Below are positions 1 through 37,169 of a stretch of 37,169 nucleotides of DNA, in pieces. Each line of letters opens with the position of its first letter. Positions within the stretch are counted from its first letter, which is position 1. The notes under the pieces were generated by a model that made no database searches, had not been told where the DNA came from, and was given only the letters and a program-made list of their open reading frames with translations. The translations under genes were made by a program, and so were the position numbers. Source of the DNA: Desulfobacterales bacterium (GTDB lineage: Bacteria > Desulfobacterota > Desulfobacteria > Desulfobacterales > Desulfosalsimonadaceae). The stretch is from NCBI GenBank assembly GCA_007134875.1, contig SLJY01000057.1, positions 1 through 37,169 of the forward strand, given 5' to 3'.

Positions 1-152
1 ATATCTGCGTTACGCGCGATTTCTCAGAATTTGCGGCTTACGCCTTGTAAACATACACGTACGCCAAGTACACTGCATTCTTCGAAATCGCGCAAGCCTT
101 GATCTTAAACTTTTTACAAAGTCGTCGGATCACGGCTTTTTACGGGAGCATC
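1..152 (-). mobile_element. Family A MITE-like element, copy A1 (cut by window start)
   Basis: This is a reverse-orientation copy of the most abundant repeat in the window. It runs from the arm with GTAACGCAGATAT-type sequence (seen as its complement at the window start) to the terminal GCATC at 148-152. The distal terminal repeat lies outside the window. It shares with copy A2 an extra central segment (GTTTACAAGGCGTAAG-like) that other copies lack, so the two form a subfamily. A degraded family B fragment follows at once, suggesting A1 was inserted into a B element. Confidence 0.8.
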
Positions 153-159
153 AATGTTT

Positions 160-224
160 GCCGCCGGTTAAAGTTCTTGCCTTCCTTGAACTTGGCGAAA
201 AATCCTTATTTTGTTCGGCTATTA
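160..224 (-). repeat. Family B repeat fragment (B5)
   Basis: This stretch aligns along its length with the reverse complement of the B copy at 7444-7546. Shared blocks are CGGTTAAA, then CTTCCTTGA-like, then GGCGAAAAATCC and TTCGGC at the end. It is diverged and truncated where family A copy A1 begins. Confidence 0.55.
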
Positions 225-233
225 AATAATAAA

Positions 234-265
234 ACAACGGGGGGATTTTTCAATCCCCCCGTTGT
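234..265 (-). terminator. Rho-independent terminator of cooS
   Basis: A perfect 14-bp stem (ACAACGGGGGGATT paired with AATCCCCCCGTTGT) closes a four-base loop. Read on the minus strand it is followed by a T-rich tract (TTTTATTATTTAAT), as expected for an intrinsic terminator. It lies about 125 bp beyond the cooS stop codon. Confidence 0.85.
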
Positions 266-390
266 CCGGTTGGTATTTATACCCCAATTTGTTTTTGGGT
301 TCAATTCAATTGTTGAATCATTCCGCTACCCGCCACCGGATCGACCCGGAGAGCAATCCGGTGGCCGGAGCGGGGTCTGCCGTTTCGGAA

Positions 391-2352
391 TCAGGCCATT
401 TCGCGGCGCTCGGCCATGTCGACCAGCTTCCGCTCCCTTGTCTTGTCGATGCCTAAGGCCTTGCGCTTTTTGTCGATGTGAGCGATCATCATGGAGGCGA
501 TCTCATGGGGATCCTTTCCGAATCCCCACTTGCCGAGGCCTTCCTTCTCGAGTCCTTCGAAAAGGTACTTATGGAAGGCGGTATCCTCCACGATGGGAAA
601 TGTCACCCCGAACACGGTATAAACGCCCGATGCCACGAAATACTGGCCGATGCAGATGGCCTTTTCGCTCATGTACTCGGGCGCGCACCCGGCAACCGGA
701 AGATCGGCGATGGATTCGCCGAGGCCGCCGACTTTTACCATCTCGGATGCCGCGATGAGAATCCGGCTGTTGTCGACGCATGCGCCTAGGCCCAGCACGG
801 GCGGCATGCCGACGGTCTCGCACACTTCCCGCAGGCCGTCGCCGGCAAGATATGCCGCCTCGGGCGTCAGCAGTCCGGCCTTGGCGAGTGCGATCTGGGA
901 GCAGCCGGTCTGAAGGACCAGAACATCGTTTTTGATCAGTTCTTTTACCAGTTCCACGTGGGTATAGTCCTGCTTCACACGGGGGTTGGTGCAGCCGACC
1001 ACTCCGGCGACTCCCCGAATCCTGCCGTTAATGATGTTGTCATTGAGCGGTGTATAGCTGCCCCGGAACGAACCGCCGAGCATGTAGTTGATATACTCGT
1101 AGGAGAATCCGTGGATGCTCGGGTTGGTGACCTTTGGAATCTGGATCGGGTACTTTCTTCTTTTGAACCTTGAAATCGCCTTGATAACGACTTCATCGGT
1201 GGTTTCCAGGGGGTTGTCCTCGTGAAATTCGATGTGCTCGGCCCCTTCGACCTTGCACCGGGGATTGGTCGTGAACATATAGGAGTCGTAACACTTGGCC
1301 ACGGTGGCCAGTCCCTGCTGGATGCACTGCACATCCACTGCAAACGCGTCCACAGCGCCCGTCACCAGAATGGCTTCGGTGGAGCCGAAGTTGCCTGCGT
1401 GCGGAATGCCGTGGCGGGAAATCATCTCCAAGCCGGAGCAGCACATGCCGACCAGGTTGATGCCGGCCGCACCCGCTTCCTTGGCGGCCTCGATCAAGGT
1501 GGGCGAATTGGTCGAGGCGATCATCGATTCGAACAGGTTCGGTTCGTGTCCGTGAACGATGATGTTGACCTCGTTTTCCTTGAGAACGCCCATGTTCACT
1601 TCCGTTGCGACCGGCACGGGGGTTCCGAACAGGATGTCGGATATCTCCGTTGCCACCATGGAGCCGCCCCACCCGTCGGAAAGGGCCGTCCGGGAGCATT
1701 GCTGGGTGATGTTCTTGTAGTCCTGATCAACGCCCATGTGGGTGCGGTGCATCATTTCCATGATTTCGCGCATGGCGCCGCGCGGCACGATACCGTGCTT
1801 CCGCCAGGTCTCCAGGGTTTTTGGCGGAACGCGTTTGGCAAACGGGATTTCCCCTTCCACCTGGGTATAGGTCTGCTCCAGTTCCTTGTAGAGCGCTTTG
1901 GCGATATCTTCGATCGATTTGTCCTCTGTTTCAATCCCAACGGATTCCGCAACATTGATCAGTTTCTCGGTGTCCGTGATCTTGTAATCAGTGATCTTGC
2001 CGGATACCACTTCGCGGAACACATCGAGCATGACCATGCCGTGGTCGGTGTGGGCCGCCCCGCCTGCAGCGATCATGCGGCCGAAGTTTCTGGCCTGGAT
2101 CGTGTCGATTGTCGCGCCGCAGACGCCGACCTTTCCGTAGGGGTCTTTCGAATTGAGGCGGCAGGGGCCCATGGCGCAGTGCTTGCAGCACGCGGAGTCC
2201 TTCCCGATGGGACACGCCTTCATGGTGGCGGCCCGGTCGAAACTGATTTCAACGCCTTCTGTTCGTGCTTTTTCGAGCATCTGGCCGGTGGCCTCGCAGA
2301 TGGTGACGTCTTTAATGTCAAGGAGCTTATCCTTTTCCTTTTTCTTATCCAT
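391..2352 (-). CDS. cooS: Anaerobic carbon monoxide dehydrogenase catalytic subunit (CooS)
   Basis: This is the Ni-Fe-S enzyme that interconverts CO and CO2 in the cytoplasm. The protein is 653 residues, normal for monofunctional CooS. The N-terminal cysteines have the family spacing: C47 and C55 fit the intersubunit D-cluster, and C56, C59, C64 and C78 the B-cluster. The HGHEPN segment carries the conserved C-cluster histidine, and further conserved cysteine segments follow. The start at 2352 was chosen because GGAGGG sits just upstream (2356-2361); a start 69 bases further upstream is open but has no such site. No cooF, cooC, acsB or hydrogenase gene lies beside it, so the electron partner is not shown here. 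A strong terminator follows at 234-265. Identity is very secure; the physiological direction is not visible. Confidence 0.97.
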   Translation of the reverse strand: MDKKKEKDKLLDIKDVTICEATGQMLEKARTEGVEISFDRAATMKACPIGKDSACCKHCAMGPCRLNSKDPYGKVGVCGATIDTIQARNFGRMIAAGGAAHTDHGMVMLDVFREVVSGKITDYKITDTEKLINVAESVGIETEDKSIEDIAKALYKELEQTYTQVEGEIPFAKRVPPKTLETWRKHGIVPRGAMREIMEMMHRTHMGVDQDYKNITQQCSRTALSDGWGGSMVATEISDILFGTPVPVATEVNMGVLKENEVNIIVHGHEPNLFESMIASTNSPTLIEAAKEAGAAGINLVGMCCSGLEMISRHGIPHAGNFGSTEAILVTGAVDAFAVDVQCIQQGLATVAKCYDSYMFTTNPRCKVEGAEHIEFHEDNPLETTDEVVIKAISRFKRRKYPIQIPKVTNPSIHGFSYEYINYMLGGSFRGSYTPLNDNIINGRIRGVAGVVGCTNPRVKQDYTHVELVKELIKNDVLVLQTGCSQIALAKAGLLTPEAAYLAGDGLREVCETVGMPPVLGLGACVDNSRILIAASEMVKVGGLGESIADLPVAGCAPEYMSEKAICIGQYFVASGVYTVFGVTFPIVEDTAFHKYLFEGLEKEGLGKWGFGKDPHEIASMMIAHIDKKRKALGIDKTRERKLVDMAERREMA

Positions 2353-2526
2353 ATACCCTCCGTTTGTTTGGTTGGATTGATGCTTTTGTTGATACAAACT
2401 GTCCCGATAGTATCCTGTCATTCAAGAAATATGCCACGACCTTGTTACGGCATGGCTTATGCAGGTCTTTGTACCCGGAAAGAATAATCACAAAATCAAT
2501 CCATGCCACTGGCGGAGAGGAAAAAT

Positions 2527-2889
2527 ATGCTTACCCTTGAACAACTCAAGAAACGAAAAGACCTGGTATACGCCATCGACTGGGACATGACGCCCGAAGA
2601 AGCCGTCCGTCTGTACCTGGAATGGGGGAACAACTGGGTTCACGGAAAATACGTGGTGCGACACGATTCGGACGTGTCCGTGTATTTTACGGTGTATTCC
2701 TGGGAAGATCCTCCCGTGATATTTCTGGTCCGCAGGGACTCCAGGGGGGCCGAGGAACTTGCACGGATCACCATGCCCGACGATGTCAAGCGGCGTTTTC
2801 TGGAGACCACCGGGCAAAACAGCGGCGTATACGCTCTGGAAGGCGAGGTAAGAAAATGGCTCGTCTCGGAGCTTGAAACTGTGAATTAG
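2527..2889 (+). CDS. Conserved small protein of unknown function, divergent from cooS
   Basis: This is a soluble protein of 120 residues with no membrane segment, signal peptide or cysteine pattern. I do not recognise a family. The sequence has normal composition and codon use, with an N-terminal helix (LEQLKKRKDL) and alternating beta-like stretches such as VSVYFTVYSW, so it looks like a real folded protein. The start at 2527 is preceded by GGAGAGG (2514-2520). An upstream ATG at 2503 is in frame but has no ribosome-binding site. It is transcribed away from cooS from a shared 174-bp spacer, so co-regulation with CO metabolism is possible but unproven. Confidence 0.75.
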   Translation: MLTLEQLKKRKDLVYAIDWDMTPEEAVRLYLEWGNNWVHGKYVVRHDSDVSVYFTVYSWEDPPVIFLVRRDSRGAEELARITMPDDVKRRFLETTGQNSGVYALEGEVRKWLVSELETVN

Positions 2890-2949
2890 AGCATGATTCT
2901 TGTTTCATGTTGTTAAATATTGATACATAAGTGTCTCTGTTTCGATACA

Positions 2950-3270
2950 TAGTGCCCGAACGAAAACGGGGATTTTTCGTTAAGCTTGACACCGTAAAAA
3001 GTCTCGATCTGACGGCTTTGTAAAAAGTACAAGATCAAGGCTTACTCGATTTCGAAGAATGCAGATTACTTGGCGTACGCGTATGTTTACAAGGCGTAAG
3101 CCGCAAATTCTGAGAAATCGCGCGTAACGAAGATATTGGACTTTTTACGAAGCCGTCAAGCTTACGGACGGGGAAAATTTTATCCGCGGGAATACCGGGC
3201 GTATTTTGAGGATTATAATTTGAGCCGGCCCTAGAGATTGGAAAAAAAGACGGTTTTCGTTCAGGCGCTG
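2950..3270 (+). mobile_element. Family B inverted-repeat element, copy B1 (split by A2)
   Basis: The left terminus reads TAGTGCCCGAACGAAAAC and the right terminus is a near complement ending GTTTTCGTTCAGGCGCTG. Removing the A2 insertion (2988-3157) and one copy of its duplicated AAGCTT gives a sequence that aligns without gaps over about 29 bases with the uninterrupted copy at 7444-7546. The right half also carries about 40 bases absent from that copy. It fills the spacer between the small unknown gene and the thioredoxin-fold gene. Confidence 0.75.
2988..3157 (+). mobile_element. Family A MITE-like element, copy A2, inserted in B1
   Basis: This is a complete 170-bp copy from the GTAAAAAGTC-bearing left end to the GAAGCCGTC right end. 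It is flanked on both sides by AAGCTT (2982-2987 and 3158-3163), a 6-bp target duplication inside element B1. Internally it forms a long imperfect hairpin. Confidence 0.88.
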
Positions 3271-3311
3271 CATATGATCAGGGTCAAGTGAATAACGCCG
3301 GGAGGTGTATG

Positions 3312-5576
3312 ATGAACGCACAAATCCGACCCCATAACCAAAACCGGCTTGCGGCCGAAAAAAGCCCGTACCTCCTCCAGCACGCGGACAACCCAGTGGA
3401 CTGGTATCCATGGGGGGACGAGGCCTTTGAGAAAGCCGGCCGTGAGGACAAACCGATTCTGGTATCCATTGGCTATTCCACCTGCCACTGGTGCCATGTC
3501 ATGGCGGATGAGTCGTTTTCCGATCCGGAAACAGCAAGGCTCATGAACCAGCATTTCGTCAATATAAAGGTGGACCGGGAGGAGCGGCCGGATATCGATC
3601 AGATCTATATAACCGCCGTTTCGACGATGACCGGTTCTGCCGGCTGGCCCCTGAACGTTTTTCTGACGCCTTCGGGCAAGCCCTTTTTCGGCGGCACTTA
3701 TTTTCCGCCGAAGCGCCGGATGAATCCGTCCTGGATGGAGATTCTTTCAGCGGTGGCTGAGGCATACAAAGACCCGCACAAACGAAAAGAGCTGCTTCGC
3801 TCGGCAGAACGGTTTGCGGACGCGATCCGGCAGCATCTCACGGCAGACGCACCGGTTCGTGACGGTATGACTTTGAAGGCCGATTGGCTCGATACCGGGG
3901 TGGACGCATTTTCGACCGCCCATGACGGCGTGCATGGGGGCTTCAGCGGCGCGCCCAAATTCCCGATGCCGCCCTTGCTGGATTTTCTCCTGTTTTACAC
4001 TCGATTTGCGGACCACACGGGCAAATCATCGTCCAGAAGCCGCAGCGCGACGGAAGTGGCCGCGTCTACCCTGGAAAAGATGGCCGCCGGCGGCATTTAC
4101 GACCACCTGGGCGGCGGTTTTCACCGGTATGCAACCGATGAGAAGTGGCATGTGCCGCACTTTGAAAAGATGCTCTACGACAATGCCCAGTTGATACGCA
4201 CCTACCTGGATGCCTACGAGATCACCGGAAACGTCCGGTTTGCCGAAACAGCCAGGGATGCATTGGACTATGTCCTGAGGGACATGACCCACCCGGAAGG
4301 CGGATTTTATTCCGCGGAAGACGCCGACAGCGTCTACATGGACCTGTCTGCCGTCACTGTGCCTGACGGAGCCGATGCGAACAAGGGCAAAAAGAAATCG
4401 GAAGGCGGCTTCTACGTATGGCGCAAAGCCGAAATCGATATTATATTGAACGGAGACGATCGTCCCAAATGGCTTGGCGAGGTCTTTTCCTTCTGTTACG
4501 GGGTGCGTCCGGACGGCAACGTGGCCCATGACCCCTTGGGCGAGTTCGGCGGGAAAAACATCCTTTTCAAGGAAAAATCCGCCGTTGATGCCGCCCGGCA
4601 TTTTGATATGGACGAAACGACGGTCAGGCACCTTCTTGCCACCGGGAGGCGTCGGCTTCTGCAGGCCCGCGAGAGCCGGCCGCGGCCCCACCTGGATGAC
4701 AAAATCCTCGTGGAGTGGAACGGGCTCATGATATCGGCCCTGGCCGCCGCGTACCGCGTGCTCGGGGACAGGCGCTACCTGGAGGCGGCCGAAAGGGCCG
4801 TGTCGTTTCTCTTCGATAGGATGTACGAAGACGGGGACCGGCCGGTACTCTATCGCCGCTGGCGGGACGGTGAGGCAAAGATACCCGCCATGTCGGCCGA
4901 TTATGCGTTTTTGATCCAGGGTCTGCTGGATGTATACGAAGCCGGATTCCACCCTCGGCACCTGGAGCGTGCGATCGTTTTGTCGTCGCTTTTGCGAGAT
5001 CGGTTCTTCGACTCTGCGTCCGGCGGTTTTTTTACGGTCGCAGACGGCATGGACAAGCACCTGATCGTTATGGCCAAGGAGCGGACGGACGGGGTCATGC
5101 CTTCCACGGATGCGGTGGCGGCCATGAACTTCCTGCGCCTTTACCGCCTGACCGGGAACACCGGTTTCGGGAAGGCGTCCGACCGAACGCTGGAGGCGTC
5201 GGCGACCCGGATGGAGCGCCAGCCATTCGCCGTACCCGCCATGCTTTCGGCTCTCGGCATGAGCCTCCTCCGGCACGGAGAAATCGTGCTTGTTGGAAGT
5301 CAGGCGGCAGATAACGCGGAAGCCGTTCTTTCGGTCATACGGTCCCGGATGCGGGAGGCGATCCACCCCGTATGGATCGACACCCCGGAAACCGCGGCCT
5401 TACTTGCGCCTTACCTGCCGCAGCTCGCAGGCGTGGGCGATCCGGAAAGCGCCGGTTTGCGGGTGTTTGCATGCTTCGGAAATACCTGCCGGGAGCCTGT
5501 GCGCGAATCGGACGAACTTTCGGAAATACTCGACAATGCTTTTTCGTCGTCGTCGGGAACAACTTACGCAACTTGA
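3312..5576 (+). CDS. Thioredoxin-domain protein of the YyaL/SSP411 (DUF255) family
   Basis: The protein has 754 residues, typical of the family. The first 170 or so form the thioredoxin-like DUF255 domain: the opening [20 protein letters not shown] signature, a CHWC active-site motif in STCHWCHVM, and the GGTYFPP cis-proline loop. The remainder is an alpha/alpha barrel-like region with conserved [14 protein letters not shown] and [13 protein letters not shown] motifs, related in fold to N-acylglucosamine 2-epimerases. It is probably cytosolic. The biochemical role of this widespread family is not settled; redox or sugar-related functions are suggested by the folds only. GGAGG at 3301-3305 favours the second of two adjacent ATG codons (3309 or 3312). 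The zinc-ribbon gene follows 17 bp downstream, probably in the same operon. Confidence 0.92.
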
Positions 5577-5593
5577 AGGCAAAGGAGGTTGGT

Positions 5594-5794
5594 ATGTCAG
5601 CAAAGCGTTATCGGGTTCAATCGGGCTGCCCCCAGTGCGGATGCAGTATGCTAACGGTGTTGAGCGCCGAGGAGATGAAGGAGAAATACGGCGATGTACC
5701 CAATATCGAGTTGGAATGTTCCGAGTGCATGGCAAAGTTCACCAAAAAAACCGAGGAAGCCTGCCCGGAATGGGCGGAGGACTGCAAGCAGTAA
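5594..5794 (+). CDS. Small zinc-ribbon protein
   Basis: This 66-residue protein has two cysteine pairs, CPQC near the N-terminus (with a further C two residues on) and CSEC about 30 residues later. The arrangement suits a single structural zinc site. A near-ideal AAGGAGG (5582-5588) fixes the start; longer readings upstream are only the overlap with the preceding gene. A strong terminator follows 15 bp after the stop, so it is the last gene of the operon. No specific function can be assigned. Confidence 0.82.
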   Translation: MSAKRYRVQSGCPQCGCSMLTVLSAEEMKEKYGDVPNIELECSECMAKFTKKTEEACPEWAEDCKQ

Positions 5795-5808
5795 TCATGG
5801 ACTGAAGT

Positions 5809-5850
5809 CACCCGGGGAGGCCGCCGGCGTCTCGGGTGGTTGGTTTTTTT
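5809..5850 (+). terminator. Rho-independent terminator
   Basis: An 8-bp GC-rich stem (CACCCGGG with CTCGGGTG, one G-T pair) encloses a 14-base loop and is followed within five bases by seven T residues. It closes the operon containing the thioredoxin-fold and zinc-ribbon genes. Confidence 0.85.
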
Positions 5851-5867
5851 GCCGCTGTTTTTTCAAT

Positions 5868-6017
5868 GATGCACTCGCAAAAAGCCACGACCCGACGGCT
5901 TTGTAAAGATCCAAGATCAAAGCCTACGCGATTTCGAAGAATGCAGGGTACCTGGCGTGCGTTAAATTCTATAGAATCGCGCGCAGGCGCAGCTGTTGGA
6001 TTTTTTACGAACCCCTC
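5868..6017 (+). mobile_element. Family A MITE-like element, copy A3
   Basis: A full-length diverged copy beginning GATGCACTCG and ending in a degenerate right terminus GAACCCCTC. The flanking heptamers TTTCAAT (5861-5867) and ATTTAAT (6018-6024) agree at five of seven positions, consistent with an old target duplication. Its right end reaches the stop codon of the minus-strand O-methyltransferase. Confidence 0.8.
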
Positions 6018-7026
6018 ATTTAATTGCGCTGATAAGGCCTGACTGCGTCGGCCCCTCCCAGGGCAGGCGACGGATGTCTTTGAATCCCGATTTTTCCAGC
6101 ATCCGCGAAATCTCTTTTCCGGTGTAAGCGCGTCCTTCGTCGGTTGCCACCAGCATATTCAGCGAAAACAGGCCTGGAAACTCTGGTCCTGAGCGGTCAT
6201 CGTCCATTATGAACTCTTGGATGGCCACCATACCCCCTGCCTCCAGGGCATTGTAGGCCTTTTGGACCATGTTCCCGCAATCGGAAAAACTTTCTCCGTG
6301 AAGAATGTGAGACATCCAGACAACGTCGAAGCCGCCCGGCAGGTCCTGGTCAAGGTAGTTGCCGGCCGCAAAACCGATGCGGCCGCTCATACCGGCTTCT
6401 TCAATCACCTTTTCGGCAAAAGGCCTTGCCGTGGGCAGATCGAATACCACGGCTGTCAGTTCCGGATACTGCCGGCAAAACCAAATTGCATAGGTTCCGG
6501 GACCGCCGCCCATGTCAAGTAGGCGTCTGCGTCCGGTAAGGTCAACCTGCCGGACGATACGGGGGGCCAGGAGGTTGGCGTTGTTGTACATGCCCATAAG
6601 AAAGGCTTCCCGTTCCCATTCATCCTCTTCTTCATCGCCGTATCCGGCAAGGAAACCGCGGACGGGCTTGCCGGTGCGAACGCTTTTGTCGAGATTTTTC
6701 CAGAGGTCTACCAGATGGTGATGGTGAAGAATCATGTAACCAAGGTATTGCGGAGAGGATTTGGACAGATATGCGGAAGCGGCTTCCGTGTTGACGTACA
6801 GGCCGTCCTCTTTTGTCAGAAGCCCCATGGCGGACAGGGCGTCGAGAAGTCGGGCCGTGGCGTCACCCCCGGTGCCGGCTTGCGCTGCCACTTCCTCCGC
6901 GCCAAGACGCAGACCGTCGAGAATGGTGAATACATCGAGCTTCACGGCCGCGTGAAGCGTGCAGGTTTTCCAGAATGCACCCGACAGTTCCAGGATGCTG
7001 CCGGGATGCCAATCATTTGAAGTCAT
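6016..7026 (-). CDS. SAM-dependent O-methyltransferase (hydroxyindole O-methyltransferase-like)
   Basis: This 336-residue protein has the two-domain layout of the plant/bacterial small-molecule O-methyltransferases. A helical N-terminal dimerisation domain with a winged helix (about residues 15-95, including ARLLDALSAMGLL) precedes a Rossmann methyltransferase domain. The SAM-binding glycine loop is LLDMGGGPGTYAI, and a catalytic-region histidine lies in SHILHGES. The substrate cannot be read from sequence. AGGAAAGGG precedes the ATG by six bases. The gene stands alone, convergent to the zinc-ribbon operon. The TGA stop (6016-6018) takes two of its bases from the end of family A copy A3. Confidence 0.92.
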   Translation of the reverse strand: MTSNDWHPGSILELSGAFWKTCTLHAAVKLDVFTILDGLRLGAEEVAAQAGTGGDATARLLDALSAMGLLTKEDGLYVNTEAASAYLSKSSPQYLGYMILHHHHLVDLWKNLDKSVRTGKPVRGFLAGYGDEEEDEWEREAFLMGMYNNANLLAPRIVRQVDLTGRRRLLDMGGGPGTYAIWFCRQYPELTAVVFDLPTARPFAEKVIEEAGMSGRIGFAAGNYLDQDLPGGFDVVWMSHILHGESFSDCGNMVQKAYNALEAGGMVAIQEFIMDDDRSGPEFPGLFSLNMLVATDEGRAYTGKEISRMLEKSGFKDIRRLPWEGPTQSGLISAIK

Positions 7027-7176
7027 ATTCAGCCCTTTCCTGTTTATGAGAGTAGGGTTTCCGTTTTTTCATCCGCCGTTTACATCCGGCTTCATTCAGC
7101 GTTTTGGCCCGGGCTTGGGTGCATGGAAAATAATTCTTTTTCACACTATAAACTGAACAGAGCGATTTTCAAGTTT

Positions 7177-7205
7177 GCCGGCTTCGTAAAAAGTCCAATA
7201 TCGCT
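7177..7205 (-). repeat. Family A right-end fragment
   Basis: The sequence GCCGGCTTCGTAAAAAGTCC followed by AATATC matches the terminal repeat of family A in reverse orientation. It then breaks off into a short B-like stretch (AAGTGCCCGAA). It is a remnant with no second end. Confidence 0.65.
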
Positions 7206-7274
7206 AATAAGTGCCCGAATGCCAGTAGTACAAACAGAAATTGGATAAAATAGCGCAAAAATTTAAAAAAAATC

Positions 7275-7294
7275 AATTGAGCATTTGCTCAATT
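7275..7294. promoter_or_regulatory. Perfect 9-2-9 palindrome, candidate operator
   Basis: AATTGAGCA and TGCTCAATT form a perfect inverted repeat separated by two bases, in an AT-rich part of the 547-bp spacer between two divergent genes. The shape (TTGAGCA-N2-TGCTCAA) resembles sites bound by winged-helix repressors of the ArsR/SmtB type, which is an analogy and not an identification. It lies about 250 bp upstream of the O-methyltransferase start and 280 bp upstream of the cytochrome b/HdrC start. The rest of this spacer holds only repeat copies. Confidence 0.45.
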
Positions 7295-7443
7295 TTGGAA
7301 TTCAATTATGGTTGATTTTCTACCTTTCCAAAGATAATCTCTTTATCCGCATTCCGGCCCGGGCCGGCAGCGCGTTCTGCCGGGTGACCGGCGGATCCGT
7401 GAAAGCAAAACAAAACCGCCGTTCAGGCAACATATACGCTAAA

Positions 7444-7546
7444 TAGTGGCCGAACGAAAACCAGGATTTTTCGTCAAGGAGAAGGACGTCGAAAATTTTA
7501 ACCGCAGGAATACTTGTTGAAAAAGACGGTTTCCGTTCAGCCACGA
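7444..7546 (+). mobile_element. Family B inverted-repeat element, copy B2 (uninterrupted)
   Basis: A 103-bp copy with ends TAGTGGCCGAACGAAAACC and, on the other side, the near complement of TCGTGGCTGAACGGAAACC. It is the only uninterrupted longer B copy here and serves as the family reference. No convincing target duplication was seen. It lies just upstream of the cytochrome b/HdrC gene, so a promoter for that gene may lie in or before it. Confidence 0.75.
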
Positions 7547-7573
7547 ACTGACCAATGCAGGAAGTGGACTGTC

Positions 7574-9343
7574 ATGTTTTATGATATTGCTTTTTATATT
7601 TCTTTAGCGGTTTTTTCCGCGGGTGTCTTTTGGCGCATCCGGACATGGTTCACCCGGAGGGTGGGTGATGTCGCCCATGAGCAGACAACCTTCGGCCGGG
7701 TGACCGGCGCCGTAAAAGCCGTGGTGTTTGCCCTTTTCAGCAAGCAGATATTCCGCTTAATTCGGGAATTTTTCGTCAATGTAGTGCTTCAATATAAAAT
7801 CCTCAGGGAGAATTCCGCACGCTGGATTATGCATATGCTGATTTTCGCGGGATTTTTGCTGTTGTTTTTTCTCCATGCCATCGACGACACCTACAGCCAT
7901 CCCTGGATTGACGGGTATTTTTCCACCCTGAACCCCTGGTTGTTTTTACGCAACCTCGGTGCATTCATGGTCCTTGCAGGACTTGGGATTGCCGTATACC
8001 GACGGTTGACCATCCCGGGCCTCAGAAAGCTGACCTATGCCATGGACCGGTACGCCATCGCCATCCTTGCAATCATCATTGTCAGCGGCGTTTTTCTGGA
8101 AGCTTCAAAAATCGTATCCCACCGGGCGTTCGAGGAGATGGCTCAGACCTATGCGCACCCGGACATCCGGATTGCCGATTGGGAAGATGATCCGGAACTT
8201 GAGGCCCTGATGGCCTACTGGCAGGAGAATTACGGGGTTGTGTTTCCTGAGCGGATCGAACCGGACAGCGAAAAACTTGCATGGGGAGCCGATGTGAACG
8301 ACGCATTCGCCTGCTCCATGTGCCACTCCCGGCCCCGGTCGGCCTTTTTAGCCTACCCAGCGGCCCGCGCGGTTTCATCGGCTGCAAACGCCATGACCAA
8401 TGCCGGTGCCGAGACGTTTTTCTGGTACGTTCATGTCCTGGCGTCCTTTATCGGCCTTGCGTATCTGCCTTTCAGCAAGTTTTTCCATATCTTTTCAACC
8501 CCGGTCCGGCTGCTCGCAAAGGTCAAAACCGGATCCGCGCCCGGATCCGTCCCGGCCAACATCGCGACCCTGAGGGCCATGGAACTCGATGCCTGCATGC
8601 ACTGCGCCAATTGCAGCCTGCGGTGCTCTGTGGGCCCGGTATTCGAAACGATTCCCAACCAGGCGATCCTGCCTTCCGAGAAGATCGGCGATCTGAAAAA
8701 CATGGTCCTCAACCGGAACCTGCCCACGGAAGAGCTGCTGCGGATTGCCGAGGGCGCCTGGATCTGCACGAACTGTCATCGCTGCACCGATGTGTGCCCG
8801 GCCGGTATCAATCTCCAGGACCTGTGGTTTTCCATCCGGGAGGAACTGGCCCGGCGCGGTTATCCGGAACCGTACGTGCAGGCGATGAAAAAAGCCCTTG
8901 CCAAAGTGGATCACGAGGTCGACCTTCCCCTTGTTCCCCATCCGCAAAACGGAAAGGAGATGAAGGACGGGCTGCTGCTGTCCGCACAGGGGGCAACGTT
9001 TGCAAACTGCTACAATTGCATGACCTGTACCAATGTTTGCCCCGTTGTGGCCTGTTATGACAAACCGTCGCGGGAGCTGGGGTTTTTACCACACCAGATC
9101 ATGCATGCCCTTGGCTTGGGGTTACGGGACCAGGTGCTCTCGTCGCGGATGCTCTGGGACTGCGTGACCTGTTATGCATGCCAGGAGGCTTGTCCGCAAA
9201 ACGTCCGGGTGACCGATGTGCTCTATGAACTCAGAAACATTGCCTACCAGGATGTAAGAAACGGGATGAACGCCATGCCGGCAAAGGCGGCCGGCGACGA
9301 GCCGCAAACAACGCAGTGCCCGTTGGATAGCCGGAGTACATGA
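7574..9343 (+). CDS. Membrane cytochrome b fused to four HdrC-like Fe-S motifs, with a CxxCH motif
   Basis: This 589-residue protein probably passes electrons between membrane quinones or periplasmic carriers and the HdrB-like protein encoded next. The first 320 or so residues hold several hydrophobic segments resembling NarI/HdrE-type cytochrome b. The hydrophilic loop before the last of them contains CSMCH (C247 to H251), a c-type haem attachment signature. Four ferredoxin-type motifs follow, starting at about residues 341 (CMHCANC), 398 (CTNCHRCTDVCP), 479 (CYNCMTCTNVCP) and 530 (CVTCYACQEACP), which is like two HdrC units in tandem. The start at 7574 has AGGAAG nine bases upstream; the longer reading begins inside repeat B2. 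The exact partner and substrate are unknown. Confidence 0.85.
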   Translation: MFYDIAFYISLAVFSAGVFWRIRTWFTRRVGDVAHEQTTFGRVTGAVKAVVFALFSKQIFRLIREFFVNVVLQYKILRENSARWIMHMLIFAGFLLLFFLHAIDDTYSHPWIDGYFSTLNPWLFLRNLGAFMVLAGLGIAVYRRLTIPGLRKLTYAMDRYAIAILAIIIVSGVFLEASKIVSHRAFEEMAQTYAHPDIRIADWEDDPELEALMAYWQENYGVVFPERIEPDSEKLAWGADVNDAFACSMCHSRPRSAFLAYPAARAVSSAANAMTNAGAETFFWYVHVLASFIGLAYLPFSKFFHIFSTPVRLLAKVKTGSAPGSVPANIATLRAMELDACMHCANCSLRCSVGPVFETIPNQAILPSEKIGDLKNMVLNRNLPTEELLRIAEGAWICTNCHRCTDVCPAGINLQDLWFSIREELARRGYPEPYVQAMKKALAKVDHEVDLPLVPHPQNGKEMKDGLLLSAQGATFANCYNCMTCTNVCPVVACYDKPSRELGFLPHQIMHALGLGLRDQVLSSRMLWDCVTCYACQEACPQNVRVTDVLYELRNIAYQDVRNGMNAMPAKAAGDEPQTTQCPLDSRST

Positions 9344-9409
9344 TCCTTTCGGCACGTCACCGATACCGGCAGATGGATGCATGCAATTGATAAAACGAGG
9401 AATCGACCC

Positions 9410-10312
9410 ATGAAATATGCTTTTTTCGCGGGATGTAAAATTCCGTATTACGTACCCCAGTATGAAATTGCCACCCGAATGATCTTTTCCGCACTGGACA
9501 TCGGGCTAAAAGACGTCGAGTTCAACTGCTGCGGTTATCCGGTGCGCAATCTCGATTTTTATTCCTATCTTTATTCCGCAGCGCGCAACCTCGCTCTGGC
9601 GGAAAAGACGGCAGCCGGTCTTGTGACCCCCTGTAAATGCTGCTATGGCAGCTTCCGGCATGCCGCCTATATTCTTTCCGAACGAAAAGACCTCAAAGAG
9701 CGCATCAACACGCAGCTCGCCCCTTTGGAGCTGCAATACACCGGAGAACTGAAAATACGGCATATTCTCCAGGTGCTCTACCATGATGCCGGCATTGATG
9801 CCATTAAGGCAAATGTTCGAAATCCGCTCGACGGCTCGCGGGCTGCAGTCCATTACGGCTGCCATGCGCTGCGTCCTAGCCGGATAACGGACTTTGACAA
9901 TCCGGACAACCCGACGATGTTCGATCGGCTGGTTGAGGCAACGGGTGTTGTAAGCGTGCAGTGGCCCATGCGGCTCGACTGCTGCGGGAACCCGTTGTGG
10001 CAGAAAAACGACCGCCTTTCACGGTTTCTGGCCGCTAAGAAAATCAACAGTGCACTGGATGCCGGTGCGGAGTATATCTGTGTTTCATGTACCTATTGCC
10101 AGATCCAGTTCGACCAGTTGCAGCAGGCCATGCTTGAAGCTGCCGACATTGAAACCCCGCTTCCGTCGATCCTGTATCCGCAGCTTTTGGGATTGGCTAT
10201 GGGGTTTTCTTATAAGCGGCTGGGGATGGATACCCATTATCTGGATGCGCAATCCGTTGCCGCGCCCCGCAAGAAAAAGGAGGATGACCGCTCCGTTGCG
10301 GAAACCGCTTGA
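9410..10312 (+). CDS. HdrB-like CCG-domain protein
   Basis: This 300-residue soluble protein has two cysteine-rich CCG domains, the signature of heterodisulfide reductase subunit B and its relatives. The first has C-x(n)-CCGYP then CKCC; the second has GCH, CCGNP and CTYC. Both are complete, so two non-cubane clusters of the HdrB type are expected. It follows the cytochrome b/HdrC gene by 66 bp on the same strand. Together they look like an Hdr-type membrane complex with the B subunit as the thiol/disulfide or related catalytic site. The start at 9410 is preceded by GAGG. The true substrate is not evident; CoM-S-S-CoB is not expected in this kind of organism. Confidence 0.88.
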   Translation: MKYAFFAGCKIPYYVPQYEIATRMIFSALDIGLKDVEFNCCGYPVRNLDFYSYLYSAARNLALAEKTAAGLVTPCKCCYGSFRHAAYILSERKDLKERINTQLAPLELQYTGELKIRHILQVLYHDAGIDAIKANVRNPLDGSRAAVHYGCHALRPSRITDFDNPDNPTMFDRLVEATGVVSVQWPMRLDCCGNPLWQKNDRLSRFLAAKKINSALDAGAEYICVSCTYCQIQFDQLQQAMLEAADIETPLPSILYPQLLGLAMGFSYKRLGMDTHYLDAQSVAAPRKKKEDDRSVAETA

Positions 10313-10329
10313 TCTTTATTATCGAGGCC

Positions 10330-11133
10330 TCAGGATACGGTTTTGCGGTATACGTACCGGTCATACCGGAGGAGATTCTGTCGTCCGGGATCCGGAATTT
10401 CCTCTTTCGCGCCAATGATCAGAAAACCGTACGGTGCAATGGCTGAGGTGATGCGCCCGAGCGGTGCGGAAAACACCGTTTCCGGGTGGTAGGTCAGGAT
10501 GCTGTTTCGCAGGAACACGATATCCAGATTTTCTTCCGGCAAAGCCTCTTCCAGGTGATCAAGCGCTTTCCAGTACACGTTTTGCTGCAAAGATCCGGCC
10601 ACTGCAAAACGGTTTTCCCCGTGTTTCGAAAACCAGCGGGCCAGTCTTGTTTCACCCACTTCCTGCAGGGTGCCCGCAGGGTATATCCCGGTTCTGGCCC
10701 GCTCTATGTAATCCGGATTCAGATCGGTTGCCAGGATTCTGAGTTCAGGCGGATTTTCGAGGTTGCCTGAAAATTCCTCCCACAGAATCCTGAAGCTGTA
10801 AACCTCTTCGCCCCCGGCGCATCCGGCAAACCATATTTTCAGAGGACTGCGGCCCTGCTTTACGAGCCCCGGCAGCACCCGTTCCTCCAGTATAACCCAC
10901 AGGCGGCGGTCCCGGAAAAAACGGGAGATGGAAACGCCCATCAGCCGCTTGCATTCGGCTCGCGCTTTTTCGTCCGCGGAAAGGCGTTCGATGTAATCGG
11001 CCATGTCCCGGCAGTCCAGTTCCTGCATGTGGCGGCTGATCCGTTTTTTGACCCCTTTCCGGACCTTGCGGTAGCCTTTCCACGAAGCGTTCATGAAGTC
11101 CAGCAATTGTGAGAACCGGGAGTCGTCCAACAA
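10330..11133 (-). CDS. cheR: CheR-type protein-glutamate O-methyltransferase
   Basis: This 267-residue protein has the CheR architecture. A helical N-terminal domain with the GVSISRFFRD signature (the usual motif is TxFFRd) precedes the SAM-binding domain with IWFAGCAGGEEVYS. CheR methylates glutamates of chemoreceptors or related signalling proteins. No receptor, cheB or cheA is nearby, so it may serve a non-chemotaxis signalling array. The usual CSTGEEPYS-like motif reads AGCAGGEEVYS here. The start appears to be TTG at 11133 with AGAGGA just upstream; the first ATG (11094) lacks a ribosome-binding site. It ends 18 bp from the convergent HdrB-like gene and begins 62 bp from a divergent methyltransferase. 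Confidence 0.88.
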   Translation of the reverse strand: MLDDSRFSQLLDFMNASWKGYRKVRKGVKKRISRHMQELDCRDMADYIERLSADEKARAECKRLMGVSISRFFRDRRLWVILEERVLPGLVKQGRSPLKIWFAGCAGGEEVYSFRILWEEFSGNLENPPELRILATDLNPDYIERARTGIYPAGTLQEVGETRLARWFSKHGENRFAVAGSLQQNVYWKALDHLEEALPEENLDIVFLRNSILTYHPETVFSAPLGRITSAIAPYGFLIIGAKEEIPDPGRQNLLRYDRYVYRKTVS

Positions 11134-11195
11134 TGTTCCTCTTTAGAAGGCCTTCGGGTTTGCAATGCCCAGTTTATATGCTAAAAGGAATATAC

Positions 11196-11816
11196 ATGAA
11201 GAAAGCTTGGTTTGGCGAAAAAATTCTTCCTCTTCTTCTGGATGCATCGTGCAGCCTCAAACCGTTTCGCAGGCAGCGCGCAAAGGTGGTTCCACAGGCA
11301 AGCGGAAGGGTGCTGGAAATCGGAATCGGAACAGGCCTGAATATTCCTTTTTACGATTCCGGGCAGGTCGGCTCGATCATTGGCCTTGATCCATCGGAAC
11401 CAATGCACCGCCTGGCACGCCGCCGAATAAGAACCGCCGCCGCTCCAGCGCGACTTGTCGCCGCTTTGGCCGAGCGGATGCCGTTTCCGGATGATTCTTT
11501 CGATTCGGTGGTATCCACCTGTACGCTTTGCAGCGTTTCAGATCCATCTGCCGTACTGCGGGAAATCCTGAGAGTGCTGAGGACCGGGGGGCGGTTCCTG
11601 TTTTCCGAGCACGGACTTTGTCCTGAAAAACATGTTGCGAAATGGCAGTACCGCCTGCAGCCATACTGGACAAGGGTTGCCGGAGGCTGCCACCTGGACA
11701 GGAATATTCCTTTCCTGCTCGATCAAAACGGTTTTACTGCCAGGATGTCATCGGGTTATATAATCCGCCCCCGGATAGCGGGTTACACGTACTGGGGCGA
11801 AGCGTCTGCGGCGTGA
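11196..11816 (+). CDS. Class I SAM-dependent methyltransferase (UbiE/PmtA-like)
   Basis: This 206-residue methyltransferase has the SAM-binding loop VLEIGIGTGLNIPFYD, the acidic ribose contact in IGLDPSE, and the post-motif block FPDDSFDSVVSTCTLCSV typical of small class I enzymes. These include phosphatidylethanolamine and ubiquinone/menaquinone methyltransferases. Arg- and Trp-rich C-terminal segments resemble lipid-methylating members, but the substrate is uncertain. AAGGAA lies five bases before the ATG at 11196; the longer reading upstream overlaps the cheR start region and is unlikely. A terminator follows at 11908-11930. Confidence 0.87.
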   Translation: MKKAWFGEKILPLLLDASCSLKPFRRQRAKVVPQASGRVLEIGIGTGLNIPFYDSGQVGSIIGLDPSEPMHRLARRRIRTAAAPARLVAALAERMPFPDDSFDSVVSTCTLCSVSDPSAVLREILRVLRTGGRFLFSEHGLCPEKHVAKWQYRLQPYWTRVAGGCHLDRNIPFLLDQNGFTARMSSGYIIRPRIAGYTYWGEASAA

Positions 11817-11907
11817 TGCTCTGTGATGCGGTGTCATTAGAGTCCGGGGCAGGTTATCTCGATGCGTTTAATATTGTGGCGGTAACCGCATGTTACGCAG
11901 TGATGGG

Positions 11908-11930
11908 GCCCGTCAAAGGCGGGCTTTTTT
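11908..11930 (+). terminator. Rho-independent terminator
   Basis: A seven-pair stem (GCCCGTC with GGCGGGC, one G-T pair) with a three-base loop is followed directly by six T residues. It lies 92 bp after the methyltransferase gene. Confidence 0.8.
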
Positions 11931-12060
11931 CGGAAAGCCCCTGCTGTAAAACAAAACAAACAGATTTTTTATACTTACCGGCATTGCATCCAGCACACGA
12001 ACCACGAGAAATACACATAATACACGAAACCATTTATACAGTCTGCCCCGGTCCCCGGCA

Positions 12061-13106
12061 TTCCTTTTTGCCGCTATATACGGGCTTTTGTTGTCGCTGT
12101 TTACCATTTCTGCCTGGACGCCTGATGCGGTGCAGTTCAGCATCTCCCCGCTGGTGACGTCCGGTCACAACGACCGGGCGGTTTCTCCGTCTCCGGACGG
12201 ATCGGCCATTTCATACGACCTCTACGTGTTCAGCTCGGGCACGGAGGGTTTGATTTCCGTGAACTGGGACGGAAGCGATCGGCGTCGAATCGGAGCCCGG
12301 GTAAACGTGGCGCATCTCAGCATCACCGGCGACCGGGTCGTTTATATCGCAAAGGCCGTGTGGGCGTGGTTCCTGTTGACGGGGGCGAGCACCAACATCC
12401 AGACATTTCGGATCGCATCCGAATCGATCGCCGGGAGCAGTCTTTACAGAAATCCCGTGAAGCCGCACGCGTGATGGAAGAGGGCTTTTACCGGTCGGGT
12501 ATGAAATGCCGGGATTGGCCGGCAGTGGTGTCGGACTATGAAGATTTGATTCGCCGCGCCCGGACCGCCAGTGAATTCAGCGATATTGCCAACCGGCTGA
12601 TTGGGGAACTGGCCATATCCCATAAGGTTGCTGTTCCATGGGGTTTTTACTATCAGGAAATACTCGAAACTCATTACCCTGAATTACACGTTGTCCCCGA
12701 AAAAGATACGCTTAGCTGCCTTATGGCGGTTTCCGCCGGAAAGGTCGATGCCGCCCTGGCGGAAAAGCCGGTGTTCGATTTTCTTATCAACCGGCACTTC
12801 CTGGTGGACCTTAAAAGTCTTCCATTAGTGGAGGGATCGCATTTTGACAATACGCCTGTATCCATCGGCGTGCGCAGAGACAGCGAAATCCTGCGCAATA
12901 TTCTGAAAAAGGCAATGGACCGGGTCTCGCAGGAGGAACTTTCCAGGCTGAACAGGCGCTGGCCCTACCAGGACGGGTCCCTGGCCGGCAGGCCCCAGAT
13001 TGACCGCGTGGTGTTTTATTGCCTTGCCCGGGCCATGAATGAATGGTTTTTGGGGGTAAATTTTGCTTGCGGGGAACCCGCCGGGAAGTGTAAGTTGTAT
13101 TTTTGA
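12061..13106 (+). pseudogene. Chimeric pseudogene: tricorn-like protease remnant joined to a solute-binding (SBP family 3) domain
   Basis: Three remnants lie in line. A hydrophobic leader and a beta-propeller-like piece (VSPSPDGSAISYDL, LISVNWDGSDRRRI) run in one frame to about 12360 without a proper start codon. After a frameshift, a helical segment with EAARVMEEGFY, CRDWPAVVSDYEDL and SDIANRLIGELAISH matches the region between propeller and protease of tricorn-type S41 peptidases. At about 12625 it changes mid-frame to KVAVPWGFYYQEILETHYPE, the C-terminal lobe of a family 3 substrate-binding domain, up to SRLNRRWPYQ. The last 45 residues match neither. The protease catalytic domain and the binding-protein N-lobe are missing. 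The flanking spacer 11931-12060 holds no gene. Confidence 0.7.
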
Positions 13107-13111
13107 AATAT

Positions 13112-13261
13112 GACGGCTTTGCAAAAGCCCGGCATCAAGGCTTCCGCAGCCACAAGGAATTCATGGCGCCTGCTTTTCATGAAGGGCTTGGTGGGTTGTT
13201 TTTGATTCTGGTATTGGGCTTTTACGAAGCCGTCAAGATATTGGACTTTTACGAAGTCGTC
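13112..13261 (+). mobile_element. Diverged family A element, copy A5
   Basis: The left arm is GACGGCTTTGCAAAAG with ATCAAGGCTT. The right terminus is present twice in tandem (CTTTTACGAAGCCGTCAAG at about 13219-13237, then CTTTTACGAAGTCGTCAAG at about 13246-13264), and the centre is unrelated to other copies. It ends only 14 bp before the Fic start codon. Confidence 0.65.
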
Positions 13262-13275
13262 AAGAGTATATCCCC

Positions 13276-14382
13276 ATGCCGTTTCATCCGAATATCCCGT
13301 TTAATGATCTTCCGCTGCTGCCCCCGGAAACAACTGTGCTGACGCCGTCCGTCCTTGAAAAGGCGGCTGAGGCGGGGCAGGCCCTTAAGGAATTTGATCG
13401 CATGAGAGGGGACCTGGAAAGCTGTTCCTTTTTAATGGATTCTCTGGTTCTTCTTGAAGCAAAGGACAGCTCGGAGATCGAGAACATCTATACGTCCCAT
13501 GAGGATCTTTTTATGGCCTCTGCATTGGGACCGGACGGATTCCACCCGGCGACAAGCGAGGTGCTCAGGTATCATGACGCGTTTTGGGAAGCGTGGAATG
13601 CCGTCTGCAAGCGTTCCTTTATCGCCACCTCGCTATGTGTGGAGATTGTTCGCAGGATCAAGGAAGATCAATCCGGTATAAGGCGGTTGCCCGGGGCCAG
13701 GATTGTGGACTTTGCCGCCGGAAAAGTGGTGTACGCACCGCCCGAAGGAGAATCGCTCATCAGGAAAAAGCTGAAAAATCTGGAGGATTTCATCCATTCC
13801 GGCGACGGCATGGACCCGTTGGTCAAGCTATCATTGGCTCACTACCAGTTTGAGGCCATCCATCCCTTTCCAGACGGAAACGGGCGTACCGGGCGCATTC
13901 TGAACATATTGCTTCTGCAGCTTTATGGACTGCTGGGACATCCGGGGTTGAATCTGAGCCGCTACATTGTTCAAAGGGAGCGTGAATACTACAGGTTGCT
14001 CAATGAGGTCTCTGAAAAAGGTGCTTGGGAACCGTGGATCCTTTTCATGATGGAAGCGATCCGGGAAACGGCAACCCGGTCTTTAGAAATAATTTCAGCT
14101 ATCCGGAAGCTGGTTGCGGAAACTGCTGAAAAAGCAGAAAGGGATTTGCCCCCCGGCGTCTCTCCGAACACCTTGGCCGCATGGATATTTCGTCAACCCT
14201 ATGTCCGAACCCGGTCTCTTGTTGATGCAGGTGTTGCGGAAAAGGGCGTCGCGGAAGACTGCTTCGGAAAGCTGGAAGAAATTGGCGTAGTAAAAAAAGT
14301 GGATACGGATGGCGGGACGCTCTTTTATAACGAAGCATTGTTTGATGCACTCGTAAAAAGTCGTGATCTGGCGGCTTTGTAA
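13276..14382 (+). CDS. Fic family AMP-transferase-type protein with N-terminal inhibitory motif
   Basis: This 368-residue protein has the canonical Fic motif HPFPDGNGRTGR at residues 196-207, with the catalytic histidine, anion-binding loop and arginines intact. Such proteins usually transfer AMP from ATP to a target side chain. SSEIEN at residues 65-70 fits the (S/T)xxxE(G/N) inhibitory helix of class II Fic proteins, so activity is probably self-restrained. A winged-helix-like C-terminal region follows (about 290-360). Targets are unknown and no antitoxin gene adjoins. The last 13 residues and the stop codon come from inserted element A6. Without it, the frame would continue through the second target copy as DLLIQ and stop at 14515-14517. 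The start has no strong ribosome-binding site, and element A5 lies directly upstream. Confidence 0.92.
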   Translation: MPFHPNIPFNDLPLLPPETTVLTPSVLEKAAEAGQALKEFDRMRGDLESCSFLMDSLVLLEAKDSSEIENIYTSHEDLFMASALGPDGFHPATSEVLRYHDAFWEAWNAVCKRSFIATSLCVEIVRRIKEDQSGIRRLPGARIVDFAAGKVVYAPPEGESLIRKKLKNLEDFIHSGDGMDPLVKLSLAHYQFEAIHPFPDGNGRTGRILNILLLQLYGLLGHPGLNLSRYIVQREREYYRLLNEVSEKGAWEPWILFMMEAIRETATRSLEIISAIRKLVAETAEKAERDLPPGVSPNTLAAWIFRQPYVRTRSLVDAGVAEKGVAEDCFGKLEEIGVVKKVDTDGGTLFYNEALFDALVKSRDLAAL

Positions 14383-14492
14383 AAATTTCAAGATCAAGGC
14401 TTGCGCAATTTCGAGGAATGCAGCGTACTTGGCGTAGGTGAGATTCTGAGGAATTGGGCATAACGAAGATATTGGACTTTTACGAAGCCGTC
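14344..14492 (+). mobile_element. Family A MITE-like element, copy A6, in the 3' end of the Fic gene
   Basis: A complete 149-bp copy beginning GATGCACTCGTAAAAAGTC and ending CTTTTACGAAGCCGTC. It has a perfect 7-bp target duplication, ATTGTTT, at 14337-14343 and 14493-14499. Its first 39 bases are translated as the Fic C-terminus and provide the TAA stop. Confidence 0.92.
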
Positions 14493-14541
14493 ATTGTTTG
14501 ACTTGCTCATACAATGAAGGCATATACAGTTTTTATTGTTT

Positions 14542-14846
14542 GACGATTTCGTATAAAGTCCAATATCTTCGTTACACGCGATTGCTCAGGGTTTCACGTG
14601 CGCCAGGTGCTTTTATTCTTCGAAATCACGCAAGCCTTAATTTTGACGGCTTCGTAAAAAGTCCAATATCTGCGTTACGCGCGATTTCTCAGAATTTCAC
14701 GTACGCCAAGTACGCTGCATTCTTCAAAATCGCGCAAGCCTTGATCTTGAACTTTTTACAAAGCCGTCAGATCGCGACTTTTTACGAGTGCATCAATTTT
14801 GAACTTTTAACAAATTCATTGGATCACAAATTTTTACGGTTCCATC
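14542..14846 (-). mobile_element. Family A MITE-like element, copy A7 (split by A8)
   Basis: This reverse-orientation copy runs from GACGATTTCG at 14542 to CCATC at 14846 and is interrupted by A8 at 14645-14794. Joining the two halves gives an uninterrupted family A sequence (CAAGCCTTAATTTTGAAC across the join). Its own flanks, ATTGTTT (14535-14541) and AATGTTT (14847-14853), agree at six of seven positions. With A6 and A8 it accounts for almost all of the 514-bp spacer between the Fic gene and gdhA. Confidence 0.85.
14645..14794 (-). mobile_element. Family A MITE-like element, copy A8, inserted in A7
   Basis: A well-preserved 150-bp copy from GACGGCTTCGTAAAAAGTCC to CTTTTTACGAGTGCATC, flanked by the 6-bp duplication AATTTT at 14639-14644 and 14795-14800. 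It is closest to the consensus, suggesting recent activity. Confidence 0.92.
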
Positions 14847-14896
14847 AATGTTTAACGAATCATTCGGATCAAAGGGGAAAGGGGGGAAATCATATC

Positions 14897-16183
14897 GTGG
14901 AAAAATCTTACAACCCGTATGAGAACGCACAGGCGCAGTTTGACGCGGTTGCGCAATTGATCAACCTTGACGAGGGAACGCGGGATCTGCTGCGGCAGCC
15001 CCTGAGGGAATATCATGTTTTGATTCCGGTGCACATGGATGACGGAAGCACAAAGGTATTCAAGGGTTTCCGCATACAGCACAATGATGCCAGGGGTCCG
15101 GCCAAGGGGGGGATCCGCTTCCATCCCCATGAAACCGCCGATACGGTACGGGCGCTATCCATGTGGATGACCTGGAAGTGCGCCCTGGTGGATATTCCTC
15201 TCGGGGGGGGCAAGGGAGGCGTTATATGCGACCCTCATCATCTGAGCGAAGCCGAGCAGGAAAGGCTTTGCAGGGGCTGGGTTCGGCAGTTGTCAAAAGT
15301 GATGGGGCCAGCGCTGGACGTGCCCGCTCCCGATGTCATGACCAGTGCAAAACACATGCTCTGGATGCTCGATGAATTCGAAACCGTCCACGGAGGACGG
15401 TATCCGGGGTTTATCACCGGAAAGCCCGTTGGAATGGGCGGCTCCCTGGGCAGGACCGAAGCGACGGGGTACGGCGTCATCTACATATTGAGACAGGCCC
15501 TGAAGGATCTGGGCATAAAGATTGAAGACGCCACTGTCTGTTTCCAGGGGTTCGGCAATGTAGCCCAGTATGCCGGCAGGCTGTTCACTGAACTCGGGGG
15601 AACCGTCCTGGCCGTTTCCTGTTGGGACAACAATGCGCATCAGGCGTTTACTTTTCGGAAAAAAGACGGCATAGATGTCAATAAACTGGCTGCCATTACA
15701 AGCGCCTATGGAACCGTCGACCGGGAGAAGGCCCAGGCAGACGGGATTGAAGTGCTTCCGGGCGAGGAATGGATCTCCCAGGAAGTCGATGTCCTCGTTC
15801 CGTCGGCGCTGGAAAACCAGATCACGCCGGCAAACGCCGACAAGATCGGCAAGTCGGTGAAAGTGATCGCCGAAGGCGCCAACGGCCCGACCACACCCGA
15901 TGCGGATGAGATCATCAAGGAGCGGGGAATCTTTCTGATCCCTGATTTTCTGACAAATTCCGGTGGCGTGACATGCAGCTACTTTGAGCAGGTCCAGTCC
16001 AACACGAACTTTTTTTGGGAGAAAGACGAAGTTCTTGAAAAACTGGACAGCAAGCTGACGCATGCCTACAGGTCCCTTTATTCCCTTGCCGGGCGGAAGA
16101 ATCTGTATATGCGGGATGCGGCCTATGTCATTGCCATCAACCGGGTGGTGGACGCGGTCCGGATGCGCGGATGGGTCAGATGA
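14897..16183 (+). CDS. gdhA: Glutamate dehydrogenase (Glu/Leu/Phe/Val family)
   Basis: This enzyme interconverts glutamate with 2-oxoglutarate and ammonia using NAD(P). At 428 residues it matches the short hexameric class. Conserved blocks include KGFRIQHNDARGPAKGGIRF, the substrate lysine region PLGGGKGGV, PAPDVMT, and a dinucleotide fold with GFGNVAQYAG. The C-terminal helices (MRDAAYVIAINRV) are complete. The reading frame is open for another 133 codons upstream, but that part is translated from repeat elements A7 and A8. The GTG at 14897, with a purine-rich AGGGGGG about 11 bases before it, is where family similarity begins. Transcription probably starts within or before the repeat cluster. 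Coenzyme preference is not certain. Confidence 0.95.
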   Translation: MEKSYNPYENAQAQFDAVAQLINLDEGTRDLLRQPLREYHVLIPVHMDDGSTKVFKGFRIQHNDARGPAKGGIRFHPHETADTVRALSMWMTWKCALVDIPLGGGKGGVICDPHHLSEAEQERLCRGWVRQLSKVMGPALDVPAPDVMTSAKHMLWMLDEFETVHGGRYPGFITGKPVGMGGSLGRTEATGYGVIYILRQALKDLGIKIEDATVCFQGFGNVAQYAGRLFTELGGTVLAVSCWDNNAHQAFTFRKKDGIDVNKLAAITSAYGTVDREKAQADGIEVLPGEEWISQEVDVLVPSALENQITPANADKIGKSVKVIAEGANGPTTPDADEIIKERGIFLIPDFLTNSGGVTCSYFEQVQSNTNFFWEKDEVLEKLDSKLTHAYRSLYSLAGRKNLYMRDAAYVIAINRVVDAVRMRGWVR

Positions 16184-16207
16184 AGACCAGCCGTCATCCT
16201 TAAGGTT

Positions 16208-16355
16208 GATGCACTCGTAAAAGGTGGCGATCCGACCGCTTTGTAAAAGGTCCAAGATCAAGGCTTACGCGATTTCGAAGAAAAGAGTTTACTTAGGGTT
16301 CGTGAAATTTTGAGAAATCGCGCGTAATACAGATATTGGACTTTCACGAAGCCGT
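16208..16355 (+). mobile_element. Family A MITE-like element, copy A10
   Basis: A full copy from GATGCACTCGTAAAAGG to CTTTCACGAAGCCGT. The flanks AAGGTT (16202-16207) and AAGGTC (16356-16361) match at five of six positions, supporting a target duplication. It starts 25 bp after the gdhA stop. Confidence 0.87.
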
Positions 16356-16403
16356 AAGGTCCGCATTACGGGTATACGGCCTCTCGGTAAACAATCAGAG
16401 ATT

Positions 16404-16433
16404 CCCGCCCGGATACCCCAGGATCCGGGCGGG
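16404..16433 (+). terminator. Strong hairpin between gdhA and the PEP-binding protein gene
   Basis: A perfect 11-bp stem (CCCGCCCGGAT with ATCCGGGCGGG) has an eight-base loop and is followed by CTTGTGTTCTTATCTT, which is T-rich but not a clean T run. It ends only 33 bp before the next start codon. It could be the gdhA terminator or a leader hairpin of the next gene. Confidence 0.6.
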
Positions 16434-16465
16434 CTTGTGTTCTTATCTTACAATACAGGCTGCCT

Positions 16466-19400
16466 ATGAACGACAAAACCAATTCGAAAGAATACCTCCT
16501 CGATGTGCTGCAGGAACGCGCCAAGGAGTTGAATTGTCTCTACCGGATCGACGAAATTCTCAACGACGAAGCCTTGTCCTTGCCGGAAATCTTTTACCAC
16601 GTCATAACGGCTTTGCCTGAAGGTTTCCGGTTTCCTGAAATCTGCCGGGCCAGAATCGTTTATAAAGACGAAACCTATGAATCGGAGGGATATATCCCCT
16701 CGGAGATCTCCGAAAAAGCGGATATCAAGGTGGAAGATAGCGTCGTCGGTTTTGTGGAGGCTATCTATACGCGGGAAGTGCAGCGGATCGACGATGATTT
16801 TTTCCTCAGCAAGGAGCGCCAGTTGCTGAGGACCATCGCGTATCGCATCGGTCAAACCATCATGTACCGCGAAATGAAGCAGAGGGCTCACAAGTGGAAT
16901 GTCCCTGCTTCGTCAGACGAAGCAAGAACGGCGGCGAATCCCGAATGGAAGATCATCACGGATCTTTTGCTTCGGACCGATCCGGATATGGCAATGCACG
17001 TGTGCCGCCGGATGATCAATCATCTGTCCGGGAAGGGGGTCAGGGGGGGCACTGGCAATACCGATATTTTCAGCCCCGGTCCCCTCCGCCAGTTTCTGAC
17101 CGGTGAAGTCAATGCCCCGGGAGAAAAAGTCAGCGTCAACGAAATGACACATATTGTCGAAGAGACTTTCAGCCACGCTTCGGAGCACATGAGCGAAACG
17201 GAAATATCGGCACTGATACAGAGATGGATACAGGAAGAAAAAGCCAGTTCGCTTATCAAGGCTGTTGACCGGATTGACGCCTCCATTGGTGAAATCGTCG
17301 AGGCCATAACGCGTTATCACAACCTCATGGGCGAAAGCGATCAGTCCTCCTTCCGATCGGAAAGGTGGCTGGAGGTCGCCCTGATCCGGCGGTTTTTAAC
17401 GGACAATCTCGATTTTATAAGAATCGCAAGGCCGTTTCTGAAAATCGACGATTTCTATGATATTGCATCCCGGCTGATTTATCCATCCGGTAGCCATGGC
17501 AAGATCGGCGGTAAGGCCACAGGGATTTTTATCGCCCAGAAAATCATCAACAGGATGAAGGAGAAGAATCCGCTTCTTGAATCAGTCAGGGTACCCAAGG
17601 CATGGTACATCACAACGGACGAGATCAAGGAGTTCCTGCAATACAACAATCTTCAGGAACTCAATGAACAGAAGTACAAGGAACTGGAAGAAGTCCGCAT
17701 CAATTACCCCCAGATCATTCAGCTGCTGAAAAATTCCCGCTTTCCGCCAGAACTTGTGAAGAGCCTTGCCATGGCTTTGGACGATTTCGGCCAAAATCCC
17801 CTGATTGTTCGCAGCTCCAGCATCCTCGAGGACCAGGTGGGCGCCGCTTTTTCGGGCAAGTACAAAAGCCTGTTTCTGGGCAACCAAGGCACCAAGAAGC
17901 AGCGACTGGAAGCCGTGATGGATGCCATTACGGAAATTTACGCATCCATGTACAGTCCCGACTCCGTTCAATATCGCGCGGAGAGGGGGATGCTGGATTT
18001 TCACGAGGAAATGGGCATTATTATCCAGGAGGTGGTTGGACGGCGTATAGGTCCGTATTTCATGCCGTTGTACGCCGGGGTTGCGTTCAGCAACAATGAG
18101 TTTCGCTGGTCGCCGCGAATCAGCCGGGAGGACGGACTGGTCCGGATGGTCATGGGGCTTGGCACGCGCGCGGTGGATCGTCTCAACGACGATTTTCCCA
18201 TTCTCATATCACCCGGCCAGCCGACGCTGCGGGTGAACACGATGCCCGAGGAGGTCAAACGGTATTCTCCCAAGAGAATCGATCTGCTGAACCTGGAAAA
18301 CAACAGCTTCGAAAGCGTTGATATTTCAGGATTCCTGAAACACTATGGTCCGCTGGTGCCTGGGCTGCCGGACATTGTTTCCGTATACAGGGGCGATTAC
18401 ATACACAGAACATCCATTATGGACATCGATTTCCACCAGGACGACCTGGTTGTCACTTTCGAAGGCGTAGCCGCAAAAACGGGCTTCGTCAAAACCATTA
18501 AGACAATGCTCGAAGTGCTTCGGGAAAATATGCAGACCCCTGTGGACATCGAGTTTGCCTTTGACGGGCGGCATCTGTACCTTCTGCAATGCCGGTCCCA
18601 AAGTTCCCGGGAGGAAAGCGCGCCCGGGCCCATTCCCAGGGATATCGACAAAAAGGATATTGTTTTTTCAGCAAGGAAGCACATATCCAATGGCATTGTA
18701 TCCGATATTTCCCACGTCGTTTATGTCGACCCGGAGGGATACAACGAATTACGGTCCCTGGACGATCTGGCTGCCGTGGGGCGCGTTGTCAGCAAGATCA
18801 ACGCTGTACTCCCCAAGCGGTGTTTCATTCTGATGGGGCCGGGCCGATGGGGAAGCAGGGGGGATATCAAGCTCGGTGTTCAGGTCAGTTACGCGGACAT
18901 CAATAATTGTTCTGCAATCATTGAAATCGCAAAAAGAAAATCGAACTATGTTCCCGAGTTGTCGTTCGGCACCCATTTCTTCCAGGATCTGGTGGAAGCC
19001 AACATTCGTTACCTTCCCCTTTATCCCGATGATGAGGGAATTGTTTTCAAAAACGTGTTCTTTTCGCGTTCAAAAAACATGCTGCCCCAGCTTCTTCCGG
19101 AATACGGCTGGCTTTCGAATGTTATCAAGGTGATCGACGTTCCCGATTCGACCAACGGAAAGGTACTCCAGATTTCCATGAATGCCGAGATCGGAGAAGC
19201 CATCGGTTTTCTCACGCAAAGTTCCGGTGAAAGATCCGTTCCCGTCAGTGAAATACTGGCGGGCAAGAAAATTGAACGGCACGAGGATATACGCTTCGAT
19301 GACAAGTTCTGGCAATGGCGGTCCTACATGGCCGAATGCATCGCCGAGCGTCTCGACCCCTCGCGCTTCGGGGTCAAAAACGCATACCTGACCGGGAGTG

Positions 19401-19684
19401 TGAACAGCGGAACTGCCGGGCCGGGAAGCGACATCGACATGATATTTCATTTTACGGGCGATCAGGATCAGAAAAAGGAACTGGAGCTATGGCTTGAAGG
19501 CTGGAGCATGGCCCTTGCCGAAATCAACTACCTCAAAACCGGATACTCCTCCGAAGGGTTGCTGGATGCGCACATTATCACCGATGAAGATGTTGCCAAC
19601 AAGACGTCCTATGCCTATAAAATCGGCGCGGTTACTGATCCGGCGACGCCCCTGCGTGTTTTTGGAAAAAAGAACAGGAATTGA
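16466..19684 (+). CDS. PEP/pyruvate-binding (PPDK N-domain) protein with C-terminal nucleotidyltransferase motif
   Basis: This 1,072-residue cytosolic protein begins with a GAF-like region (about 1-140) and a helical linker. A PEP synthase/pyruvate phosphate dikinase-type ATP-grasp domain follows (about 340-710), with GGKATGIF, the conserved VRSSSILEDQ block and a terminal LYLLQCRSQS motif. The phosphohistidine swivel domain and PEP-binding TIM barrel of true PEP synthases are absent. A conserved middle region (FILMGPGRWGSRGDIKLGV) precedes a C-terminal segment near residue 975, LTGSVNSG then GPGSDIDMIF, which matches the GS-x(n)-DxD motif of the polymerase-beta nucleotidyltransferase superfamily. 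It probably phosphorylates or nucleotidylates something using ATP, but the substrate is unknown. Neighbours give no clear clue. Confidence 0.85.
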   Translation: MNDKTNSKEYLLDVLQERAKELNCLYRIDEILNDEALSLPEIFYHVITALPEGFRFPEICRARIVYKDETYESEGYIPSEISEKADIKVEDSVVGFVEAIYTREVQRIDDDFFLSKERQLLRTIAYRIGQTIMYREMKQRAHKWNVPASSDEARTAANPEWKIITDLLLRTDPDMAMHVCRRMINHLSGKGVRGGTGNTDIFSPGPLRQFLTGEVNAPGEKVSVNEMTHIVEETFSHASEHMSETEISALIQRWIQEEKASSLIKAVDRIDASIGEIVEAITRYHNLMGESDQSSFRSERWLEVALIRRFLTDNLDFIRIARPFLKIDDFYDIASRLIYPSGSHGKIGGKATGIFIAQKIINRMKEKNPLLESVRVPKAWYITTDEIKEFLQYNNLQELNEQKYKELEEVRINYPQIIQLLKNSRFPPELVKSLAMALDDFGQNPLIVRSSSILEDQVGAAFSGKYKSLFLGNQGTKKQRLEAVMDAITEIYASMYSPDSVQYRAERGMLDFHEEMGIIIQEVVGRRIGPYFMPLYAGVAFSNNEFRWSPRISREDGLVRMVMGLGTRAVDRLNDDFPILISPGQPTLRVNTMPEEVKRYSPKRIDLLNLENNSFESVDISGFLKHYGPLVPGLPDIVSVYRGDYIHRTSIMDIDFHQDDLVVTFEGVAAKTGFVKTIKTMLEVLRENMQTPVDIEFAFDGRHLYLLQCRSQSSREESAPGPIPRDIDKKDIVFSARKHISNGIVSDISHVVYVDPEGYNELRSLDDLAAVGRVVSKINAVLPKRCFILMGPGRWGSRGDIKLGVQVSYADINNCSAIIEIAKRKSNYVPELSFGTHFFQDLVEANIRYLPLYPDDEGIVFKNVFFSRSKNMLPQLLPEYGWLSNVIKVIDVPDSTNGKVLQISMNAEIGEAIGFLTQSSGERSVPVSEILAGKKIERHEDIRFDDKFWQWRSYMAECIAERLDPSRFGVKNAYLTGSVNSGTAGPGSDIDMIFHFTGDQDQKKELELWLEGWSMALAEINYLKTGYSSEGLLDAHIITDEDVANKTSYAYKIGAVTDPATPLRVFGKKNRN

Positions 19685-19690
19685 TGCAAG

Positions 19691-20389
19691 CTACCTCCCG
19701 GCACGTCTCCGCAGTGCCGAATGAATCCACCGGACGATCCAGGGAAAAAGCGCCAGCAGCAGGAAAGAAAGAATGAGGGGCCAGGACAGGACGTCGTCCA
19801 CGGAGTGGATGGCGGCCAACTGCGTCCCGGCATTCACGTAAACGACGGTGGTCGGCAGCATCCCGATCAGGGTGGCCGTAAAAAAGGACGTTGTCCTGAT
19901 GGGAGTGAGCCCCATGAGCAGATTGATCAGAAAATAGGGGAAAAGCGGTACAAGACGAAGCGACAGAAGATAGAGCATCCCTTTTTTTTCGATCTCGCGG
20001 TTGATGGTTTTGAATTTGGCCGCAAAGCGCCGCTGAAAATAGTCATGAAAGAGAAAACGGACCACAAGAAAAGCCAGGGTTCCGCCGATCGCGCTGGAAA
20101 GAGCAACAATGACCGTGCCGCGGACCGGCCCGAAAATAACGCCTCCTCCAAGCATCATCACCGTTCCTCCGGGTATGGAAAATCCCGCCATGACAATGTA
20201 TATCGCCATGTAAACGATAATGGTTGCCACCGGGCTTTCGGCATACACCATCCGGATGGTGGCGCGGTGTTGCCTCAGGTTGTCCAATGTAAAATGGGTG
20301 TGAAGATCGAACAGGAAAAAAGCGGCGGCTGCCAGAATGATTATACCGGCGATAGCCGCTTTCATATATGTGGATTTCGAAAAATACAT
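19691..20389 (-). CDS. TVP38/TMEM64 (DedA-like) membrane protein
   Basis: This 232-residue inner-membrane protein has an N-terminal hydrophobic segment (about 9-28), the family core with FSIPGGTVMMLGGGVIFGP, a re-entrant-like loop, LRLVPLFPYFLINLLMG, and a last membrane segment near the C-terminus (about 205-222). The family is linked to lipid scrambling or transport across the membrane; the substrate is not established here. The ATG at 20389 has only a weak upstream site, and an ATG at 20365 is possible. It is convergent with the preceding large gene (6 bp apart) and divergent from the glutaredoxin gene. Confidence 0.9.
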   Translation of the reverse strand: MYFSKSTYMKAAIAGIIILAAAAFFLFDLHTHFTLDNLRQHRATIRMVYAESPVATIIVYMAIYIVMAGFSIPGGTVMMLGGGVIFGPVRGTVIVALSSAIGGTLAFLVVRFLFHDYFQRRFAAKFKTINREIEKKGMLYLLSLRLVPLFPYFLINLLMGLTPIRTTSFFTATLIGMLPTTVVYVNAGTQLAAIHSVDDVLSWPLILSFLLLALFPWIVRWIHSALRRRAGR

Positions 20390-20436
20390 TATCCGGTAAG
20401 GCTCCGGGGAGATGGGCGCCGCAGTGTAAAAACAGT

Positions 20437-20465
20437 TTGATTGACAGGCCGATCGTACCTATATT
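20437..20465 (+). promoter_or_regulatory. Candidate sigma-70-type promoter of the glutaredoxin gene
   Basis: TTGATT (20437-20442) and TATATT (20460-20465) are separated by 17 bases, 91 bp before the start codon. A consensus TTGACA at 20441-20446 overlaps but has poorer spacing to any -10 box. The region is AT-rich compared with its surroundings. Confidence 0.5.
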
Positions 20466-20555
20466 ATTTCTTTAATGCATATTTTCAACCTATGCTTAAG
20501 TTCAAAAGTAAATCGGAATGATGTTTCTGCAAACCATAAACCGAAGGAGACCGAG

Positions 20556-20816
20556 ATGCCTGATACCCCGGAAATCATGGTTTACACACTGAGCACCTGC
20601 GGGCATTGCAAGAAGACCAAGCAGCTGCTCAATGAGTGTAATGTAGCGTATAACAATGTCGATGTGGATACGCTTGCCAGCGAAGAGCGGCAGAATGTAC
20701 TCGAAGATGTTAAAAAAATCAACCCAAAGGTGTCGTTTCCCACGACGAAAATCGGAGACGAGGTGATTGTCGGTCACCATGAAGACAAGATCAAGGAGGC
20801 ATTGGGGATTTCATGA
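20556..20816 (+). CDS. Glutaredoxin-like thiol-disulfide protein
   Basis: This 86-residue glutaredoxin fold has the active site CGHC (C15, C18), a TT-P loop in SFPTTKIGDEVIVG, and a C-terminal helix. Such short glutaredoxins (NrdH-like) usually pass electrons to reductases. GAAGGAGA (about 20543-20550) fixes the start; the longer reading is not needed. The next gene overlaps its stop codon by four bases (ATGA) and encodes an FTR catalytic-type protein, so the two are translationally coupled. They probably form one redox relay in which the FTR protein reduces the glutaredoxin. Confidence 0.92.
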   Translation: MPDTPEIMVYTLSTCGHCKKTKQLLNECNVAYNNVDVDTLASEERQNVLEDVKKINPKVSFPTTKIGDEVIVGHHEDKIKEALGIS

Positions 20817-21142
20817 AACCGGAAGAACTCTACGAGAAGCTCCGAAAGATCCAGGAGCCGAAAGGATATTTTTTTAACAGGGACAAGGAGTTGGTCATGG
20901 AGCTGCTTGACGGATTGTTGAAGCGCAAGGAGAAAGACGGGTACATGACCTGCCCCTGCCGCCTTTCCACGGGCGATTACGAATCCGACAAGGACATCAC
21001 CTGTCCCTGTGTCTATCGCGAACCGGATGTGAAGGAATACGGGAGCTGCTACTGCGGCCTGTATGTGTCAAAGGCGTGGAACGAAGACCGGATTGTCCGC
21101 GAATTCGTACCGGAAAGGCGTCCCCCGGAAAAGATCAAGTAG
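20813..21142 (+). CDS. Ferredoxin-thioredoxin reductase catalytic-subunit-like protein
   Basis: This 109-residue protein has the three cysteine pairs of the FTR catalytic subunit: CPC (C47, C49), CPC (C64, C66) and CYC (C79, C81). In the known enzyme these hold a [4Fe-4S] cluster next to a redox disulfide and reduce thioredoxin with electrons from ferredoxin. The last motif is CYC where the chloroplast and cyanobacterial enzymes have CHC with a catalytic histidine. No variable-chain gene is nearby. It overlaps the glutaredoxin gene, the likely target. Its TAG stop codon (21140-21142) coincides with the first bases of element B3. Confidence 0.92.
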   Translation: MKPEELYEKLRKIQEPKGYFFNRDKELVMELLDGLLKRKEKDGYMTCPCRLSTGDYESDKDITCPCVYREPDVKEYGSCYCGLYVSKAWNEDRIVREFVPERRPPEKIK

Positions 21143-21347
21143 TGCCCCGAACGAAAACCGTCTTTTTCTGTGTGGTTCCGTTGTCAAGGAACATAGGATG
21201 TACTGACGAAAGAAGCCCGGCATAAACGTCATTTCCCCGTGAAATCTGTTGTGGCGGCATTTAAACGATGCGATTTTCTCGTCAGCACATCCTATCTACT
21301 TGCTTGGCATGCCCTTGGCAAAAAATCCTGGTTTTCGTTCGGGCACT
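21140..21347 (-). mobile_element. Family B inverted-repeat element, copy B3, containing a C element
   Basis: The outer ends are TAGTGCCCCGAACGAAAACC and its near complement GGTTTTCGTTCGGGCACT. The inner sequences match the two ends of B2 in reverse orientation (AAAAATCCTGGTTTTCGTTC and GTCTTTTTC). Most of the centre is replaced by a family C element at 21193-21295. It fills the spacer between the FTR gene and the hydrolase gene. Confidence 0.75.
21193..21295. mobile_element. Family C inverted-repeat element, nested in B3
   Basis: The ends ATAGGATGTACTGACGA and TCGTCAGCACATCCTAT are complementary at 16 of 17 positions, enclosing about 69 bp. Related ends occur at 22699-22761, 30647-30678 and 36440-36474. 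No coding capacity. Confidence 0.75.
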
Positions 21348-21374
21348 CAGTAAGAAAAAAGGAAATACAGACCC

Positions 21375-22277
21375 GTGAGCGATACCGGAGCGAAAAACGA
21401 GCGACCCATAAAGGATTCGGGCGGCAAGGTTATGCCCGTAGAGTATGAGGTCGACATCGGCGATACGGCCATCCGTGTTCTCGAATGGGAGGGTTGCGGC
21501 CCGCCGCTGCTCATGCTGCACGCCACCGGGTTTTTCCCGTGGATGTGGCATCCTATCGCCCGCAAGCTTGCAGGTGATTATCGTGTGGTCGCCCCCTATT
21601 TTTGTTCCCACCGGCGGGCTGAGCCGGAGTCTGGGGGGTTGAGCTGGGAGCAGCTTGCCGGGGACGTTGCAGCACTGTGCGGCCGGCTCGAAATGCAAAA
21701 ACCCCATGCTGTGGGGCATTCCATGGGCGGCGCGGTGCTGACCATTGCAGGAGGCAAGCTTGGCGTCTCGTTTTCGAGGATGGTCCTGATCGAGCCGATC
21801 CTCCTGCCGGAGGAAGTGTATGGAATTACCATCGGGGTATCGGATCACCCGCTTGCCAGAAAGTCGATCAAGCGCAGAAATTTCTGGAAGGACGGGCAGG
21901 AGGTCCGAGATTACCTGGAATCCAGATCGTTTTTCCGGAGCTGGGATGCGGAGATGCTGGCGTTGTATTCCCGACATGCCATTGTGGAAGGGGAGGAAGG
22001 CGGGTTTACGCTTGCATGCCAGCCCCGGCAGGAAGCGTCCCTGTTCATGGGATCCATGGCGATAAATCCCTGGCCGCTCATGCCGCAAATCGATGCTCCC
22101 GTCCTGCTGCTCGAAGGAGAAATATCGGAGAACAGAGGTTTTATCGATCTGAAAGGCGCGGCAAAGCGATTTCCCGGCGGGAATTACAGGCTCATACAAG
22201 GCGCCGGCCACCTGATCCCCATGGAGATGCCGGCCGATACCCTTGATATTATAAAGGATTTTTTCAGATCTGCTTAG
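21375..22277 (+). CDS. Alpha/beta hydrolase fold protein
   Basis: This 300-residue protein has the oxyanion HATG motif, the nucleophile elbow GHSMGG, and a C-terminal GAGHLIPMEMP with the catalytic histidine; the acid is probably in the LLLEGEIS loop (Glu in place of the usual Asp). These suit a cytosolic esterase, lipase-like or C-C hydrolase; the substrate cannot be told. The chosen start is GTG 21375 with AAGGA eleven bases upstream. ATG 21432 would remove 19 poorly conserved residues but has an AAGG only two bases away. It follows element B3 and precedes cutA by 39 bp, possibly as an operon. Confidence 0.85.
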   Translation: MSDTGAKNERPIKDSGGKVMPVEYEVDIGDTAIRVLEWEGCGPPLLMLHATGFFPWMWHPIARKLAGDYRVVAPYFCSHRRAEPESGGLSWEQLAGDVAALCGRLEMQKPHAVGHSMGGAVLTIAGGKLGVSFSRMVLIEPILLPEEVYGITIGVSDHPLARKSIKRRNFWKDGQEVRDYLESRSFFRSWDAEMLALYSRHAIVEGEEGGFTLACQPRQEASLFMGSMAINPWPLMPQIDAPVLLLEGEISENRGFIDLKGAAKRFPGGNYRLIQGAGHLIPMEMPADTLDIIKDFFRSA

Positions 22278-22316
22278 TTCGTGGCTCTAAATACAGTGAA
22301 GGGTAAGGAGGAAACC

Positions 22317-22640
22317 ATGACGCATAATGCCAACTGGGTCTACATGACCGCCGCCAGCAAGGAAGAAGCGGCCATGATTGGCGGGAAGCTGGTTGAGGAA
22401 AAACTGGCCGCCTGCATCAACATTTTCGATAACATTACGTCCGTGTTCATGTGGGAGGGCAAGATTGAGCAGGATACCGAGGTGGCCTTTATTGCAAAAA
22501 CCACAGCCGACAAGGTGCCCGATCTGGTCGATATGGTGAAATCCCTTCACAGCTACGATGTTCCCTGCATCATCAGCCTGCCGGTCTCAAACGGCAACTT
22601 CGATTTTATCGAATGGATTGCCGAAAGCGTCGGCCGATAA
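22317..22640 (+). CDS. cutA: CutA1-type divalent-cation tolerance protein
   Basis: This 107-residue protein has the CutA1 signature: an initial beta strand (WVYMTAASKEEA), LVEEKLAACINIF, SVFMWEGKI, a central AFIAKTT, LHSYDVPCII, and a terminal FIEWI. The family forms PII-like trimers linked to metal tolerance, though the molecular role remains debated. AAGGAGG (22305-22311) precedes the ATG and fixes the start. It is the last gene of the run that begins with the hydrolase. Confidence 0.95.
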   Translation: MTHNANWVYMTAASKEEAAMIGGKLVEEKLAACINIFDNITSVFMWEGKIEQDTEVAFIAKTTADKVPDLVDMVKSLHSYDVPCIISLPVSNGNFDFIEWIAESVGR

Positions 22641-22645
22641 ATTTT

Positions 22646-22761
22646 GACGGCTTCGGAAAATTCCAAATCTCCGAGCCTGCGCGCGATTCCCGAGCGGCAC
22701 GGGATGTGCTAACGAGGGAAGCGCATCGTTCCCGGGTTGCTTCTCATCAACCAGCACATGG
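22646..22761. repeat. Remnant of family A right end joined to a family C-like repeat
   Basis: GACGGCTTCGGAAAATTCC resembles the terminal repeat of family A in reverse. After about 35 bases of diverged A sequence there follows GGATGTGCTAACGAGGGAAG and, at the other side, CCAGCACAT, which are C-type ends. It starts six bases after the cutA stop. Confidence 0.55.
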
Positions 22762-23177
22762 TTTCAGTAGACAGCGTTTCCCTGTTTTTGCGCATCAAGG
22801 AAAAATATATGCAGCTTCCGCTCATGCTCTATGCCCTGAAAAGCGATTATAGCACTGAAAAGTTTCAATCAGGCCATCACCATGGCCTTCAGGGAGCGCA
22901 GCGCAGGTCGGCGGAAAAGAAGCTGAACCATTCGTATGCGGGTTTCACCGCACACCACCCTACCAAAAGTCGCAATTGGACGACTGCGGCTTTTTCTCGC
23001 TTTCCGATCTACGTTTTTTGACAATCACCCAAAATAGTCTTGATCGATCAGCGGATAGAAACTATAGTGACTAATTTTAGTGGTCGCTGACAGGCACCGC
23101 CTTTCCGGCGTGGAACAGAAAACTTCTTGCATAATAACCGCAGCGGGTTTTAAAACAATCGTGATGCGATAAGAACT
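22762..23177. other. Spacer without recognisable genes
   Basis: About 415 bp between the repeat remnant and copy A12. Short open frames occur on both strands (for example 22737-23021, plus strand), but none has a ribosome-binding site, family resemblance or convincing composition. No terminator or promoter stands out. Confidence 0.5.
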
Positions 23178-23327
23178 GATGCACTCGTAAAGAGTCACGA
23201 TCTTACGGTTTTGTAAAAAGTTCAAGGTCAAGGCTTGCGTGATTTCGAAGAATACAGACTGCTTAGCGTGCGTAAAATTTTGAGAAAGCGCGCGCAACGC
23301 AGGTATTGGACTTTTTACGAAGCCGTC
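23178..23327 (+). mobile_element. Family A MITE-like element, copy A12
   Basis: A complete 150-bp copy from GATGCACTCGTAAAGAGTC to CTTTTTACGAAGCCGTC. The flanks AAGAACT (23171-23177) and GAGAACT (23328-23334) match at six of seven bases, an evident target duplication. It lies 45 bp upstream of the HdrA/QmoB-like gene, in or near its promoter region. Confidence 0.9.
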
Positions 23328-23372
23328 GAGAACTCGGAAATCCAGACGAATCAATCGTAGCGGAGAGATACT

Positions 23373-25910
23373 ATGACGGAAACACACCCCCCTGGCGTAT
23401 TGATCATAGGCGGCGGCGTCGCCGGAATGGCAGCCGCACGGCTGCTGTCCGGTTTTGAAGCAGCCGTCCACATCGTGGAAAAACAGGAGCGCTTAGGCGG
23501 CCATGCCGGCAGGTGGGCCTGCATGGCAACCGACGCGTGTCTGCAATGCGGCGCCTGCCTGAGCATGGAAATGGCGGATCACGCGATCGCCGCCGATCGG
23601 GTTACGCTGCACCTGGGCACCCGTATACTAAAGATCCACCGGAACGAAAACGGGTTTGCGGTGGATCTGGACAACGGCCTGTCCCTTTTGGTGAAAAAAA
23701 TTATCGCGGCCACCGGTTTTTCTCCGTTCGATGCCACGCGAATCAGCTCGTATCATATCGGGGAATTTCCCAATGTCATCACGACCGCGGAACTCAACGA
23801 CCGCCTGAAGGGAGAAAGATCCGATGATATCCTCGGAAAACACCCGGCACCGGAGATCGCATTTATCCAGTGCGTAGGCTCACGGAACCGGAAGATCGGC
23901 GCGGACTATTGCTCACAGGTTTGCTGCAAAATCAGCATGCGGCACGCCAGCAAGCTACTGCACCTCTATCCGGAGGCCAAAATCACTATATTCTATATGG
24001 ACCTGCAGGTGATCGGCAAGGAGGTCCGGGATTTTTACGACAGGCTTTCCGGTTCGGTGGAGCTTGTCCAGGGCGTGCCTGCGGAGATTCTCGCCGACGA
24101 GCAGGGGGAAAAGCTTGGAATCGTCACCGAAGATCGCGGCAAGCGCGCCCGGAAAGCCCGGCGTTTCGATATGGCGGTTCTTTCCGTCGGCATGCGGCCG
24201 GCAGAGGCGATGGAAGAAACCGCCGGCCTGCTCGATCTTTCCCCCAATTCATGGGGATTTTTCAATACATCAGGCGCGCCGCCGCATGCCCCGGATATCC
24301 ACGTTGCCGGATGTGCGCGTACGCCGGGGGATATTCTTTCCTCTATGCAGGACGGCCGCCTTGTCGCATCACGGGTGATCAGGGATCTGGAGCTGGCACC
24401 GGTTTCTAACGATTTGCATGGGGATTCGGAAAAGAACGTTCCGGCTGTGGCCGTATTGGGGGACGGCCCCCAGGCGTCCCGCGTGGCCCGCCTCGTGGCG
24501 GCGGACGGATACCGGGCATGGCTTCTCGGAGCCCCCTTGCAGGCGGATCCGGCGGCTGATGAACCGGTCGGCCTGTCCGTGGAGCCAAATGCTGACGTGT
24601 ACGAAGTGTCCGGCACCGCCGGGAACTTCACCGTTGGCTATACAGCGGGCGGCAGACGTGAGAGGCTTTTCTGCGCCGCCGTCATCGCTGCATTCGAGCC
24701 CCACCATGCAGGAATCGACGCCGGCTTCGGATCGGAAAAGGCTGTCTCGTCGGAGGTATTCTCCGCCATGGCAAAGGAAAACCCGGAAAACCTTCCCGAT
24801 TCCGTCGCCATCATTTTTGATTATGCAGGACACGAGAACAAGGCTTTGGCGCGAACGGCGCTGGAAGATGCCTTGCGGGCCAAGGTAGCCGGAAAAACCG
24901 TCTATGTGATCGCGCGCAAGATGCTGGTTCATAAGGCCGACGGTCAGCGGCTTTTCGATCGTGTAAAAAAGGAGGGGATCTATTTTCTGCGCTACGAGGA
25001 TGCATCCGGCATCAATATCGAGAAAACGGCGGATGGCTTTGGGCTTACCGTTGCCGAGGCGACGATCCCGACGGACCATCCCGTTCGCGTGGAATGCGGC
25101 CTTCTTGTTATCCCGCCGCAGGTGATGGCTTCTCCAGACTTTCCGGACAAGGCCCGGCTGCTTCGACAACGGCTTGACCGGGAGGGATTTCTCCAGTCGC
25201 CCAATGTTCGGCACCGCCTGACCCGCAGCACGCGCAGGGGCGTTTTTTTCGCCGGCTCAGGCCATGATGAAACCGACGTCGATGATCTTCGCGCGGAAAC
25301 CGAAGACATCCTGGCCCATATCCGGGCATTGTCCGTAAAGATGTCGGCAGCCGGGCCGCCTGCCGATCCGGGGGTTGCGATCAACGAGCGGATGTGCGCC
25401 AAATGTCTTACCTGCTACCGGATATGCCCTCACGGCGCGATTGTTTTAAACGACAAGATGATGCCGCAGATCGATCCGGCGGCCTGCTTTTCCTGTCACT
25501 TGTGCATGGCCAATTGCCCGGCCCATGCCATCGATTCGGAGGCGTTCGCAAACAACGCCTTTGCGGAAATGGCAAAAAAAGATAAAACCGTGCTTTTTGC
25601 GTGCGAACGCTCCGCATATCTTGCAGCGGAAGAAGCGTCCCTGCCGGAAGCGGTTCAGATGGTATCGATCCCCTGCGCCTGCCGGATGAACGTGGATGTA
25701 ATGCTCAAGGCCCTGCTCGGCGGGGCATCCCGGGTGATTGTCGCCGGGTGCCACGACGGCAACTGCCGGTCCATGGATGGTGCGCGCGAAGCCGCTTTGG
25801 GTGTTCGTCAGGCCCACCGGATTCCGGGCATGGACGAATCCCGCGTTTCATTTTTCTCCGCGGCGGCCAACGAGGCGTCCAGAATCCGGCGAATCCTTTC
25901 CAAAACCTGA
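23373..25910 (+). CDS. HdrA/QmoB-like flavoprotein fused to a ferredoxin and an MvhD/FlpD domain
   Basis: This 845-residue cytosolic electron-transfer protein starts with an FAD-binding fold (IIGGGVAGMAAARLL) and the HdrA/Qmo cysteine segments CLQCGAC (about 56-62) and FIQCVGSRN followed by DYCSQVCC. Residues of about 350-640 look like a second, degenerate flavoprotein half (VAVLGDGPQASRVARLV). Two ferredoxin motifs follow near 674 (CAKCLTCYRICP) and 705 (CFSCHLCMANCP). The C-terminus is an MvhD/FlpD-type domain with IPCACRMNVD and VAGCHDGNCRSMDG. In known complexes such proteins pass or bifurcate electrons to an HdrB/D-type subunit, and the next gene encodes one. AGCGGAGAG precedes the start. 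Whether it bifurcates cannot be told from sequence. Confidence 0.9.
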   Translation: MTETHPPGVLIIGGGVAGMAAARLLSGFEAAVHIVEKQERLGGHAGRWACMATDACLQCGACLSMEMADHAIAADRVTLHLGTRILKIHRNENGFAVDLDNGLSLLVKKIIAATGFSPFDATRISSYHIGEFPNVITTAELNDRLKGERSDDILGKHPAPEIAFIQCVGSRNRKIGADYCSQVCCKISMRHASKLLHLYPEAKITIFYMDLQVIGKEVRDFYDRLSGSVELVQGVPAEILADEQGEKLGIVTEDRGKRARKARRFDMAVLSVGMRPAEAMEETAGLLDLSPNSWGFFNTSGAPPHAPDIHVAGCARTPGDILSSMQDGRLVASRVIRDLELAPVSNDLHGDSEKNVPAVAVLGDGPQASRVARLVAADGYRAWLLGAPLQADPAADEPVGLSVEPNADVYEVSGTAGNFTVGYTAGGRRERLFCAAVIAAFEPHHAGIDAGFGSEKAVSSEVFSAMAKENPENLPDSVAIIFDYAGHENKALARTALEDALRAKVAGKTVYVIARKMLVHKADGQRLFDRVKKEGIYFLRYEDASGINIEKTADGFGLTVAEATIPTDHPVRVECGLLVIPPQVMASPDFPDKARLLRQRLDREGFLQSPNVRHRLTRSTRRGVFFAGSGHDETDVDDLRAETEDILAHIRALSVKMSAAGPPADPGVAINERMCAKCLTCYRICPHGAIVLNDKMMPQIDPAACFSCHLCMANCPAHAIDSEAFANNAFAEMAKKDKTVLFACERSAYLAAEEASLPEAVQMVSIPCACRMNVDVMLKALLGGASRVIVAGCHDGNCRSMDGAREAALGVRQAHRIPGMDESRVSFFSAAANEASRIRRILSKT

Positions 25911-25928
25911 TCAAAAGGACGATATACG

Positions 25929-27167
25929 ATGGAAAACGCAGTGATCAATAAAGAGTCCAAATTGTTTAAATTGTCCAACCGCCTCATGTCGGATGACAAT
26001 ATATCCGAGTGCCTCACCTGCGGTGCGTGCAACTCCCGGTGCACCTGGTTCGACGAGCAGCTCGAGGGACACCGCGGTCCCCTGCCGCGCCAGATCGTCC
26101 GGATGGCTGCCATGGGAATGGACCGGGGGTTGGTCGACAGCGGCATGCTCTGGGATTGTCTTTTGTGCAATCGCTGCACGGAAGTCTGCCCCATGGATAT
26201 CACGATGGACGTGGTGGTCCGCAAAGCAAGAAGCCTGGATATCGCGGACGGCTTGATTTCCCATGACATGAAAAAGGGAATTAAGACGCGCCTGGAACTT
26301 GGGGATGTCAACGGCCTGACCAAAGAGGAGTTCGTCGAAACCGTCGAATGGGTGAGCGAGGAATTCACCGATGACATGGACGATCCCGAAGCGGAAATCG
26401 CCTATGACAAAAAGGGTGCCAAATTCCTCTATCTTCCTAATCCGCGGGAGCTGGGATTGAACCTGCTCCACCTGACGGCCATGGGAAAGCTTTTTTATGC
26501 CATGAAAGAGACGTGGACCCTGTCGTCGGCCCACACCGATGTCACCAACTGGGGATATTTCGTTGGAAAGGATGACATCATGCGGAAAATGGCCCTGATG
26601 GTGGTGGAGCCGGCCGAGGAGCTTGGAATCGAAGCCCTGGTGCTCTCCGAGTGCGGTCACGGGTATCACGTGCTTAAGGTGCTGCTCGAGGACATTATCG
26701 GCAGAAAGCCAAAATTCGAGGTGACCAGCATACCGGAGCTGGTCCTGGATTATGCGAAAAAGGGAGTTTTGAAATTCGACCCCTCCGTTCACCCCTACAA
26801 AACCGCTTACCATGATCCATGCAATATCGCTAGAAAATCGGGTGTCTACGACGCCCCCCGCGAACTTCTGGCAATGGTCTGCGAAGGGGTGGTTGAGCTT
26901 TCCCCCAACCGGGAGGACGCTCTTTGCTGCGGCGGCGGCGGCGGGATGCTCCAGGATTCCGAATCCACAAACATCCGGATGGTCACCGGCAAGCGCAAGG
27001 CGGAACAGATGAAGGCTGCAGGCCCGCCCAACATTGCAACGGCATGCCTTTCCTGCCACCGGCAGCTGGGCGAGCTTTCAAAGCATTATGAACTCGGCGT
27101 GAGGGTCGACACCGTGGCATCCATGGCCTCTGAGGCACTGGTGATCAACACGGGAGCAAGTGGGTGA
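25929..27167 (+). CDS. HdrD/DsrK/TmcB-like iron-sulfur protein with one degenerate CCG domain
   Basis: This 412-residue soluble protein has two N-terminal ferredoxin motifs (CLTCGACNSRC at 28-38, CLLCNRCTEVCP at 77-88), then a C-terminal half with two CCG-type domains. The second is complete (HDPCNIARKSG, CCGGGGG, CLSCHRQL), so one HdrD-type non-cubane cluster is expected. The first has lost its cysteines (FLYLPNPRELGLN to LSECGHGYHVLK), as in DsrK/TmcB-type proteins. It starts 18 bp after the HdrA/QmoB-like gene and ends 3 bp before cysQ, so all three are co-transcribed. Together the first two look like a soluble heterodisulfide-reductase-type complex; no membrane subunit is in this operon. 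Confidence 0.9.
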   Translation: MENAVINKESKLFKLSNRLMSDDNISECLTCGACNSRCTWFDEQLEGHRGPLPRQIVRMAAMGMDRGLVDSGMLWDCLLCNRCTEVCPMDITMDVVVRKARSLDIADGLISHDMKKGIKTRLELGDVNGLTKEEFVETVEWVSEEFTDDMDDPEAEIAYDKKGAKFLYLPNPRELGLNLLHLTAMGKLFYAMKETWTLSSAHTDVTNWGYFVGKDDIMRKMALMVVEPAEELGIEALVLSECGHGYHVLKVLLEDIIGRKPKFEVTSIPELVLDYAKKGVLKFDPSVHPYKTAYHDPCNIARKSGVYDAPRELLAMVCEGVVELSPNREDALCCGGGGGMLQDSESTNIRMVTGKRKAEQMKAAGPPNIATACLSCHRQLGELSKHYELGVRVDTVASMASEALVINTGASG

Positions 27168-27170
27168 TTT

Positions 27171-28001
27171 ATGCATAGCGATATTCAACCCGACATGTTT
27201 CTCCCCTTGGTGATTGACGCGGCCATTGCAGCCGGCGATGCCGCGCTATCGGTCTATGAGCAGGATTTTGCGGTGGAGGAAAAGGCCGACCACTCGCCAC
27301 TCACCCTTGCGGATCGGCGTTCGCACGAAATCATTGCAAGTGCCCTGAAAAAGACTGAAATCCCGGTATTGAGCGAGGAGGGCAGGGATATTCCGTTTAC
27401 GGAGCGGGAAAACTGGCTGGCTTTGTGGATCGTGGACCCCCTGGACGGCACGAAGGAGTTCGTGAAGAAAAACGGTGAGTTTACGGTCAATATCGCCCTT
27501 GCGCAGGGCGGCCGCCCGGTGCTGGGGGTGATCTTCGTGCCGGTGACGGGCATGCTCTACTTTGCAGCCGACGGCACCGGCGCGTTTTCGGCATTGCGCT
27601 CCCGGATTCCTGCCGGATACGAAGAAAATCTTGCGGTATTGATGGGATCTGCCGAGAGGCTGCCGCTTGAACGGGCCTCGGAGCGTCCCTTCACCATCAT
27701 GGGAAGCCGTTCCCACGCCACGCCCGAGCTGTCGGCCTACGTGGAGGAATTGAAAAAACAGTATCCGGATGCTGATTTTATTTCCGCGGGCAGTTCGCTC
27801 AAGTTCTGCCGCATAGCCGAGGGGGCCGCCGACATCTATCCCCGCATGGGCCCGACCATGGAGTGGGACACGGCGGCGGGCCAGGCGATTGCCGAAATGG
27901 CCGGCGCCGTGGTGCACGACTGGAATACCGAAAAACCCCTGACCTACAACAAGCCTGGGCTGACCAATCCATGGTTCGTGGTGAAGCGCCTGCCCGTATG
28001 A
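27171..28001 (+). CDS. cysQ: 3'(2'),5'-bisphosphate nucleotidase CysQ
   Basis: This 276-residue protein belongs to the inositol monophosphatase superfamily and fits CysQ, which hydrolyses 3'-phosphoadenosine 5'-phosphate to AMP. The metal-binding core is visible: SEEGRD, then VDPLDGTKEFVKKNGEFTVN, and near the C-terminus MEWDTAAGQAI. Length is typical. Only three bases separate it from the preceding stop, so it is translationally coupled to the HdrD-like gene. A PAP-recycling enzyme attached to an Hdr-type operon hints at a link between sulfur-nucleotide metabolism and electron transfer, but this may be accidental. A weak GGAGGC/GCCTCC inverted repeat follows the stop. Confidence 0.94.
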   Translation: MHSDIQPDMFLPLVIDAAIAAGDAALSVYEQDFAVEEKADHSPLTLADRRSHEIIASALKKTEIPVLSEEGRDIPFTERENWLALWIVDPLDGTKEFVKKNGEFTVNIALAQGGRPVLGVIFVPVTGMLYFAADGTGAFSALRSRIPAGYEENLAVLMGSAERLPLERASERPFTIMGSRSHATPELSAYVEELKKQYPDADFISAGSSLKFCRIAEGAADIYPRMGPTMEWDTAAGQAIAEMAGAVVHDWNTEKPLTYNKPGLTNPWFVVKRLPV

Positions 28002-28050
28002 GCGGAGGCTGAAGAAAAAGAACGGTTTTGCCTCCATCTGGTTGTGTCAG

Positions 28051-28800
28051 TTATTCTTTTGCGGCCAGGCCCTTCATCAGATCGATCGGCAGCGGAAAGA
28101 CAATCGTGGAGTTCTTGTCCTGTGCGATTTCCGTCAGGGTCTGCTGGTAGCGCAGCTGGATGGCCCGGGGGTCCTGCCCGAGCTGGCGGGCCGCCTCAAC
28201 GAGTTTTTCGGCAGCCTCCTGTTCACCCATGGCATGGATAACCTTGGCGCGGCGCTGGCGCTCCGCTTCCGCCTGCTTGGCGATGGCGCGCACCATGCTT
28301 TCATTGAGATCCACGTGCTTGATCTCCACGTTGGTCACCTTGATGCCCCATGCATCCGTATGATCGTCGAGGATGTTCTGGATGCTTTCATTGAGCACAT
28401 CCCTCCGGGCCAGCATGTCGTCAAGTTCGTACTGGCCCAAGACGGATCGCAGCGTGGTCTGCGCGAGCTGGCGGGTAGCCTCGATGTATTCCTCCACCTG
28501 GAGCACCGCTTTTTCCGGATCGATGACGCGGAAATAGACGACCGCGTTCACATTAACGGACACGTTGTCCCGGGAGATCACGTCCTGGCTGGGTACATCC
28601 ATGACGATGATACGCAGATCCACGCGCAGCATCTGCTGGATCACCGGGATGACGATGAGCAGCCCCGGCCCTTTGACCCCCCAGAACCGTCCGAGGGTCA
28701 GGATAACCCCGCGCTCGTATTCTCTCAACACCTTGATGGCGTTTACGAGCAGCAAAATGACAAGAAGTCCGATGGTGGATATAAGATAGGTAAAAAACAT
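28051..28800 (-). CDS. Slipin (stomatin/SPFH family) membrane protein
   Basis: This 249-residue protein has one N-terminal membrane segment (about 4-22) followed directly by the SPFH domain: [51 protein letters not shown], and a C-terminal helical region rich in charged and alanine residues ([20 protein letters not shown]). Slipins form membrane-bound oligomeric rings and are usually encoded with NfeD, as here. AAGGAG lies eight bases before the ATG. It is downstream of nfeD on the same strand, 156 bp apart. Confidence 0.95.
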
Positions 28801-28956
28801 GGCTTAAACTCCTTTGTGCTTCCTGTTCCGTCTGACTGCGGGGTCGGGCCTGATCGTCCGGCCTGTTGTGGCTACCCCCGAATCAGGCATCCGATCCCCC
28901 CGTTATATGCTTGACCCGGTATCCGCGTGGTTTACGGTTCGTCCGGTTTGGTGCCC

Positions 28957-30495
28957 CTAATCTGAGCGTTTTTCAGGTTTGCCGTTTTTGTTCGCATCCG
29001 GGCGTACAGTGAGCGTCAGGCCATCAATTCCGGTAACGCGAACGGGCTCATCCTTCCGGATGGGGTGATCCGATGTCGCTCGCCATCTCTCCCCCCGAAC
29101 GAATACGGTGCCATGGCCGTTTGTAAAATCAATCAAGGCGCGGCCTTTGGTATCGGGGAGTTCTTCCTTTCCCGCCGCGGCCGGTCGCTGTCGCGCGCGG
29201 ATAAGAAACGCCGTGAGCGCAAGGAACACAATCCCCAGCGTGGCCCCGATGGCGCCGATAAATGCGGGATCGACACCGAAGCCCGGAACATTCGGGTCCA
29301 CGAGAAAAATACCGCCCAGGACTATGGAAATCACGCCGCCGAAACCCAGTATGCCAAAGCTTGGAACAAAGGTTTCGCTGACCATCAGGATCACCCCGAA
29401 GAGGATCAGCACCACCCCGACCAGGTTAACCGGCAGGATCTGAAGGGCATAAAGTGCAAGCAGCAGGGATATGGCGCCCGCAACCCCCGGGACGATGGCG
29501 CCGGGCGAGTAGCCTTCGAGAAGGAGGCCGTAGAGGCCAATGATCAGAAGAATGTATGCGATATTCGGATTGGTGATGACCGTAAGGAGGCGCGTCCGCC
29601 AGTTGGGCTCCACGTGAACGATTTCGCTGCCGGCCGTACGCAGGACGACCGGATCGCCGTTCATGTCGATTTCGAGGCCGTCGGTCTTTTCGAGCAGTTC
29701 CTCCGGCGAATTGGCGATAAAATCGATGACGTTCATTTCTCTGGCGGCGCTGGTCTGAATGCTTGCCGCCTCGCGCACCGCCTCTTCGGCCCAGTCCGCG
29801 TTCCGGCCGCGCTTGTCGGCCAGTTCACGGATAAAGGAGACGGCCTCGTTGATGACTTTGCGCTCCTGGGCGGAAAGCTCGTCGGGCGGGGTGTCTTCAT
29901 CCCCTAATTCTTCATTTCCGGGCTCTTCTCCCCCTTCCGGCTGAATCGGAATCCCCATCGAATGGACGGGCCGCCCGGTGCGGGAAGGCAACTGGGCGCC
30001 CATCACCTGGATGGGCGTGGCCGCACCGGTGGTGCATGCGGGCGCCATGGCGGCGATGTGGCTTGCATACAGGATATAGGTGCCGGCGCTTGCCGCCTGC
30101 GCGCCCTGGGGATATACCAGCGCTGCAACAGGTGTGGGGGAATTGAGAATGAGCTGGATGATATCCCGGGTGGAACTCATCAGCCCGCCGGGGGTGTTCA
30201 TGGTGAGAATCAGAAGCTGCGCGTCGTTTTCGGTGGCCTGTTTGAGCCCGTATTCGACGAACTCCGTGGTTGCAGGGCCGATGCCGCCCTCGATGCCGAT
30301 CATATACACGGGCGGCGTGTCGTTGTCCGCTTCGGCGGAAACCGGGCCGGCAAGCAGTGAAATCAGGATTGTCGCAGTAGCAGCAAATGCCGCCAATGCC
30401 CCTAGTGCAGTCAGTACCGAAAGGTGCCTTCCGGTCCGGGTTTTCCGTTGATACCCGAACGGGCTGATTCCGAAATGCCGTTGCATTGCTGCCAT
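28957..30495 (-). CDS. nfeD: NfeD family membrane-bound ClpP-class serine protease
   Basis: This 512-residue protein begins with a hydrophobic signal-anchor (about 28-50). A periplasmic ClpP-like domain follows, with MNTPGGLMSSTRDII and the serine-bearing AASAGTYILYASHIAAM motif, then several membrane segments (about 325-440) and a C-terminal NfeD OB-fold domain (about 450-505, with GHGTVFVRGERW). Long-form NfeD cleaves hydrophobic stretches of partner slipins in archaea (established for the 1510-N protease). The slipin gene directly downstream supports the same pairing. An acidic proline/glutamate-rich insertion (about 185-205) is not usual. The start could be either of two ATGs four codons apart. 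Confidence 0.95.
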   Translation of the reverse strand: MAAMQRHFGISPFGYQRKTRTGRHLSVLTALGALAAFAATATILISLLAGPVSAEADNDTPPVYMIGIEGGIGPATTEFVEYGLKQATENDAQLLILTMNTPGGLMSSTRDIIQLILNSPTPVAALVYPQGAQAASAGTYILYASHIAAMAPACTTGAATPIQVMGAQLPSRTGRPVHSMGIPIQPEGGEEPGNEELGDEDTPPDELSAQERKVINEAVSFIRELADKRGRNADWAEEAVREAASIQTSAAREMNVIDFIANSPEELLEKTDGLEIDMNGDPVVLRTAGSEIVHVEPNWRTRLLTVITNPNIAYILLIIGLYGLLLEGYSPGAIVPGVAGAISLLLALYALQILPVNLVGVVLILFGVILMVSETFVPSFGILGFGGVISIVLGGIFLVDPNVPGFGVDPAFIGAIGATLGIVFLALTAFLIRARQRPAAAGKEELPDTKGRALIDFTNGHGTVFVRGERWRATSDHPIRKDEPVRVTGIDGLTLTVRPDANKNGKPEKRSD

Positions 30496-30600
30496 CCCTG
30501 TATCCCGTTAATATTGCCGTTTCTCATAAAGATACAAGCGGCCGGCCTTCAAGTCAAATAAACCGGATGCGGCGCTTCCGTGAGGAAACCGTCAATTATT

Positions 30601-30678
30601 GATGGACTCGCAAAAAAGCCGCGATCCGACGCCTTTGTAAAAACGGCATAGGATGTGATGATGAAGGAGGCGCATCGT
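30601..30678 (+). mobile_element. Composite of a family A left arm and a C element
   Basis: The first 45 bases (GATGGACTCGCAAAAAAGCC on to TTTGTAAAAA) are the left arm of family A. They run directly into CATAGGATGTGATGATGAAG, a family C end. The pentamer TTATT occurs immediately before (30596-30600) and just after (30679-30683), a possible target duplication. It abuts the stop codon of the response-regulator gene on the minus strand. Confidence 0.7.
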
Positions 30679-32070
30679 TTATTCGATTTTATATTTTTCC
30701 AGCTTATTATACAACGTCCGCCGCGTAATGCCGAGCAGCCGTGCAGCCTCGCTCTTGTTGCCACCGGCTTGCTCAAGCACCCTGATGACAGCTGCTTTTT
30801 CGATTTCGTCCAGGGAACCGCACTGATCGTTCCCTTGAGCGTTCCCCGGTGAATCAAACGGAGCAACCTCACTCATTGCGTTATCCTTTTCCGAGATATT
30901 CAGCGGAAGGTCCTTTTTCGTGACGTATTCGCCAGGGCAGAGGATCACGGCACGCTCCACGACGTTTTCCAGTTCCCGCACGTTGCCGGGCCAGTCATAT
31001 CTGAGCAGCCGGTCCATTGCCTGCGGGGTGAACCCCTTGAGGGTTTTGCGGTTTCTTTCGGCATATCGGTTGAGAAAATGCTGGGCGAGCGCGGGAATGT
31101 CGTCGATGCGCCCTGAAAGGGTCGGTACCTCGAGATTGACCACGTTGAGGCGGTAGAACAGGTCTTCGCGGAAGCTGCCCCCGGCCACCATCCGTGACAG
31201 GTCCTTGTTGGTGGCGGTGATCACCCGCACGTCCACTGCAAGGGATTTGTCCCCGCCGACGCGCTGGATTTCGCCCTCCTGCAGGACCCGCAAAAGTTTG
31301 GCCTGCATGGGCATGGACATTTCGCCCACCTCGTCCAGAAAGAGGCTGCCCTGGTGCGCCTGGACGAAGCGGCCGTCGCGCCGCTTGTCCGCACCGGTGA
31401 ACGCGCCTTTCTCATGGCCAAAAAGCTCGGACTCCAGCAGGGATTCGTTTAATGCGGCGCAGTTTACCGCCACCAGTGACCCGCCGGCCCGGTTGCTGTT
31501 GGCGTGAATCGCCCGGGCGATGAGTTCCTTGCCCGTCCCGCTTGCGCCGGTGATCAGAACCGTTGCTTCGGAAGGGGCGATGGTGGCAACCACCTCCAGA
31601 AGTGACTTCATCGGTTTGCTTGTTGCTATGATCTGCCTGCTTTCGGACATGGAACGGAGCCGGTCTTTGAGGTTCCGGTTTTCATGCCGCAAGCGGGTGT
31701 GTTCCAGGGCCCGTTCGATGGTGATTTTCAGTTCGTCAAAATCGAGCGGCTTGGGGAGGTAATCGTATGCGCCGGCTTTCATGGCTTCAACGGCCGAGTC
31801 GACAGAGGAGTAGGCGGTCATGATGATCACCGGAATGGCCGGATTGTAGGACTTGATCCGGATCAGGGCATCGATGCCGTCCATGATCGCCATGCGTACA
31901 TCCATCAGGATGAGATCAAAGGGGGAATCTTTGGCCTTGTCCACCGCCGTCTTGCCGTTGTCCGCTTCGGTGATGCGGTAATTCCAGCTTTTAAGCACGG
32001 TTTTGAGCGTGACCCGGTGGCCGGGATCGTCGTCGACCACCAGGATGTCCGGGGGGTTCTCTTCCTGCAT
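30679..32070 (-). CDS. zraR: Sigma-54-dependent response regulator (ZraR/NtrC type)
   Basis: This 463-residue regulator has the full three-domain layout. A receiver domain comes first (about 8-120, phosphoacceptor Asp in LILMDVRM). The AAA+ domain (about 145-375) carries Walker A GASGTGKE, the sigma-54 contact loop GAFTGA, and LFLDEVGEM. A Fis-type helix-turn-helix ends the protein (AARLLGITRRTLYNKLEKYK). It starts three bases after the sensor-kinase stop, with AAGGGG upstream. Given the divergent zraP gene with its sigma-54 promoter, it most likely activates that promoter in response to envelope metal or membrane stress. Resemblance to ZraR is by architecture and context; other NtrC-family names are possible. 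Confidence 0.93.
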   Translation of the reverse strand: MQEENPPDILVVDDDPGHRVTLKTVLKSWNYRITEADNGKTAVDKAKDSPFDLILMDVRMAIMDGIDALIRIKSYNPAIPVIIMTAYSSVDSAVEAMKAGAYDYLPKPLDFDELKITIERALEHTRLRHENRNLKDRLRSMSESRQIIATSKPMKSLLEVVATIAPSEATVLITGASGTGKELIARAIHANSNRAGGSLVAVNCAALNESLLESELFGHEKGAFTGADKRRDGRFVQAHQGSLFLDEVGEMSMPMQAKLLRVLQEGEIQRVGGDKSLAVDVRVITATNKDLSRMVAGGSFREDLFYRLNVVNLEVPTLSGRIDDIPALAQHFLNRYAERNRKTLKGFTPQAMDRLLRYDWPGNVRELENVVERAVILCPGEYVTKKDLPLNISEKDNAMSEVAPFDSPGNAQGNDQCGSLDEIEKAAVIRVLEQAGGNKSEAARLLGITRRTLYNKLEKYKIE

Positions 32071-32073
32071 GGT

Positions 32074-33894
32074 TTATGCCCCTTTTTTGTCCGGCCGCCC
32101 CGAAGACGGCAGATCGATCAGAAATTCGGTTCCCTTGTCCGGTGTGCTGTGTACAGTGATGCGGCCGCCGTGATCCTCCACGATCTTGTGGACGATGGCC
32201 AGACCCAGGCCCGTACCGGACGGCTTGGTGGTGAAATATGGGTCGAAGATGCGGACCAGATCATCCTGCCGTATCCCGGAGCCCGTATCCGCGATGCGCA
32301 CCCGGATGCCGCCTTCTTCGGACCGTTTCGATTCCACCTGGATTTCTCCGCCTTCCTCCATGGACTGGATTGCGTTGCCATACAGGTTGAGCAGGCACTG
32401 GAGAAACCGGTCGGCGTCGATAAGCACTTCCGGCAGGTCTTTGCCCTTTCGCACGGTTATGCCAATGCCTCGGGATTCCGCGTCCCGGCCGGTCAGTCGG
32501 ACGGAATGCTCCAGAACCTCGTTGATGTCGGCGGGACGGACATGAATCTGCGAGGGGCGGGCGAACTCCAGGAGTTCATTGATCACCCGGTTGAGCCGGT
32601 CGGTTTCTTCCACCATGACTTTGGCTGCCTCCGCCGCCTCGGTATCGTTTTCAAAGCGATTTTTGAAATAGGTGGCCATTCCCTTGACCGAACTCAGCGG
32701 GTTGCGGATTTCATGGGCCACGCCGGCGGCAAGCTCTCCGATGGCGGCCAGCTTTTCCTTGCGCTGCATTTCGCGGCGCAACTCCATGATTTCAGTGAGA
32801 TCCCGGAAAATGACCAGGCTGCCGACCCATATGTCGTCCTCGTTGACGATGGCAGCGGAACTCACACTCAATGGAACCACATCTTTTCCGGAAAAAGTAC
32901 ACTCGATTTCCTTTTCGGTAACCCGTTCGTGCGAATCCCCCGATGAGACCTGTCCGGCCATGTTTTCCGGCAAAACGTCCGCGGCCTGCCGGCCAACGAG
33001 ATCCGCTTCGGTCATGGCCGTGATGGACAGGGCCGCGGGGTTGGCCAGGAGGATGACGCCGTGATGATCGGTGACGATCAGCCCGGCAGGAAGCCCCGAG
33101 ACAACCTCGTCGGCCATTGCGCTGGTATCCTGGAGCCTGCGGCGTGTGCTCCGGTACCGGCGGGTTATGAGCATGGAGGTAAACCCTGCGAATCCCAGCA
33201 CCACCACCACGGACGAAATGACAGCCGTGTTTCTGAAGTCCTGGCGGCGGGCTTCGATGAACGGGGTGCGGTCAAACCCGATAAAGATAAGGCTGGACTG
33301 TTTTTCAAAGGCGGACGGTGCGCACCACCCGCCCTCTCCGTTTTCACCGGCCCGGGATCCCATCATGCCCATCATGTGCCGGCCGTCTCGCATGTGCTGC
33401 ATGCGCCCTGCGCCGCGTCCGTCTCTGCGACGGCCGGCATAGGGGTTGAAAAACCGGTGGACCTCGAATGCGGGAATGCCTTCCGGTGTATCGGTGAGGC
33501 GCCAGTTGGCCTCTTGTTCGGCATCCGGTAAGTCATCGGCTGCCGGGCTATGAAACTGGGTGCCGATCCTTTCCGGGTTGCTGTGGGCGCGGATTTCCCC
33601 GTGGGTATCGGTCACCGCGATATACAGAACATCCGCCTGGTCCGCGATTTCTTCCATCAGAAACTGGACCTGGCGTTCCGTCCATCCCATGGCCATCATG
33701 CCGGTGCGCGTGCCCGCCTCGAAGGATTTGATAAGGGCGGATCCCTTTTCCAGCAGAACATTGGCCATGTAGCGGTTTTCACGGTTATAGGTGTTGACGG
33801 CCATGGCCGCCAGTACCGCGAGCAGGATCGCGGCGGAGCCGATGATGATCCATGGCGATACGTATGCACTGAAGTGCCTTGCCTCTACCTTCAT
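32074..33894 (-). CDS. zraS: Membrane sensor histidine kinase with Met/His-rich sensor loop (ZraS-like)
   Basis: This 606-residue kinase has an N-terminal membrane segment (about 13-32), a periplasmic sensor region, and a second membrane segment (about 222-244). A PAS domain (about 265-370) follows, then a dimerisation domain with the phosphoacceptor histidine in GVAHEIRNPLSS, and an ATPase domain with NLYGNAIQSM, DTGSGI and GTGLGLAI. The sensor region contains a stretch dense in Met, His, Arg and Gly with RMQHMRDGRHMMGMMG (about 33350-33410), which looks able to bind soft or transition metals. ATG 33894 is used; TTG 33903 is the only earlier option. It lies upstream of zraR in one operon. 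Confidence 0.93.
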   Translation of the reverse strand: MKVEARHFSAYVSPWIIIGSAAILLAVLAAMAVNTYNRENRYMANVLLEKGSALIKSFEAGTRTGMMAMGWTERQVQFLMEEIADQADVLYIAVTDTHGEIRAHSNPERIGTQFHSPAADDLPDAEQEANWRLTDTPEGIPAFEVHRFFNPYAGRRRDGRGAGRMQHMRDGRHMMGMMGSRAGENGEGGWCAPSAFEKQSSLIFIGFDRTPFIEARRQDFRNTAVISSVVVVLGFAGFTSMLITRRYRSTRRRLQDTSAMADEVVSGLPAGLIVTDHHGVILLANPAALSITAMTEADLVGRQAADVLPENMAGQVSSGDSHERVTEKEIECTFSGKDVVPLSVSSAAIVNEDDIWVGSLVIFRDLTEIMELRREMQRKEKLAAIGELAAGVAHEIRNPLSSVKGMATYFKNRFENDTEAAEAAKVMVEETDRLNRVINELLEFARPSQIHVRPADINEVLEHSVRLTGRDAESRGIGITVRKGKDLPEVLIDADRFLQCLLNLYGNAIQSMEEGGEIQVESKRSEEGGIRVRIADTGSGIRQDDLVRIFDPYFTTKPSGTGLGLAIVHKIVEDHGGRITVHSTPDKGTEFLIDLPSSGRPDKKGA

Positions 33895-34167
33895 GATAAA
33901 CAATCAACCGGGTTCGGGGTGTAAAATCGAAGGCCTGCTGTCTTTTTATGAATGAAACGACCATCCTTTTGCAAAACCGCAGGATCGCGAACTTTTAAAG
34001 GTGTATACCCACATTTATATAGCAATTACTGTGCCGTAATAAAAGGATATCCTGCTGCTCGTTTTTTCGGTTTTCCGTGTGAATGTTTTTCCTGGCCGTG
34101 TTGCGCCTGGATACTTCTTGCACACTGATTGTAAAATATATATACAACCATTGGCTTTGTCCATCCT

Positions 34168-34177
34168 GAACCGGTTC
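34168..34177. promoter_or_regulatory. Candidate upstream activator site for ZraR
   Basis: GAACCGGTTC is a perfect 10-bp palindrome centred about 94 bp upstream of the predicted sigma-54 start site, a normal distance for an NtrC-family enhancer. Only one clear copy was seen. The rest of the AT-rich 33895-34240 spacer holds no gene; short repeats of TTGAT/ATCAA occur at 34184-34207. Confidence 0.35.
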
Positions 34178-34240
34178 CTGATTTTGATCAATTAAATTTT
34201 TCATCAATTATTTTGTATATTTATAATTATTCTAATTTCA

Positions 34241-34256
34241 TGGCATGTCGGTTGCA
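34241..34256 (+). promoter_or_regulatory. Sigma-54 promoter of zraP
   Basis: TGGCATGTCGGTTGCA carries GG at 34242-34243 and GC at 34254-34255 with the strict spacing of a -24/-12 promoter (consensus TGGCAC-N5-TTGCW). Transcription should begin near 34267, leaving a leader of about 58 bases before zraP. The divergent operon encodes a sigma-54 activator. Confidence 0.85.
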
Positions 34257-34324
34257 GTTCATACAGGCAAAGAGGCTGATTTTTACAGTCTGAAATCGCA
34301 CACACTCAACCAGGGAGGTAAAAA

Positions 34325-34708
34325 ATGAAAGGCAACGTAATAATAACCATCGCAGTTATGGCAGTCATCGGATTCGCGGCGGTATCGGCATGGGCGGGAC
34401 CCTGGAGTGGTCCCCGGGGTGGAATGTGGGGTGGAGGAGCCCCCGGTTACTGCCTGTACGCCGATCCGGAAGGGCGGCAGCCCTATGATGAAACAGCGGA
34501 GCTCCGAAGCGAGCTTGCCGGTAAGCAGGGCGAGTACCGGGCTTTGATGCGCGGCGGCAACCCGGACCCGGAGCGGGCCGGCCAGCTTCAGCGAGAAATG
34601 TCTGACATCCAGAACGAGCTCCGGTCAAAGGCCCGCCAGTACCGAGATGAAACCGGCTACACCCCCCGCGGCGGCCGTGCCGGACGCCGCATGGGTCCCT
34701 GCTGGTAA
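34325..34708 (+). CDS. zraP: Periplasmic ZraP-like metal/stress-associated protein
   Basis: This 127-residue protein has a signal peptide (about residues 1-24, cleavage after SAWA), so it is periplasmic. The mature part opens with a Gly/Trp/Met-rich segment (GPWSGPRGGMWGGGAPGYC). An amphipathic helical region (TAELRSELAGKQGEYRALM to LRSKARQYRDE) follows, resembling the ZraP/CpxP-like heavy-metal resistance family, and the tail is basic and ends CW. Two cysteines, near each end, may bind metal or form a disulfide. In enterobacteria ZraP binds zinc, acts as a chaperone and restrains ZraS. GGGAGG precedes the ATG by about six bases. Expression from the sigma-54 promoter at 34241 is the natural inference. 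Confidence 0.85.
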   Translation: MKGNVIITIAVMAVIGFAAVSAWAGPWSGPRGGMWGGGAPGYCLYADPEGRQPYDETAELRSELAGKQGEYRALMRGGNPDPERAGQLQREMSDIQNELRSKARQYRDETGYTPRGGRAGRRMGPCW

Positions 34709-34717
34709 AATTAAATT

Positions 34718-34819
34718 TAGGGGACGTCCTTAACTTATTAACTTATTCCCCGTTCGGTTTTTCTCATTATGGTATTCTCGTTGAGAGTGAATAAGTTAAT
34801 AAGTTAAGGACGTCCCCTA
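34718..34819. repeat. Long perfect inverted repeat (REP/BIME-like)
   Basis: Two arms of 31 bp, 34718-34748 and 34789-34819, are perfect inverse complements (arm begins TAGGGGACGTCCTTAACTTA) around a 40-base centre. A second GTCCCC block follows the right arm. A half copy is present at 36577-36605. Such GGGGACGTCC-bearing palindromes resemble REP sequences handled by Y1-type REP transposases, but no transposase is in the window. It may also terminate zraP transcription. Confidence 0.85.
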
Positions 34820-34883
34820 CGTCCCCTAAATCCCTTCCCCTGATTCATGTTTTTGATTGCGGGGAAACGTGGAAAACTATATG

Positions 34884-34918
34884 GTGGCTAAACGAAAATC
34901 AGGTTTTCGTTCGGCCAT
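34884..34918. mobile_element. Minimal family B element (B4), ends only
   Basis: The two B termini (GTGGCTAAACGAAAA and TTTTCGTTCGGCCAT) are joined by five bases into a hairpin, with the whole middle lost. TATATG stands on both sides (34878-34883 and 34919-34924), a possible 6-bp target duplication. Confidence 0.55.
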
Positions 34919-34958
34919 TATATGATATGCCGGATGGAATGAGGCCTTACCGGTTGTG

Positions 34959-34980
34959 CCGGGTTTTTTCGGAAACCCGG
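34959..34980 (+). other. Leader hairpin before the nucleotide-sugar dehydrogenase gene
   Basis: CCGGGTTT and AAACCCGG form an 8-bp stem around a six-base loop, 45 bp before the start codon. Outer ACCGG and CCGGT blocks could extend the structure. No T-run follows, so a simple terminator is unlikely; a role in leader RNA is possible. Confidence 0.4.
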
Positions 34981-35025
34981 TGACCGGAGGCGTGAGCGCC
35001 AATTGCGCAGATACGGGCAGGTGTT

Positions 35026-36312
35026 ATGAAAGACAGTACTATCGGAGTGATCGGACTGGGGTACGTGGGTCTGCCGCTGGCAGTGGCCTTTGGCAGGCAC
35101 TTTGATACAGTGGGTTTCGATATCAAAAAAGACCTGATCTGCTGTTTCCGGCGCCACGAGGATCCCATGGGCGAATTGACGCCGGATGAACTCAAATCCG
35201 CCGCAAAACTGCGCTTCGCCGATAACCCGGAAGCACTCCGGGAAGCCGACTTTCTCGTTGTGGCAACGCCCACGCCCATCGACATTGCCCGCCAGCCGGA
35301 TCTCTGCCCGCTTACATCGGCCACGGAAACCGCCGGGCGTAACATGAAAAAAGGGGCTACGGTGGTATTCGAATCCACTGTTTATCCCGGGCTCACCGAG
35401 GAGATCTGCGTTCCCATCCTGGAGAAGTATTCGGGCCTGACATGGAAGCAAGGCTTTTTTGTTGGTTATTCTCCCGAGCGGATCAATCCGGGCGACCGGG
35501 AGCATACCCTTTCATCCATCGTCAAGGTGGTAGCAGGCGATACATCGGAGACCCTGGAAAAAGTGGCCGCGCTCTATGATACCATCGTGGATGCTGGAGT
35601 CTACCGTACGGAAACCATCCGGGAAGCCGAGGCGGCAAAAGTGATCGAAAACACCCAACGGGATCTGAACATCGCCCTGATGAACGAACTGGCGGTGATA
35701 TTCGATAAGCTTGGCATCGACACGCAAAACGTTTTGTCCGCGGCCGGATCCAAATGGAATTTTCTGCCGTTCCGGCCGGGGTTGGTCGGCGGTCACTGCA
35801 TCGGAGTCGATCCTTACTACCTTACCCACAAGGCAGAAACCCTCGGGTATCATCCCCAGGTAATCCTCGCGGGCCGTCGAATCAACGACTCCATGGGAAA
35901 ATTCGTGGCTGAAAAGACGGTCAAGCTCATGTGTTCAGCCGGCGTAAACATCCGGAATACCAAGGTGGCCATTTTCGGGCTTACTTTCAAGGAGAACTGC
36001 GCGGACACCCGGAATACCCGCGTGGTTGACATTATCGATGAGCTTCGCAATTACGGCATCGATCCCCTCGTTCACGACCCGCTTGCGGATAGACCCTCCG
36101 CCCGGGCCATGTACGGCCTGACCCTTTGCGACAAAACGGATCTTATCAACCTGGACGCCGTCATTATCGCCGTGGCCCACGATGCCTACCGCGCCATGAG
36201 CATCGCCGATTTTCAGGCAATGCTTACGCAAAACGGCTGCCTTATTGATGTCAAAGGAATGCTCAATCCCAAAACCGTCTCGGAAAACGGCATCCATATC
36301 TGGCGCTTGTAA
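35026..36312 (+). CDS. tviB: Nucleotide-sugar dehydrogenase (TviB/WbpA family, UDP-N-acetylglucosamine C6)
   Basis: This 428-residue cytosolic enzyme oxidises the C6 hydroxyl of a UDP-sugar to a carboxylate with two NAD+. It has the N-terminal Rossmann motif IGVIGLGYVGLPLAVAFG, FESTVYPGLTEE, the helical dimer region with EAAKVIENTQRDLNIALMNE, the catalytic cysteine in GGHCIGVDPYYL, and the C-terminal FGLTFKENCADTRNTR block. It groups by sequence with TviB/WbpA-type UDP-GlcNAc dehydrogenases rather than with UDP-glucose enzymes, a judgement from recalled motifs. GCAGG stands four bases before the ATG. No other polysaccharide genes are within reach, so the product (capsule, O-antigen or exopolysaccharide) is unknown. 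Confidence 0.93.
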   Translation: MKDSTIGVIGLGYVGLPLAVAFGRHFDTVGFDIKKDLICCFRRHEDPMGELTPDELKSAAKLRFADNPEALREADFLVVATPTPIDIARQPDLCPLTSATETAGRNMKKGATVVFESTVYPGLTEEICVPILEKYSGLTWKQGFFVGYSPERINPGDREHTLSSIVKVVAGDTSETLEKVAALYDTIVDAGVYRTETIREAEAAKVIENTQRDLNIALMNELAVIFDKLGIDTQNVLSAAGSKWNFLPFRPGLVGGHCIGVDPYYLTHKAETLGYHPQVILAGRRINDSMGKFVAEKTVKLMCSAGVNIRNTKVAIFGLTFKENCADTRNTRVVDIIDELRNYGIDPLVHDPLADRPSARAMYGLTLCDKTDLINLDAVIIAVAHDAYRAMSIADFQAMLTQNGCLIDVKGMLNPKTVSENGIHIWRL

Positions 36313-36395
36313 AAAGTGCGGCAATAAGGACTGAAGAGAGGGGCATCCATAACTTATCAACTTTTTTCCTTTCCATTTTTTGAATTCGCAATGTA

Positions 36396-36474
36396 GATGC
36401 TTCCGTAAAAAGTCGCGATCGACTATTTTATAAAAGCGCCATAGGATGCGCTTTCTTCGTCAGCACATCCTATG
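36396..36474 (+). mobile_element. Second composite of a family A left arm and a C element
   Basis: GATGCTTCCGTAAAAAGTCG on to TTTATAAAA is the left arm of family A. It is followed directly by CATAGGATGCGC, and then the complementary TCAGCACATCCTATG closes a C hairpin. The junction matches that of the composite at 30601-30678. No clear target duplication was found. Confidence 0.7.
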
Positions 36475-36576
36475 TTCCTCAAACGCCAGGCATATGGCTT
36501 CAGGGATAATTGGTACTTCAAGCTTCGATTATATTTTATTCACGAATCCATCCCGGCGTTTCCCGGATAAATCAAA

Positions 36577-36605
36577 AATAAGTTAATAAGTTAAGGACGT
36601 CCCCC
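36577..36605. repeat. Half copy of the REP-like inverted repeat
   Basis: AATAAGTTAATAAGTTAAGG followed by ACGTCCCC is identical over 28 bases to the right arm at 34791-34818. It ends 17 bp before the trpA stop. A related AACTTATCAACTT lies at about 36350. The remaining part of the 36313-36621 spacer shows no gene. Confidence 0.8.
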
Positions 36606-36621
36606 AATTCCCCCCTATCGC

Positions 36622-37169
36622 CTACATTCGGGTGGCGGATTTGTAGGATGCCGTTTGGGTGCGGAGGCGGACGGGGAGGTCCGGATCGTCGATGTTGTCC
36701 TCGATGGTGCGCTCGAAGGCGGAGCCGATAACCACCCCGTCGGCCACACGCGCCACGGCGGCCACATCGTCTGGCGTGGAGATTCCGAAGCCAACGCATA
36801 CCGGCAGAGGCGTCATCTGCTTGAGCCGCGTTACCTGGCCGCCGGATTCGCCGGCGTCCAGGCCGTCCGATCCGGTCACGCCGGTCTTGGAAACCATGTA
36901 GATAAACCCGTCCGAAACCGCGGCGATCTCCTTCATCCGTTCGTCCGGCGTGGTGGGCGCCACCAGCCGGATCAAGGGAAAGGGGGCGCCGTTCCACCGG
37001 TCGGTCATTTCGGCCGATTCCTCCGGCGGAAGATCCACCACCAGCACACCGTCGGCGCCGGCTGCGCTGAAATCCGCGTAAAATTTTTCAATGCCGTATG
37101 CATGGATTGGGTTGTAGTAGGAAAATACGATGATGGGGATATCCGCCGATCGTTTCCGGATTTCGGATA
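36622..37169 (-). CDS. trpA: Tryptophan synthase alpha chain, C-terminal part (runs off the window)
   Basis: About 181 residues of the TIM-barrel alpha subunit, which cleaves indole-3-glycerol phosphate to indole and glyceraldehyde 3-phosphate. Visible motifs are PIIVFSYYNPIHAYG, the VLVVDLPPEE block with the acidic active-site region, LVAPTTPDER, FIYMVSKTGVTG, VCVGFGIST and the phosphate-binding GVVIGSAFE. The N-terminal third, including the other catalytic glutamate, lies beyond the window edge. trpB would be expected upstream on the minus strand. The stop codon follows a basic tail. The frame is intact throughout. Confidence 0.97.
   Translation of the reverse strand, partial: SEIRKRSADIPIIVFSYYNPIHAYGIEKFYADFSAAGADGVLVVDLPPEESAEMTDRWNGAPFPLIRLVAPTTPDERMKEIAAVSDGFIYMVSKTGVTGSDGLDAGESGGQVTRLKQMTPLPVCVGFGISTPDDVAAVARVADGVVIGSAFERTIEDNIDDPDLPVRLRTQTASYKSATRM

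Follow-up and report, generated by a model that had tools for sequence, protein, structure and literature searches.

The question raised by this locus is whether a copy of one dispersed repeat, A, has moved into a copy of a second one, B, and whether B elements are preferred targets of A. The analyzed window of 37,169 nucleotides is the whole of contig C37 from a 2.88-Mb assembly (231 contigs, 89% complete) of a Desulfobacterales bacterium. In total, 1.64 Mb (57%) of DNA from this genome was read. Contigs C1-C97 (most of their length, 1.15 Mb), which were taken regardless of repeat content, were used as the unbiased set.

A sequence-only reading of the window had claimed that excision of positions 2988-3163, that is A2 plus one AAGCTT, restores a continuous B element, B1, and that A had therefore moved into B; alignment of the two halves of B1 to a consensus from many copies was named as the decisive comparison. 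The B consensus for this alignment was made from 21 other B copies. Rejoining of the halves (2951-2987 and 3164-3268, with A2 and one AAGCTT removed) resulted in exactly 142 nt, which aligned to the 142-nt consensus continuously from end to end with 123 identical positions (87%) and no gaps. When both AAGCTT were kept or both were deleted, 6 gap columns were needed and the scores were 96 and 92, respectively, compared with 104 for the excision of A2 plus one AAGCTT. The rejoined B1 was recognized by the B profile with E = 1.9e-37, covering profile positions 2-142. Its outer flanks, TACAT and TGCAT, form an imperfect 5-bp duplication, and A2 itself starts with GACACCG, ∼3 nt shorter than the consensus GATGCACTCG. 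The earlier comparison with B2 was wrong in one detail: B2 is not intact, since it is without 42 nt that are present in B1 and in most full B copies, which is why only a short gap-free match had been seen. The nesting gives a relative date, B1 being older than A2, and the exact boundaries of two high-copy MITE families. The coordinates are listed in Table 1.

Table 1. Copies of repeats A and B and target site duplications in the window.
Feature	Position	Strand	Basis
A1, A copy cut by contig start, inserted in B5	1..152	-	repeat search; A-in-B end test
B5, first part of B element, broken by A1 at ∼B 66-72	153..223	-	repeat search; A-in-B end test
B1 left part, B consensus 1-37, last bases are the left AAGCTT	2951..2987	+	gap-free alignment
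Left target site duplication AAGCTT	2982..2987	.	alignment of rejoined B1; family-wide duplication statistics
A2, long-class copy of repeat A, 170 bp, ends GA...TC	2988..3157	+	repeat search and alignment
Right target site duplication AAGCTT	3158..3163	.	alignment of rejoined B1
B1 right part, B consensus 38-142	3164..3268	+	gap-free alignment
A copy	5868..6018	+	repeat search
B2, shortened B copy without 42 internal nt	7444..7545	+	profile and alignment
Diverged A copy without 5' tail	13108..13236	+	repeat search; length classes
A copy, 7-bp duplication ATTGTTT; preceding gene reads into it	14344..14492	+	repeat search; duplication scan
A copy without left end, abuts next A copy	14541..14646	-	repeat search; close-pair check
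A copy, 99% identical to consensus, 6-bp duplication AAAATT	14645..14794	-	duplication scan; relatives comparison
A copy	16208..16355	+	repeat search
B fragment, one end	21310..21347	-	repeat search
A copy	23178..23327	+	repeat search

In the 1.64 Mb, 260 matches to A were identified, of which 136 have both ends, and the 168 matches in the unbiased 1.15 Mb correspond to ∼420 A per genome. Two length classes of ∼150 and ∼172 nt are equally common (63 and 64 copies). For B, 133 matches were found in the same DNA, 46 of them full-length. About 98% of the A and B copies lie outside predicted genes; gene prediction for the intergenic test was based on our own codon-usage calls (82% coding). The end consensuses of A, GATGCACTCGTAAAAAGTCG at the start and GACGGCTTCGTAAAAAGTCC at the end (reverse complement), are terminal inverted repeats, and A is predicted to fold into a 26-nt tail followed by a 124-nt hairpin (-69 kcal/mol, z = -9.3). 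The ends of B are AGTGGCCGAACGAAAACC, its predicted hairpin extends over the whole 142 nt (-67 kcal/mol, z = about -9.9), and the duplication on either side of it is 5 bp long and follows the pattern TANNT. Exact duplications of 6-8 bp were observed at 57 of the 136 full A copies (6 bp, n = 37; 7 bp, n = 19; 8 bp, n = 1), compared with ∼2 in shuffled pairs. A has the features of a MITE, being shorter than 500 bp, non-coding, dispersed in high copy number and equipped with terminal inverted repeats and a target duplication; B likewise has inverted repeats, a target duplication, a hairpin and intergenic positions. As their duplications and ends differ, A and B are separate families, and they are presumably moved by different enzymes. 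In three B copies (L015:2118-2309, L011:13427-13519 and L146:1251-1346) the centre is swapped for a sequence sharing or lying near GTCAGCACATCCTATGT; they may contain a third repeat or represent a recombinant type of B.

The window contains further copies of both families. At its start, where the sequence-only reading had seen A1 beside B5, A1 truly interrupts the B element; because the contig starts inside A1, neither the rest of B5 nor the duplication is visible. Between 14344 and 14794, three A copies in opposite orientations lie within 450 bp, the middle one having no left end and abutting its neighbor. A Fic-like gene (13276-14382, motif HPFPDGNGRTGR) terminates inside the A copy at 14344-14492, and its last residues LVKSRDLAAL and the stop codon are thus repeat-derived, i.e., a MITE-made C-terminus.

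The same reading had hinted that B might be a preferred target, and A insertions in B were therefore counted on the unbiased contigs and compared with the random intergenic expectation. With B making up 3.6% of the non-A intergenic DNA, 18 of 159 testable A copies were located in B, whereas its length would predict 5.7 (p = 1.7e-5); when the two copies from the window were left out, these numbers were 16 of 157 and 5.6 (p = 1.7e-4). This ∼3-fold (2.9-fold) excess over the intergenic share of B bears out the preference. Together with the strong hairpin of B, it would fit a transposase or host factor that recognizes B as such (e.g., its hairpin), as for insertion sequences targeting REP elements. 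A position weight matrix was, however, trained on 48 A insertions outside B only, giving the consensus TCAANNTTGA for the 6-bp class and TCAANNNTTGA for the 7-bp class. The target of A is a 10-11 bp palindrome, TCAANN(N)TTGA, of which the central AANN(N)TT is duplicated. When intergenic positions were weighted by this motif, the share of B was 9.4%, corresponding to 14.8 expected insertions compared with the 16 seen (p = 0.41), and the excess was gone. Over different pseudocounts and flank widths the share was 7-15%, and bootstrapping resulted in 6-13% compared with 10% observed. The best sites predicted in B (92-93, 52-53, 35, and 69) agree with the observed insertion sites. The motif alone accounts for the excess, indicating that B is preferred via its sequence; no recognition of B is needed, and a factor that recognizes B as such is considered unlikely. 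AT-richness was rejected as the cause of the preference, as an AT-weighted model gave B a smaller share of 1.6%. Pooling of the copies thus leads from a single case to a target motif that has been measured and that accounts for the landing sites of A.

Insertion points were also mapped on the B consensus, as had been proposed, by asking at every intact end of A whether a B element breaks off at precisely this position. Insertion into B was found for 30 A copies, and 18 of these share a single site, B 89-95 (AAAATTT), which was entered in both orientations. Further sites are located at B ∼32-43 (A2), 53, 66-72 (A1 in B5), 102-107, and 130. Where B is preserved on both sides of the insert, its left part extends to B 95 and its right part starts from 89-90, and this overlap of ∼6 nt in B coordinates across the inserts is an independent reading of the target duplication. 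Four composites (L009, L010, L011, and L012) share the same B site and orientation, as would be expected if one composite, a B element already carrying A, had been amplified instead of B being targeted repeatedly. Against such an amplification, which is regarded as highly improbable, both orientations and at least four B sites are used, the copies at the hot spot belong to both length classes of A, and for 9 of 13 of these copies the nearest relative lies outside the hot spot. The combination of both orientations, both length classes and outside relatives indicates repeated independent insertions, and these recur in B because it carries several matches to TCAANN(N)TTGA. Reverse nesting was seen as well: 2 of the 46 full B copies (L112:15587-15729 and L075:14596-14741) apparently lie in A, which rejoins across them. 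Nesting in both directions indicates that each family was mobile after the other.

The idea that AAGCTT belongs to the terminal inverted repeat of A, which would leave no target duplication and the insertion unproven, draws on A2, where the palindromic AAGCTT continues into GAC...GTC and AAGCTTGAC ... GTCAAGCTT form a perfect inverted repeat, but it can be dismissed, since among the 136 A copies the six or seven flanking bases vary between copies and match left and right within a copy (AAAATT, AACATT, AATGATT, AAGGTT, and others), and since other A-in-B copies show an overlap of B coordinates between the two sides of the insert. AAGCTT is a true target duplication, as found at many A copies, and with the B halves rejoining in full length and without gaps, the claim that A moved into B is upheld.

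It is therefore very probable that A and B are unrelated MITE-like hairpins and that a transposase acting on the ends of A inserted A2 at a TCAANN(N)TTGA-type site in B. Such a putative transposase would act on the ends GATGCACTCGTAAAAAGTC ... GACTTTTTACGAAGCCGTC, A2 would enter the pre-existing B by a staggered 6-bp cut, and gap repair would copy AAGCTT. Target choice follows the palindrome TCAANN(N)TTGA, and the A2 insertion lies at the predicted site close to B 35. As A starts with GA and ends with TC, insertion into a full palindrome TC/AANN(N)TT/GA would rebuild TCAANN(N)TTGA at both junctions, and the regenerated target may permit further insertions alongside A. Tandems of the form A-duplication-A were identified at L019 and L061 in this genome and at L180 and L307 in other genomes; such tandems are rare (2 of the 17 close A pairs of this genome) and do no more than suggest target regeneration by A. 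If true, A insertions would seed more insertions, A beside A and A inside other MITEs.

Matches to A were detected in 44 of 60 relatives and matches to B in 42 of 60, both counts including this genome. Numerous assemblies named as Desulfobacterales, Desulfobacteraceae or Syntrophaceae contain the exact 19-nt A end, as do Nitrospirae/Thermodesulfovibrionales and Nitrospinota assemblies, where single cross-phylum cases may be mis-binned because these are mostly metagenome assemblies. In the loci of other genomes, 53 of 90 full A copies (two copies of the window itself excluded) have exact 6-8 bp duplications, mostly AA..TT. The gene upstream of the insertion has homologs in four same-genus genomes with 65-72% protein identity. 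Three IMG/VR viral contigs (L323:899-1050 and 7478-7617, L324, and L322:511-679) gave weak, A-like matches that include the exact 19-nt end. A search of the plasmid collection gave no match, and Rfam gave no significant match for A or B and one sub-threshold miRNA match on a hairpin.

For an autonomous partner, paired A ends ∼0.6-4 kb apart, with and without a duplication, were searched in the DNA of this genome and its relatives. No A ends around a transposase gene were found in the 1.64 Mb of this genome or in 0.82 Mb of relatives' loci. The candidate L013:3449-5498 was rejected, as it contains only ordinary genes and one B element and is not bounded by a direct duplication. Profiles for DDE_Tnp_1 (PF01609), Y1_Tnp (PF01797) and ISNCY_1/2 (NF033593, NF033594) had no match in the genome, while the controls worked; the assembly, however, is fragmented and 89% complete, and loss of insertion sequences is common. 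ISNCY-type insertion sequences (IS1202 and ISDol1 groups) were considered as partners of A, since the ISDol1 group is from a related organism and has duplications of similar length; in the relatives' ISNCY_1 loci examined, the gene was not enclosed by a pair of A ends. For the hundreds of MITE-like copies, the movers seem to be lost, to lie in unassembled DNA or to belong to another family. A tentative and rather doubtful extension is that A is a target-regenerating MITE lineage shared by Desulfobacterota, Nitrospirota and Nitrospinota and moved by a transposase family whose connection with the ends of A has yet to be made. The ends of A, the duplication length and the target palindrome together provide a sequence handle for finding this transposase in Desulfobacterota genomes.

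A mobile repeat within another mobile repeat is a familiar phenomenon. Insertion sequences targeting REP elements or other dispersed palindromes are known (ISPsy8, ISPa11, ISPpu9/10, and ISRm22; PMC1525189), and they resemble A in that a mobile element repeatedly enters another dispersed palindromic repeat; in contrast to these, the incoming A is itself a non-autonomous MITE, and its preference is explained by a short target motif. REP, BIME and REPIN elements with Y1 (RAYT) transposases (PMC2817692, PMC3116915) are likewise high-copy intergenic palindromes, whereas A has target duplications and a length of 150-170 bp, and no Y1_Tnp was detected in the genome. Copy numbers in the hundreds have precedents among MITEs, e.g., ERIC with up to 711 copies in a Photorhabdus genome (PMC10969869). 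No published description of the A or B families was found in a literature search drawn mostly from outside subscription papers, and within the literature searched they are filed as previously undescribed families of the familiar MITE type. Like the prokaryotic MITEs Chunjie of Geobacter uraniireducens, Correia and ERIC, they are shorter than 500 bp, non-coding, intergenic and hairpin-forming, with inverted-repeat ends, direct target duplications and a high copy number (PMC10969869). A differs from these in its own sequence, in a duplication of 6-7 bp that lies within TCAANN(N)TTGA and in the asymmetric 5' tail of 26 nt that precedes the hairpin, and from Chunjie it is set apart by description only.

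Follow-up and report, generated by a model that had tools for sequence, protein, structure and literature searches.

A sensor-tipped ATP-grasp and nucleotidyltransferase fusion protein as a candidate regulator of the neighbouring glutamate dehydrogenase

What does a protein do that has a PPDK-type ATP-grasp domain in its middle and a nucleotidyltransferase (NTase) motif at its end, and on which target would it act? The question is raised by a contig from a Desulfobacterales bacterium (assembly GCA_007134875.1, contig SLJY01000057.1), analysed here as a single window of 37,169 nucleotides. The parts of this fusion are of known kinds, and as far as we have seen their combination and its tie to glutamate dehydrogenase (GDH) are undescribed in the literature searched: our search (most subscription journals lay outside its coverage) returned no paper on the layout or on the GDH tie, in line with the preliminary description of this DNA, which knew of no assigned function. 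GDH is an enzyme at the junction of carbon and nitrogen metabolism. Covalent control of glutamine synthetase is textbook knowledge; control of GDH at the protein level is, to our knowledge, poorly known in most bacteria. The fusion seems to be a sensor-tipped enzyme with two predicted activities, phosphate transfer and nucleotide attachment. Its almost constant place beside a GDH gene makes it a good candidate for a GDH control switch that has so far escaped notice. The two genes concerned are:

14897 to 16183, forward strand: glutamate dehydrogenase, 428 amino acids, directly upstream gene (Pfam ELFV_dehydrog and ELFV_dehydrog_N; start picked by homology)
16466 to 19684, forward strand: fusion protein of 1072 amino acids in an uninterrupted open reading frame, read as GAF, helical linker, ATP-grasp, divergent swivel (phosphohistidine) and nucleotidyltransferase

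The fusion gene is present as a single copy in its own draft genome (2.88 Mb). A Pfam scan of the protein places PPDK_N at residues 346-726 (E 8.5e-60, 203 bits against a cut-off of 27), as expected from the PPDK-type ATP-grasp reported before, and NTP_transf_2 at residues 966-1009 (27.9 bits against 21). The same scan gives no match for residues 727-940 and none for a PEP/pyruvate-binding barrel, the chain terminating in the NTase; NCBIfam PEP synthase models match the ATP-grasp region in parts only and far under their cut-offs. AlphaFold yields a mean pLDDT of 75 (pTM 0.58) for the full-length protein and of 80 (pTM 0.62) for residues 722-1072. An origin as a mobile or phage gene was considered and set aside: a viral relative was never confirmed, and no plasmid record spanned 80% of the query. 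A scan of the whole window against Rfam returned no RNA element.

The central part of the protein holds the following features.

17384 to 18613, forward strand: PPDK_N ATP-grasp domain, residues about 307-716 (Pfam, fold, conserved residues)
18629 to 19225, forward strand: probable divergent swivelling phosphohistidine domain, residues 722-920 (fold; no Pfam match)
18974 to 18976, forward strand: codon of His837, candidate phosphorylated histidine (GTHFFQDLVEANI; conservation)

K350, R449, D694, E696, Q708, R710 and H837 are invariant in 19 of 19 full-length fusions and in all 12 additional sequences, and H837 also in all 24 sequences that cover the fusion C-terminus. In an alignment of all tiers of the family (74 rows), K350, R449, E696, Q708 and R710 remain invariant, the position of D694 holds Asp in 59 rows and Glu in 14, and His837 is a histidine in 73 of the 73 rows covering it (the window protein being counted twice). 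At one locus (L053) the GPGRWGS motif is degenerate and the His837 equivalent is retained. The ATP-grasp aligns to rifampin phosphotransferase (RPH). K350 presumably corresponds to RPH Lys22 (from motif position), and R449 and E696 appear to pair with Arg117 and Glu297 in the sequence alignment. In RPH-Lm, Lys22 and Arg117 keep the phosphates in place, and Glu297 appears to be a Mg ligand (PMC4844700).

The preliminary description held that both the PEP-binding and the phosphohistidine domain of PEP synthase were missing. The former statement stands, and the PEP/pyruvate barrel is the only truly absent part of that layout; the latter is not supported, a phosphohistidine domain appearing to be present in divergent form. 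The fusion model (residues 307-918) superposes on PEP synthase 2ols (13-467) over 373 residues with Z 25.4 and rmsd 3.8, and residues 306-922 superpose on PPDKs at a higher rmsd. Modelled separately, residues 722-920 match the swivel domain of RPH at Z 5.2 (5fbu 755-867) and pyruvate kinases, in their C-terminal domain, at Z 5.5-5.6 (3t05, 474-583, Z 5.6; 2e28), values inside the range that the fold tool itself marks with a caution. A profile-profile comparison (hhalign) of this mid domain with 18 canonical PF00391 swivel segments (those usable by motif among 30 fetched loci, 12 being dropped) did not detect a swivel domain. With single-domain Z values in that range, the argument for a swivel domain comes from three other observations: the joint superposition, the location of His837 where a helix is predicted to begin (836-845, AlphaFold model), and the resemblance of SHFF...GIP in distant members to the canonical SHAA...GIP. 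On these grounds a divergent swivel domain is quite likely, in which His837 would be equivalent to the phosphohistidine and the SHAA-type motif of PEP synthase and PPDK would have become [TS]HFF.

In front of this core lies a further domain.

16493 to 16900, forward strand: GAF-type sensory domain, residues 10-145 (fold match; no Pfam match)

The GAF-like N-terminus proposed earlier is borne out by structure comparison, where residues 10-145 match many GAF domains with Z 10-13.5 (3cit 13.5, 4g3k 12.6, NifA 8jrc 12.2, PtsP 3trc 11.6), although the Pfam scan returned no GAF match for this region. Searched across its own genome, the domain finds only itself. All five distant relatives scanned match a receiver domain in place of GAF (two of them below the Pfam cut-off), and four of the five are linked to GDH. 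Receiver-like domains in the GAF position fit a regulated enzyme.

The other end of the chain holds the NTase.

19238 to 19681, forward strand: nucleotidyltransferase domain, residues 925-1072 (Pfam, conserved residues, fold)
19394 to 19438, forward strand: NTase GS...GSDID motif, G977 to D991 (residue conservation)
19565 to 19567, forward strand: codon of Asp1034, third carboxylate of the NTase (conservation; a predicted strand begins there)

The motif is real and beyond chance. LTGSVNSG and GSDIDMIF, which had suggested the NTase from the letters alone, occupy positions 975-982 and 987-994 in the translated protein. The GS and DxD residues, whose family-wide conservation had been proposed as a check, are kept without exception: G977, S978, G985, S988, D989, D991 and D1034 occur in 24 of 24 homologues reaching the C-terminus and in all 12 sequences added by a search of one order. 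Pfam detects NTP_transf_2 in 24 of 25 homologue rows, the remaining row being an N-terminal half. The suggested structure prediction of the C-terminus has NTases as its best fold matches (2rff, MNT antitoxins, HI0073, AadA), with the antibiotic NTases LinB and ANT also among them; the best matches have Z 6.0-6.7 (moderate by the tool's own note), rmsd 3.3-4.9 and 95-106 residues, and the Foldseek E-values are weak (best 0.02). Neither outcome named beforehand as refuting, loss of the DxD residues or a C-terminus of another fold, was observed. With G-S, D-x-D, a third acidic residue and the NTase fold, the domain belongs to the NTP_transf_2 / Pol-beta superfamily. More specific assignments were not returned: the GlnE catalytic domain PF03710 is not among the Pfam hits, which extend to E 1, and the NCBIfam MntA model NF047752 reaches 19 bits against a cut-off of 60.

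Proteins of the fusion layout form a conserved family that spans phyla. When 395 genomes of the phylum are searched with the full-length protein, 151 have matches at E 1e-10, although many weaker matches cover the GAF part only. The matches fall into tiers: one is full-length with the NTase (58%), one has GAF and no NTase (930 aa, 49%), and further ones are of about 780 aa (neither GAF nor NTase), about 870 aa and about 1000 aa (30%). With the NTase end as query, the same 395 genomes yield strong matches in two (own genome included) and three weak short ones, and contigs of 84,980 species yield 26 loci. These are labelled Desulfobacterota/Deltaproteobacteria, Bacillota, Spirochaetota, Krumholzibacteriota, Verrucomicrobiota, Calditrichota, Ignavibacteriota and others, labels taken from the MAG records, of which 'Planctomycetota' for L061 (71%) may be wrong. 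Eighteen loci are full-length and colinear with the fusion, the others being cut by contig ends or frame-split. Within the host's genus, 3 of 6 draft genomes hold NTase-type or partial copies. In a tree of 81 rows (those covering over 430 residues of the segment 340-920; fast method, with SH-aLRT as its sole support measure) all 36 NTase-bearing rows fall in a clade of 37, whose single member without NTase is L062. The NTase label needs two changes on this tree, which we read as about one gain and one loss.

On the contig the neighbours of the fusion are GDH and a VTT-domain protein. The GDH gene (best NCBIfam model NF040817, glutamate dehydrogenase, 476 bits, under its cut-off of 750) ends 282 bases before the fusion reading frame on the same strand. 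A same-strand upstream GDH, mostly 25-55 bases off, is found in 20 of the 22 NTase-query loci that have at least 864 bases upstream (the other 4 of the 26 lack upstream sequence); in three of the 20 (L051, L052, L057) a PPDK_N paralogue of 580-595 aa lies between GDH and fusion. Such a paralogue fills the 1.6 kb upstream at L058, which has no upstream GDH, and is also present at L060, where GDH is absent in 3.9 kb upstream. L053, without upstream sequence, has GDH downstream. None of the 26 host genomes is without a GDH-like gene. In the order of genome G421, all 10 further loci with upstream sequence show GDH there; the other 2 of the 12 are cut off.

The linkage extends to relatives without the NTase, sampled as 40 loci of the phylum (20 best and 20 lower-tier). 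GDH is in the locus, often adjacent though not always, in 15/20, 8/14 and 5/6 of three increasingly distant tiers and missing in 5/20, 6/14 and 1/6; these GDHs are 46-66%, 30-33% and 31-33% identical to the fusion-linked own GDH (that of L080 being a partial match close to a contig end). A Parabacteroides distasonis record holds a divergently transcribed pair of relative and GDH. As a control, 0 of 30 canonical PF00391 loci have GDH within about 1.5 kb. Since relatives without the NTase remain GDH-linked, the NTase appears to be dispensable for the core role. Co-occurrence is asymmetric among 63 genomes of one order: 17 of the 19 that carry the NTase gene also have a GDH with at least 65% identity, against 17 of the 44 that do not carry it (Fisher p 1.7e-4, ignoring phylogeny). 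Two of the latter 17 have contigs ending inside an adjacent fusion relative (L172, L180), and 15 show no fusion relative beside GDH; GDH without the fusion is as expected of a dispensable regulator. No gene besides GDH is equally widespread beside the fusion in our neighbour survey. A calcineurin-like phosphoesterase adjoins it in 8 of 26 loci (tblastn) and 0 of 40 phylum loci, counts that rule out this metallophosphatase as a constant partner. A functional link between the fusion and GDH, of which the preliminary description made no mention, is thus very probable, and it gives the enzyme a concrete candidate target.

Regarding the mechanism, we propose that the fusion is a dedicated covalent regulator of the neighbouring GDH, a GAF-controlled phosphotransferase combined with an NTase; we treat this as a serious possibility rather than a probability. 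Points that count against it are the negative hhalign result, the lack of any alignment column that separates coupled from uncoupled GDHs, locus L060 and the relatives with no GDH in the locus, the patchy occurrence of the NTase type in its genus, and a GlnE in the own genome. The GAF domain would sense a small ligand, and the ATP-grasp would use ATP to phosphorylate His837 on the divergent swivel domain, by dikinase chemistry like that of PEP synthase and RPH. The phosphate would pass to another macromolecule, most likely GDH, because the polypeptide has no acceptor-binding domain. The NTase would provide a second modifying activity, most likely transfer of AMP or UMP in the manner of GlnE acting on glutamine synthetase, on GDH or on the fusion itself; both the nucleotide and the direction in which GDH would be controlled are putative. 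With similar reserve, GDH may be covalently modified by at least one of the two predicted activities. The calcineurin-like phosphoesterase, where present, may be an eraser of the modification. A report that GDH of E. coli is phosphorylated on histidine was looked for in the literature and not found. The NTase of the fusion is, we assume, unrelated to SelO. A precedent for such control comes from mammals, where AMPylation by SelO inactivates GDH (PMC12375108).

More tentatively, the fusion could belong to a broad and so far unnoticed bacterial family of enzymes that modify GDH. The core would be a minimal ATP-grasp/swivel dikinase passing phosphate via His837 onto GDH; GAF and receiver-like sensors would be interchangeable, and one clade of many phyla would carry a second, nucleotidylylating head. 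Such two-layer covalent control can be likened to that of glutamine synthetase by GlnE/GlnD. If true, this would give a function to a family annotated only as 'PEP/pyruvate-binding domain-containing protein'. Given catalytic residues that are intact and a tie to several GDH subfamilies across phyla, the family makes the question of GDH control directly testable.

Adjacency to GDH could also reflect shared metabolism rather than modification. It is conceivable, though doubtful, that the fusion is a small-molecule dikinase whose substrate is a metabolite close to glutamate or 2-oxoglutarate, and that its NTase works on that same metabolite. Characterised relatives such as RPH (PMC4844700) and the two-component HpeHI (PMC12167813) are indeed small-molecule dikinases, and the presence of AadA, LinB and ANT among the fold matches agrees with such chemistry. 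Nonetheless, both enzymes have a small-molecule acceptor domain of their own next to the ATP-grasp and His swivel domain, whereas in the fusion no drug-binding domain separates the ATP-grasp from the probable swivel (the mid domain follows directly), and even the relatives reduced to a short N-terminal region, ATP-grasp and mid domain show no domain for binding an acceptor. GAF and receiver-like domains at one position point to regulation instead, as does GDH being the most widely common neighbour, equalled by no other gene.

Alternatively, the NTase might adenylylate the swivel or ATP-grasp domain of its own chain and so switch the dikinase, GDH being controlled by binding and not covalently, which we consider unlikely. 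MNT-type NTases AMPylate a HEPN partner, to judge from the titles of structures 7ae9 and 7aer, and no modification site stood out in GDH: an alignment of 30 coupled and 15 uncoupled sequences has no separating column (at T149 all 30 coupled sequences have Thr, the uncoupled ones Thr in 8 cases and Ser in 7). The GDH linkage kept by NTase-less relatives argues against this explanation. It is very improbable that the NTase was joined on recently by accident and serves no function: its strong match in just 2 of 395 phylum genomes would suit such an event, but it was gained about once and retained in 36 of 37 clade rows, and the conservation of every catalytic residue already contradicts it.

The reading of the fusion as a covalent GDH regulator can also be set against known systems. 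PEP synthase and PPDK share the ATP-grasp with its nucleotide-binding residues and, probably, the swivel domain, the two superposing together, whereas the fusion has GAF and NTase in addition and no PEP/pyruvate barrel, which rules out an ordinary PEP synthase; a separate PF00391 protein (G000:C9) is encoded in the own genome. MNT-type and other NTP_transf_2 enzymes have GS, DxD, third Asp and fold in common with the fusion, whose NTase differs in being joined to a dikinase-like core beside GDH. An MNT-HEPN toxin-antitoxin pair was rejected in view of the 1072-aa length, the GDH and VTT-domain neighbours and the MntA score. GlnE offers a functional analogy, being an NTase tied to an ammonia-assimilating enzyme, and presumably has an SDID motif like that of the fusion, though it lacks a Pfam match there. 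A separate GlnE is absent from 20 of 27 genomes searched and present in 7, the own genome included, so the fusion is not a GlnE substitute as a general rule. In PtsP (EI-Ntr) a GAF domain precedes a phosphohistidine protein that takes its phosphate from PEP; its GAF fold matches that of the fusion, which has an ATP-grasp where PtsP uses PEP.

A calcineurin-like phosphoesterase gene lies close to the fusion gene at 8 of the 26 loci (L handles) collected with the nucleotidyltransferase end of the fusion protein; it either follows the fusion gene in the same orientation or is convergent with it:

L037:1884-2759, calcineurin-like phosphoesterase
L039:10563-11402, calcineurin-like phosphoesterase
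L041:10550-11413, calcineurin-like phosphoesterase
L049, L051, L052, L057 and L058, likewise

Directly 5' of the fusion gene, records from Krumholzibacteriia, Ignavibacteriota and Calditrichota carry a second PPDK_N protein, whose His motif is the same as in the fusion protein. Possibly, the two proteins constitute a paired system.

L052:4005-5759, second PPDK_N protein
L057:5548-7290, second PPDK_N protein
L060:1911-3872, second PPDK_N protein
L051 and L058, likewise

In a Parabacteroides distasonis record called a plasmid (L102:3175-12467), two glutamate dehydrogenase genes stand on either side of a relative of the fusion gene, which is accompanied there by a nucleotidyltransferase family protein and RapZ.

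Upstream of gdh, the window encodes a SoFic-type Fic protein, a member of a family of protein AMPylators; the other fusion-gene loci compared showed no counterpart cluster. Intergenic copies of a dispersed repeat, about 140 bp long, flank gdh and set it apart from the fusion gene; the repeat has at least 47 matches in the organism's own draft genome (40 of 299 first-look candidates scored).

13276-14382, + strand, Fic protein, SoFic type
14342-14481, 14657-14796, 16206-16344 and 23177-23310, both orientations, copies of the repeat

At 20475-21142, a glutaredoxin is directly followed by a homologue of the ferredoxin-thioredoxin reductase catalytic chain.
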